A DNA stretch of 64,000 bases from Pedosphaera parvula Ellin514 (GTDB lineage Bacteria > Verrucomicrobiota > Verrucomicrobiia > Limisphaerales > Pedosphaeraceae), in assembly GCF_000172555.1 (NCBI RefSeq), contig NZ_ABOX02000013.1:1-64000 (forward strand), in the 5' to 3' direction. The notes under the pieces were generated by a model that saw nothing but the letters and a program-made list of their open reading frames with translations, was not told the origin of the DNA and did not search any database. A program made the translations under genes and the position numbers. Of the stretch, positions 1-64,000 are shown in pieces (positions within the stretch are counted from its first letter, which is position 1; each line of letters starts with the position of its first letter).

Positions 1-38
1 TTGGGTAACCGTGCAATTCTTCCACGACGCCTTGCCAT
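1..38 (-). CDS. N-terminal fragment of a gene leaving the window (starts MARRRGRIARLP)
   Basis: On the minus strand an ATG at 38-36 opens a reading frame that continues to base 1 and encodes a basic start, MARRRGRIARLP. A near-perfect Shine-Dalgarno sequence, GGAGGT, lies at 48-43 with a 4-base gap to the ATG, and this is the main reason to call it a gene. The basic 'R-x-G-K/R-I-A-R-LP' start resembles small phage-like DUF3486-type or HTH proteins, but twelve residues cannot assign a family. The rest of the gene lies to the left of the window. Confidence 0.5.
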   Translation of the reverse strand, partial: MARRRGRIARLP

Positions 39-48
39 AAATACCTCC

Positions 49-300
49 GTTTGGTTGATTGTTAGATTTGGTTTGTTTGCTGGTTTTCACTGAAAAATGC
101 TTTTCCAGTCCTTGGAACCAAGACCAGTCGGTCTCAGCTCTTTACTTAATTGTGAGACATAAATACTAAAATAGACATACTATGTCAATATATATTTCGA
201 TATTTATTTCACACTGTCAATAATTATTAAGCTAACTTAGTAAATTCTATGCTTTAAACACGCCTCTGGACGTTCGATGTTCGCCCCGCCCTCACCCCTC
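49..300. other. AT-rich intergenic region with two short palindromes
   Basis: No coding region is visible here. Two perfect short inverted repeats stand out. AGACC-AGTC-GGTCT lies at 121-134. GACATA-C-TATGTC lies at 174-186 and sits in a very AT-rich stretch. They are upstream of the leftward gene at 1-38 and could be operator or promoter elements for it. No clear -35/-10 pair was assigned. Confidence 0.35.
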
Positions 301-352
301 CACCTCGCCTCCTACAAAATCTACGTAGGATACGACGTGAGGAGTATCTAAC
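301..352 (+). repeat. REP-like hairpin repeat, copy 1
   Basis: This 52-bp sequence matches copy 2 at 1052-1103 in 49 of 52 positions. It folds as an imperfect hairpin in which CACCTCGCCTCCTAC pairs with a downstream GTAGGATACGACGTG arm. It ends in a conserved tail, GAGGAGTATCTAAC. Placed just upstream of a RAYT-type transposase gene, it has the arrangement expected of repetitive extragenic palindromes mobilised by such enzymes. The REP identification is an inference from position and structure. Confidence 0.75.
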
Positions 353-417
353 CTTGTCTTCAAAACAGCCCACTGCCCACCCTCGACGCAAACAAACATT
401 TCCCTTAACCTCAATCC

Positions 418-1029
418 ATGAAATTCCAGCCGCCGGTCAAACCGCCGCGCGACCCGCTAAATCGCAAGTTCAATTTACCGCGTTTGTGCCGGGAGGATTA
501 TCAGGGCGACGCCGTGGTCATGTGGACGTTGACGGTATTCGACCGGGCCAAAGGCTGGCTCAATCCATGTTTTCACCATTTTTTCCGCGAGTTGATGTTC
601 CACGTGGCAGCGCGGGAAGATCTGGTTTGTCCCATATATTGTTTGATGCCCGACCACCTACATTTGGTCTGGATGGGTTTACGGCGCGACACCGATCAAC
701 TTAACGGCATGTCCTTTCTGCGCACCCACCTTGAGCCGGAGTTGTCACCCGCCAAATTCCAACCCCAGGCGCATGATGCCGTGTTGCGTGCGGAGCAAAG
801 AAAACGAAATGCCTTCGCTCAGGTATGCTTTTATGTCGCGGCAAATCCGGTTCGCGCGACGCTGGCGAACCAACCAGAAGACTGGGCATTCACCGGCTCG
901 GTCCTGCCTGGCTATCCAAAGCTAAATCCACTGGCAGAAGATTATTGGCCAAAGTTCTGGAGAATTTATGCAAAGCTGCGTCAATCCGATGCTGGTAATC
1001 TTGTGCGTCCGTCCATGAAAAGAAAATGA
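418..1029 (+). CDS. REP-associated tyrosine transposase (RAYT, Y1_Tnp/IS200-like)
   Basis: This 203-residue protein is a single-strand DNA transposase-like enzyme of the Y1 (HUH) superfamily. The metal-binding motif is seen as H80-L-H82 in MPDHLHLVW. The likely catalytic tyrosine is Y139 in the family signature YVAANPVRA, followed by the typical P-E-D-W stretch. Length matches RAYTs, which are domesticated relatives of IS200/IS605 transposases that act on REP hairpins. Such a hairpin lies on each side of the gene (301-352 and 1052-1103), as in known RAYT loci. There is no second gene of the TnpB type. The start is the first ATG giving the family N-terminus. No strong ribosome-binding site is visible. 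Confidence 0.85.
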   Translation: MKFQPPVKPPRDPLNRKFNLPRLCREDYQGDAVVMWTLTVFDRAKGWLNPCFHHFFRELMFHVAAREDLVCPIYCLMPDHLHLVWMGLRRDTDQLNGMSFLRTHLEPELSPAKFQPQAHDAVLRAEQRKRNAFAQVCFYVAANPVRATLANQPEDWAFTGSVLPGYPKLNPLAEDYWPKFWRIYAKLRQSDAGNLVRPSMKRK

Positions 1030-1051
1030 GGCTGCAATGCTGGAGTCTCGT

Positions 1052-1103
1052 CACCTCGCCTCCTACAAAATATAAGTAGGAGACGACGTGAGGAGTATCT
1101 AAC
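1052..1103 (+). repeat. REP-like hairpin repeat, copy 2
   Basis: This is the second copy of the 52-bp element, 23 bases after the RAYT stop codon and in the same orientation as copy 1. The arms are stronger here. CTCGTCACCTCGCCTCCTAC (starting at 1048) pairs with the reverse complement of the stretch ending at GTGAGGAG in about 17 of 20 positions, around an AT-rich loop. It differs from copy 1 at three positions, two in the loop and one in the right arm. The arm difference improves pairing. Confidence 0.75.
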
Positions 1104-1518
1104 ATTGGTTCGCAAAAGATACCCCGCATTTCAAAATCAACCAGCGATCCCACCCTCCATCTTCCATCCTCGCCCCCGTTCCCCTTTCGCGTGGTTCGAG
1201 TATTTCGTGGTTAAAAATCTTTATTTCCTCCCTCCTTCAATAGCGAAGCCTAACCGACCAACCCCAAAGCGGGTTGAATAATACAGCCCAGCGGTTGCAC
1301 CTGCTTTTAAGGTGCTACCCTGGGTAAAATGACAAAAAATTCCTCTCCCATTCGCAGCGAAGGGGAGAGGTAGGAGAGGGGTTGAAACCACTAGGGTTCG
1401 AAAGCATTGAAGCATGCCCCGTCATTAGCCTCTTCATTCAGGGAAGCCGCAAAGACGAGAGCAATTTGTGTAAATAATCAGGATCGCCCTGGTTATGCTT
1501 TTCTGAAAAACACATTAC
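1104..1518. other. Intergenic region with repeat-like hairpins
   Basis: No gene is supported here. The stretch contains an AACCC...GGGTT hairpin at 1260-1275. A longer imperfect hairpin follows, with CCCAGCGGTTGCACC (1287-1301) pairing with GGTGCTACCCTGGG (1311-1324). A pyrimidine/purine inverted segment follows around 1343-1382, with CCTCTCC against GGGGAGAGG. This series of hairpins looks like a degenerate dispersed intergenic repeat rather than a single terminator. Its right end is near the 3' end of the DUF2971 gene. Confidence 0.45.
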
Positions 1519-2547
1519 TTAATGACGTGGGCTGGGTAGGATGCGAGGAAACTTTACCTGTTCATATTTTAGCCTGAACTCATCTGGATGAATGTGGGAT
1601 TGATATAACTTTACGTGCCGGAGCTTAGAATTGCTTTTTAAAATTTCAGTAAGTTTCAGCCGGTCTGAAAATTCCATTCTCGCACCCATCGTGATGCTCT
1701 TAATGCAGCCAGGAGGAATGTTAAACAGATGTATCGTGCTTGTTTGTGTTTTCTTCTGCTGATCGGATTTCGCAAGCTCTTTAAAGACGCGCCATTCTTC
1801 TTCATATTTCCATTGCTCGCTCTTTGTGATAAAAGAAATGCAATCTTTATACCCTTCCAATATACCGCTTCTTGGACGGAATTTGGAGTATTGAACCTTC
1901 ACCAATGTCCCTACTGTGACCGCTGGATTGCCATCGGGTGGAAGAAAATAGCCATGGCCTGGATCAAATTCTATGAGAAATCCTTTGTGTGAATCAGTAT
2001 AATGAGACCACATTAAGATGCTGTCCTTGTTTTCCGAAAGGCAAAGTATGCCCAGAGTATTATCAAGATTTGGATCTTGGACCGTGTTCAACCTGCTTTT
2101 AAAGAAACCAGGGTTGCCCTTTAGGTAGTCAAACGTTTGCTGATTATGCCTTACTTGGATGACTTTAAAATCTTCGTAACTCAGGTTTCCACCTTCTATG
2201 ATGTACCGTCGATATTGCTTGCGAATTACAATGTCGGTCAGAGTGTCAACCGTTCCTTCTTCGCAGAATCCATCAAAGCAGGGCAGTAATTCAAATGGGT
2301 CATTCAGGCACGATGGTTGTGTGAACCGGATGCTCAAATTTTCAATAATTTGAATACCCCGTGGAGAAATATATTTGAACAGAGTTTTTGGAGGTTTGGT
2401 GACCATGGATTCTTCTGCAATCCATCCATTCTCATTTTGATGTTCCATGAAATAAGCGGGAATTAATGTGAGCCCGTAATGGTGGTTCAACGTATTTACG
2501 CTCATTTTGAAGTTCTTTCGGGAAGACGGCTTCGCTGCAGTCACCAC
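1519..2547 (-). CDS. DUF2971 family protein
   Basis: This is a soluble protein of up to 342 residues. The conserved DUF2971 pattern is visible. It has an N-terminal L-F-K-Y-I-S-P-R-G stretch, then S-C-L-N-D-P-F-E, then CLSENKDSILMWSHYTDSHKGFLIEFD, and later EQWKYEEEWRVF. The biochemical function of DUF2971 is unknown, although members often occur in accessory regions. Start choice is uncertain. The longest frame begins with a GTG at 2547, while ATG codons at 2505, 2448 and 2406 are possible. The last leaves a start just before the conserved domain (MVTKPPKTLFKY). It stands alone, with a RAYT on its left. No partner gene is evident. Confidence 0.75.
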   Translation of the reverse strand: MVTAAKPSSRKNFKMSVNTLNHHYGLTLIPAYFMEHQNENGWIAEESMVTKPPKTLFKYISPRGIQIIENLSIRFTQPSCLNDPFELLPCFDGFCEEGTVDTLTDIVIRKQYRRYIIEGGNLSYEDFKVIQVRHNQQTFDYLKGNPGFFKSRLNTVQDPNLDNTLGILCLSENKDSILMWSHYTDSHKGFLIEFDPGHGYFLPPDGNPAVTVGTLVKVQYSKFRPRSGILEGYKDCISFITKSEQWKYEEEWRVFKELAKSDQQKKTQTSTIHLFNIPPGCIKSITMGARMEFSDRLKLTEILKSNSKLRHVKLYQSHIHPDEFRLKYEQVKFPRILPSPRH

Positions 2548-2673
2548 GATTCAGGGTGTAATAGCTGGCCCACGGATATTAAAAACGTAATTGCCTCGAC
2601 ATGTAGGGAGGCCAGCGGCGCGGGTGATTTGTATCAATAATTTGGACCGACGCCTTTTAAAAAGCGTGCCTAT

Positions 2674-2883
2674 ATGGGATGGGAAACTGTTACCGCAGAT
2701 AGTATCCTTGATTCCTCACAAATAGATTTCACAGAAGCCTTTTTCCAGGAATGGATATATAACGCTGGGTCTAGGGATTTTGAAGTTGAATTGTCGACAG
2801 CTATCAAGCTGGCTAATATAAGAAAGCCAGTAAAGAAGCTTCCGAGAGTGTTTGGAGCGACTGATTTAAAATGGAAAGATTAG
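2674..2883 (+). CDS. Small hypothetical protein, doubtful
   Basis: This is a 69-residue hydrophilic reading frame with an ATG start. It overlaps the next gene by 13 bases. It has no recognisable domain, signal peptide or strong ribosome-binding site. The overlap with the following secreted protein could mean translational coupling, or the frame could be chance. It is kept because it fills an otherwise empty gap and has a protein-like mix of charged and hydrophobic residues. Confidence 0.3.
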   Translation: MGWETVTADSILDSSQIDFTEAFFQEWIYNAGSRDFEVELSTAIKLANIRKPVKKLPRVFGATDLKWKD

Positions 2884-3599
2884 CATTACGATCACGAGGT
2901 GGGGCAGTGTTCTGGTGCTTGGTGCTGCTCATCGCCCTGCCTGTGTTGGCTGAAGATGCCGAGCGCGGGCAGATTATTCAAACTGTCCGCGAATTCGCCC
3001 GGCGCAATAGGGTGCCTCTAGATCCCAATTTTAGTCCAAATGAAATCAATTCTTTTCGAATAAATTATATTACAAATAATCCTGAGTTTTCTGCCACTGG
3101 GAGAATCATGGTATCCAATCGTTTTGCCTTCTTCTTTGCCGTGCACGACACCAATGTCGAGGTTAGTTATTTTAAGCTTGTTAATCCATCAATGAGCGCG
3201 CTGATAGAGAACCGTCCGCTTTCTGAACTTGCGAGTGTGGCTGCAAAGACCAACCTCCTTACCGAAGAAACGGCATTTCGCCTAGCAAAAGAGTATTTCA
3301 AGTTGCAGGGCCACAAAGATGAAAATTTCCATGCCCCTTTTTTTAAACAGATTACATTCGGCAACAAAGAGCATGATCCAAAACACTACTTTGCCTTTCC
3401 ATTCTACGAAGCTGAATGGGTTCGTAAGGATGCAAAAAACGTGCCCAGTGATTTGCAGCAGGTAATGCTACCTAACGTGGTTATCCGAGTCAGTGGTATT
3501 ACATCCAACTTGGAATATTATTCCAAGGTCTCGCTGCCCGTCGGTAAAGATTTTGAAACAAGCTTCAAAGCACCCAAAAAAGGGGTCAAACCAAAGTAA
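2871..3599 (+). CDS. Secreted hypothetical protein
   Basis: This protein of 242 residues has a clear signal peptide, MERLALRSRGGAVFWCLVLLIALPVLAEDAE, with probable cleavage after L-A. The mature part is about 210 residues and mixed alpha/beta in character, with no repeats and no recognised catalytic motif. The C-terminus is basic (APKKGVKPK). I do not recognise the family; secreted proteins of this style are common lineage-specific genes in Verrucomicrobia. The 69-residue frame upstream overlaps its start. Confidence 0.6.
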   Translation: MERLALRSRGGAVFWCLVLLIALPVLAEDAERGQIIQTVREFARRNRVPLDPNFSPNEINSFRINYITNNPEFSATGRIMVSNRFAFFFAVHDTNVEVSYFKLVNPSMSALIENRPLSELASVAAKTNLLTEETAFRLAKEYFKLQGHKDENFHAPFFKQITFGNKEHDPKHYFAFPFYEAEWVRKDAKNVPSDLQQVMLPNVVIRVSGITSNLEYYSKVSLPVGKDFETSFKAPKKGVKPK

Positions 3600-3704
3600 T
3601 GACACTATGTTTTTGAGGACCTTTGAGAAGGACGCTTTCGCGGTGGTCGCCACGGTTCATGACTTGATAGATAGCCCCCGGATACGATGCAATTTCCCCA
3701 TCAA

Positions 3705-4514
3705 TCATTCCGCCGCACGGTGATATGCCCTTTTCTGCCGATACATTTCAAGCCGCTCGTGCATCTTCTGCCAGTCTTTCTCTCTAACACCCAGAAAACC
3801 CATGGCTTTCTGTTGATACTGGATTGCCACCCCAAAATCACCAACTTCGGCGTACGCTGCGGCAAGTATGTCAATCCGGAGCCAACTCTTCCAGTTCGTC
3901 AATTGGCACGCCTTTGTCGCAAGTGTAACAGCTTCTTCACCGTTGCGAAAAGAATCGGTCGGGCAAGTAGCGAGCAACCACGCGAGATTGCCGTATGCCA
4001 CACCATTGGTTGGCTCCAAGGATATGGCGTGCAAAAAATCGGGTTGAGCTTTCTCAAAGTTACCTTTTTTGTAATTCGCGTACCCGCGACCATTATAGGC
4101 ACTGGAAAGATTTGTATTCAGTTGGATGGCCTCGTTGAAGTCGGCAATTGCCTTCTCTAATTCGTTCTTCTGGCCGTACTCAGACCCACGATTAAAATAA
4201 AGGCCTGCTTCTCGCGGTTCCAGCCGGATGGCTTCAGTATAATCTGTAATTGCTTTGTCGAAATCCTTTTGCAGATCGTAGTTATATGCGCGCTTGAAAT
4301 AGAGTATGTATTCGCCTGGACTGAGTCGGATCGCCTCGGTGTAGTCGTTGATGGCGTTTTCTATATCGCCTTTCTTATTGTACGAATCTCCGCGAATGAC
4401 GAAGCCTTGCGCGTCCTTGGGGCGGCTGCGCGGAATGCTAAGCATCGCGCCAATTAACGCCAAGGCCGCAAGCGCCCAAGTAGCACGATGTTTTAATGTC
4501 TGCGAATTGTTCAT
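3705..4514 (-). CDS. Membrane-anchored tetratricopeptide repeat protein
   Basis: This 269-residue protein has one N-terminal transmembrane or signal-anchor segment (about residues 12-26, WALAALALIGAML). About five TPR units of 34 residues follow. Their signature is clear in repeated D-Y-T-E-A-I-R-L and YFNRG/YNGRGYANYKKGNFEKA stretches. TPR arrays act as protein-binding scaffolds, and here the array would face the periplasm. The gene is divergent from the HEAT-type protein at 4726 and convergent with the secreted protein ending at 3599. Its partner cannot be told from the sequence. Confidence 0.8.
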   Translation of the reverse strand: MNNSQTLKHRATWALAALALIGAMLSIPRSRPKDAQGFVIRGDSYNKKGDIENAINDYTEAIRLSPGEYILYFKRAYNYDLQKDFDKAITDYTEAIRLEPREAGLYFNRGSEYGQKNELEKAIADFNEAIQLNTNLSSAYNGRGYANYKKGNFEKAQPDFLHAISLEPTNGVAYGNLAWLLATCPTDSFRNGEEAVTLATKACQLTNWKSWLRIDILAAAYAEVGDFGVAIQYQQKAMGFLGVREKDWQKMHERLEMYRQKRAYHRAAE

Positions 4515-4725
4515 TCGATATCAAATGTGCATGGTCGGACTATGGACACGAAAAGTCCAGCCACTACCAAGGTCCGCACCGAGAAGCGGCCAACTTATTT
4601 GCACTCATGTTGAGATTCCCTGTGGAAGACCGTTTCGCGGCGTTCGCCATGCAGGAAGCAATGTGGCGTCTCCTTTCCTTCTCGCCAACCCGGGCGGTTT
4701 CGGTATCGTGCCCCTGAAAACCGGA

Positions 4726-5385
4726 ATGAAATCTCCACGTGCCATCACAATCGCTGCCACACTCCTCTTCCTCGGCTTCTTCGCCTTCTATATTACCCGT
4801 CCCCAAGAACCGAGCTACAAAGGCAGGACAATGGCCCAGTGGCTGAGTGCGGCCAACCGACCAGGAAATGCACAATCCAATGAATATCGCGATAGTATGG
4901 TCGCCATCAAAGCCATTGGCACCAACGCGATCCCTACACTTCTTAAATATTTGGAAGCCCGCGATTCCACCTTTACGTTACGAGTCAATTCGTTCCTGCC
5001 CCGGACGTTGCGCCTCCATTTTAATTTGGCTACCGCTCACGAAAAACACGAATGGGCTTATCTCAGTTTTGCCGACCTCGGAAAAGAGGGTTTACCTGCG
5101 GTGCCTGCCCTGGGTGAACTTGCCAAACACCCCAATTCAGACACCCGGGCATGGACGTTCTCCTGCCTCTATAACATCTGCCCTGAGAAGCAAACCTATC
5201 AGCCCATCCTCACTCAGTTTCTCCATGATCAAGATCGAATCCTCCGTCTCGACGCCGCCAGAACCATCCGCAATTTGTACCCATCCGAAGCGGAACAATT
5301 AGGCGCTTACAAGGAATTCCCCGAACTAAAAACCCCGCCCGCAACGAACACCCTTTCCGCCAGCGACTCAGCGGGAACCAAATGA
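4726..5385 (+). CDS. Membrane-anchored HEAT-repeat-like protein
   Basis: The protein has 219 residues from the ATG at 4726, which opens directly into a signal-anchor (MKSPRAITIAATLLFLGFF). The frame is open further upstream to 4348, but that stretch overlaps the start of the divergent TPR gene and looks noncoding. After the anchor comes Y-K-G-R-T-M-A-Q-W-L, a pattern often seen before HEAT repeats in Verrucomicrobia. Helical repeats follow (A-I-K-A-I-G-T-N-A-I-P-T-L-L-K-Y-L; EGLPAVPALGELAKHP; RILRLDAARTIRNLYP). A scaffold role is likely; no enzyme motif is seen. Confidence 0.7.
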   Translation: MKSPRAITIAATLLFLGFFAFYITRPQEPSYKGRTMAQWLSAANRPGNAQSNEYRDSMVAIKAIGTNAIPTLLKYLEARDSTFTLRVNSFLPRTLRLHFNLATAHEKHEWAYLSFADLGKEGLPAVPALGELAKHPNSDTRAWTFSCLYNICPEKQTYQPILTQFLHDQDRILRLDAARTIRNLYPSEAEQLGAYKEFPELKTPPATNTLSASDSAGTK

Positions 5386-5685
5386 AATGTGAAAGGAGCG
5401 GTCGTCACGGTTCATGGCCAGAGCAATTTTCGTCACTCACTTGAAGCAACACTTTTTTCCTCACGGCAAAACTCCAGCATTTTCCATCTTTTAGACCGGT
5501 TGACTCGGATCGGGCTTTTTGAAAGACTGCCTACATCCGCCGTCAAATTTGGAGCAAGTTTGCCGGAGCCAATGGAAAGCTCAAAGATTTGAAAAAGTAA
5601 GAACCTGCGCCAATATGGTTAATCAAAGCATAAAGAGGACATCGCTATTCTCTATCATAATCGCTTTCAACGCCCAGTCCCTCTT
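5386..5685. other. Intergenic region
   Basis: No gene is supported between the HEAT-type protein and the lipoprotein at 5696. The frame of the lipoprotein is open back to 5519, but its upstream residues do not resemble a signal sequence. The real ribosome-binding site sits at the right edge of this stretch. Nothing else stands out. Confidence 0.4.
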
Positions 5686-5695
5686 GAGGTTCCTG

Positions 5696-6394
5696 ATGCC
5701 ATGCCTGGTGGCCGTCATTGCTTCCTCTTGTGCCACCGGCAGTTGCCAACGCGAACCAGCGCATGCAGAAGTAGAAAGCAATTTGCCCCGCTGGGGTCAG
5801 GTTGTCGATCCAGATGGCGACTGCAAATTTTTCGTCGCCCAGGACACGCTCCTGATCCACGTGCCGGGCTCGGCCCACGCTCATGACCTGGCTGCGGAGA
5901 TCGACCGGGTCAACGCGCCACGCGTGCTTCGCCAAGTCAAGGGGGATTTCACCATTCAGGTTCGAGTAGACGGCCGGTTTGCGCCCGGGGAGGAATCGAC
6001 GCAGGAAAACCGGGTCGGTTATAACGGCGCCGGTCTTGTCGTCATGGCTAACCCGCAAAACGTCGTCACCCTCGCCCGCGCCGTCCTGCAGCATCCTGGC
6101 GAAGGTCCGGTCCCGTATGCCAACTTCGAAATCCGCATCAACGGCAACCTGCAACGCATCGGAATGACCGGCGACCATCCACTTCCGAAAACCGGCCCGG
6201 TCTTTCTCCGCCTGCAACGGCGCGGTTCAAAGATAACTGGCGCAGTCAGCCTCAACGGCGACCATTGGGACGAACTCGGTTCCAGGAAGATCCCGAACAA
6301 ATGGCGGAAAAAACTTCAGGCTGGCGTCGTCGCCATCAGCACATCGACCGAGGAGTTTAATCCGCAGTTTTCGGAGTTTAAAATTTCCAAATAA
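5696..6394 (+). CDS. Secreted lipoprotein with DUF1349-like (concanavalin-fold) domain
   Basis: This 232-residue protein starts at 5696. The start is chosen because GAGGT (5686-5690) lies five bases upstream and because it opens directly into a lipoprotein-type signal, MPCLVAVIASSCATGSC. The mature domain carries the pattern of DUF1349 or similar beta-sandwich proteins: V-K-G-D-F-T-I-Q-V-R-V near residue 85, then YNGAGLVVMANPQNVVTLAR, YANFEIRING, VFLRLQRRGSKITGAVSLNGDHW and LQAGVVAIST. Such domains resemble concanavalin-like lectins and may bind carbohydrate. No neighbour suggests a specific substrate. Upstream in-frame ATGs (5519, 5615) are less likely starts. Confidence 0.7.
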   Translation: MPCLVAVIASSCATGSCQREPAHAEVESNLPRWGQVVDPDGDCKFFVAQDTLLIHVPGSAHAHDLAAEIDRVNAPRVLRQVKGDFTIQVRVDGRFAPGEESTQENRVGYNGAGLVVMANPQNVVTLARAVLQHPGEGPVPYANFEIRINGNLQRIGMTGDHPLPKTGPVFLRLQRRGSKITGAVSLNGDHWDELGSRKIPNKWRKKLQAGVVAISTSTEEFNPQFSEFKISK

Positions 6395-6473
6395 ACGTCC
6401 GTCGGTCAGGCTGTTGGAATTATTAATGAAATGGGTGCCATAAATTCTGCGCGGCGCGAAAATTTCAATTCAG

Positions 6474-6505
6474 GTCCACCAAGCCTGTAGGTGGGCTTGG
6501 TGGAC
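6474..6505. terminator. Strong hairpin between convergent genes
   Basis: A perfect 12-bp stem, GTCCACCAAGCC (6474-6485) with GGCTTGGTGGAC (6494-6505), has an 8-base loop. It lies in the 133-base gap between the convergent lipoprotein and GH25 genes. No long T-run follows on either strand, although an AATTTT stretch lies beyond it on the minus strand. A bidirectional terminator is the simplest reading. Confidence 0.5.
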
Positions 6506-6527
6506 GGGGTTTGGCCGGGTACTAATT

Positions 6528-8357
6528 CTAATTCCAGCTTCCGCCAAGCGTCGGCCAGCCGTACCAGGTGCCGCTGGGTGTTTGTTGGTAGGCGTGAACC
6601 ATGTCGCCGGTGGGCGCTGTCGTGAAGACTTCCAGACGGCCATCGGAGTTGACTCCGAGACAGGGCCGGATCTCCTGCGTGAACACCGGAGTCGAGGGCA
6701 GGCTCGACCACGATCCCCAGTTGGCGGAATTGATGCGGTCCATGTGGCCATCAGTGCCAATGACCAGAACCTCCAGGGTGCCGTTGCTGTTAAGGGCCGC
6801 CACGGGTTTGGCATTTTGAGAGAACGTCCATCCTCCCATGCTTGGCCAACCGGTATACCAGCCGCCATTGGCCGCAGTTTGATAAGCGTGATAGAGGGAG
6901 CCAGTACTGCCAATGATGAAAATTTCCAAACGCCCATCGGCATTGCGCGTCAAAGCCGTCCGCGCAGTCTGAGACCACGACCCACCGAGATTGGCAAATC
7001 CTGACCAACCGCCATTAATAACATTTTGATAGATGTGATAGAGATTGCCCGTATTGCCAATCAGAAACACCTCCTGACGACCATCCAGATCGTTGCCAGC
7101 GGAGATGCAGACATTCTGGTCCCAAGTGCCGCCCAACTGACTCCAGGCAGACCAGCTCGTGCTGCTGCCAGGCGTGTTTTCATTGATATGGCACAATCCA
7201 CCGCCGGTCCCGACGATGAATACTTCGATGCGCCCGTCCTGGTTTGCATTGGCCGCGACACAGGCGGTTTGTGTGAAGGTGTAGCTGTTATCAACCTGAC
7301 CCCAGCCGGACCAGCTCGTGCTGTCGCCTGCGGTTTGTTGGTAAATGTGATCCAAATGCCCGTCGGTGCCGATAATGAAAACCTCCAGTCGGCCATCAGA
7401 ATTCATCTGCACTGCGGGAAGGGTGTTTGCGGCAAAAGTGAAGCCGCCCAGTGAGAGCCAGCCGCTCCAGCCGCCAGTGCCAAAATAATTATGCTGAAGA
7501 ATCCCGCTCTTGTTGACGGCGAAGAGTTCCATGTGCCCATCGGAGTTCCTCGCCACGCAGGGATCAATATGCGGATCAGCAGTGCTCGTGGCGGTTACCG
7601 CCGCGAGGCTGCCACCGAGCACATCCATATCCACGTTGCCCGAAACGCCGGAGACCGAGCCACTGGAGGTGAACTGCCACGCAGTCCAGACGCCCGAGCC
7701 CCAAACGGCACAATTGCCGCAAACATTCCAGGGACCGCCGGTCTGAGGATTTTGGCCGTTGTAATTGGCCAGGTCGGAATTCCACCCCGAAACGCTGGTG
7801 TCAAAGTAGCAGGCGTTGCAGGAGCTAACGTAGATGAAGGGTTTGATCTTCGCTCCTGCCCCGTTGGCATCGGAGACGATGGCGTTGCACCACTTGTTCG
7901 CCCAGTCGGAATAACTGCTCGCGCCCACCACGCCATTCCAGGTTTCCATGTCCAGCATCGGCATGAGGGTCTTGCCGTCACCTTTGATATAAGAGCCAGC
8001 TTCGTTCCAGAAGTAGCTGGCCTCTGAGCTGGGGCTGGTCAGGTCGGGACGGGCAAAATGATAAGCGCCCATGATCACACCAGCAGACTTGCCATTGCCA
8101 GCGTTGTAAGTGAAATCGGCATCGATGAAGTAGGTGCCTTCAGTGGCTTTGGCCCAGGCAAAGCTGATGCCGGAGCCTTTGATGCTCGACCAGTTGGGAG
8201 TGCCTTGGTAGGAGGAAACATCAATGCCCATGGAACGTTGCGCCAGCACACGTCCGGGTGCAAAGGCCAGTGCCAGCGTGGCGGCAATCATGCCTGTTCG
8301 TTGAATGATTAATGAGATGGACGGTTGACTTAACTTTCTTGTTAGTGGTGTTTTCAT
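6528..8357 (-). CDS. GH25 lysozyme-like enzyme fused to a PLL-type seven-bladed propeller
   Basis: This is a secreted protein of 609 residues with a signal peptide ending near A-L-A-F-A-P-G-R-V-L-A-Q. Residues about 43-250 form a glycoside hydrolase family 25 domain. GIDVSSYQG holds the first catalytic-site Asp, F-A-W-A-K-A-T-E-G follows, and MPMLDMETW has the D-x-E pair. This fold hydrolyses the MurNAc-GlcNAc bond of peptidoglycan. Residues about 265-609 carry seven repeats of the form N-x-D-G-R-L-E-V-F-I-I-G-T-D-G-x-L-x-H-I-Y-Q followed by W-S-G-W-x-x-L-G-G. This is the blade signature of PLL/fucose-binding-lectin propellers. It lies 45 bases downstream of the small membrane protein at 8403-8927. 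Confidence 0.85.
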   Translation of the reverse strand: MKTPLTRKLSQPSISLIIQRTGMIAATLALAFAPGRVLAQRSMGIDVSSYQGTPNWSSIKGSGISFAWAKATEGTYFIDADFTYNAGNGKSAGVIMGAYHFARPDLTSPSSEASYFWNEAGSYIKGDGKTLMPMLDMETWNGVVGASSYSDWANKWCNAIVSDANGAGAKIKPFIYVSSCNACYFDTSVSGWNSDLANYNGQNPQTGGPWNVCGNCAVWGSGVWTAWQFTSSGSVSGVSGNVDMDVLGGSLAAVTATSTADPHIDPCVARNSDGHMELFAVNKSGILQHNYFGTGGWSGWLSLGGFTFAANTLPAVQMNSDGRLEVFIIGTDGHLDHIYQQTAGDSTSWSGWGQVDNSYTFTQTACVAANANQDGRIEVFIVGTGGGLCHINENTPGSSTSWSAWSQLGGTWDQNVCISAGNDLDGRQEVFLIGNTGNLYHIYQNVINGGWSGFANLGGSWSQTARTALTRNADGRLEIFIIGSTGSLYHAYQTAANGGWYTGWPSMGGWTFSQNAKPVAALNSNGTLEVLVIGTDGHMDRINSANWGSWSSLPSTPVFTQEIRPCLGVNSDGRLEVFTTAPTGDMVHAYQQTPSGTWYGWPTLGGSWN

Positions 8358-8402
8358 ATTAGTTTTTGCTGGGGTTTTCTAATCTTCTTTCCAGCACGCC
8401 AG

Positions 8403-8927
8403 TCAACGGATTGACGGGAGCTCTGCCCTGGCTCCTGGGTTTGTTCTGTCTCCGTTGTTGGCGGCTTTCAAGATCGTAATGGTGGTGGTGCCAGATTGAA
8501 GTTGAGCGTAGCCGTCGCCCTGCAGGTGATGGACCCATCGTCTGGCGCGAATCGTATACTTTCCCGGCTGATCCAATTTAAATTGCGAAGTCGGCCCGCT
8601 CAAGGATTGTGAAGGGGAGATGGTAACAAAAATGTTTGTGCCAGCGTTCCCGGCTGCTTTCGAATTGCTGGACGCTTTTTCTCCGCTGGAATTGGTGCCC
8701 TTGTTTATAACCTCATCACCTGTTGCGGAGGTGTTCACACCCATCACGACGGCAAGCCCGACACCGAGGACTGCCACTGCCTTGAACCATGCGACAGCCC
8801 GCTCGCGCAGCGCCCTCAGTTCGTCGTTAAACGGTGCCTTTGTCTCAAGCACACCGGATGCAACGGTTCTGGCAATGATACGAAGTGGTCCGAGCTCATA
8901 CGTCAGCTTGAATGAATGGATTTTCAT
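8403..8927 (-). CDS. Single-pass membrane or secreted hypothetical protein
   Basis: This protein has 174 residues. An unusual N-terminal cytoplasm-like stretch of about 45 residues precedes one hydrophobic segment (WFKAVAVLGVGLAVVMGV, about residues 47-64). A low-complexity Ser/Asn/Gly linker and a beta-rich domain follow (FVTISPSQSLSG...FKLDQPGKYTIRARRW). The 'Q-P-G-K-Y-T-I-R' stretch suggests an Ig-like or jelly-roll fold. It is 45 bases upstream of the GH25-propeller gene on the same strand, so the two may be cotranscribed. Family unknown. Confidence 0.5.
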   Translation of the reverse strand: MKIHSFKLTYELGPLRIIARTVASGVLETKAPFNDELRALRERAVAWFKAVAVLGVGLAVVMGVNTSATGDEVINKGTNSSGEKASSNSKAAGNAGTNIFVTISPSQSLSGPTSQFKLDQPGKYTIRARRWVHHLQGDGYAQLQSGTTTITILKAANNGDRTNPGARAELPSIR

Positions 8928-9485
8928 GCCATTGGTATTGCTTGCTGATGTTTCTTTGCCTGAGCGGAAATGGATAATTCGATTCGCTCCCGCCGCTTTC
9001 TCGGGTTATGAACTGCGCACTTGAATGAACATCACGAGATTAAGGCCAGGGCTATGGTCACGAGGCCTTAAATCTTGAATTCAAAAAACGTTCCGGTAAG
9101 TACTGTGCAACACTAGGCAGCAACTCATAAAAGAGATATTTGCCGCCTTGCTTTGAAAATCGATGTCAGCGTCTCCAGGCCTGCCATGAGCGAGGCATGT
9201 TTTGCGGGGTTGCCAAACCGATCAGGCACATTCCCGTGATGGTGTAAATTGAAGGCTGTGGCCTTCCTGATGACTCTTTAATGTTAGGATGTTGCCGTTT
9301 TATCTTGCTTTGCCTAAGACTCCGAAACGGCTGGGGCTGGTGTGATAGCATGGCATTCCACTGAAAATATTCAATTACATGAAGTGCGTACATCCAGCGC
9401 CCAGCGCGTCCCAACCCGCCGCGCTGGGCTTCCCAGTGCAGTTGCCCCTTGCCAAACAAATGCGGGTCGGGGAACTTCTTGGTGC
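8928..9485. other. Intergenic region between divergent genes
   Basis: This stretch of 558 bases separates the leftward membrane protein and the rightward AAA ATPase. Several open frames cross it but none has a recognisable product or good start. The ATPase frame is open back to a GTG at 9342, but that extension does not look like protein. I see no clear promoter or riboswitch. Confidence 0.4.
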
Positions 9486-11414
9486 ATGGAAAGAAACCCG
9501 CAATCCAGGTCGGACGAAAACAAGGTGCGCCAGCGGTTGGAAGAATGTCTGCACCATGCGCATGAGTTGGAGCAAGCCACCCGGGCGCCAGCTTCTTTGC
9601 CGCGCACTGATGAACCCGCACGCATGAGCGTGCCCCTCCATGAGTCACTGCTTCCCGGCTCGGTTCTCACCACGCTTTTTCGCAACCCCAAAACGGACCG
9701 CACCATCACCTTCAAGCGCGAAGAGTTAACCGAGCTCGATGCCATGACGAGCGATTACCTGCTGAATTACTACCAGTCGCTGTCGCTCTTTACCGGGGAT
9801 GACGCCGAGCGGTTGCGGGCGTGCCTCGATGCTTCCGTTCGCCGCCATTATCAGTTGCTCCGCCACAGCGACTGGCGCGCACACGTCTTTGGGTATGAGG
9901 TTGCTCATGAAGTGGCGTTGTTGCGCGCCTTGTTGCAATTGCGCCTGCTGATCGAATGCGCGGAAATCCTCACACCACCGTTGCTGACAGTCAAATGCAT
10001 CGGGGAAGAGGAGTTTGATTTGATTGACGATCTGCACTCTCTGAATCGCCTGCTGGTCTTCTCGTTGTGGGGCCGTCTGATGGAGGGTGCCTCAGAATTG
10101 CTGGCCTACGGTTCTCTTTCCATTTGCATTTCCGGGCTGGCCGCAAGACTGGACGAGGCGCAGGCGCTTTTTGAATCCGGCTACGCCGCTTCCAACGGAG
10201 ATCCCGACGTCTTTCTCGGCTGGCTTGGCAAGGGCGGCGGGCGCAAGGCCATGGATCAGGTCAGAAATATTTTGCGCCAGGCGGACAAGCAGGGGATTCA
10301 TGAAATTCTTGCGCTGTACACGCGCCACGCACTCGATCTGGGTTTGCAACCTGTGGCCGTTGAATTTGTGCGGCAGACCTTGCAATCGTTCGCCGCGACT
10401 CTTTCAAACCTCGACGGCAGGATCTCCGAGGCGGAGCGCCGCCGCACGGCTGTGCTCACCGCGCAATTCACCGAGGTTTCCAGAAACTACGCCGTGGATT
10501 TTGCCGCCCGCGCCGCCGATCCGGGCGTGAGCGAGGAAGACCTTAACACCATCCTGAAGGAACTGGATGCGATGGTTGGGCTGGAGTCGGTCAAGACGGA
10601 AGTGCGTCGCGCCGCCAATTTCGCCCGGATGCAGGTGGTGCGCCGGCAACAGGGATTGCCCACAGTGCGCGCGAGCCTTCACAGCGTTTTCTTCGGCAAC
10701 CCCGGCACCGGCAAGACCACCGTCGCCAGGTTCATGGGCCGGATCTATAAATCGCTTGGCTTGCTGCGGCGCGGACATGTCATCGAGTGCGACCGCGGCC
10801 GGCTCGTCGCCGAATATGTTGGTCAAACCGCCGTGCGCACTCATGCGGCCATCGATGCGGCGCTCGACGGAATTCTCTTCATTGACGAAGCCTACGCGCT
10901 GGCGGGACGGGGAGCGGAAGATTTTGGCTCCGAAGCCATCGAGACTCTTATCAAGCGCATGGAGGACGACCGTGACCGGTTGATCGTGATCGTGGCCGGC
11001 TACACCCGACCGATGGAGCAATTCATCGCCTCCAATCCCGGATTGGAATCACGCTTCACCAACTACCTGAAGTTCCCCGATTACCAACCGGCAGAGTTGC
11101 AGGAAATCTTCCATCGCATGGCCGCCCAAAGCGGCCTGGTCTGCTCGCCGGAAGCGGAAAAGCAGGCACAGCAGGTTTTTGAAAATCTTTACGCCCGGCG
11201 CAACGAACAATTTGGTAACGCCCGGGAAATGCGGAACTTCTTCGAAACCGCCGTGCGCAATCAAAGCAGCCGCCTCGTCGCCTCCAGCCGTTTCGACCGC
11301 GAGGCCCTCACAAGCCTATTACCCGAAGACCTCCCCACCGATTTCGGCAACACCATTCCCGCTCCATCGGAGATAAAACCGTCTGCCTCAAGAATTGCGC
11401 CCAGACCGGGTTAA
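9486..11414 (+). CDS. CbxX/CfxQ-type AAA+ ATPase
   Basis: The protein has 642 residues from the ATG at 9486. The N-terminal about 345 residues are helical with no known domain and probably bind a target. The C-terminal AAA+ domain is of the CbxX/CfxQ (Rubisco activase) family seen in many ATPases with unrelated targets. It begins with L-N-T-I-L-K-E-L-D-A-M-V-G-L-E-S-V-K. Walker A is GNPGTGKTT at 404-412, and Walker B is ILFIDEAYAL at 463-472. Later motifs are IVIVAGY, N-P-G-L-x-S-R-F (sensor and Arg finger) and GNAREMRNFFE. No Rubisco or secretion genes are nearby. A decayed partial copy lies at 14050-14296. Confidence 0.85.
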   Translation: MERNPQSRSDENKVRQRLEECLHHAHELEQATRAPASLPRTDEPARMSVPLHESLLPGSVLTTLFRNPKTDRTITFKREELTELDAMTSDYLLNYYQSLSLFTGDDAERLRACLDASVRRHYQLLRHSDWRAHVFGYEVAHEVALLRALLQLRLLIECAEILTPPLLTVKCIGEEEFDLIDDLHSLNRLLVFSLWGRLMEGASELLAYGSLSICISGLAARLDEAQALFESGYAASNGDPDVFLGWLGKGGGRKAMDQVRNILRQADKQGIHEILALYTRHALDLGLQPVAVEFVRQTLQSFAATLSNLDGRISEAERRRTAVLTAQFTEVSRNYAVDFAARAADPGVSEEDLNTILKELDAMVGLESVKTEVRRAANFARMQVVRRQQGLPTVRASLHSVFFGNPGTGKTTVARFMGRIYKSLGLLRRGHVIECDRGRLVAEYVGQTAVRTHAAIDAALDGILFIDEAYALAGRGAEDFGSEAIETLIKRMEDDRDRLIVIVAGYTRPMEQFIASNPGLESRFTNYLKFPDYQPAELQEIFHRMAAQSGLVCSPEAEKQAQQVFENLYARRNEQFGNAREMRNFFETAVRNQSSRLVASSRFDREALTSLLPEDLPTDFGNTIPAPSEIKPSASRIAPRPG

Positions 11415-11462
11415 GTCGAAAACTGCTTTGTCCGGGCGTGATGGTCTATAACGAAATTGTCT

Positions 11463-12467
11463 TTAATCTGAAGAGACCATCCAGGACTTGTCTGGATTGT
11501 ATTCCTTCATTCCTTTTACAATGGCCTCAGTCCTGGGGCCGAGGTCTTTTTGATAGACACGCCCATTTTGGTTCACCACGAACGTCATGATTCCGGAACG
11601 GCCATACTCCGCCGGCCACGCCACGAGGGCGAAACCACCGATCATGTTTCCGTTGATGATATAGTCATACTTGCCGCCTGGAGCATGTGCACCCTGCCGG
11701 GTCAGAATTTTGTAATAGTAACCTTGGAAAGGCTGTGGTTCGGCACCTGCCTCTTTCGATTTTATTTCGTACCCCTTCTCCTGGGCATTCGCCATGAGGG
11801 GGCCTAGCGGGCTGGTCTCCCCGTCGAGATCCGGTGGCCAGTACAGTCCATCTTTTTTGCCGGGGGAGCTGATGAGTTTCTGGGCGTACTTCAATACCCC
11901 GCTACCATCATGGTCGAGGCTCGCGTATTCGCGCTGGGCCTCAACATACGCACGCACGGCCTTAAGCGTTTTGAGCTCGTCCTCTCCGATGCGGCGATTG
12001 CTCAATTCCTCCACTCCCGCATCCGTGTCATAATACCACCGGCCATCTTTCTGCACGATCGGCACCGGGAACGGCCAGTTCGCATTTCCGACCTCCAATG
12101 TTTGGTTGGTGTTCGACTGCGGCACAAGATGATGGGACTCATTGAGGGCTTTGGAAAACCGATTGAATTCGTTCCTGGCTTCCACTTTATCGGGGTTGAC
12201 GAGGTTGGTCCATGAGGAGCCAAATATCACATGCATGGCTTCACGGTTTGTGGATTCGACCGCATTGGCAAGTGCTGTAACTGCTTCCTCAGGACTGGCA
12301 AAAGTGCGGGGAGCTTCGGTCGCGCCAAGGCAGTTTGAAGCAATCAAAACCATCGCCAGACCGATTGCAAGCGAACGGAGGAAATGGCCGTTGAATCCGG
12401 CCCACGCGCGGGTCATCGAGAAAGGAAAGCTCAGCAAGCGATTCATAAGGTTTCTTGAATTTTTCAT
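11463..12467 (-). CDS. DUF2950 family secreted protein
   Basis: The protein has 334 residues. The ATG at 12467 is chosen because it gives a signal sequence (FLRSLAIGLAMVLIASNCLGA) and lies 20 bases after the DUF3300 stop. The same frame runs on to 12908, but that part overlaps DUF3300 and is shadow coding. The mature protein has DUF2950 features: F-A-S-P-E-E-A-V-T-A-L-A, then DGRWYYDTDAGVEELSNRRIGEDEL, Y-A-Q-K-L-I-S-S-P-G-K-K-D-G-L-Y-W-P, and GGFALVAWPAEYGRSGIMTFVV. DUF2950 and DUF3300 genes are commonly adjacent in diverse bacteria, and they form an operon here. The function is unknown; a cell-envelope role is likely. Confidence 0.85.
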   Translation of the reverse strand: MKNSRNLMNRLLSFPFSMTRAWAGFNGHFLRSLAIGLAMVLIASNCLGATEAPRTFASPEEAVTALANAVESTNREAMHVIFGSSWTNLVNPDKVEARNEFNRFSKALNESHHLVPQSNTNQTLEVGNANWPFPVPIVQKDGRWYYDTDAGVEELSNRRIGEDELKTLKAVRAYVEAQREYASLDHDGSGVLKYAQKLISSPGKKDGLYWPPDLDGETSPLGPLMANAQEKGYEIKSKEAGAEPQPFQGYYYKILTRQGAHAPGGKYDYIINGNMIGGFALVAWPAEYGRSGIMTFVVNQNGRVYQKDLGPRTEAIVKGMKEYNPDKSWMVSSD

Positions 12468-12486
12468 GATAGTTGAATGTGGAATC

Positions 12487-13767
12487 CTACCGTCTTCCGC
12501 CGCCGCCTCCACCCCTGCCTCCTCCTCCACCCCTGCCGCCCGTGCGAGCGCCACCGCCGGCAGCAGTTCCAGAGGCACCAGCACGGCTCGCTGCTCCACG
12601 CTGACTCGTGTCGCGCGCCGCAGCTCCAGAATTAACACCGTTGAACGCGCTCTGGCCTGAGCTCGGAGTCGGCCTTGAAGCCGATGCGTTCCCGCGCGGT
12701 TGAGCAGGGTTGGGACGGCTGGCGGGGGGTGATGCATTCTGCCGCGCAGTTTGTGCCGGGCGGGTAGTCTGCGGGTTCGCCCGAGCTGCGGCTCCTTGAT
12801 TGTATGAAGCCGGTCTCGTCGCATTGGCATTATTCCATCCACGCGCTTCACGTGATTGATAGCCGGGTGCGGCTCCGGGCGCGCCGGAACTTCGCACCCG
12901 GTTGGCATCCGGTTGCCATTTGGTGCGATTGACCGTGTTATTTACATTTCTATTTGCCGTATTGTTGACATTTCTATTTACGTTAATGTTTTGATTCACA
13001 TTGACGTCACCGCCGCCGTGCCAGCCATGACCTCCCACATAAATTCCGCCGTGTCCCCAATCACAATCATTATTAATGGCCGCTCCCACAGCCATGCCAA
13101 TGCCGAATGTAACCAATGGCGCCACCGGGTTCGCCACGTAGGTTGGAGGAGGATAATAAACCGTGGAGGGAACGTATTGCGGTACGTAAATGACCTCCGG
13201 ATTGGATGGCTGAATCTGCACGACCTGGTTGGTCACGTAGACGACCTGTGTTCCAGTGTTTTCCGGGACGACGGTGTTCGTTACCACGACGGTCTGTTGC
13301 GGCGAGGTTTGAAGCGTTCCGGCTGTCGCGGCCTTGTTACGAAGCGTCTGAATCATGTCCATGACATCCTTTTGCTGATCCATGAAAGCCTGGCCCAGCT
13401 CCGACGTCCAGTCGAGGTCATCATTCATCTGTTTCAAAGCCGCGGGAATCTTTGCCACGGCCTTGACGTTATCATCCCACGATTGTTCATCGATTTTCGG
13501 AACATTATTGGTGTTTGCCACGAAGCGCGCAGCCTGCACGATTTCCAGTGGGTAACACGCTGCGGGCAGCATCACAGCGATGAGAGGATCCGGATAAAGC
13601 GCAATGGGACCAACGAGCTTTTCAAGGTCAGCCGCGCTGCGCTGGGGTGGTGCTGAAGGTGGGGGCGCGGCTTGGGCAACTGGTTGAGATGCCTGCCCCT
13701 GCGCCTGATGTGCAAAGAGTCCGCAACAAAGACCCGCCGCCAGAAGCAGAATTAAATTCAGTCTCAT
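12487..13767 (-). CDS. DUF3300 family secreted protein with Gly/Arg-rich tail
   Basis: The protein has 426 residues from the ATG at 13767, which starts the signal peptide (MRLNLILLLAAGLCCGLFAHQAQG). The DUF3300 core follows: LEKLVGPIALYPDPLIAVMLPAACYPLEIVQAARF, then D-L-D-W-T-S-E-L-G-Q-A-F and later PEVIYVPQYVP. The rest is low complexity: an Asn-rich N-I-N-V-N-R-N-V-N-N section and a Pro/Ala/Ser stretch. The end is almost only Gly and Arg. The function of DUF3300 is unknown. It is the first gene of a two-gene unit with DUF2950, 20 bases apart. An in-frame extension to 13854 is open but adds no signal-like sequence. Confidence 0.85.
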   Translation of the reverse strand: MRLNLILLLAAGLCCGLFAHQAQGQASQPVAQAAPPPSAPPQRSAADLEKLVGPIALYPDPLIAVMLPAACYPLEIVQAARFVANTNNVPKIDEQSWDDNVKAVAKIPAALKQMNDDLDWTSELGQAFMDQQKDVMDMIQTLRNKAATAGTLQTSPQQTVVVTNTVVPENTGTQVVYVTNQVVQIQPSNPEVIYVPQYVPSTVYYPPPTYVANPVAPLVTFGIGMAVGAAINNDCDWGHGGIYVGGHGWHGGGDVNVNQNINVNRNVNNTANRNVNNTVNRTKWQPDANRVRSSGAPGAAPGYQSREARGWNNANATRPASYNQGAAARANPQTTRPAQTARQNASPPASRPNPAQPRGNASASRPTPSSGQSAFNGVNSGAAARDTSQRGAASRAGASGTAAGGGARTGGRGGGGGRGGGGGGRR

Positions 13768-14049
13768 ACGATACCTGAGTGTTTTAGAGCCATTCGGAAG
13801 CACTCCTTTTCGAAATCTTTTCCTGCCACTCCCTGAAACCAGGTAACGATCCAAAAAGCCGATCCTTACTTAAATCAGTAAAACTTCTTGGCGAATGCCT
13901 GCTTTCCCTGCTCCGCCAAAGATGAACAAACTGCCAGCCGAAAACTGACTCTGTCTCGTACAATAGAACAGTCCATTGTTGAGCGCAACAAGCGGCTCTG
14001 ATACCGGAGTCTTGGAAGTTATTTTGATCTTCGATCCTGGTTGCTCAAT
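13768..14049. other. Intergenic region with a possible gene remnant
   Basis: This lies between the DUF3300 start and the decayed ATPase copy. On the minus strand about 13870-14030 reads as ALNNGLFYCTRQSQFSAG followed by a Gly-rich end. It looks like the C-terminal piece of a lost protein, but no intact gene is present. It may also contain the promoter of the DUF3300-DUF2950 unit. Confidence 0.3.
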
Positions 14050-14296
14050 GCGCTGGCGGGCGGGGGCGGAAGATTTTGGCTTCGAAGCCATCGAGACTCT
14101 CATCAAGCGCATGGAGGACGACCGGGGCCGGCTACACCGGCCCAATGGAGCAATTCATCGCCTCCCGCCGTTTCGACCGCGAAGCCCTCACAACCCCATT
14201 ACCCGAAGACCTCCCCACCGATTTCGGCAGCACCATTCCCTCTCCACCGGAAACAAAATCGACCGTATCGAGGATTGCCCCGAGGCCGGGTTGAGT
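14050..14296 (+). pseudogene. Decayed internally deleted copy of the AAA+ ATPase 3' end
   Basis: This 247-base stretch repeats pieces of the ATPase gene at 9486-11414 in the same orientation. It starts at codons for A-L-A-G just after Walker B and ends at the stop. Compared with the parent it has a 20-base deletion, which breaks the frame, in the segment before A-G-Y. It also lacks 252 bases (11026-11277 of the parent). The second junction falls exactly on an 8-base direct repeat, TCGCCTCC, present twice in the parent (11026-11033, 11278-11285) and once here (14158-14165). The last residues, P-E-D-L-P-T-D-F-G and R-I-A-P-R-P-G, are still readable. It cannot encode an ATPase. Confidence 0.85.
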
Positions 14297-14372
14297 TAAA
14301 CCGCTCGTATCAGTTTGGAAGGTGGCTTTTAGGTATCACTACGCATCCATACCCTATTGGCTCCCCGCCAGT

Positions 14373-15068
14373 CTAGAATCTCTGCTCGAGTTTCCACTCT
14401 CCAGTCTCCGACCTCTTTAGCACCATCTTTTGCACGACTCCTCCGGCGGTGGACTGCACTCCAAGTTCCACCTCATTATCATTCATGACTTTCTTTTCCG
14501 CGATGGCAAAGCCTGGAAACCGCTGATCTCTCATGGCGCGTCGAAATTCCTCCTGCTCCGCGGCGGATGGACTGGATCCCGGATGAAGGAGTAGAAAACA
14601 CTGCATACCGCGCTCTGCATTTTCATGCGTCAGAGCCCAGAAAAATGTTTGCACCGTCGCTTCGGGAGTGCTCATGCCCGCATCAACCAAAGCAGCCCTG
14701 CTGATAAAACCCTCCGGCATGGGCGCGCCGGCCTTCGCATTTCCAGTTTGCTTTGGGGTCGCGAGCAATCGCTGATTCTCACTCTTCAGCTTGTCCAGCT
14801 CCTCCACTTTGCGCCGCAATTGCCGCGCCTCGTTCCGCAACCCCGGCAATTCTGCGTTTTCTTTCCTCAGCACATCCACTCCTGCCACCTGTTCCCGCAA
14901 TTGTGGAATGCTTTTGTTTTCCTCCACGAGCCGTTGCGCTTCCTGGTTCTCATTCACCAGAAAGGTATGCTCCTCCCTGGCTTGCGAGATCGCATGCCGG
15001 TTCATTGCCATATAACCGATATAGGCGACAGCAATGAGGACTGTTACAATGGATAAAGCTTTTTTCAT
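14373..15068 (-). CDS. Single-pass membrane coiled-coil protein of the ECF sigma operon
   Basis: This 231-residue protein has an N-terminal transmembrane segment (residues about 5-22). A long coiled coil rich in Glu, Asn and Leu heptads follows to about residue 105. The C-terminal globular domain of about 110 residues contains TPEATVQTFFWALTHENAERGMQCFLL. That pattern resembles the small alpha/beta domain in NTF2-like or DUF4878-type proteins, but I cannot assign it firmly. It starts six bases after the stop of the 303-residue protein and is the third gene of an operon with an ECF sigma factor. A role in sensing or envelope stress is inferred from that position. Confidence 0.7.
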   Translation of the reverse strand: MKKALSIVTVLIAVAYIGYMAMNRHAISQAREEHTFLVNENQEAQRLVEENKSIPQLREQVAGVDVLRKENAELPGLRNEARQLRRKVEELDKLKSENQRLLATPKQTGNAKAGAPMPEGFISRAALVDAGMSTPEATVQTFFWALTHENAERGMQCFLLLHPGSSPSAAEQEEFRRAMRDQRFPGFAIAEKKVMNDNEVELGVQSTAGGVVQKMVLKRSETGEWKLEQRF

Positions 15069-15074
15069 GGACTT

Positions 15075-15986
15075 TTAACGACTGAGAACCATTCTCCCGT
15101 TCTCCATCTTCAACTTGCTCGCATAGTTGGTTCCCAGCTTTTGTACACTGCCATCAACCAACAAAATATTGCCGTGGAGGGGACACTCTACATACACAGC
15201 GTTGGGATTGCCTTCATCTACACCGGGCGCACTCATTCGATAGCTGATTCCTCCGGCCGCAACATCCGACCAGTCGGGGGTCTTCCGTGATTTATCAGCA
15301 GGACATATGAGAATTTTGGGCGTAGCCAGCTCATTCGTCATGCTGAGAAAATCCGAAACCGACGGTAAATTGCCACCGCGATCGTTGGACCAAATCCTGG
15401 CCGCAAGGCCTATCTGCTTCAGATTGTTGATGCAGTGAATACAGTCTGCCTTTGCTTCAGCTTCCGCAAAGAAATCGCTCCCGCCTGCCGCCGCTCCAGC
15501 CTGTTGAGAGGCCGCTGCATTCATGGCCTGGAGTTTCTGATTCTCCGCCTGCAACTTCTCCACCTCGCTAGCCTGCACCCGCAACTTCTCCACCTCCTCC
15601 TTCAACCGATGCAACTCCGCATTGTCCTTGCGCAACTGCTCCATGGACTGCGATTGAGTATAAAGCCGCTGGTATTCCACATTCTGCGTTCGCAGCGCTT
15701 CCAATCCTTGAGCCGCGGTTCGCAACCGGTCGTTCTCCCGCCTCAACTCGGACAAGGTGTTCGTCTGGACGCCGACCACCACGAGACAGCTGATAAAAAA
15801 TGCCGCAAAGGAAAGCGCCGGAATCCACAGCTTCAGCCAGCCATGGTTGGCAATGGGTACGCTCTCAGTCTTGCGACTCTGTTGCGGCGGAAGCGCAATC
15901 TCTCCCTTTAACTTCTCCAGTAATCCTGCGGGCACCTTCACCGGCGGCGCTGCCCGTAAAACCTTTTCGATCTGTTCCTCGTTCAT
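15075..15986 (-). CDS. Putative anti-sigma-like membrane protein with pseudopilin-like C-terminal domain
   Basis: This 303-residue protein lies 14 bases downstream of the sigma gene, the usual place for an anti-sigma factor. It starts with a short cytoplasmic part (residues 1-50; MNEEQIEKVLRAAPPVKVPAGLLEKL). One transmembrane helix (51-74) and a coiled coil (77-160) follow. The periplasmic C-terminal domain contains C-I-N-N-L-K-Q-I-G-L-A-A-R-I-W-S-N-D, L-A-T-P-K-I-L-I-C-P-A-D, and L-H-G-N-I-L-L-V-D-G-S-V-Q. The last resembles the core and the H-x-DG motif of the DUF1559-type pseudopilin family. No zinc-binding HxxxCxxC anti-sigma motif is seen. Confidence 0.75.
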   Translation of the reverse strand: MNEEQIEKVLRAAPPVKVPAGLLEKLKGEIALPPQQSRKTESVPIANHGWLKLWIPALSFAAFFISCLVVVGVQTNTLSELRRENDRLRTAAQGLEALRTQNVEYQRLYTQSQSMEQLRKDNAELHRLKEEVEKLRVQASEVEKLQAENQKLQAMNAAASQQAGAAAGGSDFFAEAEAKADCIHCINNLKQIGLAARIWSNDRGGNLPSVSDFLSMTNELATPKILICPADKSRKTPDWSDVAAGGISYRMSAPGVDEGNPNAVYVECPLHGNILLVDGSVQKLGTNYASKLKMENGRMVLSR

Positions 15987-16000
15987 AAGCTTTGAAATGT

Positions 16001-16549
16001 TTAGTTGGTTGGTATTTTCTCGGTTTTGGCCTTGAGAGTTTCCAATGCCTGTCGCAGCCGATATTTCACCGTGCTCGTGGCAATGCCCAAAACCTCCGCG
16101 GTTTCCTGTAACGACAATCCCTGGTAATAATGCAAATGCACCACTTCACGAACACCGCTCTCCAGTGTTTCCACCCAACTGTATAATTGCGTCGCCATTT
16201 CCCGCTCAGCGGTGTTTTCCAATGGACTCGGTCCCTCCGCCACGCACGTTTCCCACCATTCCTCCGTCATGGTATCGAGGTGATTCCGCTTCCTCCGCGC
16301 ATCGATACAGACGTGGTAAGCAATGCCATGCACCCAGGTGGAAAAGGAGGAGCGTCCGCGAAAGGAGGCGAGCGAGGTCCAAACTCTGGCAAAGGTTTTC
16401 TGGGTCAAATCCTCCGCGTCCTGGTCATTCCCGCACAGGCGGCGCAGGAATGCATAAACCCTTTGGTAATGAAGGGTTACGAGTTCCGATGCCGCCGCCA
16501 TGTCACCCGCCTTGGCTCGCTCGCAGAGTTGTTCCTCCTGATAGCTCAT
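16001..16549 (-). CDS. ECF-family RNA polymerase sigma factor
   Basis: This 182-residue protein has the two-domain layout of ECF sigma factors. Region 2 covers about residues 24-92 (V-Y-A-F-L-R-R-L-C-G-N-D-Q-D-A-E-D-L-T-Q-K-T-F, then STWVHGIAYHVCIDARRKR). Region 4 covers about 122-175, with the helix-turn-helix LSLQETAEVLGIATSTVKYRLRQAL. It directs RNA polymerase to a small regulon under extracytoplasmic control. It is the first gene of a tight three-gene operon with two membrane coiled-coil proteins, which are likely its regulators. An imperfect operator-like inverted repeat, GTGAG-N6-CTCAC, lies upstream at 16572-16587. Confidence 0.9.
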   Translation of the reverse strand: MSYQEEQLCERAKAGDMAAASELVTLHYQRVYAFLRRLCGNDQDAEDLTQKTFARVWTSLASFRGRSSFSTWVHGIAYHVCIDARRKRNHLDTMTEEWWETCVAEGPSPLENTAEREMATQLYSWVETLESGVREVVHLHYYQGLSLQETAEVLGIATSTVKYRLRQALETLKAKTEKIPTN

Positions 16550-16810
16550 AGTGTTCGTTATCTACTGAGTCGTGAGCAAGGCCTCACCTGGACAAAAATA
16601 TTTTGAAAATCTTCTGTATTATGAGCGAAGGCGCAAATTTTGTCCTGCTTTTTCAGTCCTTGCGGGGAGTGTCTGATTGGCTTTGTTTCCCGATTGGTCA
16701 CCGGACCGTTGCCCTGGCACCTTCAGCATTGACGGTTCGGCCAGGGTTGTTCAATCTGGGTTAGGTGTGCAATCCGGAAAGTGGATTGCTAAAAAATTGA
16801 TCTCGCAATT

Positions 16811-17620
16811 ATGCGCACTTTATTCGCTTTGGTATTGCTCGTCTGTCTGGCCGTGAACGCGCCGGTAAACGCCCAACCAACACCTCCCGGAACCACCGGG
16901 CGCGTCTACATCAACTCCGAGCAACTCGCCATCAACATTTGCCAGGACGAGGCCCGGTTCAAAGGTGTCTTCACCTACAATTATGTGGATGAAGTGCTGG
17001 GCCGGGAAAAGACCAATGATTTGATCTATCTTAAAATTCCCATCTGGTTTCCCGAGCATAATTCCGAGGATCCCACGGTCGCTGCCTTCTGGAGTGCGTT
17101 TCAAAAGGATGCCCTGAATCAAATCACCCCGGGAAACCGCGAAGTATTTGATAAGGCGGTTGGGTTGGACATCACTCTGGGAGATCACCCGGTGAACCTG
17201 AACTCCTTCTACGCCATCGGCTTGGGGAATAATCAGGATTGGGCTCCTGAAGGCTGGCAAAAGACCAACTATAACTGCCTGGTGTTTGTCGTAACTGAGC
17301 CGAACGATTTTGTTCATGCCAAAGCCCCGGTGACCGTGACCTGGCGTCAGCCGCACATGGTTTTTAAGAATAAAAAATATTTCTACTACATTCCGAATTT
17401 CAGGTATCTGCCGGAAAATATTTCAACCGCCACTTCCGACAAATACACGGTTCACCTGACTGCCGCGCGTGATTGCACATCGGATGTTACCATTGGGCCA
17501 CGCCAGTTTTTCATCCACTCAGGCAGGGGCATTGTCACCGGCCCAAGACATCACGTGCCCGTTGAAGCCACTATTCTGCGTCCGGAAATCCCGGTAGTAA
17601 GCGGTCCGAGAGGTTTCTGA
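16811..17620 (+). CDS. Secreted hypothetical protein
   Basis: This 269-residue protein has a clean signal peptide (MRTLFALVLLVCLAVNAPVNA, cleavage before Q-P-T). The mature part is beta-rich with many aromatic residues and no repeat. It shows no recognised catalytic motif; two Cys residues near N-I-C-Q-D and A-A-R-D-C-T-S could pair. It is divergent from the sigma operon across 261 bases, so it might belong to that sigma regulon, but no promoter motif could be verified. Family unknown. Confidence 0.55.
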   Translation: MRTLFALVLLVCLAVNAPVNAQPTPPGTTGRVYINSEQLAINICQDEARFKGVFTYNYVDEVLGREKTNDLIYLKIPIWFPEHNSEDPTVAAFWSAFQKDALNQITPGNREVFDKAVGLDITLGDHPVNLNSFYAIGLGNNQDWAPEGWQKTNYNCLVFVVTEPNDFVHAKAPVTVTWRQPHMVFKNKKYFYYIPNFRYLPENISTATSDKYTVHLTAARDCTSDVTIGPRQFFIHSGRGIVTGPRHHVPVEATILRPEIPVVSGPRGF

Positions 17621-17810
17621 AGTTGATGGAATCGGCTAAGGCGAGTGTGGACCATTCACAATTAGGGGCGCCAAATAGTGAGTCATTTCTACAGCGGCAT
17701 TCGGTGTGTCGTTCCCGATAACCCGTGGATACTCATCTTTGAGGCATGGAGAATGGGTGCAAGGGCCAATTAAAGCTACTCAGCAGGCCCCGTTAACACA
17801 TTGCCCTTTT

Positions 17811-18665
17811 TTATTGGTTTGGCAGACAGGCAGCGCGTTGAAAGAACCAGGTCCAATCGACGTTATGCTGGGGAGTTACTGGTACATTCCCGAGTGTGCT
17901 CGCGGTCTTCCTCACGGGTATGAGGATATTGGGAGTTTGCCATTTATGCTGTTCAGCATGGCCGTCGGCAAAAGAAAAACCGCACGTACCGCCGTGATAA
18001 GATCCAGGGACATTCCCCCAACTCTGTGCGGCATCGTTGTTAATTTGGAACCAGCCATCTTCAATGCTGTCCCCGTGCTCATCGCAAAAAATGAAGGCCA
18101 TCGCGGGCGTGGGGCAGGTCAGGTCGTTGGCCTTCAAATAAATCTTCAACCCGTTGCCGTAGGTGAGTCCTCCCGGAGTGAGTTGATTTAAAGTGTATTG
18201 TCCCATTTGCCCGTTCATGGAATAACTGCGTAGTCGAGGGCCGTTAACCGCGGACAGGGTATCGCCGGGACATTTATACACTGCAATCTGGTTGGCCATG
18301 TAAGGCGCCAGAAGTGAAGAGGTGTAAAAAGTGGTGTTGGTGTTGCCTGGCGCAATCTGCCAATCCTCGGTTGAGCCACTGCACCAGGTATAGTTCGCCG
18401 GATAGCCGGCAGGCGCGTTGGGAAGCATGATTTCATTGAAATCGCCCAGGTACATCTGCCAACCGAGCTGCAATTGCTTGCAATTGCTGGTATCCTTGAT
18501 CTGCTGGGCTTTTATTTTCGCTCTCGCCAGTGCCGGCAACAGCAACCCGGCCAGGATGGCAATAATGGCAATTACGACGAGCAGTTCGATCAAGGTAAAG
18601 CCACGGCGAGAACGCGTTGAGAGAGGGCGTGTCTCAGCAAAAGAAGGCATCAAGGGCTTTTTCAT
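17811..18665 (-). CDS. Pseudopilin-like protein (type II secretion GspG-like N-terminus, DUF1559-type, H-x9-DG)
   Basis: This 284-residue protein has a prepilin leader ending R-R-G22 and a hydrophobic helix [27 protein letters not shown], with the conserved Glu at position 5 of the mature form. The remainder follows the PVC-type DUF1559 pattern: [24 protein letters not shown] near the middle, and [10 protein letters not shown] near the end as the H-x-DG-type motif. Such proteins are abundant in Verrucomicrobia and Planctomycetes and are processed by a prepilin peptidase. Their function is unclear. No pilus machinery is nearby. Confidence 0.85.
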
Positions 18666-18796
18666 AGGGAGAAAGGGGTATCAAGCGATAATAGCACAAG
18701 AATCGGGCCATTCAAATTTTCGATGTGGAAGCAACCAAAGCGGGGCATCCGCCGGTACGGATGCCCCTTTGAAAAGCCGACTCCAGGCAGGTCGAA

Positions 18797-20632
18797 TTAC
18801 TTCTGAATGCGATAAAACTGAGTTGAACCGCTTGTGCTTGCAGTTGCCTGAAATAAACCGGCGCTAAGCCGGGTGATGGTCGCGCCGCTCACTGGCAAAT
18901 AACCGCTCGCTGGAGCGACCGTTGAAGAGCCTAAAAGAGTAAAGGCAGTCGCCAAACCGTCAGGCGCGGTGAAGTTAATTGTAACAGTGCTGCCGCTCAC
19001 GGTGATCTTTGTGATCACAGTTGGAATGATCACATTGATCGTTTCCACAGCCACGGTGGTGGCCTGGTTGGTTCCGGGCGGCGACCAGACGCGCCAATAA
19101 TTGGTTGTTGTGGAGGCCCCATAGAGGTTGCCAACATTGTCCCAAGCCGCGCAGCTATATTGATTGGGATAATCAAGATTGGTTAATGTCTGAGTGATCC
19201 CGGTATCATTCGTGACAGTCAAGACAGAACCATCCGCAGTGTTGAGCAAACGGATGCCACCTGAGGTTGTGCCGGCTTGGCCAGCAAACATGGGAAGGGC
19301 CACCATTGTGGGGTTTATTCGGGAGTTGATGACAGTGTCGGAAATGCTGCAAAGCGAATTATCCAGGCTTCCAACGGCCCAAGCCGATCCTGTAAGTTCT
19401 GCAAAGGCAGAGCCTTGGCCTTCAGGAGGAAGGGTGCCACCATTCCAATTGGTGAAAAGAAAGCTTCTGTTGTCGAAAGCAGCGACACCAGAGCGATTTT
19501 GAGAAACGAAAATGTCAAGATTGTTGTCAACGGTGACACCAGACCCAACTACGAGGCCAACGTCTCCGCCGGTTGCCACGGCCTGCGTTCCTACATTGTC
19601 AGCCGGATCAGCTGCGCCGTTGGTCATGTGGAACATCCAAATACCCCAGGAGTGGTAATCACCATAGTCATCAAGCCAGACCGCCGCGTTAGTGGTGGTA
19701 GTGCCGGTAACATCGAATACTCGGACACCCCAGCCGGATTGATCCAGAAGGCCTCCCAGCGGACATTGGCTATAATTATTCGGGGAGTTGGGATATCCAC
19801 CGCTGGGTGCAAGGCCGGTGCCAGCGTTGCCGGAACCTTCATTGATCACCAGCTGATTCGTTGTCGCAAGGATGTCGCAAGCAATGACTGCGCCCGCAGC
19901 GCTATTATCAGAAAAGTAGATTCTATCGTCTTCCCCGATTCTTACGGTATAGGGACTAAGGTTGTTGTGGAACCCGTTTTCTCCGAGCCTGGACATTTGT
20001 CCGATGTCAACATTGCCTGAATCGTTCGTGGTATATCCCGCATAGCCGAAGGATCCTTCGTCAGCAGGAGACCCGTCTGCGTTCATTTTGTATAGGCCAG
20101 TCAGTTGTGCGACGCCGTGTTGTGTGGCACTAGTTGAGTTACCCAACACGATGCGTCCATAATACGGGCTGTTGGTATTGTTATCAACTGCGATACCGTG
20201 AGGAAAAACGGCCGCTGTGTTGCTCGAGTCAATGCTGGTCTGGGTCCAATTCGTGAAACCACTGGCCGCCGCGGTGATGCTGACGGAATAGGCCCCGGCG
20301 GCCACGCTGCTCCCGCCCGTATTCTTGCCATCCCAGCTTACAGTGTTCATACCCAGAAGTGCGCCGGCGCTGCCCGACGCAAAACTGTAGGTGCGCACTA
20401 CAGTGGCCCCGGACATGATCTTGAGGGTGGTCCCCAAGGTCGCAGGCTCATTCAGGATATAGCTGATGGTGACACCTGAGCCTTGAGCTACGTTGGCATT
20501 GGACAATGCCCCGTTCAATTTGATGTTTGTCGCGTAAACATTGGCGCGCGCATTGGGAGAGACGGATACGGCCGCCATCATGATGGCTAGCCCCGTGAGG
20601 AGTGAACTAATTGATCCTTTTTGTGGATTCAT
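18797..20632 (-). CDS. Large secreted protein with FlgD-like Ig domain and propeller-type repeats
   Basis: This 611-residue protein has a signal peptide (SLLTGLAIMMAAVSVSPNARA). An N-terminal FlgD-like Ig domain of about 90 residues follows, recognised by GSGVTISYILNEPATLGTTLKI and NTVSWDGKNTGGSSVAAGAYSVSI. The middle has beta-propeller-like stretches (FPHGIAVDNNTNSPYYGRIVLGNS; VRIGEDDRIYFSDNSAAGAVI; SCAAWDNVGNLYGAS) resembling SMP-30/NHL repeats. The C-terminal about 85 residues form a small beta domain ending S-T-Q-F-Y-R-I-Q-K, a tail shared with two other secreted proteins here. Function unknown; a surface or extracellular location is likely. Confidence 0.65.
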   Translation of the reverse strand: MNPQKGSISSLLTGLAIMMAAVSVSPNARANVYATNIKLNGALSNANVAQGSGVTISYILNEPATLGTTLKIMSGATVVRTYSFASGSAGALLGMNTVSWDGKNTGGSSVAAGAYSVSITAAASGFTNWTQTSIDSSNTAAVFPHGIAVDNNTNSPYYGRIVLGNSTSATQHGVAQLTGLYKMNADGSPADEGSFGYAGYTTNDSGNVDIGQMSRLGENGFHNNLSPYTVRIGEDDRIYFSDNSAAGAVIACDILATTNQLVINEGSGNAGTGLAPSGGYPNSPNNYSQCPLGGLLDQSGWGVRVFDVTGTTTTNAAVWLDDYGDYHSWGIWMFHMTNGAADPADNVGTQAVATGGDVGLVVGSGVTVDNNLDIFVSQNRSGVAAFDNRSFLFTNWNGGTLPPEGQGSAFAELTGSAWAVGSLDNSLCSISDTVINSRINPTMVALPMFAGQAGTTSGGIRLLNTADGSVLTVTNDTGITQTLTNLDYPNQYSCAAWDNVGNLYGASTTTNYWRVWSPPGTNQATTVAVETINVIIPTVITKITVSGSTVTINFTAPDGLATAFTLLGSSTVAPASGYLPVSGATITRLSAGLFQATASTSGSTQFYRIQK

Positions 20633-20881
20633 AGGGTTTTTCTACTATCGTTTTTAGGTTGTGGATTTGATGATTAGGTTTGCATGGGCGTTTGCATGTC
20701 ATCATTACGGCCCTATTGCTGTCCAAATATTGATATTGGCCCGTAGAGGGCAAAGGTTTATTGGGGTTCCACCTTCTTTTTCACGTTTAGAAAATCGGTT
20801 GATCATAACGACACGAGAATGCGTATCTGAGTCAGATAACAAATTTTAAAAGCCTGATTTGGACAGCGGTCTTACGGCTTT

Positions 20882-20935
20882 GTGACTGGAACCTGCTTGT
20901 GACTGGAACGTGTGACTGGAACGTGTGACTGGAAC
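20882..20935 (+). repeat. Four copies of GTGACTGGAAC
   Basis: The 11-base word GTGACTGGAAC occurs four times at 20882, 20899, 20912 and 20925. The last three have a 13-base period with GT spacers, and the first is separated by a six-base spacer (CTGCTT). This is a small direct-repeat cluster in noncoding DNA. Nothing indicates its role. Confidence 0.8.
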
Positions 20936-21117
20936 CTACTTAACGCAATTCGCAACTTCGTTTCGTAAACCCGTGCAAAACATCAATAGATAATTTGTCG
21001 GGATCCGAATACATTTCTCCCGCTTGTAGCACTCTTTGGGAAGCCGGAGTTTAAGAAACACTCCGAAATGTATGTGGGGGATTTAAACGAATGCAGTTTG
21101 CGAATGCAATATGTAAC

Positions 21118-21146
21118 TTGACAAATTTTGTGTAATACATGTATTA
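21118..21146 (+). promoter_or_regulatory. Possible promoter overlapping a 14-bp palindrome
   Basis: A consensus -35 hexamer TTGACA (21118-21123) is followed after 16 bases by TGTATT, a 4-of-6 match to TATAAT. The -10 region overlaps a perfect palindrome, TAATACATGTATTA (21133-21146), which could be an operator. The nearest rightward frame is the small membrane protein remnant at 21416. Confidence 0.25.
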
Positions 21147-21415
21147 GCCAAATGAACCAACCTAACGCATCAAGCTGGTGGTTATGCCGAACGCCCGGTT
21201 TATTTTGTTCTTGCTGTTGCCAATCACCCGGCACGAAGCCTAACCGACAACTTTTACCAATGTCCATTTGCCCGGCCCTTGGCTGCGCTCCAGCCGGAAC
21301 AAGTTGGATTCTTCCCGCACCAACTCGTGGCCAAGGCGGTCCCGACGTTCCGGTGGTGCCTAATCAAATCCATGGCGATTGACAATCAAGGCTTAAATAC
21401 ATACCTAGAAAAGCA

Positions 21416-21624
21416 ATGGCGGATCAAAAACTCACGAATCGCAAAGGTGACTTCCCTTCCGGGGCTTGGGGTTTCCTGTGGTTGGTGTTTTTTGCCGGCC
21501 TGTGTTTCAGCTACATCGAATTCCATAACGGCCGGACCGGGGGCTGGAAGTTGTTTACGCTTTCCTCATTTTCGTTGGCTGGCCGCTCGCAGGCTGGCGG
21601 CTGTCGCGGCGGGCACGGAAATAA
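21416..21624 (+). pseudogene. Small membrane protein with a frameshift near its 3' end
   Basis: The first frame from the ATG at 21416 encodes a hydrophilic start and a transmembrane segment, GAWGFLWLVFFAGLCFSYIE, then FHNGRTGGWKLFTL. It then turns into a Ser/Gly/Arg-rich sequence that does not look like membrane protein. In another frame from about 21555 the DNA reads AFLIFVGWPLAGWRLSRRARK with a stop at 21622-21624. That is a convincing second membrane helix and basic end. A one-base shift around 21557-21563 would join the two into a protein of about 70 residues with two helices. This may be a real mutation or a sequence error. Confidence 0.5.
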
Positions 21625-21723
21625 AAGTCTTTCTGATTAAGGAATGGCCATCCTTAATTCCTTGCATCGTTGAAGTATCACTTTTCTGTTGCACTACCTT
21701 CGCATTTGGGTTTCCACTCATTC

Positions 21724-22644
21724 ATGAATTCCTCCCGGTTTGTTGCCATCGTTCTCCTGGCTTCCATCTGTTGTTTGCGAGTTTCTGGCGCGGATGCCCC
21801 CGAAGTCATCCAGCTCTGGCCCAAAGGCGCTCCGGGTGAGCAAGGAAACATTGGTGAGGAAAAGGATGCATCGAAGCCGAACGAAGGCTTGGTGGCGGGA
21901 AAGCCTGTCATCCGGTTGGGGAACGTCTCCAATCCCACGCTTACAGTTTATCGGCCATCCAAAGAGAAGGACACCGGTGCTGCGGTCGTGGTCTGTCCAG
22001 GCGGTGGCTACCGCATTTTGGCATTGGATCTCGAAGGCTCCGAAGTCTGCGAATGGCTTAACTCCCTTGGGGTGACCGCTGCACTGCTAAAATATCGTGT
22101 TCCCGTCCGCGCTGGCCAGGAGCGATATGCAGCGCCTTTACAGGATGCTCAACGTGCTCTTGGTATTATTCGTTCGCACGCGAAGGAATGGAATTTGAAT
22201 CCCAAACACATCGGCATTCTCGGTTTCTCCGCGGGTGGTCATCTGTCTGCGACCGCGAGCAACAATTATCTAAAGCGCACTTACGATACGATTGATGCTG
22301 CCGATGAAGTCAGTTGCCGCCCCGACTTCACCCTGCTGGTTTATCCCGCTTATCTGACCGCCAAAGAAGACCCGTACCAGCTTGCCGCGGAGGTTTGCGT
22401 CACGAGCAACACGCCTCCTGCGTTCATTCTCCAAACCGAAGATGATGCGGTGAAGGTGGAGTGCAGCCTGGCTTATGCCATGGCTCTCAAGAAGTCCAAA
22501 GTGCCGATGGAGTTGCACATTTATCCTGTGGGCGGTCATGGCTACGGCATGCGGCCCACGGATAAGCCCGTCACCCATTGGCCCATGCTCGCGGAACAAT
22601 GGCTGCGCAATTCTGGATTTTTAACAAAAGAGCAAACGAAATAA
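21724..22644 (+). CDS. Secreted alpha/beta-hydrolase, acetyl-xylan esterase/lipase type
   Basis: This 306-residue protein starts at the ATG at 21724, which opens a signal peptide (FVAIVLLASICCLRVSGA). An in-frame TTG further upstream at 21670 is less likely. The fold is that of carbohydrate esterases annotated as BD-FAE or 'endo-xylanase-like'. It has the oxyanion loop C-P-G-G-G-Y (91-96), the nucleophile S169 in GFSAGGH, probable acid D240 or D241, and catalytic His H272 in VGGHGYG. It probably removes acetyl or feruloyl groups from plant polysaccharides. It is convergent with the GNAT gene 14 bases away. Confidence 0.8.
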   Translation: MNSSRFVAIVLLASICCLRVSGADAPEVIQLWPKGAPGEQGNIGEEKDASKPNEGLVAGKPVIRLGNVSNPTLTVYRPSKEKDTGAAVVVCPGGGYRILALDLEGSEVCEWLNSLGVTAALLKYRVPVRAGQERYAAPLQDAQRALGIIRSHAKEWNLNPKHIGILGFSAGGHLSATASNNYLKRTYDTIDAADEVSCRPDFTLLVYPAYLTAKEDPYQLAAEVCVTSNTPPAFILQTEDDAVKVECSLAYAMALKKSKVPMELHIYPVGGHGYGMRPTDKPVTHWPMLAEQWLRNSGFLTKEQTK

Positions 22645-22658
22645 CCGGAGTGGAAGAA

Positions 22659-23198
22659 TTATATTTCGAAGTCCTTTTTCAGCAGTGAAAAGCATTGTAA
22701 ATCGAAGAATTCGCCTTTGAAATAAAAGTAATCCCGCAAAATGCCTTCCGTCCGGAAGCCCAGCTTCGTCAGCACTTTTTGAGAAGCTGTATTTTGTGTG
22801 TGCGTCATGGCTTCAATGCGATTCACTTCTCGATCGAAGGCGTACGTCAGCAGAGGCCTCAACGCCTCTGTCATAATGCCCTGTCCCCAGAATTCAGCTG
22901 CCAGATCATAACCCAAAACTGCTGAGCGATTATGCGGCTTCCGAACCAGACCGCAGGTGCCGATCACCTCTCCAGAATGCTTCAAGGTAATTCCCCAGCG
23001 AATTCCCACTTCCTTGTGATATCGATCCGTGAACCTGGCTATCACCTCCAGTGCCTGATGCGGCTCTGTGAGTGCTTCCATATCGTAGTATCGCATCACC
23101 TCGGGATGGGAGAAGATGTTAAACACCTCCGGCACATCTTCAGGAATAATTTCCCGCAGGGTGAGGCGCTCTGTTTTCAATATTGGAAATGAGTTCAT
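22659..23198 (-). CDS. GNAT acetyltransferase, RimJ/RimL type
   Basis: This 179-residue protein has the start typical of the RimJ/RimL subgroup: FPILKTERLTLREIIPEDVPEVFNIFSHPEVMRYYD. The acetyl-CoA binding loop is seen as YDLAAEFWGQGIMTEALRPLL. Later comes N-R-I-E-A-M-T-H-T-Q-N-T-A-S-Q-K-V-L-T-K-L-G-F-R-T-E-G-I-L-R-D-Y, which is diagnostic. These enzymes acetylate N-terminal amines of ribosomal proteins or small molecules, and the substrate here is not known. It lies seven bases downstream of the glycosyltransferase-like gene on the same strand and is probably cotranscribed. Confidence 0.88.
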   Translation of the reverse strand: MNSFPILKTERLTLREIIPEDVPEVFNIFSHPEVMRYYDMEALTEPHQALEVIARFTDRYHKEVGIRWGITLKHSGEVIGTCGLVRKPHNRSAVLGYDLAAEFWGQGIMTEALRPLLTYAFDREVNRIEAMTHTQNTASQKVLTKLGFRTEGILRDYFYFKGEFFDLQCFSLLKKDFEI

Positions 23199-23204
23199 AT
23201 CAGC

Positions 23205-24137
23205 TCAAAGCCAGTCGCATGAAGCTGGCGTTGGTTCAGGGATATCGGCCGGTGTATTCACGGCGACTGTGTTCAAACCTTCACGACAGAATTGGCACCA
23301 CAGGGCTGCGCCTTTCCCATACATATTTAGTTTGCCAAAGCCCGGGTTGTCCTTCGTCATCGTTGGCGGTGGAATCAGGCAGGTCGTGGGCCCGCCCAAG
23401 GCATTCGCCGCATAGTGTGAGAAGGTCGAGCAGGCTGAGGCCACCAGCACGCTGCAACATCCGAGCGCAAAAAGATCGGCTGCCGGATCGCATTTGGAAT
23501 CATGGTCTGGTCCCTTGTAGCTGTAGAGAGAGGTGGTTGGCACTTCGAAGACATCAAAGTTCTTCTTCAAACTGTCGAAGGCATCCAGGTCACCCGTGCA
23601 GGACACATAAAACGCCACATCCTTATGAGCAGCGGCTATTTTGCCCATGACATGCTCATACCACCAGGTTGGTGTCGCTGGCCACTCGTGTCGATTGACA
23701 TCGAAAGTTCCATCGTCGACGAGTTGAAAATCGCCACGACGAATATGCACGCCCACGACGGGTCGATTAGCATAACGCGAAAAAGTGGTGCGTATGGCCG
23801 CAACCAAATCAGGGCGTAATTTCACTCTTTTAGCGGTTGGTATATAGACACGTTCCAAAAGGTGGGCTGGCCCGTTATGAGTACGTAAAATGACTTTATT
23901 ATGATCCTTGATGCGGGAGAAAAGCTCGTCAGAATAATTGCGAAGCCGCAGTGCCCCGATTCTGCCAGTCAAACCCAGCCCCTCCTTGCGCGCACCAGCC
24001 ACGTTGAACGACTTCAGCTCCGGCCAGTCGAGACACACATCATGGCCATATCGATCGGAAATAACGAAGGCCAGCGCGAGTGTCTCGAGCTTCGTGGACA
24101 GGCCCACGTAATCTGTGATGAAGACTTTTTTGCGCAT
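23205..24137 (-). CDS. Fucosyltransferase-like glycosyltransferase
   Basis: The protein has 310 residues from the ATG at 24137 (M-R-K-K-V-F-I-T-D-Y-V-G). The central motif VVGVHIRRGDF matches the H-x-R-x-G-D signature of the GDP-fucose-dependent fold shared by GT11, GT23 (NodZ/FUT8) and related families. A later segment, LFALGCCSVLVASACSTFSHYAANALGG, is the usual second conserved region (S-x-F-S). A cytoplasmic role in decorating a surface glycan is likely. The donor is inferred from the fold and not proven. It overlaps no neighbour and is followed after seven bases by the GNAT gene. Confidence 0.7.
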   Translation of the reverse strand: MRKKVFITDYVGLSTKLETLALAFVISDRYGHDVCLDWPELKSFNVAGARKEGLGLTGRIGALRLRNYSDELFSRIKDHNKVILRTHNGPAHLLERVYIPTAKRVKLRPDLVAAIRTTFSRYANRPVVGVHIRRGDFQLVDDGTFDVNRHEWPATPTWWYEHVMGKIAAAHKDVAFYVSCTGDLDAFDSLKKNFDVFEVPTTSLYSYKGPDHDSKCDPAADLFALGCCSVLVASACSTFSHYAANALGGPTTCLIPPPTMTKDNPGFGKLNMYGKGAALWCQFCREGLNTVAVNTPADIPEPTPASCDWL

Positions 24138-24257
24138 CCCGATTATTTGATTGCTCTCCAAGAATTGCGTTCACTTGAAAAAACTCAAGCTTAACCTTGT
24201 GAAAGAACCATCACCGGGTCACGAGTTGCCTTGGGTTATGTTCGTAGCGAGCGAACA

Positions 24258-25691
24258 CTATTCGTCATCGCCCGCAGCTTTCTTCTTCTTTTTCCTGCCA
24301 ACCTTGTCCTTCTCGGTTATGGCAGTTGGCATCGGTGCCTGGACCTCTTTTTGCCAGGCAACCAACTTCTTTTCCAGTTCCTGGGCCTTCTCCGGCATCT
24401 TCGCGGCAAGATTGTTTGTCTCGCCGAGATCCTCACGCAAGTTGTAAAGCTCCAGACGATGATCCTCGAAAAACTCCATCAATTTCCAATCGCCACAGCG
24501 AACCACGCCGACAGGCAGGGTCCTCCACGTGTCCGCGCCCGCCCCCAAATAACCGGGAAAATGCCAATATATGGCATCACGATTCAGCTTCTTCATGCCA
24601 CCACTTTTCAGCACTTTTAAATAACTCGTGCCATCCAGTGGATATTTTTCCGGGGCTTTGGCTCCTGCCAGCTCCAGCAACGTCGGATACAAATCGATGC
24701 TGATGATCGGCTGATCGCACACTTTCCCGGCCGGAATTTTGCCCGGCCAACGGAAGATATAAGGCACTCGATGCCCGCCCTCATAAAGCATCCCCTTCCC
24801 ACCGCGCAACGGATTGTTATCGGTCACATCACCCGCTTTCTTGATGCCTTCCCTTTGGTAGCCACCCACGCCGCCATTATCACTTGAGAAAATCACAAGC
24901 GTGTTATCGGAGAGTTTCAATTCATCCAATAATGCCACCACGCGGCCCACACTCTCGTCCACGCTGGCAATCATCGCCGCATAAGTGGGGTTGTGGTGAC
25001 CATCTACACCCTGCTTGGCACTAAACTTCTGGATCAGTTCCTTTTTTGCCTGCAGAGGTTTGTGTACGGCGTAGTGCGGAAGGTACAGGAAAAAAGGTTC
25101 ATCCTTGTGCCGTTTGATGAAATCCAGCGCCTTATCCGTCAGGAAATCCGCCAGATATTCGTCCTTGGGATAATCCACCTTCGGATTGGTTACAAAGTCA
25201 AAGTGAACCCCCATGCTCACGAGGGCTTCGTCAAACCCACGCTGTGCCGGATGATGTTCCTTGTCTTCCCCCAAATGCCATTTGCCAAACATGCCCGTCG
25301 CATAGCCTGCCTTCTTGAGGGATTGTGCCAGCGTGATCTTATCCAGCGGCAGCTTGGTCACGTTTTCCACCGGATGCAGCGAACGCGTTTGCCATGCGAA
25401 GCGATCAATACTGCCAACGGTATAAACACCCGTGCGCGGACCATATTGGCCGCTCATCAGTGAAGCACGTGTTGGCTGACAATTCGGCCCGCAGGTATGA
25501 CCATCAGTGAACTTGATGCCGTCCTTCGCCAATTTGTCGATGTTCGGCGTCTCGTAATACTTGCTGCCGTAGCATGCGACGTCGGTGTAGCCCAAATCAT
25601 CTGCGAGGATGAAAACGATGTTTGGTTTGTTGGCTGCTTTTGTTGAAAGACAAAAGACTGCCATCAAAAGCAAACTGAGGAGAAATCGCAT
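24258..25691 (-). CDS. Secreted formylglycine-dependent sulfatase
   Basis: This 477-residue protein has a signal peptide (MRFLLSLLLMAVFCLSTKA). It has the family N-terminus N-I-V-F-I-L-A-D-D-L-G-Y with metal-binding aspartates. The activation motif C71-Q-P-T-R75 carries the Cys to be oxidised to formylglycine, and GKWHLG and FSSDNGG follow. It resembles N-acetylgalactosamine-6-sulfatase/arylsulfatase A-like enzymes acting on sulfated glycans. The C-terminus is unusually charged (K-K-K-K-K near the end). No maturation enzyme (FGE or anSME) is in the window, so it must be encoded elsewhere. Confidence 0.92.
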   Translation of the reverse strand: MRFLLSLLLMAVFCLSTKAANKPNIVFILADDLGYTDVACYGSKYYETPNIDKLAKDGIKFTDGHTCGPNCQPTRASLMSGQYGPRTGVYTVGSIDRFAWQTRSLHPVENVTKLPLDKITLAQSLKKAGYATGMFGKWHLGEDKEHHPAQRGFDEALVSMGVHFDFVTNPKVDYPKDEYLADFLTDKALDFIKRHKDEPFFLYLPHYAVHKPLQAKKELIQKFSAKQGVDGHHNPTYAAMIASVDESVGRVVALLDELKLSDNTLVIFSSDNGGVGGYQREGIKKAGDVTDNNPLRGGKGMLYEGGHRVPYIFRWPGKIPAGKVCDQPIISIDLYPTLLELAGAKAPEKYPLDGTSYLKVLKSGGMKKLNRDAIYWHFPGYLGAGADTWRTLPVGVVRCGDWKLMEFFEDHRLELYNLREDLGETNNLAAKMPEKAQELEKKLVAWQKEVQAPMPTAITEKDKVGRKKKKKAAGDDE

Positions 25692-25738
25692 TTTTCAAAA
25701 GACGGTGGCAGGTTGGTAAAAGTTACAGCCACAATCTA

Positions 25739-28333
25739 TTACCCTGCCATCTGCCCACGCGTCACACCAAGTTGATTCAGCAGCTTCAATTCACGATACA
25801 ATTGTGCGCCTTCGATTTCGCCACGCAACAACTGACGATATTTGGTGATGGTCTGCACCACTTGTTCCGGTGTTTCGTTCAAAAATTCAATACGGAAATG
25901 ACGCGCGCCTAGAGCCATCATACGCGCTACATACTCCGCACCTGTCTGGGCGAGTGAATTGAATACCGTATTGCGGCATCCCGCGTCCGCCTTCAATGGA
26001 TGCTCCGCGCCGACGCGGTCGCGTAGTTTTACGTCATGCTTATCGCACGGACGCCCACAGTTGGAGTAATCGGTGCCCTCAGAGAGAAACGCGCAGAACA
26101 CACAATGCTCCATATGAAACATCGGCATGTGTTGATGAATGGTGATCTCAAACCATTCCGGCGGGGCGGATTTCAACAATGCTTCCAGCTGCGTGAAGTT
26201 CAAATCATACGACGCCGTCACTCGCTCCAGTCCAAAACGATTCTTGAAATAATCCGCGGTGAGACGATTGGCAATGTTGAGCGAGAAATCGCCAGTGCGC
26301 CGGCAATCCGCAAAGTAATTCAAATGATCGTAATTGCGCACCAAATAGCCATCAGCATTGCTGGAGCGGACAATCTTCATGATCCACTCTTCGCCCATCT
26401 TGAAGATGCGCGGCGGAGCGACCCAGATTGTTCGATTCGGTGCAGCACAGCCACTGGCGCAATGCACCAGCGACACTGCTTCGCGATACTTTTTCGGATC
26501 TTCAAACTCGCAATAAAGCGTCTGCACACCACATTTCAATGCTGCATCCAGTTGCTCCAGGTTGCGCGCGAGCACGATTAACTCTGAAGTCTTATCCGTG
26601 TTGCCGGCCCGGGACGACTGATCTGGCAGACTCAGGTTTGCGGCTGCTTCAGTGACTGCGTTGAGAGTCCAGCGCTTCGGTTGCACGCGCAGTCGCTCCA
26701 ATTCTATTACCACTTCGCGACGCAGCTTGTTCAACTCGCTCACTGGCAACATCACTGAGCCGGATAAATGATTTTTCAGCTCGCCCAATACGAACGGTGT
26801 GCCTCCCAGTCGACCAAGTTGTTCACGCAATCGTTCTGTGCTGAGTGGTTGATTTTGCGCCACTTCCATCGGCATCGTGGATTCAGCCTTAACGACATTG
26901 CCCACCTCATCACGAACAATGAGCGTCATCGGTTTTCCAGCCAGTCCATGAACCTCAAATGAAATCGGGCGCTGAAACTGCGGCTTCTCGCCTTCAAAGC
27001 TCTGGCGCAGCTTGCGATCCAGTTCCGGGTCGTTGGTTTTCCAGAGTTTGTCGCCAATGTGCACACGGCGAAAATTCACATCGCCATGACCAAAACCTAT
27101 CAGCGATTCCTGGCCGCGAACGTCCACGGTATAAACGCGCCCGCCTTCCTCGTCCTGGTCGGGATGCCCGGCATCGAACACCACGCCATCACCCGGCTTC
27201 AACGGTGCTTTCAGCTTCAACGCGATTCGTTCCCCCTGAATGCGGCCGACTTCGCCAAGATAAACCCCGCGTTTCTTGCCAAATCGCGCGTGCGCCAGTT
27301 CCTGGTTGTTGATGCCGCGAAACCATCCCGTATAAAGGCCGCGCGAAAACCCCATTTCGAGGTTGTAGCGGGATTCAGAGTTGATTTGCTGCATTAATTT
27401 CGCGGCATGCGATGACTCAGGTGCCTCACCACCCATAAGCTCTTTGTAAACGCGGTCCAAGGCTTGACGATAGACACGGGTGATATTGGCGACATACTCT
27501 GGCGCTTTCAACCGGCCTTCGATCTTCAGCGAGGACATGCCGGTGCGAATCAAATCGGGCAATACTTCCAATCCTGCCAAATCCTGTGGGCTGAGCAGAT
27601 AACGTTTGTCGCCGAGCGGCACGTTTTTGCCATCTGATACCAATTCATAAGGCATGCGGCAGGCCTGCGCACATTCACCGCGATTGGCTGAGCGTCCCCC
27701 CAAGGATTCGCTGGTTAAACATTGGCCGGAATAAGCAACGCATAACGCTCCATGAACAAAGACCTCCAAGGGCAAAGCCGAAACCGCACTCGTTTCCGTC
27801 GCGCTTTGTGCCGCCTGGATCTTTTCGATTTCCTTGATGGAACACTCCCGCGCGAGCACCACCAAATTACATCCCAGATCGCGGGCAAACTCCACACCAC
27901 CCGCGCTGGTGATGGTCATCTGGGTGGAGCCGTGGATTGGAAAGTCAGGCGATAGTTCGCGAATCAACCGGCAAATCCCAACATCCTGCACAATGGCGGC
28001 GTCGACACCGGCCGAAATAATCGAGCGCAGATATTGTTCGGCATCGGCCATTTCGTTGGCAAAAACCAGCGTGTTAAAAGTGACGTAGCCTTTCACCCCG
28101 CGCAGGTGGAGAAACTCCATTAGTTTTGGCAGGTCGGCTTCGGTAAAATTGTGAGCCCGCATACGGGCATTGAAGCGTTCCAACCCGAAATAAATCGCGT
28201 CCGCACCGTTTTCGACTGCCGCTTTGGCGCATTCCCAATCGCCAGCGGGCGCCAAAAGTTCGGGGCATGGTGGAACTGACGCCGAGGAACTATCGCGACG
28301 AGAGGTATCTAAAATTGTGTCTTGTGTTGGCAT
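25739..28333 (-). CDS. Peptidase U32 family protein, RlhA-like 23S rRNA hydroxylase homologue
   Basis: The protein has 864 residues from the ATG at 28333; ATG 28351 and a TTG at 28405 are alternatives. It begins with the U32 TIM-barrel signature PELLAPAGDWECAKAAVENGADAIYFGL. The Fe-S cysteine region is present (HGALCVAYSGQCLTSESL, then RSANRGECAQACRMPYEL). A central DUF3656-like domain follows (about residues 360-540). E. coli RlhA of this family hydroxylates C2501 of 23S rRNA using prephenate-derived precursors. Here a second barrel-like half (ELIVLARNLEQLDAALKCGVQTLYCEFE...C-V-F-C-A-F-L) makes it longer than the E. coli protein, a layout seen in many phyla. Confidence 0.85.
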   Translation of the reverse strand: MPTQDTILDTSRRDSSSASVPPCPELLAPAGDWECAKAAVENGADAIYFGLERFNARMRAHNFTEADLPKLMEFLHLRGVKGYVTFNTLVFANEMADAEQYLRSIISAGVDAAIVQDVGICRLIRELSPDFPIHGSTQMTITSAGGVEFARDLGCNLVVLARECSIKEIEKIQAAQSATETSAVSALPLEVFVHGALCVAYSGQCLTSESLGGRSANRGECAQACRMPYELVSDGKNVPLGDKRYLLSPQDLAGLEVLPDLIRTGMSSLKIEGRLKAPEYVANITRVYRQALDRVYKELMGGEAPESSHAAKLMQQINSESRYNLEMGFSRGLYTGWFRGINNQELAHARFGKKRGVYLGEVGRIQGERIALKLKAPLKPGDGVVFDAGHPDQDEEGGRVYTVDVRGQESLIGFGHGDVNFRRVHIGDKLWKTNDPELDRKLRQSFEGEKPQFQRPISFEVHGLAGKPMTLIVRDEVGNVVKAESTMPMEVAQNQPLSTERLREQLGRLGGTPFVLGELKNHLSGSVMLPVSELNKLRREVVIELERLRVQPKRWTLNAVTEAAANLSLPDQSSRAGNTDKTSELIVLARNLEQLDAALKCGVQTLYCEFEDPKKYREAVSLVHCASGCAAPNRTIWVAPPRIFKMGEEWIMKIVRSSNADGYLVRNYDHLNYFADCRRTGDFSLNIANRLTADYFKNRFGLERVTASYDLNFTQLEALLKSAPPEWFEITIHQHMPMFHMEHCVFCAFLSEGTDYSNCGRPCDKHDVKLRDRVGAEHPLKADAGCRNTVFNSLAQTGAEYVARMMALGARHFRIEFLNETPEQVVQTITKYRQLLRGEIEGAQLYRELKLLNQLGVTRGQMAG
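28296..28312 (+). repeat. Partial REP-like tail, third copy
   Basis: CGACGAGAGGTATCTAA matches the conserved right end of the REP-like repeats at 301-352 and 1052-1103, with one substitution and a two-base gap. The following bases (AATTG) also agree with the flank of the other copies (C-A/C-T-T-G). It lies inside the first codons of the U32 gene as drawn, or in its leader if translation starts downstream. It lacks the left palindrome arm. Confidence 0.4.
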
Positions 28334-28456
28334 GAAGCGCTCGCACAACATAACCGCCCTTGCAAAACCACACAAAGAGTAATTATTCGATTTAACCCGC
28401 TGCAACTAAGCCGCTTTTGGAGTAGCACAACTGCGCGGTGATGCTAGAGTGTCGCC

Positions 28457-29368
28457 ATGCGTGTGCTGATTTTGGGTTGTGGCTACGTCGGTTTGCCGTT
28501 AGGTGCCGAGCTGGTGCGACAAGGGCATGAAGTGTTCGGGTTACGCCGAAGTGCGGAAGGTGAGGCCGAGGTTAAAGCTGCAGGGATTCAATCGCTTGCC
28601 GGGGATATTACAAAGAGGGAAGATCTTGCCAGGATACCCGGGCCATTTGATTGGGTGGTGAACATGGTTTCTTCCACGAAGGGCGGGGTGGAGGAATACC
28701 AGCAGGTATATCTGCAAGGCACCCGTAACCTGATCGACTGGCTTGCCTTGACTCCACCCAAAAAATTTGTTTATACAAGCAGCACAAGTGTGTATGGACA
28801 AACGGACGGTTCTTCTGTAAAAGAAACCAGTCCAGTTGAGCCGTCCAGCGAAACCAGCAAGGTTTTGGTTGAAACCGAGAAGGTTTTGATGGAAGCCGCT
28901 CAACTCAGAAAACTTCCAGCGGTGATTCTTAGGGTTGCAGGTATCTACGGGCCAGAGCGCGGACATCTCTTTCAGCAGTATCTTAAGAACGAAGCCAGGA
29001 TTGCCGGAAAAGGCGAACGGATCATTAACATGATTCATCGGGATGACCTGGTCGGCATCATCATTGCGGCATTGAAAAATGGGCGAAGTGGTGAAGTTTA
29101 TAATGTAGTCGACGATGAACCGGTTACACAGTTGCATTTTTTTCAATGGCTGGCTGAGGCATTGGGTAAATGGCCGCCGCCATTCGCAACGGAAGAAGAA
29201 AATGCGGCACGAAAGCGCGGATTAACGAATAAAAAAGTGCAAAACCGCAGATTGAAAATGGAATTAGGCTATCAATTCAAATATCCCACGTTTCGGCAGG
29301 GTTACACCGCAGAGATTCTCCGTCTGGAAAGGGCGGGTCGGCTCAACATTGAGCCTGAACCGCGTTAA
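28457..29368 (+). CDS. NAD(P)-dependent epimerase/dehydratase (extended SDR)
   Basis: This 303-residue protein starts with a Rossmann motif, VLILGCGYVGLPLGAEL. The extended short-chain dehydrogenase pattern follows: FVYTSSTSVYGQTDG, then V-I-L-R-V-A-G-I-Y-G-P and NMIHRDDLVGIIIAAL. The active-site Y is in S-V-Y-G or a nearby equivalent, and the usual Y-x-x-x-K is not obvious. This resembles the YeeZ-like atypical SDR subgroup. It may act on nucleotide sugars or other metabolites; the substrate is unknown. It is divergent from the U32 gene across 123 bases. Confidence 0.8.
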   Translation: MRVLILGCGYVGLPLGAELVRQGHEVFGLRRSAEGEAEVKAAGIQSLAGDITKREDLARIPGPFDWVVNMVSSTKGGVEEYQQVYLQGTRNLIDWLALTPPKKFVYTSSTSVYGQTDGSSVKETSPVEPSSETSKVLVETEKVLMEAAQLRKLPAVILRVAGIYGPERGHLFQQYLKNEARIAGKGERIINMIHRDDLVGIIIAALKNGRSGEVYNVVDDEPVTQLHFFQWLAEALGKWPPPFATEEENAARKRGLTNKKVQNRRLKMELGYQFKYPTFRQGYTAEILRLERAGRLNIEPEPR

Positions 29369-29412
29369 GTAAACATAACGAGCAGCAAACTTATATTTTG
29401 CTTGCATTATCG

Positions 29413-29428
29413 AACTACCTGTGTAGTT
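29413..29428 (+). promoter_or_regulatory. Palindromic operator, probably bound by BlaI-type regulator
   Basis: AACTAC-CTGT-GTAGTT is a perfect inverted repeat with six-base arms. It lies 31 bases before the probable BlaI-family start at 29460. BlaI/MecI and CopY proteins bind sites with a T-A-C...G-T-A core, so this matches in style and position an autoregulatory operator. The assignment is inferred, not shown. Confidence 0.6.
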
Positions 29429-29459
29429 AATGAATAATGATAAGCTGCAAAAGGTAAAT

Positions 29460-29831
29460 ATGACGAAAGTTCCAGCCATATCTGAATCAGAATGGAAGGT
29501 GATGAAAGTCATCTGGGGTATGCCGCCACAACCGGCATCACAAATTATTGAGGCACTGTCAGATGAAGACTGGCATCCCAATACCATCAAAACATTGCTT
29601 AGCCGCCTGCATAAGAAAAAGGCGGTCGGGATACAAAAGGATAAAAACCACTATCTTTACTTCGCGACGGTGTCGGAAGCGGATTCCGTGCAGGTAGAGA
29701 GCGAATCTTTTCTTTCCCGCGTCTTTGGCGGGTCGGTGAAGCCGTTATTAATGCACTTTGTGGACAAGCAAAAGTTATCCTCCTCAGACCTCGAAGAGTT
29801 GAGGAAGATGCTGAAACAGAAGCAGAAGTAA
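29460..29831 (+). CDS. BlaI/MecI/CopY-family transcriptional repressor
   Basis: The protein has 123 residues. The ATG at 29460 is preferred over that at 29430 because AAAAGG (29449-29454) sits five bases upstream and the earlier ATG overlaps the palindrome flank. The winged-helix domain is complete: I-S-E-S-E-W-K-V-M-K-V-I-W, A-S-Q-I-I-E-A-L, W-H-P-N-T-I-K-T-L-L-S-R-L-H-K-K-K-A-V-G, Y-L-Y-F-A-T-V. A dimerisation tail follows (S-F-L-S-R-V-F-G-G-S-V-K-P-L-L-M-H-F). Such repressors are inactivated by proteolysis through an M56 membrane peptidase. The candidate partner at 30795-32528 is on the same strand but separated by an opposite-strand gene. Confidence 0.9.
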   Translation: MTKVPAISESEWKVMKVIWGMPPQPASQIIEALSDEDWHPNTIKTLLSRLHKKKAVGIQKDKNHYLYFATVSEADSVQVESESFLSRVFGGSVKPLLMHFVDKQKLSSSDLEELRKMLKQKQK

Positions 29832-30028
29832 ATCCTTTTGGTGGGCGCATAGTAGTAGTGCCTTGATTTCTGCCTGCAAGTTGTGGACCGGAATGCCCCG
29901 GGCTGAACGCGTACTGCACGCGAATTGACCGGGCGTCCTCCTCATGGCAGAAATGGATCTCAGGGCTGATACTATCGAAGGCTGTTCGCGCTGCATTTGC
30001 AGCTGAATGAGCGCCAAACAGCTTTCCC

Positions 30029-30487
30029 TCATGAGTTACCGAACAACTCACGCAGTTTTTTACTCCTGAAATCGAAGATTCTCTTCACCTCACGACCGAC
30101 AAACAACCATTCAATCAGTTTTCCTCCGGGCGCGGCATACTGCACGTTATCCCTGATCAGTGTGCCACCGTCCTTCTCTTCGAAGGTGTGCTCATGTATC
30201 CACGTGCGATAGGGGCCGTTCCGCTGTTCATCAACAAATCGAGAGGGCGGATTCCATGCCGTAATCTCGCTCGTCCAGCCCAACGGGATTCCATGCACTT
30301 TCAGCCGATATTGGATATAGGCACCGACCTTCATTTCGATCGGGCCTGCGTTTGCAATTTGAAAATCCAGCCATGGCGGTGTGATCGTTTGCAGATTTTT
30401 CGCGTTCGCAAAGAAAGAAAAAACCCTCTCGCGTTTTTGTGGCAACCACAGCTCGGATACCAGTGTTTCCATGCTCAAACCAATCAT
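30029..30487 (-). CDS. SRPBCC/START-like ligand-binding protein
   Basis: This 152-residue cytoplasmic protein has the pattern of the polyketide cyclase/CoxG-like SRPBCC subgroup: S-E-L-W-L-P-Q-K-R-E-R-V-F-S-F-F-A-N-A-K-N-L-Q-T-I-T-P-P-W-L-D-F. Later it has I-Q-Y-R-L-K-V-H-G-I-P-L-G-W-T-S-E-I-T-A-W, F-V-D-E-Q-R-N-G-P-Y-R-T-W-I-H-E-H-T-F and R-R-F-like ending FDFRSKKLRELF. The fold has a hydrophobic pocket; the ligand is unknown. It sits between the BlaI gene and the M56 gene on the opposite strand. Confidence 0.85.
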   Translation of the reverse strand: MIGLSMETLVSELWLPQKRERVFSFFANAKNLQTITPPWLDFQIANAGPIEMKVGAYIQYRLKVHGIPLGWTSEITAWNPPSRFVDEQRNGPYRTWIHEHTFEEKDGGTLIRDNVQYAAPGGKLIEWLFVGREVKRIFDFRSKKLRELFGNS

Positions 30488-30794
30488 CGTGCCAAATAGC
30501 CCAGGTGCAACCCGACTTTGGGGGCAGAAGAGGAATCAACCCGCTCGAAAGGAAACTCTGTGATGAAGCGTTGTCCGCGGCCACGCAACGTCAATTTTCA
30601 TCGCCATTTCCCCAAATTGGCTGGCTTTTCTTTTTCTGAATTGCGAAGATATCAAGTACCGTGCACGGCATTTGCCATTTACTGAATAACGCTTTGGCGG
30701 AGATCACCGTCGATTCCGCCGGATCATCACCACTGCAGTTGCAGATTTGGCTTTTCAAAGGGGCTATTCTCAACTTCCAACCTGCGTTGACGCC
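30488..30794. other. Intergenic region
   Basis: This lies between the divergent SRPBCC gene and the M56-LamG gene. A perfect 10-bp palindrome, CCGTGCACGG, lies at 30659-30668. It does not resemble the BlaI-type site at 29413-29428. No gene is supported. Confidence 0.4.
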
Positions 30795-32528
30795 GTGAAT
30801 TCGTCTGCTTTAGCCCATTTCTTTGTTTGGTTGATCAGAACATCCATGGAGGCAGCGATTTTCATTTTTATCGTAGCCTTGATCCAGTTGGTTATAAAAA
30901 AACAACTTTCTCCCCGGTGGCGGCATGCCATCTGGATACTTATTGTCATACGTCTCCTGATGCCAGTTTCCCTTCCCAGTTCGCTAAGCTTGTTCAACTT
31001 TTCGCCGATCAAGCATTCTGCCGTTTTTAATTACTCGCCTTTCAAGCCTGCGTCGCGCGGAGTAACTCCTCACGCACTCGAAATGGCTGGTCGGATGGAA
31101 AAGGAGGTTGTGCCTCCTGCTGGCGGCCTGTCATCAAGCCCCCCTTCAAGTCGCAGATTTATTTGGGCATGTTTTATCATTTGGCTGGCCGGGGTCGTAA
31201 TTTTCACATCCCGCATCGTCCAATTGGATTTTGCCTTTGCTGCCAAGGTCGGACGAACAAAAATGGTTACGGACTCGGAGACGCTGGAGTTATTGGACCA
31301 GTGCCGTCGCCGCATGGGAATCCGTTTTCCAATCGGATTGCTTGAAACCGACGAAGTGCAAACTCCGGCTCTTTATGGTGCTCTCCATCCACGTCTGCTC
31401 ATCCCCAAAGGCATGAGCGCGGATCTTAATCCAGAGGAGCTGGAACACGTATTCATGCATGAATTGGCCCATATCAAGCGCCACGACATGGTGGTCCACT
31501 GGATTATGACGCTGGCCCAAATCTTGCATTGGTTCAATCCTCTGGTTTGGGCTGCCCTGGCCCGGATGCGGGTTGAACGTGAGTTGGCTTGCGACAGTCT
31601 GGTACTTTCGTATGTCAAGGATGCAGAAAAGGAATCCTATGGCAGCACTCTTTTAAAGCTGTTGGAACGATTTACCCAACCCAGCCCCAATCCCGGGATC
31701 GTTGGAATCATGGAGAGAGCGGAGCCTATAAAGGAGCGGATTTTGAGCATTGCCCACTACAGGAAGGAAGCACAATGGTCATTCTCTGCCCTCCTGCTGA
31801 TTCTCCTCCTTGGCACCATCGGACTTACGGATGCGAGAACTTCATTGTCGGATTTGCCGGGCCTAACCCACTGGTGGCCGGCTGATGGAACTGCTGAAGA
31901 AAAGATCGGTGGCCACCATGCCATTTTGCACGGCAACCCTGGTTTTGCACCTGGCGTATATGGTCAGGCTTTCGATCTGAATGGCATCGATCAGTTCATT
32001 GAAGTTCCCAGCAGTCCCGACTTATGCCCAAAGGGTAGCTTTTCCATCTCTACATGGGTTTTTCCCAGGCAGGATAAGCAGCAGGTCATCATTTCAAAAT
32101 GGGGAGTGTGGCCGGCCGAATACAATAATCGTTCGTTTGTATTGCACACCCTGCCCGAACTGGGTTTGCGTTTCTGCACCTCGGATTTGAAAAATCAATG
32201 GAATTTTCATTACCAATATTTTGAGACAAAATTTGAGGTTTTGGCGACGAACAAGTGGAATCATGTTGTGGCTGTCTACGACCAGGCTTCCGGCCGGCGG
32301 CAAATGTATGTAAATGGGATGATTGTGGCGGAAAGGATGGATCCTCCGATAACTCTCCTGGAAACCACCGTGCCTCTCGGCATAGGCGCGGTGATTGAAG
32401 ACGCGAAATGCACCAAAACCCACAGTTATTTTAACGGGTTGATTGACGATATCCGGATCTATTCCCGCGCGCTCTCTGCCGAGGAGATCATGAGGATTTA
32501 TAAAATGACCGGTATGAAAGAGCCCTAG
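30795..32528 (+). CDS. M56 (BlaR1-like) membrane metallopeptidase fused to a LamG domain
   Basis: The protein has 577 residues from a GTG at 30795, chosen because family alignment expects about 15 residues before L-I-R-T-S-M-E-A. A TTG at 30747 and an ATG at 30846 are alternatives. Transmembrane helices flank a zinc peptidase domain with H222-E-L-A-H226 in VFMHELAHIKRHD, then N-P-L-V-W and ERELACD. This is the BlaR1/MecR1 type, which cleaves a BlaI-like repressor when activated. After the last helix (WSFSALLLILLLGTIGL) the usual penicillin-binding sensor is absent. A LamG/concanavalin domain follows (about residues 355-575; THWWPADGTAEEKIGGHHAI; W-N-H-V-V-A-V-Y-D; FNGLIDDIRIYSRALSAEEI). Confidence 0.88.
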   Translation: MNSSALAHFFVWLIRTSMEAAIFIFIVALIQLVIKKQLSPRWRHAIWILIVIRLLMPVSLPSSLSLFNFSPIKHSAVFNYSPFKPASRGVTPHALEMAGRMEKEVVPPAGGLSSSPPSSRRFIWACFIIWLAGVVIFTSRIVQLDFAFAAKVGRTKMVTDSETLELLDQCRRRMGIRFPIGLLETDEVQTPALYGALHPRLLIPKGMSADLNPEELEHVFMHELAHIKRHDMVVHWIMTLAQILHWFNPLVWAALARMRVERELACDSLVLSYVKDAEKESYGSTLLKLLERFTQPSPNPGIVGIMERAEPIKERILSIAHYRKEAQWSFSALLLILLLGTIGLTDARTSLSDLPGLTHWWPADGTAEEKIGGHHAILHGNPGFAPGVYGQAFDLNGIDQFIEVPSSPDLCPKGSFSISTWVFPRQDKQQVIISKWGVWPAEYNNRSFVLHTLPELGLRFCTSDLKNQWNFHYQYFETKFEVLATNKWNHVVAVYDQASGRRQMYVNGMIVAERMDPPITLLETTVPLGIGAVIEDAKCTKTHSYFNGLIDDIRIYSRALSAEEIMRIYKMTGMKEP

Positions 32529-32585
32529 TTCGAATGTTGAAATGTATTTGGGTCTTCCGTCAGGAATTTCCGCCCGGCATTTCAC

Positions 32586-32999
32586 TCAACCAACGCGAAA
32601 GGAGATCTTCGTAATAAAGTCCCTGCCAAAACTGTGCTGCAGGCGGTCGAGGATTTCTTTGCGTCGATACCGAACGATTTCATTCAACCAGACGCTGCTG
32701 TCCACGCTTACAAACAAGGTTCCCTTGTTAATGCCCGTGGGTTGCGCATGGGCAACAATCATGGGATCAATCAAGTTGTTCCAGACTTTCACCACCTCGG
32801 CGTCCGAACGGTGATTGTCCAGTCGCATATCCTTCAGAACTTTTGGCAACAGTTCAGACGCCTTGCGTGCCCGCATGGCCTGACCCTTTTCAATCGGAGC
32901 GAAATCGACCCCACGCCATTGCGCGAGGATTCGCTGCCGCGCATCCCCTTTCGGCGGGCCGAGCTTATACTTCCGAAACGGCTTTGGAATCAGAGCCAT
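32586..32999 (-). CDS. DUF721/DciA-like protein
   Basis: This 137-residue cytoplasmic protein has the DUF721 core: A-S-E-L-L-P-K-V-L-K-D-M-R-L, V-V-K-V-W-N-N-L-I-D-P-M-I-V-A-H-A-Q-P-T-G-I-N-K-G-T-L-F-V-S-V-D-S-S-V-W-L-N-E-I-V-R-Y-R-R-K-E-I-L. DciA proteins load or hold the replicative helicase DnaB in bacteria lacking DnaC. The N-terminal about 40 residues are basic and specific to this lineage. Neighbours give no further support, since DciA genes are often placed alone. It is convergent with the M56-LamG gene. Confidence 0.82.
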   Translation of the reverse strand: MALIPKPFRKYKLGPPKGDARQRILAQWRGVDFAPIEKGQAMRARKASELLPKVLKDMRLDNHRSDAEVVKVWNNLIDPMIVAHAQPTGINKGTLFVSVDSSVWLNEIVRYRRKEILDRLQHSFGRDFITKISFRVG

Positions 33000-33179
33000 G
33001 CCTCTAAATTAATCTTTTCCAACTGGTTTAAAAGCATCTTCTGAGCAGCCCATCCAGCGTAAAAACACCAGATTTTGCTAATTGCCGCAACTTCGAAACC
33101 CTGTCACGGCCCATGCGTCGCTAATGGAAATCGCCTTGAGCCACATAAATAAACGAACTGGCATAACGAAAAATAAAAT

Positions 33180-33207
33180 ACCCTTATTGAAAACGGGCAA
33201 TAAGGGT
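33180..33207. terminator. Strong rho-independent terminator-like hairpin
   Basis: ACCCTTATTG (33180-33189) pairs perfectly with CAATAAGGGT (33198-33207) around an eight-base loop. On the minus strand the stem is followed by an ATTTTATTTTT-like run, which suits the end of the GH42 gene whose stop is at 33320. A shorter T stretch follows on the plus strand as well. The surrounding 33000-33319 holds no gene. Confidence 0.8.
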
Positions 33208-33319
33208 CTTTTAAAAATGATTGGACTCCCTGTCGAGAGAAATGGTTTGGGGGCAAACATTCTGTTGGAGGAGAACCCATTTAGATGCGTCCGTCCTGAC
33301 ATTCTCAATAAAATTTGGG

Positions 33320-35374
33320 CTACTTCTTCGGATGTTCGTCGAGAACCAACACGCCATGCGGTGGCAACTCATAATTTCCCGCCACGGTGGAACTCGTCAG
33401 AAAGTCGTGCATCGGTTTGTAAAACTGTATTCGCACCGGCGAGTTCTGATGATTTAACAGGAAAAACACCCGCGTGTTGTCCTTCTGCCGCATGCTCACC
33501 TCCACCGTATCCGGTACCTTCAGCAACGGTGGAATATTGCAAAGCTGCCGCAGCCAAACGATCAAATCATCATAGAAATGTTGATGACTCATCGTTCCAA
33601 TGTAAATGGCACGACCCAGGCCGAACGTATTCATCGTTATCGCCGGACGACCGGAGTAAAAATCCTTCGCGAACGTAGCCAGAATCTGACATCCGTTTGG
33701 CTCGATCAGATCACACCAAACTCTGGCCATGTGCATGTGTGAGGTTGGAAAGGAGCCCTTGAAAGCCATATGATTCTCTTCATCCGGCGGCAGAGGATCG
33801 AATTCCGACACCTCCAGGCCGAACAGATCCGTCATGTTATGCGGGTAACAGCCGTCCGGGGCCATATGATGTTCATCCACCAGACCCGTGTTGAATGTGC
33901 CAACCAACGTACCGCCATTCTGGACATACAACTTCAAGAGATCCGCCTCGCCTCCCGCCAGGAGTTGAAGTGAGGGCGCAATCACCAGCTTATATTTCGA
34001 AAGATCCTCCGTTGGCCGCGCGAAATCGACCGGAATATTCCGGTGATGCAGTCCGTTGTAAAACAATTGCACGTGATCGCGCAGATTAAAATGCCTGGTC
34101 GGCTGCGGGCCGTATTGTGTCGACCAATCGTTTTCATGGCTGTACAGGATGCAGACATCCGCCGCCACCTGGGTATCCTTGAGCGTGGGAGCGAGGAACT
34201 TCAACTCCTCGCCGATTTGGGCAATCTCCTTGTAAGTGCGGCCATCCTTCCGGCCATTGTGCGAGAGAATCGCGCCATAAAACTTCTCCGTTCCCATGCG
34301 CGGTTGACGCCAACGAAAATAAAGAATGCCACAAGCCCCGCGGGAAATGCATTGGTATGTAAACAACCGCACCACCTCAGGCCGCAGCAATGAATTCACC
34401 TCCTGCCAGTTCACATGCCCGGCCTTCTGTTCGATCACCCAGAAACCGGTGTCACCGTCCGGCGTGCGAATATCTGTCTTCTTCAGCGAACGCAACATGT
34501 CCAACTCACACGCGAGTTCCGACGACTTCGACTTGATTGTCGCGTTGCTGTCGATCGAGACGAAGTCCAACACATGCGCCACGTCAAAGTGATCGAACTT
34601 CCTCCGTAGCGCGCGAAGATTCGAAGTAACGGGGCGGCCCTGGCTTAGCTCGTGCAGGATATCCGCCTGCATCTTGACAAAGGCCACAATCGTATCGCTG
34701 TTGAACCGCGCCCAATCCAGCATCAATGCCGGATTGTGATGCGTAGGCGCATGCATCGGCATCGGCACATGATCCCAATCCGAGTACATCTGGCACCAAT
34801 GCGCCGTTCCGAGAAACTGGTTCAGCCGCTCAACCGTTTCGTACTTGGCCTTCAACCAGCCATGCCAATCGCGTCGGGTTTGTTCATTATACGAACATTC
34901 CGTGTTATGTCCGCCCAGGCCGTTATCGATCTGCCAGCCGATCAGTTGCGGATGATTGCCGAGAGCGGTTGCCATTTCGCGAACGATCTTGCGTGAAAAG
35001 TCCCAGTAAACGTCGCTGTTCAGGCAGCACGCCCGCCGCGTGCCCGCACTAAACGCAATTCCTTTTTCATCCAGCGGAAGGATTTCGGGATATTTCTTCG
35101 CCATCCAAACTGGTGGCGCTGCCGTTGGCGTGCCGAGTACCACCTTGATGCCGGCCTTGCCCATGACATCCATGGCCCGTTTGAGCCAGTCGAATTTGTA
35201 TTTGCCCTCCTCGGGCTCGCACAAGCCCCAGGTGAATTCGCCCATGCGGACGACGTTGACGCCTGCGCCGACCATCAGCTCGGCATCATTTTTCCAACAC
35301 GCCTCCGGCTCTTCAGGCGTGCCTGCGTACGGGTAGATCCAATGCTCCGGATAGTAGTCGACACCAAAGTACAT
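33320..35374 (-). CDS. GH42 beta-galactosidase homologue with altered acid/base position
   Basis: This 684-residue protein has no signal peptide. The GH42 pattern is clear: M-Y-F-G-V-D-Y-Y-P-E-H-W at the start, VVRMGEFTW, T-P-T-A-A-P-P-V-W-M, then a beta-trimer domain (about residues 400-600) and a C-terminal domain. The nucleophile is E315 in FWVIEQKAGHVNW. The acid/base Glu, normally the last residue of W-Q-I-D-N-E, is replaced by Gly152 (WQIDNGLGGHNTE; codon GGC at 34921-34919). E159, seven residues later, might take over. GH42 enzymes release galactose from beta-galactosides. With the classical acid missing, normal activity is in doubt. It stands alone, followed by the hairpin at 33180-33207. 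Confidence 0.9.
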   Translation of the reverse strand: MYFGVDYYPEHWIYPYAGTPEEPEACWKNDAELMVGAGVNVVRMGEFTWGLCEPEEGKYKFDWLKRAMDVMGKAGIKVVLGTPTAAPPVWMAKKYPEILPLDEKGIAFSAGTRRACCLNSDVYWDFSRKIVREMATALGNHPQLIGWQIDNGLGGHNTECSYNEQTRRDWHGWLKAKYETVERLNQFLGTAHWCQMYSDWDHVPMPMHAPTHHNPALMLDWARFNSDTIVAFVKMQADILHELSQGRPVTSNLRALRRKFDHFDVAHVLDFVSIDSNATIKSKSSELACELDMLRSLKKTDIRTPDGDTGFWVIEQKAGHVNWQEVNSLLRPEVVRLFTYQCISRGACGILYFRWRQPRMGTEKFYGAILSHNGRKDGRTYKEIAQIGEELKFLAPTLKDTQVAADVCILYSHENDWSTQYGPQPTRHFNLRDHVQLFYNGLHHRNIPVDFARPTEDLSKYKLVIAPSLQLLAGGEADLLKLYVQNGGTLVGTFNTGLVDEHHMAPDGCYPHNMTDLFGLEVSEFDPLPPDEENHMAFKGSFPTSHMHMARVWCDLIEPNGCQILATFAKDFYSGRPAITMNTFGLGRAIYIGTMSHQHFYDDLIVWLRQLCNIPPLLKVPDTVEVSMRQKDNTRVFFLLNHQNSPVRIQFYKPMHDFLTSSTVAGNYELPPHGVLVLDEHPKK

Positions 35375-35481
35375 AGGTATTTGGGGGTTGAGGGTTGAAT
35401 GACTACCAGCAATATACCCGGTTTGGCCTGATTAGCAATTCTGGATTGAATCAGCCTTTTTGCCTGAAAAACTTTATTCGC

Positions 35482-35747
35482 TTAATCTGGGCCATCTGTC
35501 GTGACTTCAAAGACCTCATCACCACTATCCAAGCCGCGCAGAATTTCCAACAACCCTGGCTCCCACTCGATACAAAGGCACATGTCCTCGCCGCCGCCGG
35601 GATGGAGTGCAAATTCAATGCTCTGGATAAGCGCGGTCATCGTGAGAGAAGAATTGAAAGGAATGCTAACCAACATGCCCTTGCGAATTTCACCTTCTAC
35701 TGCCGTTCCGGCAACTCAAACGCTTCCCGCACGTGAAATCTTGGCAT
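35482..35747 (-). pseudogene. Frameshifted small protein resembling translation-factor domain 2
   Basis: The ATG at 35747 starts MPRFHVREAFELPERQ and meets a stop. In another frame the DNA continues V-A-G-T-A-V-E-G-E-I-R-K-G-M-L-V-S-I-P, then S-S-L-T-M-T-A-L-I-Q-S-I-E-F, a Gly-rich part and L-D-S-G-D-E-V-F-E-V-T-T-D-G, ending at 35482. The two parts read as one protein of about 88 residues with the beta-barrel pattern of EF-Tu domain 2 (G-x-V-x-x-G-x-x-x-x-G). The span of 266 bases is not a multiple of three. A small deletion at a GTTGCCGGAACGGCA-like overlap probably broke it. The similarity is by eye. Confidence 0.45.
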
Positions 35748-35807
35748 AATGTTTGTGGCTTGGCGTATCGTGATGTCCCCTTGGGGACCAAGTGCGCATT
35801 AAAAAGC

Positions 35808-36137
35808 TTATTTAATTTTTTTCGTCGCGTTATAAACTTCGATCTCCGACTCCGGCGTCTTGGACACCGAGACCCGGCAATAATCCACATCAATGCATAT
35901 GTTGCCACACTCGCAAATATCATACTTGTTGCGATCGGCGTAATAGCCGCACAAGGGACAACGGTAGAACTGTCCAATCCATCCATGTTCGCCCGGACCT
36001 TTGGAAAGGAACACCAGGTCAAACTCAGCAAGCAGCTTCTTCTGGTCGGTTTTCTGTGCCATACCCAAGCCTTTTAACGCAATCGTCGGTGGCGGTCCAG
36101 CCCTTGGGTTACCTTCGTTTTTGTTTTGCGTAAACAT
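35808..36137 (-). CDS. Small protein with possible zinc ribbon
   Basis: The protein has 109 residues from the ATG at 36137. The central part reads RCPLCGYYADRNKYDICECGN, with four cysteines in a C-x2-C...C-x-C layout that suggests zinc binding. The N-terminus is hydrophilic with a Pro-rich stretch, and the C-terminus is beta-like and ends in Lys. The start lies inside the preceding gene (overlap of 29 bases), as expected for a translationally coupled operon. It is the last gene of the 37202-35808 unit. Family unknown. Confidence 0.55.
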   Translation of the reverse strand: MFTQNKNEGNPRAGPPPTIALKGLGMAQKTDQKKLLAEFDLVFLSKGPGEHGWIGQFYRCPLCGYYADRNKYDICECGNICIDVDYCRVSVSKTPESEIEVYNATKKIK

Positions 36138-36549
36138 CGGGACTTTTCGCGGAGTCACTGGCTTCCTCTTTCTCCTCGCGATAAAACGTCACAGCCAAAC
36201 TCGCTCCCAAACTCGCCAGCCGGCGAACCGTGCTTGGACGCAACTTAATGGAGTTGCTTGGTTGTGACGACAATCGCGCCTCATATCCCACATCAAACTT
36301 TTTGCTTTGTGCCGCCTTCCACACACGCATTCCTGCCGGCGACAACCCTTCAATCAACTCACACAATGCTGCAATCGCCTTGTTCGGTCCCTTTCTCGTG
36401 CCGGCAATTTCGACAAAAAGACAATGATGTCCCTTGATCCGACCGGAAAACATCACCATGACCTTGTTACCCAGCTCACGAGCGAGCGTACGTAGCGTCG
36501 ATTTGGACTTGAGACACAGGTCCACATTTACAAAGTAAGGACGCCTCAT
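36109..36549 (-). CDS. Hypothetical protein, possible DUF4279-like fold
   Basis: This 146-residue cytoplasmic protein reads FVNVDLCLKSKSTLRTLARELG, N-K-A-I-A-A-L-C-E-L-I-E-G-L-S-P, F-D-V-G-Y-E-A-R-L, L-R-P-S-T-V-R-R-L-A-S-L-G-A-S-L-A-V-T-F-Y. The last part, a short helix then a beta strand ending in V-T-F-Y, is reminiscent of the DUF4279 family of small proteins, but this is by eye only. Its ATG overlaps the stop of the upstream lipoprotein gene in the ATGA form (36549-36546), so the two are coupled. The function is unknown. Confidence 0.6.
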   Translation of the reverse strand: MRRPYFVNVDLCLKSKSTLRTLARELGNKVMVMFSGRIKGHHCLFVEIAGTRKGPNKAIAALCELIEGLSPAGMRVWKAAQSKKFDVGYEARLSSQPSNSIKLRPSTVRRLASLGASLAVTFYREEKEEASDSAKSPDVYAKQKRR

Positions 36550-37202
36550 AGTTCCGACAATCTCTTTAGGCAGGGGCCCAGAAATTTTTGCTCCTGCTGT
36601 ACATCAGTAAATCCGTGCTCCTTCTCCTTTGCCATGTACCAAAGGACATACTCTTTCTCCACGGCATCTCTGGTCATCCCTTGCGCATGCTCAGCATAAC
36701 TCTTCACACCAAACTCGTATAACATTTCCCCAAATGAAGGCTGCCCATTCGAGCCGTGCGGGTTGCGGCGCCCTTTATAGCCGTACGGTCTGAACCTTCC
36801 TCCCACCACTTCTGCCATGATCTGGCCCACGGTTTGACCAACGGAATAGTCTACCCAGTCCGCAGTGCAAAAGGTGTAGGAATAGCGCTTGTCTTGTAAA
36901 TGCTTGATCAATTCCGGAAAAGTAGGAGTTCCCATCGCAATCAGCCTGGCTCTGGCTTTGGCGACCTGAGGATGCTCGTACCCCTCGAAAAGCGCCTTGA
37001 GGTAAGCGTTCAGCTTTTGCATGTCCTCCTTGCCGCCTTGATAGTCGGTGATCTCCGGCGGCGGAGGTCCTATAGGTGAAACGAGTTGCTCGACCAGCTC
37101 AGAAATCTGATTCGCATTAATTTTGCTGCCCTGGTGCTCATGAGTGGTAGCACACGAACTAAGAAACAGCAGGAAAAACAATAATGGTAGTGAACGCAGC
37201 AT
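36546..37202 (-). CDS. Lipoprotein, HEAT-like or unknown domain
   Basis: This 218-residue protein has a classical lipoprotein signal (MLRSLPLLFFLLFLSSCATTHEHQG; lipobox L-S-S-C). The mature part has helical pieces such as Q-V-A-K-A-R-A-R-L-I-A-M-G-T-P-T-F-P-E-L-I-K-H-L-Q-D, which is like one HEAT unit, then a Tyr/Gly-rich section (VGGRFRPYGYKGRRNPHG). No catalytic site is seen. It is the first gene of a coupled operon with the 146- and 109-residue proteins. Its stop overlaps the next start by ATGA. Confidence 0.65.
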   Translation of the reverse strand: MLRSLPLLFFLLFLSSCATTHEHQGSKINANQISELVEQLVSPIGPPPPEITDYQGGKEDMQKLNAYLKALFEGYEHPQVAKARARLIAMGTPTFPELIKHLQDKRYSYTFCTADWVDYSVGQTVGQIMAEVVGGRFRPYGYKGRRNPHGSNGQPSFGEMLYEFGVKSYAEHAQGMTRDAVEKEYVLWYMAKEKEHGFTDVQQEQKFLGPCLKRLSEL

Positions 37203-37247
37203 GGTCAGCGGATAATAAATGAAGTGGGGAAAACTCAGGCGGTTTTG

Positions 37248-37544
37248 TCATTTTTTGTTCAAATCCGCCTCGACTCGCTTCCAATCAATATATGCGGTGA
37301 GTATTGGCCACTGAACCGATCGCGCGAGAAGTGCGTTCCGTTCAGCGACGATCCACCCGAGCGCCGCTGCGGGTATGGCGACAGCGACGAGATGCAGACG
37401 ATAAATAATTCCGAAGATGACAAAGACGCACAGACCAAGACCGATAATCCAAAGCCCGCGAGCCATGGTGGTCGCACGTCCAAGCCCATCACCATTTTTG
37501 AGAGCTTGCCAACGGGTCAGTATTTGCTTTGTTTGGTTGTTCAT
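37248..37544 (-). CDS. Small two-helix membrane protein
   Basis: The protein has 98 residues from the ATG at 37544 (MNNQTKQILTRWQALKNG). Two hydrophobic segments are visible, about residues 26-44 (ARGLWIIGLGLCVFVIFGII) and 49-66 (HLVAVAIPAAALGWIVA). A short charged tail follows. No family is recognised. The longer frame to 37595 is possible but has no better start. It is on the same strand as the lipoprotein operon, 45 bases upstream of its start. Confidence 0.55.
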   Translation of the reverse strand: MNNQTKQILTRWQALKNGDGLGRATTMARGLWIIGLGLCVFVIFGIIYRLHLVAVAIPAAALGWIVAERNALLARSVQWPILTAYIDWKRVEADLNKK

Positions 37545-37715
37545 GACGTGTAGCGCCACCTTTCGCCGAGAACTCAGCCATGCTGAAATCAACACGTCAA
37601 TATCGAAGCGATCATGTCTTTCCGGTCAATGAAGCCGTGTTTACTGAGACAATCTCATCTTTATGCGCCGCCTACGACCCTGGGCAAAACCGCGCCCGCA
37701 TGAAAACGAAATAAT

Positions 37716-38078
37716 TTATTCAGATATCTCTCCCTTCTCCAGATGTCGCAATCCCAACATCTCGCCTGCATAAACTAGATCCAAAAAGCCTTCATCAGAT
37801 ATCTCTAGCTCACGCAAACACGACCAAACCTCCTCACCTTCGCGCAACTCAGGTTCCATCATACTGAAGGCTACCATGTGGGCGAGCAGCTTTGGCTGTC
37901 GCTCTTGCCAACTTTCGGCATATTGCTTGGCTTCTGCCTGGCCCTTGGCCAATGCCTCTTCGTGGCTCGACGCGAGAAAAATGACCACTCGTTCCTCAAA
38001 CAGTCGCCCAGGCTTGCCATCCATCAGCCGGTCAGATCTGAAGATGCTCCGAACTGCATACCATTCTTGATTTGGCAT
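37716..38078 (-). CDS. DUF4288 domain protein
   Basis: This 120-residue cytoplasmic protein has the DUF4288 pattern: W-Y-A-V-R-S-I-F-R at the start, G-R-L-F-E-E-R-V-V-I-F-L-A-S-S-H-E-E-A-L-A-K-G-Q-A-E-A-K-Q-Y-A-E-S, and later E-V-W-S-C-L-R-E-L. The function of the family is unknown, and members are small and stand alone. No gene nearby gives a role. The ATG gives exactly the family N-terminus, so the start is likely right. Confidence 0.75.
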   Translation of the reverse strand: MPNQEWYAVRSIFRSDRLMDGKPGRLFEERVVIFLASSHEEALAKGQAEAKQYAESWQERQPKLLAHMVAFSMMEPELREGEEVWSCLRELEISDEGFLDLVYAGEMLGLRHLEKGEISE

Positions 38079-38272
38079 AATGCGTAATCAGCTTCTACTC
38101 AAAAAATCAGCCATCCCGTCGAGCAAAGATTTCCGCTCCTCGAACGCACTTCCATCGATGCAACACTGAAGCTGAACAATCTTCACCGAATCGATTTGTT
38201 TGCTTCAAGTCCGGCACATTTACCTGCCGGGCTGGATGAAAGTTCCAGTCCGTCAATGGAGCTTGCGCTTCA

Positions 38273-38674
38273 TTATTGCTGTCCCTGTTCCATTCTTTGT
38301 TTTTGCAATGCCTTTGCCCTCTCAACCGCCTTCATCAAGCCAGGGATGCAGAGAAGCATTACCAAAACCAGCAATCCATTGATGCAAGTGCCCGTTATGG
38401 CCTTGCCGAAAATTCCTTCTCGTCCATGCCGCTTCGTGGCGATCAGTGCTATAATCCCAAGAACAAGCCCTGAGATAATCATCAGCATTTGAAGCAATCC
38501 GAAGACCATCATTGCCAGTCGGATGCCCCGAACCTGCGGCTGTACAAAAATGCCGATGCTGAATGAAACAAGCGGTGCAAACAGGCTGAACGCCGCTGCC
38601 TGTTTAGGAAATGAACTCCTTGGTTGCGACGGAGTTACCATGGGGGGTGGCGGTAATGTTGGTGGTGTATTCAT
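38273..38674 (-). CDS. DUF4190-like small membrane protein
   Basis: This 133-residue protein has a Pro-rich N-terminus (PPTLPPPPMVTPSQ). Three hydrophobic segments follow: AAAFSLFAPLVSFSIGIF, LAMMVFGLLQMLMIISGLVLGIIALIA and ITGTCINGLLVLVMLLCIPG. The 'GLVLGIIALIATKRHGREGIFGKAITG' section is typical of DUF4190 domains. The function is unknown. It ends in a charged, Gln-rich tail. It lies 52 bases from the gene upstream on the same strand. Confidence 0.65.
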   Translation of the reverse strand: MNTPPTLPPPPMVTPSQPRSSFPKQAAAFSLFAPLVSFSIGIFVQPQVRGIRLAMMVFGLLQMLMIISGLVLGIIALIATKRHGREGIFGKAITGTCINGLLVLVMLLCIPGLMKAVERAKALQKQRMEQGQQ

Positions 38675-38726
38675 ATGCGTCTTGTAGTTTGATGCTAACG
38701 AGCATCGACCAATACTGGCAAGCCTT

Positions 38727-39113
38727 TCACAACGTCTTCCTCTTCGACACGACCTTGCCCTCGCGTGTGATCACCAGGTTCTTTACCTCAAGAATGCGGA
38801 CCGGTCGCATAGATCCCTTGGTGTCGGGAACCAGGGGTTCGACAGTGAAGTCCCCATAGATGTCGCACGAAAACCAGCCGCCACCATCGCCGAAAAACTG
38901 GTTTATCCTTTCCAGCGCAGGACTCTCCCCGGCAGCATAAAGCATGCGTTTGCTGCCAATGATCCAGATGCGCATATTTGCGCTGCCGTTGTAATTACTC
39001 AATCTGCCATGGATAGTGAAGGGCGCGTTCAATACCTCACCGGTGAAAACCTCCTTGGCCCATAATGGGCTGCATGCGAAGACTATCATGAGGAGTGCTA
39101 GGAGCTTATTCAT
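38727..39113 (-). CDS. Secreted hypothetical protein
   Basis: The protein has 128 residues from the ATG at 39113, which opens a signal peptide (MNKLLALLMIVFACSPLWA, cleavage before K-E-V). The mature domain is beta-rich with no repeat, including G-D-G-G-G-W-F-S-C-D-I-Y-G-D-F. No family is recognised. The frame extends upstream to 39179 but that part does not look like a leader. Confidence 0.6.
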   Translation of the reverse strand: MNKLLALLMIVFACSPLWAKEVFTGEVLNAPFTIHGRLSNYNGSANMRIWIIGSKRMLYAAGESPALERINQFFGDGGGWFSCDIYGDFTVEPLVPDTKGSMRPVRILEVKNLVITREGKVVSKRKTL

Positions 39114-39261
39114 GTGTTTTGAACTAATAATCAAACTAACCGCTCGAGCCGATCGCACAGCAAAGCGACTTTCACTCACCTGATCTGGTTGGAGCTTATC
39201 ATTCCGATGGATTTTTCGGATTCACTGCGATTTGGCCGGGCAGTGTTTTTTTGGATACTCG

Positions 39262-39717
39262 TCATGGATTGTGCTTTAAGGTCTTTCCCATTTCGTGTCG
39301 CTCGACGGTTCCAGCAGCGCCATAGGACAAGACAAGAGACGCGACGACTACAGATGCCGCCATGAGCACAGGTGCGGACAGAACTTCTGCCATATCAGGT
39401 CTGCCTAAGGCCAATAATCCAGCAATCAATGCGAGCAGTGCCAGGCCAATCAGGAAGCCAGCTTTGCAATAATCTTTCAAGGCAGCCTGACGTCGCGAAA
39501 GGCGACGGACAACGGGACGACCAATGACGAGTTGAAGCAGGGAACCGATAATGAGCAGGAGAACGATGGCTGCAATATCCATGCTTTTGCTGAAACTTGG
39601 GCCGACTCCGTCACTAGGTTTACCAGCAAGGATATCTGCAGCCTTGCCGACGCAATACCAACTCATCATCGCACATGGCATCGGAAGCAGAAATCGAAAG
39701 AATTTGGTTTTACGCAT
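39262..39717 (-). CDS. Membrane protein, four predicted helices
   Basis: This 151-residue protein has hydrophobic segments near residues 8-24, 50-66, 88-106 and 115-133. The first is followed by a Lys/Gly loop, and a basic stretch (RPVVRRLSRRQAALKD) lies between helices two and three. No family is recognised. It is on the same strand as its neighbours but with gaps of 60 to 150 bases, so cotranscription is not clear. Confidence 0.6.
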   Translation of the reverse strand: MRKTKFFRFLLPMPCAMMSWYCVGKAADILAGKPSDGVGPSFSKSMDIAAIVLLLIIGSLLQLVIGRPVVRRLSRRQAALKDYCKAGFLIGLALLALIAGLLALGRPDMAEVLSAPVLMAASVVVASLVLSYGAAGTVERHEMGKTLKHNP

Positions 39718-39779
39718 TGATTGGTTTTTTGCTCCCGGGTCATTCCTTTGGCCGAATCACTATACATCTATCGCCCCAA

Positions 39780-40553
39780 TTATCCTTTTTCAAACAAAAA
39801 CGACACCAACCTTGGCGGCTTCCCTTCATCCTTCTCATGCCACCATTCCTCAAGTCGCTTTACGGTGAACCCGCAGCTCTGGGCCGCCTTCACGAATTCT
39901 GAGATGTGATGCACGAAGGCGGGTATCTGGGTCTTCTGCTCACCTCGGGAAAAGTTCGCGACTGTGCCCTGGTATTGCCGGAACGGATGCAATTCACAGA
40001 CGAAGAACCATCCTCCAGGAATCAGGGCGCGAGCGGCTTCGGCAAAGACCGGCGAAAGCTCGTTCACATGCTCTAGAACCAGATTGCAACTGACCAGGCC
40101 AGCCGAGCGCTCAGCGCACGGCCAGCGCTTGGTGATATCAGCCACCGAAAAAGTGACATTGGAGATTTCCCTAAAATTCTCCTTGGCCTTCGCCAGCATG
40201 CCTGCGGAGAAATCCATCGCCTGCACCCGTTCACCCAAGTCAGCGAAAAACTTGGTGTTCTTCCCTGTGCCGCACCCAATCTCAATAATCGATTCAACCT
40301 TCAACTCCCCGAGCACGCGCCTTGTCACCACTTGATCCAGGTCACGAGTCGCGTTGGTGTCGGCGTCGTAGGTCTGGGACCATTCGTTGTATGCCGCTTG
40401 AACGCTCATGTATATTTGCAAAAATTCTGGCAGCCAAGGTTCTGGCCTAGGCTCTAATGGTAGCGAAAAGGATGTTGACTCGTCCAGTGCGCTGCGCTCG
40501 TTGTGGAATGCCCGTGCAACGGCTTGTTGATAATGACTCAAATCTCGCGGCAT
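39780..40553 (-). CDS. Class I SAM-dependent methyltransferase
   Basis: This 257-residue protein has the SAM-binding motif I, I-I-E-I-G-C-G-T-G-K-N-T at about residues 89-100. Motif II acid D114 follows in V-Q-A-M-D-F-S. Later comes F-S-V-A-D-I-T-K-R-W-P and CNLVLEHVNELSPVFAEAARAL, the usual family order. A start at the internal ATG at 40409 (MSVQAAYNEWSQTYD) would give a more standard N-terminus; 48 extra residues are present from 40553. The substrate is unknown, perhaps a small metabolite as in UbiE/BioC-like enzymes. Confidence 0.85.
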   Translation of the reverse strand: MPRDLSHYQQAVARAFHNERSALDESTSFSLPLEPRPEPWLPEFLQIYMSVQAAYNEWSQTYDADTNATRDLDQVVTRRVLGELKVESIIEIGCGTGKNTKFFADLGERVQAMDFSAGMLAKAKENFREISNVTFSVADITKRWPCAERSAGLVSCNLVLEHVNELSPVFAEAARALIPGGWFFVCELHPFRQYQGTVANFSRGEQKTQIPAFVHHISEFVKAAQSCGFTVKRLEEWWHEKDEGKPPRLVSFLFEKG

Positions 40554-40667
40554 CCAGACTTTAAGCTTTGAATTTCAAGGTCGCTCTCTACAGTTATCGC
40601 GGTTCTCTATTTCTTGAACACAGCAGGAAATGAGAGCCATTAACTTGAAATACTCAGCGATTTGTTT

Positions 40668-42143
40668 ATGCCAGTAAGAAATTGTTTTCATCGGCAAACG
40701 ACTGTTTCGTGCGCCACCCCGTCTTATTTCAATACCCATCCATCGTTGCCTCAGCGTCTGCTGTTAGTTCTGGCGATTCTCACGCTTGCTGTCCGGCCGC
40801 ACGTCGCCGCTGCCGCACCTGCGACTCCCGCGCCAGCTCAGTCTGACCGCCTCGTCGTCATGATCAGCCTGGATGGCTTGGCGGCTTATTATCTGGATGA
40901 TCCCAAGGCCGAAATGCCAACGCTTCGCGCTTTGGCAGCAGAGGGTGCGCGGGCCACGTCGATGAAAGCTTCCACGCCCACCGTTACCTGGCCGAATCAC
41001 ACCACCCTCGTCACCGGTGACAACCCCGCACGACACGGTGTTGTGGGTAACAATTACTTCGACCGTGCGACCGGCAAGCGGGTTGTGCTGATTACCGACC
41101 CCGTTTATGACAAGGATGAAATTGTTAAAGTCCCCACGATTTATGACGTGGCCAGAGCGGCGGGGTTGAAGACGGCTGCCATCCGTTGGCCTGCCACTCG
41201 CAACGCTAGAACACTCGATTGGACCATTCCCGATGTGGCCACCATGGAACTGATGAAAAAGTACACCACCCCTGCGCTCGGGAGCCAATGCGAGCAGGCC
41301 GGAATTAGCCTGACGAAGAAGGATGGCGTCGCACTGGAAGATAATAACGCGCGGGAGCTGGGCGATGAAACCTGGACGCGTGCCTTCAATCTCATTTTGC
41401 AGAAGGATCGCCCCAATCTGGCACTGTTGCACCTGGTGAACGTGGATCACACCCAACACTTGAAAGGGCCGAAGTCGGATGAGGCTTACGCAGCGGTGAA
41501 AGGGGTGGATGCTCAAGTGCGGGAAGTCTGGGAGGAACTGCAGCGGGATTACCCCGGCAAGGCCACTCTGCTGGTCGTGTCCGATCATGGCTTCTCGCCC
41601 ATTAAGCGTACGATTCTGCCGAATGTTGTGCTGCGGAAAGCCGGGTTGCTGAATTCGGAAAAGAAGCGCCATGACGGTGCGGTCCAGGTCGTGCCTCAAG
41701 GCGGGTCTGCTTTCATCTACATAACCGATGATGCCAATCGACCCTCGCTCCTCAAACGCATTGAAAAAGCCTTTGCCGGAATGCCGGAGGTGGCCAAAAT
41801 TGTTGGTCCTAAACAATTAAAGGATTATGGCGTGGCGAATCCGAAGGACGACGCCCATGCGCCGGATATGATTTTGTTCGCCCAGGAAGGCTATGCCTTT
41901 GGCGACACTGCCGCTGGCGATCTGCCATTTGAAGAGAAGCCCGAGCGCAGAGGCAGCCATGGACACGATTCAAGCCTGCCGGACCTGCATGCCACCTTTG
42001 TTGCCTGGGGCGCAGGCATCAAACCCGGCACCAAGCTCGGCGAAATTTCCAATACCAGCGTTGCTCCGACCATCGCGCAGTTGCTTGGCCTCAAATTTTC
42101 CAATGTGGATGGCAAGCCGCTGACAAAGATATTGACGAATTAA
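40668..42143 (+). CDS. Type I phosphodiesterase/nucleotide pyrophosphatase (alkaline phosphatase superfamily)
   Basis: This 491-residue protein starts at the ATG at 40668. It has a hydrophobic leader near residues 32-50 (LLLVLAILTLAVRPHVAAAA) and is probably exported. Metal and catalytic motifs are present. V-V-M-I-S-L-D69 has a metal-binding Asp, and T-P-T-V-T107-W-P-N-H carries the likely nucleophile Thr. V-D-H-T-Q-H, S-D-H-G-F-S and R-R-G-S-H-G-H-D follow. These enzymes split phosphodiesters or pyrophosphates of nucleotides, lipids or sugars. It is followed after 10 bases by an endonuclease/phosphatase family gene, so the two may act on the same extracellular phosphates. Confidence 0.85.
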   Translation: MPVRNCFHRQTTVSCATPSYFNTHPSLPQRLLLVLAILTLAVRPHVAAAAPATPAPAQSDRLVVMISLDGLAAYYLDDPKAEMPTLRALAAEGARATSMKASTPTVTWPNHTTLVTGDNPARHGVVGNNYFDRATGKRVVLITDPVYDKDEIVKVPTIYDVARAAGLKTAAIRWPATRNARTLDWTIPDVATMELMKKYTTPALGSQCEQAGISLTKKDGVALEDNNARELGDETWTRAFNLILQKDRPNLALLHLVNVDHTQHLKGPKSDEAYAAVKGVDAQVREVWEELQRDYPGKATLLVVSDHGFSPIKRTILPNVVLRKAGLLNSEKKRHDGAVQVVPQGGSAFIYITDDANRPSLLKRIEKAFAGMPEVAKIVGPKQLKDYGVANPKDDAHAPDMILFAQEGYAFGDTAAGDLPFEEKPERRGSHGHDSSLPDLHATFVAWGAGIKPGTKLGEISNTSVAPTIAQLLGLKFSNVDGKPLTKILTN

Positions 42144-42153
42144 TTCATGCCGA

Positions 42154-42975
42154 ATGACCTATCCTATGAACCTGAGAAAACATATTTTTCATACGGCTCT
42201 CATCTTTTGTGGATTTTTTGTGCTTTTAACAAATCTGCAGGCGGAATCGACCAATACCTTCCGGGTGATGACGTATAACATTCATCATGGTGAGGGCCTC
42301 GATAAGCAGGTTGATTTGCAACGCATCGCCGATTTAATCAAACAAGAGAAGGCGGACATTGTCGCCTTGCAGGAGGTGGACCGAAATACTGAGCGCACCG
42401 GCAAGCGCGATTTCCCTGCCGAGTTTACCCGGCTTACCGGGATGTCCTGCGTTTTCAGTAATAACTGGCCGGTGCAGGGCGGGGAATATGGCACGGCGAT
42501 TCTCACCCGTTTTCCGATTACCAAACGCGAGCATTCCCTCCTGAAGATGGTCGGCTCAAAGGAGCAACGTGGCTTGCTGCAGGCGCATGTCAAAATGGGT
42601 GACCGCGAAGTGGTGGTCATGAACACGCACGTGGACCATCGTAAAACGGACGAGGAACGGCTCGAAAGCATCATGGAATTCGCCACGGTCATTAAGAAGA
42701 AGGCGGAGTTGCCGGTGATTTTTTGCGGCGATTTCAACGATGTGCCCGGCAGTCCCACTTACGAGCAAATGAGTGCCCTGCTGGATGATAGCTGGAAGTT
42801 GATCGGCGAGGGTGAAGGCTGGACGATCCCGGCAGAAAAGCCGCGTCGGCGCATTGATTATATTTGGATTTCGAAGAAGGGTCCCATCATCCCCTTGCGC
42901 GCCTGGGTGCCCGCATCCGAGGCTTCCGACCATCGCCCGCTGGTCGTTGAGTTTCAGTTGCCGACGGGGAAATAA
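42154..42975 (+). CDS. Secreted endonuclease/exonuclease/phosphatase (EEP) family protein
   Basis: This 273-residue protein has a signal peptide (IFHTALIFCGFFVLLTNLQA). The EEP active-site set is seen: M-T-Y-N42-I-H-H-G, L-Q-E74-V-D, N-T-H-V-D-H, F-C-G-D-F-N-D, D-Y-I-W, and S-D-H-R-P at the end. Members are secreted nucleases, sphingomyelinases or phosphoinositide-type phosphatases, and the substrate cannot be told. It lies ten bases after the phosphodiesterase gene on the same strand. ATG 42154 and ATG 42166 are both possible starts. Confidence 0.85.
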   Translation: MTYPMNLRKHIFHTALIFCGFFVLLTNLQAESTNTFRVMTYNIHHGEGLDKQVDLQRIADLIKQEKADIVALQEVDRNTERTGKRDFPAEFTRLTGMSCVFSNNWPVQGGEYGTAILTRFPITKREHSLLKMVGSKEQRGLLQAHVKMGDREVVVMNTHVDHRKTDEERLESIMEFATVIKKKAELPVIFCGDFNDVPGSPTYEQMSALLDDSWKLIGEGEGWTIPAEKPRRRIDYIWISKKGPIIPLRAWVPASEASDHRPLVVEFQLPTGK

Positions 42976-43084
42976 GTCGGGGCGGGAATTGAGCGTGGAA
43001 CCGCGAATTCAGAAGTAAACAGAGGGGAGAACCCCATTGAATCCAGGCTTCCAAATGCGATCGTAGGAGAGAAGGAAACCTCTT

Positions 43085-43303
43085 ATGAAAACATTACTCT
43101 TATTGTTATTTCCGGCACTAATGTTCGTCGGATGCGGCACTAATCAGGGTGGAACCGGGGATGCCTACTCTATCTATAACAGCTCTGGCCAAAATCCTGC
43201 CAGCACGAGAAGCACCGGGATGTTGGGTGCGGGCACTGGCAACGCTGGAATGGGTGTGGGAACCGGCCTCGGTTCTGGTTCCACCGGCTCGGGCCCGCGT
43301 TAG
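43085..43303 (+). CDS. Small Gly/Ser/Thr-rich lipoprotein
   Basis: This 72-residue protein begins with a lipoprotein signal MKTLLLLLFPALMFVGCG (lipobox F-V-G-C). The mature part of about 55 residues is rich in Gly, Ser, Thr and Asn and ends G-S-G-P-R. It is preceded by a strong purine-rich ribosome-binding region (GGAGAGAAGG, 43066-43075) and followed by a clear terminator (43334-43370). It is thus a well-defined single gene, likely well expressed. No family is recognised. Confidence 0.75.
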   Translation: MKTLLLLLFPALMFVGCGTNQGGTGDAYSIYNSSGQNPASTRSTGMLGAGTGNAGMGVGTGLGSGSTGSGPR

Positions 43304-43333
43304 GTTATTCCGTAATTAAATTAAGAAACGCAG

Positions 43334-43370
43334 TCGAAGAGGCGTGATTAACCTCTTCGATTTCTTTTTT
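43334..43370 (+). terminator. Rho-independent terminator
   Basis: TCGAAGAGG (43334-43342) pairs with CCTCTTCGA (43352-43360) around a nine-base loop and is followed directly by TTTCTTTTTT. It ends the small lipoprotein transcript at 43303. Confidence 0.92.
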
Positions 43371-43419
43371 GGACATTCATTCTTGAAACCTTTACCGTCA
43401 ATCAACCGTCCAAAAAACC

Positions 43420-44802
43420 ATGACCCGCATTTCAAAGTATCTGCTGGTGGTTGCATTTTTGATTGCCGCCACCTTTGCGCCTGGCGTCTTCGCCGCGAAA
43501 GCGCCCAACATCGTCATCATTCTCGCCGATGACCTGGGTTACGGCGACCTCGGTTGCTATGGCCATCCGAGCATCCGCACCCCCAATCTCGACCGCATGG
43601 CTGCCGAGGGAATCCGGTTCACCGATTTTTATGTGGCTGCGAACGTGTGCACACCGAGCCGCGCGGGATTGATGACAGGCCGGTGGCCGATTCGCAGCGG
43701 CATGGCGGGCTCAACGAATGATGTGCTGAGGGTTTTTTCAATGGGCGGTTTGCCAACCAATGAAATCACCATTGCGGCCGCGTTGAAATCAAAGGGCTAC
43801 GCCACTGCTTGCATTGGGAAATGGCATTTGGGCCATGAACTGCAATTCCTGCCTACCCACCATGGTTTCGATTACTTTTATGGACTGCGTTTTTCGAATG
43901 ATATGGAGCCCGTTCGCGGAAAGATTCCTAAAAATGCCTCCTCCAGCCTTCATCCCAAGTTGGAGTGGTGGAACTCGGCATTGCTTCAGAACGATAAAAT
44001 CCTCGAGCAACCTACCGACCTCAGCACCTTGACCCGGCGATACACGGAGGAAGCAATTAAATTCATTCACCAAAACAAAAAACAACCGTTCTTTCTATAT
44101 TTCCCCCACACTTTTCCACATGTGCCACTCTTTGCATCCGATGCTTTCAAGGAGCATAGCGCGCGCGGTTTATATGGAGATGTGGTCGAGGAGTTGGATT
44201 GGAGCGTCGGCCAGGTGCTGAATACCTTGCGCAAGGAAGGTCTGGCAGAGAACACGCTGGTATTTTTCACCAGCGATAACGGACCTTGGCTGATTCGCGA
44301 TCTGGCCGGTGGTTCAGCGGGACCGCTCAAGGACGGGAAGGGGAGCACATGGGAAGGCGGGATGCGCGAGCCAGCCATCGCCTGGTGGCCGGGAAAGATC
44401 AAACCTGCCATCAACCACGAACTCGTTTGTTCGCTCGACCTGTTCACCACCTCCCTCTGCCTCGCGGGGGTGGCACTGCCGCCGGATCGCGTGATTGATG
44501 GTCTCGACATGCGCCCGATGCTCTTCGGCACCGGCCACAGCCAGCGCCAACTCATGTTTTATTACAAAAAGAACGAGCTCTACGCCGTGCGCAAAGGCTC
44601 CTTCAAAGCCCACTTGATCACCCATACCGGCTACAGCAAGGATGCCCCGGAAAAGCACGATTCCCCATTACTGTTCCAACTCGAAAACGATCCCGGCGAG
44701 CGGTTCGATGTAGCCGCAGAAAATCCCGAAGTGGTTGCCGATATCCTTCGCGAAGTCGAAGAATTCAACAAATCAATCGTTTCAGTCCAAGCGCAGTATT
44801 AA
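43420..44802 (+). CDS. Secreted formylglycine-dependent sulfatase, second copy type
   Basis: This 460-residue protein has a signal peptide (YLLVVAFLIAATFAPGVFA). It has N-I-V-I-I-L-A-D-D-L-G-Y-G-D, the activation motif C77-T-P-S-R81, then GKWHLGH and TSDNGPW. It is of the arylsulfatase A/N-acetylgalactosamine-sulfatase group but only distantly like the sulfatase at 24258-25691. It should desulfate glycans in the periplasm. The ATG starts the signal peptide directly. No sulfatase-modifying enzyme is nearby. Confidence 0.92.
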   Translation: MTRISKYLLVVAFLIAATFAPGVFAAKAPNIVIILADDLGYGDLGCYGHPSIRTPNLDRMAAEGIRFTDFYVAANVCTPSRAGLMTGRWPIRSGMAGSTNDVLRVFSMGGLPTNEITIAAALKSKGYATACIGKWHLGHELQFLPTHHGFDYFYGLRFSNDMEPVRGKIPKNASSSLHPKLEWWNSALLQNDKILEQPTDLSTLTRRYTEEAIKFIHQNKKQPFFLYFPHTFPHVPLFASDAFKEHSARGLYGDVVEELDWSVGQVLNTLRKEGLAENTLVFFTSDNGPWLIRDLAGGSAGPLKDGKGSTWEGGMREPAIAWWPGKIKPAINHELVCSLDLFTTSLCLAGVALPPDRVIDGLDMRPMLFGTGHSQRQLMFYYKKNELYAVRKGSFKAHLITHTGYSKDAPEKHDSPLLFQLENDPGERFDVAAENPEVVADILREVEEFNKSIVSVQAQY

Positions 44803-45088
44803 CACTGACTGCCTCCTAAAAGCACACCTTGTCCGACGCCCAAGTCATCATGCCATTTTGCGTGTTCTTCTTGCATGGCGTTGGCTTACTTATTTTCTCC
44901 GAGCCTCAGCCTGAAACCGGTTCTGTCTCCAAGGTGTGCATTTTCTTGGCATTCAATGAATTTTACCCCCGCTTCCAAGTCCAATCCCTGATATGCGTCT
45001 CAAACGACTAAGTCGAATAACTGAAAATAAGATTAATTTATATAGTTGCCCCTAGACTCGTTGACTTAACTTCTGCTAAAAAAACCAA

Positions 45089-47464
45089 ATGCATCGAATT
45101 TTTGCCTCAGCAGTTAGCCCAGTAACTGGGCGTGGTCGGTTGTTCAACTTCCTCCGTAGCGGTTCCGCGCGCATGGTCGTGTCCGCAGTCGCACTCGCAC
45201 TTTTGGTTCCTGCCGTCATGGCAGCCCCAAAAAACCAGAAAACCCCGAAAAAGAGGCCGACCAGTGAAGAGCTGGACCAGGACTTTCCCTTCCAAGCCGC
45301 GTGTATTGGAGCCAAATTCCCGGCCAAGAATATTGCTTACAAGGGTCTGGCCATCAAACTCGGCAATGATGCTTTCATGTGCTTTGACACCGACGATCTC
45401 CGCATGGCAGCGGGTTGGACCGGGGCGTATCTGAAATTTGATGGTGTGGCTTTCTCCGGTTCCCATGGCAATCACCCGAGTGTTGCCGGCGACCAGAAGT
45501 TTGCCACCAAAAACATGCCGGGCGTTTCCGACGAGAACGGTTCCTTCGCTGATACCCGCGCCGACATCTTTAGGCCGGTTCCTGAAAAGGTTGGACGTTG
45601 GAATGGCCTTTATCTGGATGGCGAAAATGTGGTGCTTTCCTACACTGTTGATGGCACCAAAATCCTCGAAATGCCCGCCAGCGTAGCTGCGGATGGCCAG
45701 GTCGGATTCGTGCGCAATTTCAAGACTGAGAAGAATTCAAGGCCGTTCTCCATTCTGCTCTGCGAAGTGGAAGGGGCCAAGGGCACTGTGAGCGGCAACA
45801 CGGCGACGCTCACCGGAGCCAGCGACAATGTCACCATCGTGGAATTGGTCGGCGCACCCAAAGGCGCCAAGCTCGAAATCGCCGAGAATAACCGTATCGT
45901 CCTCAAGTTCGACAAGAAAACAGCAGCCTCCACCTTTAAGATTGTCCTGTGGAACGGGGCGGACGCGGACAAGGCGAAGTTTGCCGCGCTTACTAGTGGC
46001 AAAGCCGAAGTTCCCGATGTGAAAAAAGGCGGACCAGCTCGTTGGGCTCAGACCGTGGAAACCAAAGGTGTCATTGGTGCCAACACCACGCCAGACGGCG
46101 CTTACACTCTCGATCAAATTACTCCACCACAGGATAATCCGTGGAAACGCCGGGTTCGCTTCAGCGGCTTCGATTTCTTCTCGGATGGCAAGCGCGCGGC
46201 GGTTTCCACCTGGGACGGCGATATCTGGATCGTTTCCGGCATCGATGACAAGCTGGACAAGCTCACCTGGAAGCGTTTCTCCTCCGGCCAGTACGAAACG
46301 ATTGGCCTGAAAATCGTGAATGACGTGATTTATACTTCCGGCCGCGATCAAATCACCCGCTATTACGACCTGAATGGTGATGGCGAGGCCGATTACTACG
46401 AAAATTTCAACAACCAGGTCACCTCTTCGGACGGATTTCATGAATTCGTGTTTGATCTCCAGACCGACAAGGAGGGCAATTTTTACATGGCCAAGGCTGG
46501 TCCAGTGCGCGGCGGCGGACGCGGTTTCGGCGGCGACAATTTCGGCAGTATCACAGAGGATGCCGGCACTGTGATGAAGATCTCCAAGGATGGCAAGAAG
46601 CTGGAAGTGCTCGCGACCGGTCTGCGCGCTCCAAATGGCTTGTCCATCAGCCCCGATGGCCAGATCACAACGAGCGATAACGAAGGCACCTGGGTGCCAT
46701 CGACCCCGATTCATTTCATTCAAAAGGGTCGCTTCTACGGCGTGGAGAACACGGCCCATCAGGTTTCCAAAACCGAGTATGTGAAACCCATTTGCTGGCT
46801 TTCGCACAATGATTTCGATAACTCCGGTGGCGAGCAGGTCTGGGTGACCAGTGATAAATGGGGTCCTTACAAAGGCGAAATGTTGCACCTGTCCTACGGC
46901 AAATGCTCGTTGTTCCTTGTCATGAAGGAAACCGTCAATGGCCAGATGCAGGCGGGTGTGGTGAAGATTCCAGTGAAATTCACCTCCTCCGCAATGCGTG
47001 GTCGTTTTAACCCGAAGGACGGCCAACTCTACATCGCCGGCTTGCAAGGCTGGCAAACCACTGCTGTGAAGCTCGCTGGTTTTGATCGTGTCCGTTACAC
47101 CGGCAAGCCGGTGGCCAGCGTTCAGAGCATGCACGTGACCAAAACCGGTGTGGAACTCTGCTTCACTCAGCCGCTGGATCCCGCCAGCGCGGGCGACGTC
47201 CAGAATTACAGCGCCAAGCGTTGGAATTATGATTACGCCGAACATTATGGTTCGCCGGAATTCTCCGTGGCTGATCCCAAGAAACAGGGCCGTGATGAAA
47301 TGACCATCAAATCGGCCAAGCTCTCTCCGGACGGCCGCACCGTCACTCTGGAAATCGCCGATATCAAGCCCGTCATGCAGGAAATGATTGAGTTCGATAT
47401 CAAGTCCAAGGATGGCAAGGAAATCAGCCAATCCATACAACACACCATCAACGTCATGCCGTAA
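45089..47464 (+). CDS. Large secreted DUF6797-like/propeller protein of the keto-glycoside locus
   Basis: This 791-residue protein has an N-terminal hydrophobic segment (MVVSAVALALLVPAVMA) beginning at residue 29. The early region is DUF6797-like (F-P-F-Q-A-A-C-I-G-A-K-F-P; GLAIKLGNDAFMCFDTDDLRMAAGW). The middle is a six-bladed or NHL/SMP-30-type propeller (GFDFFSDGKRAAVSTWDGDIW; TGLRAPNGLSISPDGQITTSDN). The C-terminal beta domain holds K-T-G-V-E-L-C-F-T-Q-P-L-D. Proteins of this kind are found in PVC bacteria with cytochrome c and DUF1080 genes. The start is followed 51 bases after its end by a five-haem cytochrome. Enzymatic activity is not established. Confidence 0.78.
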   Translation: MHRIFASAVSPVTGRGRLFNFLRSGSARMVVSAVALALLVPAVMAAPKNQKTPKKRPTSEELDQDFPFQAACIGAKFPAKNIAYKGLAIKLGNDAFMCFDTDDLRMAAGWTGAYLKFDGVAFSGSHGNHPSVAGDQKFATKNMPGVSDENGSFADTRADIFRPVPEKVGRWNGLYLDGENVVLSYTVDGTKILEMPASVAADGQVGFVRNFKTEKNSRPFSILLCEVEGAKGTVSGNTATLTGASDNVTIVELVGAPKGAKLEIAENNRIVLKFDKKTAASTFKIVLWNGADADKAKFAALTSGKAEVPDVKKGGPARWAQTVETKGVIGANTTPDGAYTLDQITPPQDNPWKRRVRFSGFDFFSDGKRAAVSTWDGDIWIVSGIDDKLDKLTWKRFSSGQYETIGLKIVNDVIYTSGRDQITRYYDLNGDGEADYYENFNNQVTSSDGFHEFVFDLQTDKEGNFYMAKAGPVRGGGRGFGGDNFGSITEDAGTVMKISKDGKKLEVLATGLRAPNGLSISPDGQITTSDNEGTWVPSTPIHFIQKGRFYGVENTAHQVSKTEYVKPICWLSHNDFDNSGGEQVWVTSDKWGPYKGEMLHLSYGKCSLFLVMKETVNGQMQAGVVKIPVKFTSSAMRGRFNPKDGQLYIAGLQGWQTTAVKLAGFDRVRYTGKPVASVQSMHVTKTGVELCFTQPLDPASAGDVQNYSAKRWNYDYAEHYGSPEFSVADPKKQGRDEMTIKSAKLSPDGRTVTLEIADIKPVMQEMIEFDIKSKDGKEISQSIQHTINVMP

Positions 47465-47515
47465 GGCGGGATTGGTGACGAACAGAACGCCTGCGAAGTT
47501 CTAAAGCATAAAAAA

Positions 47516-49513
47516 ATGGGCACGTCGGACCGCCTTTCAGGGAAAAACCGCTGGCGATTGTTAATCGCAATCGCCAGCCTGGCTGCAGTTGCTCCAGCAT
47601 CTGGGCAAACTCTTTCAACCGCCAATCCGGACCAAGGACTAAGTCTCACCTACAGTTCCGATGGCAAGGCCAGCGATGTGGTGATCGCGCCCAACGTCTG
47701 GCTTTACGTTGAGAATGGCAAATCACCGACACCTTTTCTGACTGGTGGCAAGTTCAACGCCGTTTGGGATGGCTCGCTGACCGTGGACAAGCGCGCTAAC
47801 TATACGTTTCAAGCGGAATTGAATGGGGCGCTGAAGCTGGAGTTGAACGGTCAAGTAGTCCTGGAAATTACCACCAATGGCGTCACGGAAATCAGCCAGT
47901 CGGTGCAGTTGAAAAAAGGGGCCAATACGCTCAAAGCTCAATTCGGCAGCCCAAATCAGGGGGATGCTTTTGTGCGGCTGAAATGGCAGCCGAAGGACAG
48001 CTTCATGCAGCCGATTCCGATTGATGCCTTGAAGATTCCCGCAGAGACGCCGGAATCGAAGCAGGCTGCCATGTTGCATCATGGCCGAGAGTTGTTCCTC
48101 GAGTTTCGCTGTGCAAAATGTCATGCGGGGCCAACCAAGGATGCCATTCCTGAACTCTCGATGGATGCGCCTTCATTCGAAGGAATTGGTTCGCGCCGCA
48201 ACTACGATTGGATAACGCGCTGGATTCAGGACCCCAAGGCAATGCGGCCAACCGCCCACATGCCGAAAGTGTTGCACGGGCCCAAGGCGAAAGAAGATGC
48301 CGGGAGCATTGCGTCTTATCTCGTATCGCTGAAAGGTGAAGCCGGCAAGGCGTCAGCGGCACCGAATGAGGAGCAGGTTGGGGCGGGGCAAAAGGTGTTC
48401 GAATCGTTGCACTGCGCCGCCTGCCACAATCCACCGGGCGGCACGGAGGCGGACGATAAAAAGATTTATTTGAAACAAGTTCAGGAGAAGTTTGCGCCGG
48501 GAACACTCTCAGCGTTTTTGCTGAAGCCCAACGCGCATTACGCCTGGATTCGCATGCCGAATTTCAAGCTGAGCCAGGAAGAGGCGGATCAATTGGCTGC
48601 TTTCTTGAATTCCAAGGCAGACAAGCCTAAGGAAGTCGCGGCTTCCACTGATGCAGCGGTGCTGGAACATGGTAAAAAGCTGGTTCAGACCTCCGGCTGC
48701 TTGAGCTGTCACACCCTCAAGCTGGACAATCAATTTTCGACCAAAGCATTGGCTGACCTCGCTGCGGATAAATGGAAACAAGGTTGCCTGGCTGAGAAAC
48801 CAGATGACGTGGGCAAGTCGCCGCAATATTCCTTCACTGCAGAAGATCGCGAAGCTTTGCAGGCTTTTGCCGCAACGGATCGTTCGTCGCTCACACGCCA
48901 TGTGCCGACTGAGTTTGCGGATCGCCAGACCAGGCTGCTTAATTGCCGCGAGTGCCATGGTAAGTTCGAAGGGTTTCCAGCCTTTGACATTGTTGGCGGC
49001 AAGCTCAAACCTGAGTGGTCCAAAACATTTATTAGTGGCGAATCCACGGTCAAGCCGCGTCCCTGGTTGGAAGCGCGCATGCCTGCCTTTAGCGAGCGGG
49101 CGGAAGGCATCGCGAAAGGCCTGGCCATGATTCATGGTTACCCCTCGGAAACGCCTGCAGAACCACCCATCGACATGGAAATGGCCAAGGTTGGCCAGAA
49201 ACTGGTATCCTCAGTAGGCGGTTTCTCCTGTGTTTCGTGCCATTCCATTGGCCAGTTTGGAGCCACGCAGGTATTTGAAAGCGCCGGTATCAATTTCGCG
49301 CTGACCGGTTCGCGATTGATGAAACCGTTCATGCATCGTTGGGTGCGCAATCCTCAGTTGATTGATGCCACCACGAAGATGCCGGTTTACTTTGACGAAG
49401 AAGGCAAGAGTCCCTTGGCGGATGTTTATGGTGGTGATGCGGAGAAGCAAATTGAGGCCATCCGGCAGTATATTCGCCAGGGTGACAAGATGCCGCCTCC
49501 ACCAACGCCTTGA
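47516..49513 (+). CDS. PA14-domain five-haem c-type cytochrome
   Basis: This 665-residue protein has a signal peptide (LLIAIASLAAVAPASG). A PA14-like beta domain (about 46-160; W-D-G-S-L-T-V-D-K-R-A-N-Y-T-F; L-E-L-N-G) follows. Five C-x-x-C-H haem sites are at 199-203, 300-304, 395-399, 477-481 and 572-576. These are separate mono-haem modules of the type joined in PVC 'planctomycete cytochrome' proteins. It likely takes electrons from a sugar-oxidising dehydrogenase in the periplasm. It lies between the DUF6797-like and DUF1080 genes on the same strand, 51 and 93 bases away. Confidence 0.88.
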   Translation: MGTSDRLSGKNRWRLLIAIASLAAVAPASGQTLSTANPDQGLSLTYSSDGKASDVVIAPNVWLYVENGKSPTPFLTGGKFNAVWDGSLTVDKRANYTFQAELNGALKLELNGQVVLEITTNGVTEISQSVQLKKGANTLKAQFGSPNQGDAFVRLKWQPKDSFMQPIPIDALKIPAETPESKQAAMLHHGRELFLEFRCAKCHAGPTKDAIPELSMDAPSFEGIGSRRNYDWITRWIQDPKAMRPTAHMPKVLHGPKAKEDAGSIASYLVSLKGEAGKASAAPNEEQVGAGQKVFESLHCAACHNPPGGTEADDKKIYLKQVQEKFAPGTLSAFLLKPNAHYAWIRMPNFKLSQEEADQLAAFLNSKADKPKEVAASTDAAVLEHGKKLVQTSGCLSCHTLKLDNQFSTKALADLAADKWKQGCLAEKPDDVGKSPQYSFTAEDREALQAFAATDRSSLTRHVPTEFADRQTRLLNCRECHGKFEGFPAFDIVGGKLKPEWSKTFISGESTVKPRPWLEARMPAFSERAEGIAKGLAMIHGYPSETPAEPPIDMEMAKVGQKLVSSVGGFSCVSCHSIGQFGATQVFESAGINFALTGSRLMKPFMHRWVRNPQLIDATTKMPVYFDEEGKSPLADVYGGDAEKQIEAIRQYIRQGDKMPPPPTP

Positions 49514-49606
49514 TTTGGTGGAAATGCGTTTATTTTAAGCGCGATGAACCATTGCCATTTGTAACCATTCGCGGCAATCTCCGTCCATTCCACTAATTCC
49601 ATTATT

Positions 49607-50320
49607 ATGAAACTTAAAGTGATTGCGCTGGTGACCTTGCTGTTCGTTGGCACGTCGATGACGGTGCGGGTGGCCAATGCAGCGGACAATGAATTGACCG
49701 CCAAGGAGAAAAAGGAAGGCTGGAGGCTGCTGTTTGATGGCAAATCGCTCCAGGGTTGGCGCAGTTATCGCAAGCCGGATGGTCCGAAGCAGGGGTGGGT
49801 GGTGGAGAGCGGAATCCTCAAATGCGTCGCGGGCGCGCACGGTGGCGACATTATCACCGTGGACAAATACAACGATTATGAGTTGCAATGGGATTGGATG
49901 ATTCCCGCCAAGGCAAACAACGGCATCAAATATCTCGTCACCGAAGAGCGGCCGACCGCGCCTGGGCAGGAATATCAGATGATCGATGATGCCATCGTGG
50001 CGGACAGCCCCAAGCAAAGCACAGCGGCGTTCTACGATGTGATTGCGCCGGATATGAAAAAGCCGTTGAAGCCAGTGGGTGAATGGAATCATTCACGATT
50101 GGTTATTCAGGGAAATCATGTCGAACATTGGCTGAACGGTAAAAATGTTCTGACTTATGAATTGGGCAGTCCCGAGGTGATGACAGCAGTGGCCGCCAGT
50201 AAGTTCAAGAAGTCCGCCGGCTTCGGCGAGAAAATCCAAGGATACATCATGCTCACTGAGCATCATGACGAAGCCTCTTATCGGAACATTAAAATCAGGG
50301 AGTTGACGGCTCAAAAATAG
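49607..50320 (+). CDS. DUF1080 (3-keto-disaccharide hydrolase) domain protein
   Basis: This 237-residue protein has a signal peptide (LKVIALVTLLFVGTSMTVRVANA). The DUF1080/PF06439 fold is recognised by W-R-L-L-F-D-G-K-S-L-Q-G-W-R, then WVVESGILKC, D-Y-E-L-Q-W-D-W-M-I-P, N-N-G-I-K-Y, EYQMIDD and W-N-H-S-R-L-V-I-Q-G-N-H-V-E-H-W-L-N-G. Members of this family were shown in other bacteria to cleave 3-keto-glycosides. Its place behind a cytochrome and a propeller protein fits a pathway that oxidises the C3 of a glycoside and then hydrolyses it. The dehydrogenase is not in the window. Confidence 0.85.
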   Translation: MKLKVIALVTLLFVGTSMTVRVANAADNELTAKEKKEGWRLLFDGKSLQGWRSYRKPDGPKQGWVVESGILKCVAGAHGGDIITVDKYNDYELQWDWMIPAKANNGIKYLVTEERPTAPGQEYQMIDDAIVADSPKQSTAAFYDVIAPDMKKPLKPVGEWNHSRLVIQGNHVEHWLNGKNVLTYELGSPEVMTAVAASKFKKSAGFGEKIQGYIMLTEHHDEASYRNIKIRELTAQK

Positions 50321-50434
50321 CGATCCTGAACATTCAGAGAATTCGCGCCAGCCTGAGAGCGCATTGAAATTGGGTTGGACACCGCCGGCTGGGGCTGAAA
50401 TTTATTCATTGTCAGTTTTCTTCGTGGTGTTCGT

Positions 50435-50477
50435 CGGGGTCAGGTCGATTAGTGTCATGACTTTGGCTTGACCCCTT
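50435..50477. repeat. Short inverted-repeat element with GGGGTCA ends
   Basis: GGGGTCA (50435-50441) and TGACCCC (50469-50475) face each other 27 bases apart between two convergent genes. The right half, GTGTCAT-A-CTTTGG-TTGACCCCTT (50452-50477), recurs at 61027-61053 with one indel and two substitutions. GGCTTGACCCCTTT alone recurs near 62641. It looks like a small dispersed element. Confidence 0.5.
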
Positions 50478-50490
50478 TAGGCCGGGTCGA

Positions 50491-51249
50491 TCAATCCCCG
50501 CTCCATTGATAATCGTATCCCTCTGGCGGATTATAGGCCATGGATAACGAATTCGTATCCCCATCCCAATACATTTTTGTGTAACTGACATGCCCGTCCA
50601 CAAAGCCAACCATATCCATTGCGTTGTTAAAATAGCAAGTTTGGGGATTTGCGATTGGACGTTTCGGCTGATGCCAGGAGTAAGGGATAATAGCGGGGCC
50701 TTCTGAGATCATTATGGTTTTGGCCGGGTGTTTTATGGAGCTCAATTTCATACCGGCAATCCCACGCACGGCTGGGCCATGATATGGAGCGACCAAATTG
50801 GTGAATTCGTTGCCGTTAAAAGTGTAGCTGGAGAACAAGGAAAAAGCTTGATCGTGCTCGCTTTGAGGAGTGTAGCCACTGTAGGGAGGTTTATCCCCGG
50901 GGCTGTAGTAAAACGTGTCAGAAGGACAGCTAAATAATTTACTATGCTGCGAGGATGCAGGCGTGAGACCAAGCTCGTTTAGCACAAATGTTTTGTAACT
51001 ATACAATATGGCATTCGTTATGTGGGCGCCCGAAGATGGAGAAGGAGAGACGTCACGCGAGTCATCCGAATACATGCGAATCCCCAAATCGATTTGCCGC
51101 AGGTTATTCAAACAAACCGATCGGCTTGCCCGCCCTTTCGCAGAGGCCAAAGACACCAACAATAAGGCCGCTAAACTTGAGACAATGGCAATGACGACCA
51201 AAAGTTCAATTAAGGTGAACCCCTTTTTAACCAAAAAGTTGTCGTTCAT
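50491..51249 (-). CDS. Pseudopilin-like protein (DUF1559-type, H-x9-DG)
   Basis: The protein has 252 residues from the ATG at 51249; ATG 51261 is the alternative. The leader ends K-K-G10 and is followed by [13 protein letters not shown] with Glu at mature position 5. N-N-L-R-Q-I-D-L-G-I-R-M-Y-S-D-D and F-S-C-P-S-D-T are the typical internal sequences. V-G-F-V-D-G-H-V-S-Y near the end is the H-x-DG-type tail. The function is unknown; the prepilin peptidase must lie elsewhere. Its upstream region enters the repeat element at 51280-51482. Confidence 0.85.
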   Translation of the reverse strand: MNDNFLVKKGFTLIELLVVIAIVSSLAALLLVSLASAKGRASRSVCLNNLRQIDLGIRMYSDDSRDVSPSPSSGAHITNAILYSYKTFVLNELGLTPASSQHSKLFSCPSDTFYYSPGDKPPYSGYTPQSEHDQAFSLFSSYTFNGNEFTNLVAPYHGPAVRGIAGMKLSSIKHPAKTIMISEGPAIIPYSWHQPKRPIANPQTCYFNNAMDMVGFVDGHVSYTKMYWDGDTNSLSMAYNPPEGYDYQWSGD

Positions 51250-51279
51250 GCTTTTTCTCATAATGAAGGAAACCGTAAA

Positions 51280-51482
51280 GGGGTCACTACTGTCCAAAAT
51301 AGAATTTAGAATTTATCGGGCAAAGCCGATTCTATTGCGTATTTAAAGGCATATTGATTGGCCTGTCTCTGAACCTCAGGAGGGCCAACCTGTTTTCCAA
51401 AGCGGCTCATTGGACGTCAAATCTCGAACAAAAGCATAGCTTTCACCACCCCAGATCACCTATTTTGGACAGCAGTGACACT
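51280..51482. repeat. Inverted repeats of 23 bases, 157 bases apart
   Basis: GGGGTCACTACTGTCCAAAATAG (23 bases, 51280-51302) matches the reverse complement of 51460-51482 in 20 of 23 positions. The sequence between contains no gene. It directly joins copy A of the larger repeat (51479-51800), so it may be part of the same composite element. A MITE-like origin is possible. Confidence 0.6.
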
Positions 51483-51800
51483 TTTTGGATTTCCGCTGTC
51501 CCCTCCCAACCCACTTTTGACCTGGCTCATATTTCGAAGGATCAAAAACTCCTGCCGTGAAGTAAAGCGGAAAGCAACACTTCAATACCAAACATCCCCT
51601 TCCGATTTTCGATCGCGAGGGGTGATTGTGTGAGTGAGTTTTATGGCGCATGGTGTGAATTGAGGGTTTGCCTGGGCTGTTGATGCTCGTCTGGGCTGTT
51701 GATGCTCGTCTGGGCTGTTGATGCTCGCCTGGGCTGTTGATGCTCGCCTGGGCTGTTGATGCTCGCCTGGGCTCGCGCCAAGTGCTTGCGCACGGCCGCC
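51479..51800 (+). repeat. Direct repeat element, copy A (left of the giant gene)
   Basis: This 322-base stretch is repeated in the same orientation at 59273-59516. Apart from substitutions, A is longer by 78 bases: four extra 19-base tandem units (76 bases) and two bases near 51650. Both begin with CACTTT-TGG and end at GCACGGCCxCC. No frame is shared with conserved protein sequence. It lies 190 bases upstream of the giant secreted protein. Confidence 0.85.
51672..51766 (+). repeat. Five tandem 19-bp units
   Basis: Five units of CTGGGCTGTTGATGCTCGT/C follow each other exactly at 51672, 51691, 51710, 51729 and 51748, then a partial unit begins. They differ only at the last base. Copy B has one unit. 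There are no spacers, so this is not a CRISPR array. Confidence 0.95.
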
Positions 51801-51989
51801 GTGATAACGTTTTACCTGTTGACGCCAGCGCCAATGGGTGACCTCTTCACGTTGTTCGTCGGTTGAATTACGGAGAACGGCGGCCCCTTTTTCAATTGTC
51901 ATTTGCCAAAACGGTGCTCAGACTAATGGCAATTCCAGTTGCTCCCGCGTTTGGGGCAGATCACAAAGGTTTTCCCGAGGCAAAGTTCA

Positions 51990-54900
51990 ATGAAAAACAT
52001 CGTTCAGGTTGGGCGGTTCGCTCTCGTCGCCATTCTTTTATTTGCAGCAACTCTTGTTCCGCGCGAAGCCTTCGCCGCGGCATCACCAAGCATCACCACG
52101 CCGCCGCAGAGCCAAAGCGTCATGGCGGCGTCAAATGCCACGTTCACAGTCGTCGCCAGTGGACAATTGCCGCTCAGTTACCAGTGGTTGCTCAACGGAA
52201 TAAAGCTCACCAACAGCGCACGCATCGCCGGTGCGACAGCCGCGACACTCGTAATCGGCAATGTCATCAGTGCCGACGGCGGAAATTACACTGTTACCGT
52301 CACCAATAGTCACGGAAGTATCACAAGCAGCAGCGCGGTGCTGACCGTTCTGAATCCGCCATATCATTATGTGAACATCAGCAATACGTCGCCCGCTGCC
52401 CCGTATGCCACCTGGTCCACGGCTGCAATAAACATTCAGGATGCAGTCGATGTGGCGCAAGCTGGACATTCAGTTTTTGTCACGAACGGCACCTATACAT
52501 TTGGAAATCGGCTGACTTCCACGACGACGAACTGTGTCGTTGTGACCAACGCCATTTCGCTCATCGGACTTTCCGGCTCTTCACAGGTCGTGATTGATGG
52601 CGGGGGATCAAAGCGCTGTGTTTACCTGGGCGGCGGGGCGATGTTGACCGGATTTACCCTGAGGAATGGCGCGACAACTGAATCCGGCGCCGGTGTTTAT
52701 TGCGCGTCAGGGACAGAGAACATCGCGAATTGCACCTTGACCGGCAACACTTGCGGGACCTCCGGTCTTGGCGGAGGAGCGTTCGGGGGCACGTTGACCA
52801 ACTGCACGGTTGCCGGGAACACAGCGATCATCGGCGGCGGGGCAAACACGTGCACTCTCAACAATTGCGTCCTAAGCGCCAATTCATCCGCAGGCGGGGG
52901 CGGTGCATATTCGTGCACGCTGAATGATTGTGTGATCAGCAACAATTTTTATTTAAGCGGATGGGGCACCTACGGCGGCGGTGCAGCATCCTCCACTTTG
53001 AACCGTTGCACGCTCATCGGAAACAGCGCGTCCAGCGAAGGCGGTGGCGCGGATGAGAGCACGCTGAGCAATTGCGTCTTGATTGCCAACTCTTGCGGCT
53101 ATTACGGTGGCGCCGTCTCCTACTCCACCCTTTACAATTGCGTGCTGTCCAACAACGTCGCTTCGCAATGGGGCGGCGGCGCGTATGGTAGCACGTTGTA
53201 TAATTGCTTGCTCACCGGCGGAAATGCTTTCACGGGCGGCGGTGCGAAGGAGAGCACACTCGTCAGTTGCCTGGTGTCAAATAATACTGCCGGGTTTGGC
53301 GACGGCGCCGGGGTGCATTCCAGCACTCTTACCAATTGTGTGCTGATTGGAAATATCGCGGGATACTCAGGCGGGGGCGCGAACGGCTCCAGTTTGATTA
53401 ATTGTCAGGTCTTGTCTAATGCTGCGCCGCTGGGTGGTGGCGTCAGCGGTTGCTTTGTCACGAATAGCATCCTAAAAGGGAACACAGCGAACAACGCCAA
53501 CACGGCCGGCGGCGGGGGCGCGAACGGCAGTTCACTCTACAATTGTTTACTGACGGGAAATACCTCTGTGGTAGGCGCCGCTGGCGCGCTGCAAAGCACA
53601 CTCGTGAATTGCACCGTCTCCGGAAACTCCGCCAATGGCGACGGTGGCGGCGTCAATTCCTGCAATCTCACCAACAGCATCGTGTATTTCAACAATTCGC
53701 CCATCACCGCGAACTACACCGGCACCAATTACATGAGTTGGTGCTGCACCACGCCTCTGCCGAATGCCGGTAGTGGGCGCGTTGTGATCGGGACAAACAA
53801 TACCAGCGCCGCGCCGCAGTTTGCCAACTTCTCGCGTGGTAATTTTCGCTTGTATCCGGGCTCAGCAGGCATTGATGCGGGAAACAATTCGCTCGTGCCC
53901 GCTCCTTTGGATTTGGATGGAAACCCGCGCATCGTGAATGGCACGGTGGACATGGGCGCTTATGAGTTTCAAAATTCCCCTTTCATTGAGATTCAGCCCC
54001 TGAGCCAAACGGTTCCCTATGGCCAGCCATCGGTTTCCTTCAATGTCGTTGCTTTTGGGCCCGGCCCTTTGAGTTACCAATGGCAGTTCAACGGCACGAA
54101 TATCCCCGGGGCTACGAACACATCGCTGACCCTGGCCCTCGCGCAATACAGTGACGCTGGAAACTATTCCGTTTTCGTAACGAACAGTTACGGCGCGGCT
54201 TTGAGTTCCAATGCGGTGCTGACGGTTGTTCCGCCGACCCCGCCCGGTTTCGTTTCACAGCCGGCCGATCAGACCGTTCCGGTCGGAACGAACATTACGC
54301 TCGCGGCCTCCGCCACGGGCGCGCCTGCGCCTGCTTACCGATGGTATTTTAACGGAACAGCGTTGTCTGATGGCTCGCATTACTCAGGCACGGGAAGCTC
54401 CACCCTGCAAATCCTCAACGTTCAGACGAATGACACCGGCGGTTACTTTGCTGTTGCCACAAATATTGGCGGCGCGGCAACCAGTTTTGTGGCCAGTGTA
54501 ACGGTTCTGCTCCCACCCTCAATCACTTCGCAGCCGGCGAACCAGATGCAAACACAGGGATCGACTGCTTCGTTCATGGCGGCCGCGGCTGGAAGCCCGC
54601 CGTTCTCCTATCAATGGTTATATAATGGCAATCCGCTGACCGATGGAGGTCAAATCAGCGGCGCAACGACGACGAACCTTACCATTTCGAATCTTCAGTT
54701 CGCTAACGGCGGCAATTATGCCTTGTTCGTCACAAATCCAGTCGGGGTTGCGACGAGCACCGCGGCAACGCTTACGGTCTTCGCTCCTCCCGCCATAGTT
54801 CAGCAGCCAACAACGCAAATAATTCTGCAGGGCAGCAACGTGCTTTTCTCCACTGCCGCGACTGGTACGCAGCCCATCGGCTACAAATGGTTTTTCAACA

Positions 54901-57900
54901 ACGTCCCTCTGACCGACAACCCTCACATTACTGGTTCCGGGACAGCTTCGCTTGCAATCAATGCTGCGCAAACAAATGATGCAGGCAATTACTTCGTCAT
55001 CGCAACGAACGCTTATGGAGCGGCCACGAGTTCCATCGCGAATCTCTCGATTGTTATGCCGGTTGTCATTACACAGCAGCCCTCAAATCAGATTGTGGCC
55101 GTCGGTTCAAATTTTGCGCTCAGCGTCACGGCCAATGGCACCGGGCCGCTTGGTTATCAGTGGTATCTCAACAACGTGCCGCTGACGGATAACACCCGAA
55201 TCAGCGGTTCAGCCACGAGCAGCTTGACGGTTTCCAATGCGCAGACTTCGGATTCGGGAAATTATACGGCGGTAGTCACGAATCTGCTCAGTGCCGCCAC
55301 GAGTTCGGTTGCATCCGTCTCCGTACTCACACCGCCGTCTGTTGTCTTGCAGCCGAAGGGCCGCTCCACGCCCGTGGGCTTTCCTGAGATATTCAATGCG
55401 TCCGTGTCCGGTGCATCGCCGTTTGCGTATCAATGGCAATTAAATGGAACGAACATCCCTGGCGCGACAAACCTCAATTATACAAATGCTTCCGTCGCCA
55501 TCACTGACTTTGGCGGTTATCAACTGGTCGTAACTAACACCGTGGGCTCGGCGACCAGCGCTGTCGCGATGCTGACGCTTGGCCCCGTCGCTGCCTGGGG
55601 CGACAATCGCAGCGGCCAGGCGCTGCCGCCCGCGGGTCTAAGCAATGTTGTTGCTCTTGCCGCGAGTTCCTCGTTTTCGCTGGCGCTGAAGGGCGATGGC
55701 ACCGTTGTTGCATGGGGTTCCACCGTTGGAACCAACGTCCCCGCCGGCTTGAGCAACGTCGTCGCCATCTCCGTCGGCTCAACCTTTGGCCTCGCTGTCC
55801 GCAGTGATGGAACGGTGGCATCATGGGGCTCCGGTTTGGTGACAAACGTTACCTCGACCGCGAGCAACGTTGTCCTGACTTCAGGAAGCATTAATCATGC
55901 GCTCGCGCTGCGTGAAGAAGGCACGGTGTCGGAATGGGGATTCGGCGGCAGCAAAATAACAGTGCCGTCAGGACTGACGAAAATCACCTCCGTTGCCGAC
56001 GGTTACAGCTTCGGTGTCGCGTCGCGGTCGGACGGGAGTGTGGTGACGTGGGGCAGCCCGACTTATCCCTACTTCGTTAATTTCAGCCCTGGTCCTTTGT
56101 CCAATGTGGTTTCGGTCGCAGCCGGTCTCAGCTTCGCGATGGCGCTCAAGTCGGATGGCCATGTTTTTGCGTGGGGTAGCCAGGCAGGAGTTGCGCAGCT
56201 CCCAGTCACAAGCGTTCCCGCGGATCTCACGAATGCAGTGGCCATTGCGGCTGGCAGCAGCGCGGATCAAAGCTCTCCTTACGCGCTGGCGCTGCGCTCA
56301 AACGGCCTCGTCAGAGCCTGGGGCGCGAATACTTTAGCGACGAATATTCCGCTCGCAGTGTCGAACGTTGTGGCAGTTGCCGCTGGTTCGAGCCACGCTC
56401 TTGCGCTCGTGGCGGTAGATGGTCTGCCCGTCATTACTCGCGAGCCTGTCGGCGGCACCGCGTTCTCGAGCAATCAATTCACTTTGAGCGCCGCCGTCGC
56501 CAGCCAGACACCGGTCAGCTATGGATGGTCGTTAAATGGAACAAATATTCCGAATGCGACGAATGCAAGTTATGTGATTTCAAATGCGCAGCCCGGTGAC
56601 GTCGGTCTTTACCAGTTGAACGTCACCAATGCCGTCGGCGTGGCTGCCACTGTTCCGGTTCCGGTTACTGTCATCGACAGCCTGCCGATAATACTTTCCC
56701 TTCCCATAACCAACTCGGTTTACTTTGCATCGCCCCTTGTGATTCAGCCTGCCGTCACGGGGTCTCAGCCGATGCAATTTCAGTGGCAGCTCGGCGGGAC
56801 AAATGTTCCTGGTGCTACAGATGCCAATTTTTTCCAGACCGGCACAAACGTCGTCCCGGGGACTTACACTCTGGTAGCCAGCAATGCATTTGGTTCTGCG
56901 ACTTCGAACGTCATCGTAAAAGTGCTCGGACCCGTGGTGGTCTGGGGCACCAGTCCCAGTCCTGCGGGGGGCGGCAGTCCCAGTCCTGTGAACGTCCCCA
57001 CCAACGCTTTCAACGCCATCGCAATCTCCGCCGGCCATGGCAGTTCCGGTAACGGCATGGACATGGCTCTTAAAGCAGACGGCACCGCCGTCGCATGGAA
57101 TTCCAGTTCCACCTCGCTGCCAGTTCCTGCCAACTGGACGAACCTCATTCAAATCGTAGCTGGCTACAACTCTATGACCGGTCTGGGGCTGAAAAACAAT
57201 GGCACCGTCGTGGGGTGGGGCGGTGGTATTGGGCTTAACGCCAGCGCCCTGGCCACTCTCTCCAATATTGTCGATATGGAAATCGATACGCAGGGGAGCA
57301 CGTTTCTACGCAGTGACGGTTCTGTCACGCGCCTGGGCGGCAGCGGCTCGAGTTTCTCTTCCACGGGTTTATCGAATGTCGTTTCGCTCGCCTTTGAGGA
57401 TGACGTGTTCTTTGCATTGCGCTCGGACGGCAGCGTTTATAGCTTGGGCACTGGTTCCGGAACAAACAATGTCATGGCGATCGCGGCCACACGTCCCGGG
57501 GGAATGTTTTTGAAACGTGATGGCTCGGTTTATTCCTGGCCAACAAATCTGCCGCCGGCGATGACGAATAACGCAATTGGCGTTGCCTCCTCAGTTTCCA
57601 GCAGGCTGGTCTTGAAGTCCGATGGCACTGTCCAGGCCGTCGGCACCGATGGCGCGACCAACGTCCCGCCCGGCCTGGCAAATGTTTCCGTCATCGAAGC
57701 GGGCGCTGACCATGGCATGGCCCTGCTGACGATGCGCACCTTTCCCCCGGTATTTCTATCCACCGCTCTCGATACAACCAATCTGGTTGTCAGCTCGAAG
57801 GGCAGCTCGCTCTGGTTCGGCCAGACGAACGTCACGCATGACGGCTTCCATGCCGCGCAAAGCGGACCGATCGGCAGCAACACCGCTTCTTCCATGCGTA

Positions 57901-58649
57901 TGTGGGTCGCCGGCCCCGTCACAGTGAGTTTCTGGTGGAAAGTTTCATCAGAAACGGATCACGATTTTCTCCGTTTTTCGGCGGGTAACCTCGTCCTGAC
58001 GAACATCTCCGGTGAAACCGGTTGGCAACAATGCACACTGGTCACGCCGCCGGGAAATCAACTCCTTCAGTGGACCTATTCGAAAGATGCGAGCGGCACC
58101 GCCGGCCAGGACGCGGGTTGGGTGGACCAGGTCGTCATAACGCCGATCGCCCCATCCATCGTTACGCAACCCGTCGGCACCAATGTCCTCGGTGGCGCGA
58201 ACGTGACATTCAATGTCCTGGCCACTGGCACACCGCCGCTGACGTACCGCTGGCGCAAAGATGGAAACGTGATCAGTTCCGGATTGTCCTCCAACTATTC
58301 ATTGCTCAACGTCACGCGCAGCAACTCCGGCGTTTATTCTGTCATTGTGACAAACGTTGCGGGCTCAATGACCAGCAGTAATGCGGTCCTCGCCGTTCAT
58401 GTCCTTCAACATCTGTCCGAGCCCATCGTCCAGCCCGACGGCACGGTCACATTTACATCCTCAGACATTGACGGCGGCGCGCTCTCGCAATCCAACCTCA
58501 CGAATCTCCACGTCGAAACCAGTTCAAACCTCGTCGATTGGGTGACGTTGCCCAACGCGTTGACTCTTACAAACGGCACCCTTCAAATTCAGGATCCCGC
58601 CGCAACGATTGCTCTGAAACGTTTCTATCGGATCGTTGAGACCTGGTAA
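51990..58649 (+). CDS. Giant secreted mosaic protein with Ig, beta-helix and RCC1 repeats
   Basis: The protein has 2,219 residues from the ATG at 51990, which opens a signal peptide (FALVAILLFAATLVPREAFA). GAGG lies 12 bases upstream. The domain order is as follows: Ig-like; a right-handed beta-helix with about 14 Cys-bearing rungs of the form S-T-L-x-N-C-x-L-x-x-N (DNA 52.7-53.7 kb); six Ig-like units; RCC1-type propeller (W-G-S...G-L-S-N-V-V-A-I-A); two Ig-like units; a second RCC1-type propeller; a jelly-roll/MAM-like domain; a last Ig-like unit; and a C-terminal beta domain ending KRFYRIVETW. Adhesion or glycan binding is likely. It lies between two direct repeats. Confidence 0.85.
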   Translation: MKNIVQVGRFALVAILLFAATLVPREAFAAASPSITTPPQSQSVMAASNATFTVVASGQLPLSYQWLLNGIKLTNSARIAGATAATLVIGNVISADGGNYTVTVTNSHGSITSSSAVLTVLNPPYHYVNISNTSPAAPYATWSTAAINIQDAVDVAQAGHSVFVTNGTYTFGNRLTSTTTNCVVVTNAISLIGLSGSSQVVIDGGGSKRCVYLGGGAMLTGFTLRNGATTESGAGVYCASGTENIANCTLTGNTCGTSGLGGGAFGGTLTNCTVAGNTAIIGGGANTCTLNNCVLSANSSAGGGGAYSCTLNDCVISNNFYLSGWGTYGGGAASSTLNRCTLIGNSASSEGGGADESTLSNCVLIANSCGYYGGAVSYSTLYNCVLSNNVASQWGGGAYGSTLYNCLLTGGNAFTGGGAKESTLVSCLVSNNTAGFGDGAGVHSSTLTNCVLIGNIAGYSGGGANGSSLINCQVLSNAAPLGGGVSGCFVTNSILKGNTANNANTAGGGGANGSSLYNCLLTGNTSVVGAAGALQSTLVNCTVSGNSANGDGGGVNSCNLTNSIVYFNNSPITANYTGTNYMSWCCTTPLPNAGSGRVVIGTNNTSAAPQFANFSRGNFRLYPGSAGIDAGNNSLVPAPLDLDGNPRIVNGTVDMGAYEFQNSPFIEIQPLSQTVPYGQPSVSFNVVAFGPGPLSYQWQFNGTNIPGATNTSLTLALAQYSDAGNYSVFVTNSYGAALSSNAVLTVVPPTPPGFVSQPADQTVPVGTNITLAASATGAPAPAYRWYFNGTALSDGSHYSGTGSSTLQILNVQTNDTGGYFAVATNIGGAATSFVASVTVLLPPSITSQPANQMQTQGSTASFMAAAAGSPPFSYQWLYNGNPLTDGGQISGATTTNLTISNLQFANGGNYALFVTNPVGVATSTAATLTVFAPPAIVQQPTTQIILQGSNVLFSTAATGTQPIGYKWFFNNVPLTDNPHITGSGTASLAINAAQTNDAGNYFVIATNAYGAATSSIANLSIVMPVVITQQPSNQIVAVGSNFALSVTANGTGPLGYQWYLNNVPLTDNTRISGSATSSLTVSNAQTSDSGNYTAVVTNLLSAATSSVASVSVLTPPSVVLQPKGRSTPVGFPEIFNASVSGASPFAYQWQLNGTNIPGATNLNYTNASVAITDFGGYQLVVTNTVGSATSAVAMLTLGPVAAWGDNRSGQALPPAGLSNVVALAASSSFSLALKGDGTVVAWGSTVGTNVPAGLSNVVAISVGSTFGLAVRSDGTVASWGSGLVTNVTSTASNVVLTSGSINHALALREEGTVSEWGFGGSKITVPSGLTKITSVADGYSFGVASRSDGSVVTWGSPTYPYFVNFSPGPLSNVVSVAAGLSFAMALKSDGHVFAWGSQAGVAQLPVTSVPADLTNAVAIAAGSSADQSSPYALALRSNGLVRAWGANTLATNIPLAVSNVVAVAAGSSHALALVAVDGLPVITREPVGGTAFSSNQFTLSAAVASQTPVSYGWSLNGTNIPNATNASYVISNAQPGDVGLYQLNVTNAVGVAATVPVPVTVIDSLPIILSLPITNSVYFASPLVIQPAVTGSQPMQFQWQLGGTNVPGATDANFFQTGTNVVPGTYTLVASNAFGSATSNVIVKVLGPVVVWGTSPSPAGGGSPSPVNVPTNAFNAIAISAGHGSSGNGMDMALKADGTAVAWNSSSTSLPVPANWTNLIQIVAGYNSMTGLGLKNNGTVVGWGGGIGLNASALATLSNIVDMEIDTQGSTFLRSDGSVTRLGGSGSSFSSTGLSNVVSLAFEDDVFFALRSDGSVYSLGTGSGTNNVMAIAATRPGGMFLKRDGSVYSWPTNLPPAMTNNAIGVASSVSSRLVLKSDGTVQAVGTDGATNVPPGLANVSVIEAGADHGMALLTMRTFPPVFLSTALDTTNLVVSSKGSSLWFGQTNVTHDGFHAAQSGPIGSNTASSMRMWVAGPVTVSFWWKVSSETDHDFLRFSAGNLVLTNISGETGWQQCTLVTPPGNQLLQWTYSKDASGTAGQDAGWVDQVVITPIAPSIVTQPVGTNVLGGANVTFNVLATGTPPLTYRWRKDGNVISSGLSSNYSLLNVTRSNSGVYSVIVTNVAGSMTSSNAVLAVHVLQHLSEPIVQPDGTVTFTSSDIDGGALSQSNLTNLHVETSSNLVDWVTLPNALTLTNGTLQIQDPAATIALKRFYRIVETW

Positions 58650-58781
58650 CCGGTTTTGCCTTTGCGGATGGACATTCCGAAGCTCACCACTGGAATTCCG
58701 GCGCAGAAAAGGTCGCCAAGCAGGCGCCGCGCCGCGTACCTAAGTTACTTCCGTCTTCCCGTCGGCATCCCCTTTGAGTTG

Positions 58782-59243
58782 CTAATGGGTGAGCCCTTTA
58801 TGGGTGCCGCCGTTCCCGCCAGATGGCTGCTTGATCCAAATTGGTTCTACTGAGTTCCTAAGTAACTTTCCCTCCTGGACCTCCAAAAAACAAGCGCTTG
58901 CGAAAAATTGTGGCGGAATCACTGCAACAGCATCCATCTTGTTGTTGTAACGGCCAATGTCGAATGTATCATAAAACGTATCGAGCTCGACAGTCGCACC
59001 GTTAAATTTCCACGAACCGCTCGTGGTCCATGGACCGCCATTGGTAAAAGTTATTGTTTGTTGAAAAGACCCATTGGCAGCCAAAATAATTTTGTCAACC
59101 ACACCATCCCTGGCACGCACATACACCCCACTGATATCCAGACTGGTTATGCGGTTGCACCCCGTCGACAGAACCACGACCGCAGCACACAATGCAAGAC
59201 CCAGCCAAAAGCGTTTGGATTGACTAGAAAGATATCTCTTCAT
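58782..59243 (-). CDS. Small secreted lipoprotein
   Basis: The protein has 153 residues from the ATG at 59243. A Lys/Arg-rich start and lipoprotein signal are visible (RFWLGLALCAAVVVLSTGC; lipobox S-T-G-C). The mature part is beta-rich and reads like a short lipocalin or META-like domain (I-S-G-V-Y-V-R-A-R-D; QQTITFTNGGPWTTSGSWKFNG). No family is assigned with confidence. It is convergent with the giant gene and lies just inside repeat copy B, which starts 29 bases beyond its start codon. Confidence 0.65.
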   Translation of the reverse strand: MKRYLSSQSKRFWLGLALCAAVVVLSTGCNRITSLDISGVYVRARDGVVDKIILAANGSFQQTITFTNGGPWTTSGSWKFNGATVELDTFYDTFDIGRYNNKMDAVAVIPPQFFASACFLEVQEGKLLRNSVEPIWIKQPSGGNGGTHKGLTH

Positions 59244-59272
59244 CCCAATCATAAAGGGTCAGACCAGAACGG

Positions 59273-59516
59273 CACTTTGTGGCTTTCCGCTGTCACCAAT
59301 CAAGCCACTTTTGACCTTGCTCATATTTCGAAGGATCAAACACCCCTGCCGTGAAGTAAAGCGGAAATCAACACTTCAATGCCAAACATCTTCTTCCGAT
59401 TTTTGATCGCGAGGGGTGATTGTGTGAATGAGCTATGGCGCATGGTGTTAATTGGGGATTTGCCTGGGCTGTTGATGCTCGCTTGGGCTCGCGCCAAGTG
59501 CTTGCGCACGGCCACC
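59273..59516 (+). repeat. Direct repeat element, copy B (right of the giant gene)
   Basis: This is the second copy of the element at 51479-51800, in the same orientation and 244 bases long. It contains a single 19-base unit (about 59463-59482). Its right end abuts a truncated transposase frame on the minus strand. Long blocks are conserved, for example CTCATATTTCGAAGGATCAA and GATCGCGAGGGGTGATTGTG. Confidence 0.85.
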
Positions 59517-59702
59517 GTTCGGCAAAGCGTGGGTATTTTTTAGGGGATGGTTATCCATGTAGCAAGTCTTCCGGCTGATGCCGAACTGCTCGCATAGTTC
59601 CGTCACCGTAAAGCGCGTGCTCTGCGCCAACATCACAAATCGAATAATCTCTTCCATCGGGTTACCGTTTTCCAAGCCATAGTGCTCGGAAGTGTAACCC
59701 AT
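59448..59702 (-). pseudogene. Truncated IS481/IS3-type transposase N-terminus
   Basis: The ATG at 59702 opens a frame of 84 residues. Residues from about 16 on read MEEIIRFVMLAQSTRFTVTELCEQFGISRKTCY, which is the N-terminal helix-turn-helix of IS481-like integrases. After S-R-K-T-C-Y the similarity stops near 59560, and the rest of the frame runs into repeat copy B. No catalytic DDE domain is present. It is a dead fragment. Confidence 0.7.
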
Positions 59703-59925
59703 CACTCCGGTTCATACCGGCGCAACCTGAATGATGAGGCGAAGATCTCACTTGACAAAAAACCGAGTAGTAATGTAATTTCAGAAAAGACAGAAATAAG
59801 AGAATTATTAAACACACGCCGGTTAAACAAAAATTCGTGTTGCATTGGGGCAGGATCCGATTTGCCTTGGTGCCGCCACAAATCCCGTAGGTGAGATCTC
59901 TTTTTGAAATGCCATGAATGACAAG

Positions 59926-60864
59926 ATGAAACGCATCATTCTCGCCGGCGGATCCGGCTTTCTCGGACGCGCACTGGCCGCGCACTTTCTGGACCTTGGA
60001 TGGGACGTCGTAACTTTAACGCGCTCTCAGCAACCAAGCGGTGGCATTGGCCGCCAAGTCACTTGGGATGGCTGCACCCTCAGTTCCTGGCAAAAAGAAT
60101 TGGAAGGCGCAGCTGCCGTTGTTAATCTCACCGGCAAATCAGTGGATTGTCGTTATACGGCTCGTAACCGTAAGGAGATTCTCGACTCGCGGATAAAGCC
60201 TACCCGCGTTTTGGGCGAGGCAATTCGCCTCTGCCCGCAGCCTCCACAAGTTTGGTTGAATGCCAGCACCGCAACTATTTACAAACATACTTTTGCCGGT
60301 CCGTGGGATGAGAGCGGCGAAATTGGCGCCGCACCGGAAGCCAAGGACGAATTCTCAGTGGAAGTTGCCAGGGCCTGGGAACAACCCTTCGACGAGGCGC
60401 AGACTCCCGGCACCCGCAAAATCGCCATGCGCACGACCATGGTGTTGGGTATGGGGACAAATAGTGTATTTCCCGTGTTGCGCCGCCTGGTCCGTCTCGG
60501 GCTCGGCGGGAAAATGGGCAGCGGCCGGCAATTCGTTTCCTGGATGCATCAAGTTGATTTTTGTCGGGCGGTTGAGTGGCTGATCACCCACGACAATATC
60601 CAGGGCCCGGTCAATCTTGCCGCGCCCAATCCCCTTCCGAACCAGGAAATGATGAAAACGCTGCGGCAGGTTTGCCGGGTGCCTATCGGTTTGCCGGCCA
60701 CAAATTGGATGCTCGAAGTGGGCGCTTTCTTTCTGAGAACCGAAACCGAACTCATCATCAAAAGCCGGCGGGTCGTTCCACGCCGCTTAATCGATTCGGG
60801 TTTTCAGTTCCAATTTCCCACCATCCGCGAGGCGTTCGAGGACCTCTCCAATCGGGGAACATGA
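59926..60864 (+). CDS. TIGR01777-type NAD-dependent epimerase (YfcH-like)
   Basis: The protein has 312 residues from the ATG at 59926 (MKRIILAGGSGFLGRALAAHFL), which begins the Rossmann G-G-S-G-F-L-G motif directly. N-L-T-G-K-S-V-D-C-R-Y-T, R-K-E-I-L-D-S-R-I-K-P-T-R-V-L-G, WLNASTATIYKH and FCRAVEWLITHDNIQGPVNLAAPNPL complete the TIGR01777 pattern. These proteins are an SDR subgroup related to E. coli YfcH, and the substrate is not known. The usual S-x-x-x-Y-x-x-x-K is modified in this family. It stands alone. Confidence 0.85.
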   Translation: MKRIILAGGSGFLGRALAAHFLDLGWDVVTLTRSQQPSGGIGRQVTWDGCTLSSWQKELEGAAAVVNLTGKSVDCRYTARNRKEILDSRIKPTRVLGEAIRLCPQPPQVWLNASTATIYKHTFAGPWDESGEIGAAPEAKDEFSVEVARAWEQPFDEAQTPGTRKIAMRTTMVLGMGTNSVFPVLRRLVRLGLGGKMGSGRQFVSWMHQVDFCRAVEWLITHDNIQGPVNLAAPNPLPNQEMMKTLRQVCRVPIGLPATNWMLEVGAFFLRTETELIIKSRRVVPRRLIDSGFQFQFPTIREAFEDLSNRGT

Positions 60865-61297
60865 AACCATGGTATGCACTTCCAATTTGACCATCCAGTA
60901 CGCCTCCCTCCTCAAACGCTCTTCGGTTTCTTTGAAAAATCGAGGAATGTTGTTTTGAAACAGCTTTTAATCGCGGTGGGATGGTTTCGTTCCTCGAAAG
61001 GTGAGTGTGAATGGGAGCAAATGTTTGTGTCATTACTTTGGTTTTGACCCCTTAATGACCCCTTCACGGCAAAAAGGGATCGGGGTTGACTATTGACGTA
61101 ATCAGCCTTGTCATGATAGCCTTTCCGGCATGCCCTTCCGATGCGGGGGCGATCCATCACAGGATGAATCGCGCCTAGCGCCGGGGCGCCCGGCCAACAC
61201 CTGGAGGACTTGCAGGAGGCGGAGGATGCAGGAGGCGGAGCGGCTGATTGCATGAGTGCATGTCGGCGCGCCAGCGAACATCAACAAATCTAAAATT
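60865..61297. other. Intergenic region with dispersed repeats
   Basis: No gene is supported here. It contains the TTGACCCCTT element at 61027-61053, an additional TGACCCCTT directly after it, and a direct repeat GCAGGAGGCGGAG at 61212-61224 and 61228-61240. The purine-rich stretch is 60 bases before the next gene's ATG and is too far to be its ribosome-binding site. Confidence 0.4.
61027..61053 (+). repeat. Copy of the TTGACCCCTT-type element end
   Basis: This 27-base sequence matches 50452-50477 except for one inserted base and two substitutions. A second TGACCCCTT follows two bases later. See the element at 50435-50477. Confidence 0.6.
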
Positions 61298-62500
61298 ATG
61301 AAATATCTCTTACTAAGGCTTTTGCCGACCGTCGTTGTCTTCTTCGGCCTTGCTTCAAATGCGAGGCCGGATGTGTTTGATAATTGGACGACGAACCAGA
61401 TTGCCACCAACATGTTTACCTTTTCCCTTCGTCATGTCGTCTACGGCAACGGTCGTTATGTCGCAGTCGCCGACCAGAGTGACGGATGTAGAATTTATAC
61501 CTCGGAAGATGGGTTGAATTGGACCTTCCGCTTCACTGACCCGAGTTCTTGGGGACTGAGCCTGACTTTTTCCTCCGGCCATTTTTGTGGCATCAGCGCC
61601 TGGGCAATGGCCAATGTTTCATCAAACGGTATCGACTGGCTGGCCACGCAGATGACCCAAGTTAGCCAGGATTTCACCCCTGCGGACATCACCTATGCCC
61701 CCACCCCCGGCGGTTATGTGGTCGTGGGCGGTACCAACGGTGTTGGCAGTATCTGGAGTTCGCCCAACGGCGCCACTTGGATCCCGCGCACCATCAGCGG
61801 CGGAGTCGGCGGCCCGATCTCAAGTGTGGCCTACGGCTTTTCCACACTTATTGCGATCGGCAACAACGATGGTGCCGCATATACTTGTGTGCTCCCCTCC
61901 ACAACCTGGAATCGTCGCAGCATTCCGGGTGGCAAGACGATCAGCTGCGCCAACGGCCGCTTCTTTGTACCGCTCAATAGCAATACCAATCTGATATCCA
62001 TCGGCGGGACATCCCCTTTGTGGACGCCACTGGGTACAGGCCTCACGAACATGCTCGGGAAGGTCGTTTACGCTAACGGGTTGTACATGGCCCAGGCCGG
62101 CAACTATTTTGCAACCTCAACGGATGGAACCAACTGGATTCAGCATGCCAAACAAATGCCGGGCAACGCCAGCACGGATGTGAGCGTGGCAACCGATGGC
62201 AATCGCTTGGTAACAATTGGCACCACTCGCATCCCTGGCACCGACAATTTGGCGAATGGTTTTATTTACACCTCGGACCCGCTCGTGGAACTGCACATGA
62301 CTAACGATCCTGCGACCAAGTTGGTGCTTTCCGGCTTGGAAGGGCGAACCTACCAAATACAGTCTGTTGATAATGTTCCCGCAGTTTCCAATGCCTGGCG
62401 TACAAACCTGGCCTTGCAACTGACAACAACACCCTACACGTGGACCGACAATACCGCGACCAACTCTCAGCGGTTTTACCGCGCAGTGTTGCTGCCTTGA
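61298..62500 (+). CDS. Secreted propeller-like protein with C-terminal F-Y-R domain
   Basis: The protein has 400 residues from the ATG at 61298, which opens a signal peptide (YLLLRLLPTVVVFFGLASNARP). Repeats of the form V-V-Y-G-N-G-R-Y-V-A-V, T-S-E-D-G-L-N-W, S-S-N-G-I-D-W and TYAPTPGGYVVVGGTN are typical of a sialidase/BNR-like propeller with about five to seven blades. The last 80 residues (Y-Q-I-Q-S-V-D-N...NSQRFYRAVLLP) form a separate beta domain. The same F-Y-R end is seen in the giant protein and in the protein at 18797-20632. The function is unknown. Confidence 0.7.
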   Translation: MKYLLLRLLPTVVVFFGLASNARPDVFDNWTTNQIATNMFTFSLRHVVYGNGRYVAVADQSDGCRIYTSEDGLNWTFRFTDPSSWGLSLTFSSGHFCGISAWAMANVSSNGIDWLATQMTQVSQDFTPADITYAPTPGGYVVVGGTNGVGSIWSSPNGATWIPRTISGGVGGPISSVAYGFSTLIAIGNNDGAAYTCVLPSTTWNRRSIPGGKTISCANGRFFVPLNSNTNLISIGGTSPLWTPLGTGLTNMLGKVVYANGLYMAQAGNYFATSTDGTNWIQHAKQMPGNASTDVSVATDGNRLVTIGTTRIPGTDNLANGFIYTSDPLVELHMTNDPATKLVLSGLEGRTYQIQSVDNVPAVSNAWRTNLALQLTTTPYTWTDNTATNSQRFYRAVLLP

Positions 62501-62796
62501 GCCTATGACACATGGTTCGCGGCCGATTTGAAAATAGTCGGCGGTTTCCTGCCCATTGGTCCGCGCACACAGCTCGGACCTCCAATGCCGTGGCCATTCG
62601 AGGAGGCGTAGGAAGGATTGCAATTGGTGGCAATACGAGGGGCTTGACCCCTTTCGTTTCATCCCGACCACTTGACTGCGATGGTTAGAACTCATAGGGT
62701 TGAACCGCTAATGAAAGAAGGGAGTAATTCCCAGTTGGTCGACCATTATCAATTTGGCAGGAATTATTTCCCACCGGTTAAATAGTTACGCTGCTT

Positions 62797-63120
62797 ATGA
62801 TCGCTCTCGAAGTCAGAAAGAATGGCAAACGGGTCTGCATCGCTGGCGCGGAAGATTTGGCCGTGTTGAGCACGAACATCGCCGCCGTCGGCAAGCTCGG
62901 AAAGAAGACCGTTCCGGCTCGGCCAGACGAAACCACAGGTGAGATTCATTACTCTGTTGGCGGTCTCACCTCGCGGCCTGACCCAGACAAGGACGTTCAT
63001 GTGAGATGGAAGTCTGTCGCCCCTCTCAAAGTCGGAGACGTTATTGAGGTCAGGATATTGGAAACAGAGAAAGTTGACCGTGCAACATCCCGAACCAAGG
63101 CAAAAAGAAAGCGGACCTAA
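62797..63120 (+). CDS. Small hypothetical protein
   Basis: This 107-residue protein has an ATG start (M-I-A-L-E-V-R-K-N-G-K-R-V-C-I-A-G). Later it has G-E-I-H-Y-S-V-G-G-L-T, D-V-H-V-R-W, L-K-V-G-D-V-I-E-V-R-I-L-E and a very basic C-terminal end (RTKAKRKRT). I have seen small proteins with this N-terminus in varied bacteria, but no function is established. It is cytoplasmic, with no signal. It is the first gene of a pair with the lipoprotein at 63185, 65 bases away on the same strand. Confidence 0.55.
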   Translation: MIALEVRKNGKRVCIAGAEDLAVLSTNIAAVGKLGKKTVPARPDETTGEIHYSVGGLTSRPDPDKDVHVRWKSVAPLKVGDVIEVRILETEKVDRATSRTKAKRKRT

Positions 63121-63184
63121 CCATGCCCGTAGCGCACGGGGGCAGGCCGTTGCGGAGCTTGGGTTGTCAGGCTTCATCACGCGT

Positions 63185-63571
63185 ATGAGGATTCGAACTT
63201 TCATCGTTTCATTATTTTGCCTCGCGCTTGTCGGTTGTACGACGACCGAGCAGTATGCCGCTCAGCGCCGTCAGCGTTTGCTGGCTACATATCCGCCCGG
63301 CACGACCACACGAGCGGATGTCCAGAAGCGGTGGTCTCGTGTTCAGCCTGATATTTCAGAGACGCGGCCCACGTCCGGCTGGAGTGCTTCTGCTCAACCG
63401 TTGGTGCGTGCGCGAGTCGCCGCCAGCGAACAGCGCACTGGCAGTGCCGTTTATCGCTGCGAGCGATACTTTGGACCGGATGGCTGGTCAGGTGGTTTGT
63501 GCTGGTGCTGGTTTTATTATGATGACCAAGACCGCATCGTTGATGCGGAGTGGCAGTGGCACACAGACTGA
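63185..63571 (+). CDS. Small lipoprotein
   Basis: This 128-residue protein starts at the ATG at 63185, giving a lipoprotein signal MRIRTFIVSLFCLALVGC (lipobox A-L-V-G-C). A Gln/Arg-rich section follows (EQYAAQRRQRLLATYPPGTTTRADVQKRW). The C-terminal part contains C-E-R-Y-F-G-P-D-G-W and a D-A-E-W-Q-W end. The frame is open back to 63044, but this overlaps the upstream gene and is not a leader. No family is assigned. The 237 bases after it to 63808 hold no recognisable gene. Confidence 0.65.
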   Translation: MRIRTFIVSLFCLALVGCTTTEQYAAQRRQRLLATYPPGTTTRADVQKRWSRVQPDISETRPTSGWSASAQPLVRARVAASEQRTGSAVYRCERYFGPDGWSGGLCWCWFYYDDQDRIVDAEWQWHTD

Positions 63572-63808
63572 GTTTGTGTGGTTGCCGCGTACCAGGGCAC
63601 TGCAGCGACTTGAGCAATTTGGGAGATTGTGAAAGGAGTATGGCTCTGTAGTATGGAGCGATAGGCCGAAGGTCGAGGCGGCGGAAGCCAACGAGTCCAC
63701 TGAACTGATTATGAGATTGCGCCAAGCATATAAGAACCTAATTCTAGCGGGCCATCGCGGTTGCTATCGGCGCCCGTCCTGAGCTTGGGGCATTAGGCCT
63801 ATTCGAGT

Positions 63809-64000
63809 ATGTCCAAAAGATTACGGTTTATTTTATGGTGCATATGTTTCGCTGGGTTTTGTGTCTCGTCTGCTTGCTTGTCGATGAAGACATTCCAGCG
63901 GTTAAACACAGATGAGGGATTTGTTTTTGATCCTTTACAGCGCAATTCGGCGGGGCATTACTCGATTTGGCTTTACCCGACCGTCGTCTTTTTATTTTGC
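63809..64000 (+). CDS. N-terminal part of a secreted or membrane protein (runs off the right end)
   Basis: The frame from the ATG at 63809 stays open to the last base (64 codons). It starts with a short basic stretch and a hydrophobic segment, M-S-K-R-L-R-F-I-L-W-C-I-C-F-A-G-F-C-V-S-S-A-C, which looks like a signal or lipoprotein leader. A mixed sequence follows (TFQRLNTDEGFVFDPLQRNS), then a hydrophobic piece at the end (S-I-W-L-Y-P-T-V-V-F-L-F). No domain is recognisable yet. Confidence 0.55.
   Translation, partial: MSKRLRFILWCICFAGFCVSSACLSMKTFQRLNTDEGFVFDPLQRNSAGHYSIWLYPTVVFLFC

Follow-up and report, generated by a model that had tools for sequence, protein, structure and literature searches.

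The protein encoded at 33320–35374 on the reverse strand of the window, which is the whole 64,000-nucleotide stretch of Pedosphaera parvula Ellin514 DNA analysed here, belongs to an order-wide verrucomicrobial GH42 subfamily in which the acid/base glutamate was lost once, in the common ancestor, and which has since been kept under purifying selection. By its sequence and fold the protein belongs to GH42, yet, judging from our alignments, it fails two defining catalytic features, the acid/base Glu and the catalytic Tyr, and the best reading of the subfamily appears to be that it is not a conventional beta-galactosidase.

The product is a full-length GH42 member by sequence and predicted fold. 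All three GH42 Pfam domains (catalytic PF02449, E-value 3.7e-118; trimerisation PF08532, 1.6e-55; C-terminal PF08533, 4.9e-08) score above cut-off over the full length of the 684 residues, and the AlphaFold model has a mean pLDDT of 92.5 and a pTM of 0.92. The top Foldseek matches are all GH42, and the predicted three-domain fold resembles that of characterised beta-galactosidases (BiBga42A, the Thermus A4 enzyme, Bca-beta-Gal 3tts and the LacZ 9ta3) with TM scores of 0.87–0.93, at sequence identities of only about 25–38%. The N-terminus (MYFGVDYYPEHW) is immediately GH42 domain, which leaves no room for a signal peptide.

Around residue 152, the translated reading frame includes HPQLIGWQIDNGLGGHNTEC, in which the WQIDNE of GH42 reads WQIDNG, as the sequence-only reading had reported; Gly152 is encoded by GGC at 34919–34921 on the reverse strand (GCC on the forward strand). 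This residue is equivalent to Glu160 of BiBga42A and Glu141 of the Thermus A4 enzyme, so that the N-E motif closing beta-4 lacks its general acid/base Glu. The motif WQxDN[E/G] aligns ungapped with the solved GH42 structures 1kwg and 9ta3, with Gly152 falling on their acid/base Glu, and we found no other Glu in the acid/base column of the alignment to these two structures; an alignment slip concealing another Glu was rejected for this reason. Of 111 distinct clade proteins, none carries Glu at this position and 108 carry a small residue (74 Gly, 28 Ser and 6 Ala, besides one each of Asn, Pro and Lys), whereas all 61 GH42 proteins from the phylum that were examined outside the clade have Glu. 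These counts bear out the earlier judgement that a sequencing error is unlikely, which had correctly noted that a change from a Glu codon (GAA/GAG) to GGC takes two substitutions.

In addition, a paralogue with 56% identity reads WQVDDK, with Lys at the acid/base position, in two loci (L172, G325:C21; L174, G369:C548); a genome holding this paralogue also holds the Gly152 form, and the copy in a sister genome bears an in-frame TAG. Among the loci listed, and with kinship ignored, Ser151 was found with Gly152 and never with Ser152, a pairing that may possibly reflect compensation.

In a maximum-likelihood tree from which the motif columns had been left out, all Glu-less proteins form one clade (SH-aLRT 100%), for which a single loss suffices. 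The proposal of a clade-wide active-site variant is thus strongly supported; the sequence D-N-G-x-G-G-H-x-T-E that had been put forward to mark this clade is too narrow, and D-N-G was rejected as a signature, since residue 152 may also be Ser or Ala and N151 is not constant. The median pairwise dN/dS is about 0.09 (maximum 0.19; 126 pairs with dS below 1.5), and the gene is therefore under purifying selection.

We then mapped the distribution of the subfamily. A scan of chromosomes with one genome per species, seeded with 8-residue query peptides so that distant members elsewhere could escape it, returned 97 relatives; the 80 that were kept, at 66–83% identity, all come from Verrucomicrobia or bacterial bins. 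A match was present in 197/293 genomes sampled from the same order, about 190 of which hold an orthologue by our own count, most of them in one copy, the remaining matches being either weak or to canonical GH42 proteins. Of 289 genomes sampled across the phylum, the window's own was the only one with the orthologue, the next-best full-length GH42 scoring 443 bits against 1661 at 36% identity, and in plasmid records no match reached at least 60% identity to the query, the best among the matches listed being 38.5%. An orthologue with 67–75% identity is also found on contigs labelled as Akkermansia muciniphila and Methylacidimicrobium fagopyrum (L011, L045, L073); these sequences group among those of Pedosphaera and Limisphaerales, and the bins are therefore probably mislabelled.

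To place the remaining active-site residues, we mapped those described for BiBga42A (PMC10688820) onto the 111 clade proteins, with the 61 other GH42 proteins of the phylum as the comparison set. The nucleophile region VIEQKAG is intact, as had been noted earlier, and Glu315 (34430–34432, reverse strand; Glu318 of BiBga42A) is present in 111/111 clade proteins and 61/61 elsewhere. The same holds for Arg113 (35036–35038, reverse strand; Arg121 of BiBga42A, an O3/O4 contact), and most sugar-recognition residues among the galactose O3/O4/O6 and stacking contacts are retained, including E363 (Glu366, also an O3/O4 contact; 108/111), W323 (Trp326; 107/111) and F353 (Phe356), while the position of His369 of BiBga42A is mostly Tyr (57) or His (43).

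Other positions have loosened. Asn151 (34922–34924, reverse strand; Asn159 of BiBga42A, an O2 contact) is Asn in all 61 comparison proteins, and in the clade is Asn in 95, Ser in 13 and Cys, Thr or Asp in one each; the Asp275 position is Glu in 60 and Asp in 42, with others in the rest. The catalytic Tyr (Tyr287 of BiBga42A), for which Y287F lowers kcat 80–170 fold (PMC10688820), is not present in the 684-residue protein, which has Asn277 (34544–34546, reverse strand). Elsewhere this position is Tyr in 59 and Phe in 2 of the 61, and about 91% of the clade has neither (N46, T34, D7, A5, H3 and others); its loss is not absolute, as 5 Tyr and 5 Phe remain among the 111.

Two basic residues have been gained. 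Arg254 (34613–34615, reverse strand; 109 Arg and 2 Lys of 111) corresponds, by a constant numbering offset and the alignment, to Met262 of BiBga42A, a residue that keeps the acid/base in position and borders subsite +1 (PMC10688820); this position is Met in 36/61 other GH42 proteins, where Arg is not among the common residues. Lys317 (34424–34426, reverse strand), two residues beyond the nucleophile, is specific to the clade (110 Lys and 1 Gln) and is Ser, Ala, Gln, Thr or Cys elsewhere. The alignment suggests a placement of R254 and K317 facing into the pocket, where these near-invariant basic residues would be candidates for a phosphate site at subsite +1. E315, R254 and K317 are all retained in the paralogue with Lys at 152. 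Neither these gains nor the loss of Tyr277 had been mentioned in the sequence-only reading. Furthermore, Cys161 and Cys163 of the usual Zn loop are replaced by Ser and Asn.

Since the acid/base Glu is missing, the full two-glutamate mechanism is impossible for this protein. The reading towards which we lean slightly, while rating it somewhat short of an even chance, is a nucleophile-only active site working on a leaving group or acceptor that is anionic or self-activated. Glu315 would attack a galactose-like sugar bound through R113, E363, W323 and F353; with a leaving group or acceptor of this kind, the proton donor would be dispensable; and the cationic pair R254/K317 would hold the group where the acid/base side chain used to be. 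Such a site would suit phosphorolysis, transfer to or from an acidic acceptor, or the cleavage of glycosyl phosphates or esters.

This mechanism is consistent with the small residue at 152 (108/111), the invariant E315 and R113 (both 111/111), the retention of E363 (108/111) and W323 (107/111), the replacement of Met by R254 (109 Arg and 2 Lys), the near-invariant K317 (110/111), the survival of E315, R254 and K317 in the 56%-identical paralogue with Lys152, the single loss (SH-aLRT 100%) and the median dN/dS of 0.09. Moreover, on pNP-galactoside the E160A exchange in BiBga42A lowers kcat by just 170-fold and hardly alters Km (PMC10688820), and good leaving groups therefore tolerate loss of the acid/base. 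GH130, in which basic and carboxylic residues set phosphorylases apart from hydrolases (PMC4599007), is a further precedent. Against it count the variable Y277, N151 and D275, because the O2 contacts and the Tyr are important to the transition state and such variation is the pattern expected if catalysis were relaxed, as well as a neighbourhood of DciA or family-21 glycosyltransferase genes in place of a sugar-utilisation cluster. The more specific proposal of a natural, order-wide GH42 phosphorylase or transferase, in which a retaining clan GH-A enzyme would have dropped its acid/base and used an Arg/Lys anion site to admit phosphate or an acidic acceptor in place of water, is unlikely.

Almost as likely as the nucleophile-only site, and likewise below an even chance, is a binding-only pseudoenzyme, in which the GH42 fold would serve as a cytoplasmic sugar or glycan sensor or scaffold and E315 would act as a ligand contact or as the salt-bridge partner of K317/R254. 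The loss of the acid/base, the absence of both Tyr and Phe at 277 in about 91% of members and the variable O2 contacts N151 and D275 all agree with this, as do the retention of the ground-state recognition residues R113, E363 and W323 and a gene that is not clustered with sugar-utilisation genes. However, residue 152 stays small and the nucleophile invariant across 111 diverse proteins, and binding by itself offers no obvious explanation for a nucleophile that never varies; it is on these two observations that the slight preference for the nucleophile-only site depends. An altered mechanism and a binding-only protein, the pair of alternatives offered earlier, remain the right ones, between which sequence cannot choose.

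An ordinary hydrolase whose acid/base role has moved elsewhere is improbable. The replacement could be Glu159, a His of a neighbouring subunit such as H213, or a clade-specific invariant residue such as D264; E159 is present in 106/111 and H213 in 108/111 clade proteins, and a report on GH117 (PMC11574756) describes a His/Asp dyad that can act as catalyst. Glu159 (34898–34900, reverse strand), which lies just outside the segment highlighted in the sequence-only reading (34901–34921, residues 152–158), had been raised there as a possible relocated acid. In five clade members, though, it is replaced (by A, A, L, D and H), so that these lack both glutamates, and both 9ta3 (NEYGCHISEC) and 19 of 61 canonical GH42 proteins have an equivalent Glu beside a normal acid/base; E159 was therefore probably in place before the loss. 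Most of the clade lacks the catalytic Tyr as well, and residues 151–160, with a mean pLDDT of about 80, are among the less confident parts of the model. Taken together, these observations make E159 an unlikely relocated acid. Finally, a decaying pseudogene or a sequencing or assembly artefact, which has only the surprise of the substitution itself in its favour, was rejected as having a negligible chance, given that more than 100 genomes share this state, that the frames are full-length and that dN/dS is about 0.09.

The gene neighbourhood was also inspected. Downstream of the GH42 gene, on the same strand, lies a gene for the replicative helicase loader DciA (32586–32999, reverse strand; PF05258 was detected on the homologue in locus L010), and this dciA cluster recurs in 37 sets of flanks, the window's among them, with 13 more in which an antisense miscall is present. 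In 20 other loci, a family-21 glycosyltransferase gene is found downstream, mostly at 46–48 bp and in one case at 570 bp (in L048, L052, L061 and others, a ceramide glucosyltransferase/HpnI-like gene about 47 bp away), and an AsmA-like gene often precedes the GH42 gene by about 95 bp. Among the most frequent neighbours, no transporters or further sugar-degrading genes recur, and an assignment of the substrate from gene neighbours fails, with no sugar-utilisation cluster, dciA in one set of loci and the glycosyltransferase in another. These neighbours may point to a housekeeping or envelope-glycolipid function and away from the use of polysaccharides. The window also encodes, at 30747–32528 on the forward strand, a 593-residue protein with an unusual pairing of a BlaR1-type M56 peptidase with a LamG/concanavalin-like lectin domain.

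Compared with GH42 beta-galactosidases, the protein shares the nucleophile Glu, Arg113, Glu363, Trp323 and Phe353, and differs in its missing acid/base Glu, the Tyr mostly lost across the clade, the exchange of Met for Arg254, the new Lys317 and the altered Zn-loop cysteines. It resembles engineered acid/base mutants of retaining glycosidases (BiBga42A E160A, thioglycoligases), in which the nucleophile is kept and a small residue replaces the acid/base, and, like them, could be expected to work only with activated leaving groups and strong nucleophile acceptors; unlike them, the clade is natural, order-wide and selected, and carries the R254/K317 changes. Myrosinase, a plant GH1 enzyme, is a natural retaining enzyme that has a nucleophile without an acid/base Glu and acts on a good leaving group; it has Gln at the acid/base position, unlike the Gly, Ser or Ala of the clade, and serves as an analogy only. 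Klotho, a GH1-like co-receptor, uses a glycosidase fold that has lost one catalytic Glu for binding, but is an animal membrane protein in which the catalytic pair was lost in a different pattern. GH130 enzymes are inverting and, unlike the GH42 clade, have a different fold. The likeness lies in their basic and carboxylic residues, whose exchange, according to one study (PMC4599007), separates phosphorylases from hydrolases and decides between phosphorolysis and hydrolysis.

In the open-access literature, we found no description of a GH42 protein without the acid/base and no characterised member of the clade. Annotation pipelines are likely to label these proteins as beta-galactosidases, and genome-based inferences of polysaccharide use by soil and freshwater Verrucomicrobia may count them, though half of the catalytic pair is absent. 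Our comparisons suggest that they probably do something other than ordinary sugar-bond hydrolysis. If active, they would be a natural counterpart of the acid/base mutants made by glycochemists, shaped by selection to do without a proton donor; should they be inactive, they would represent an order-wide cytoplasmic sugar-binding protein retained for a core function.
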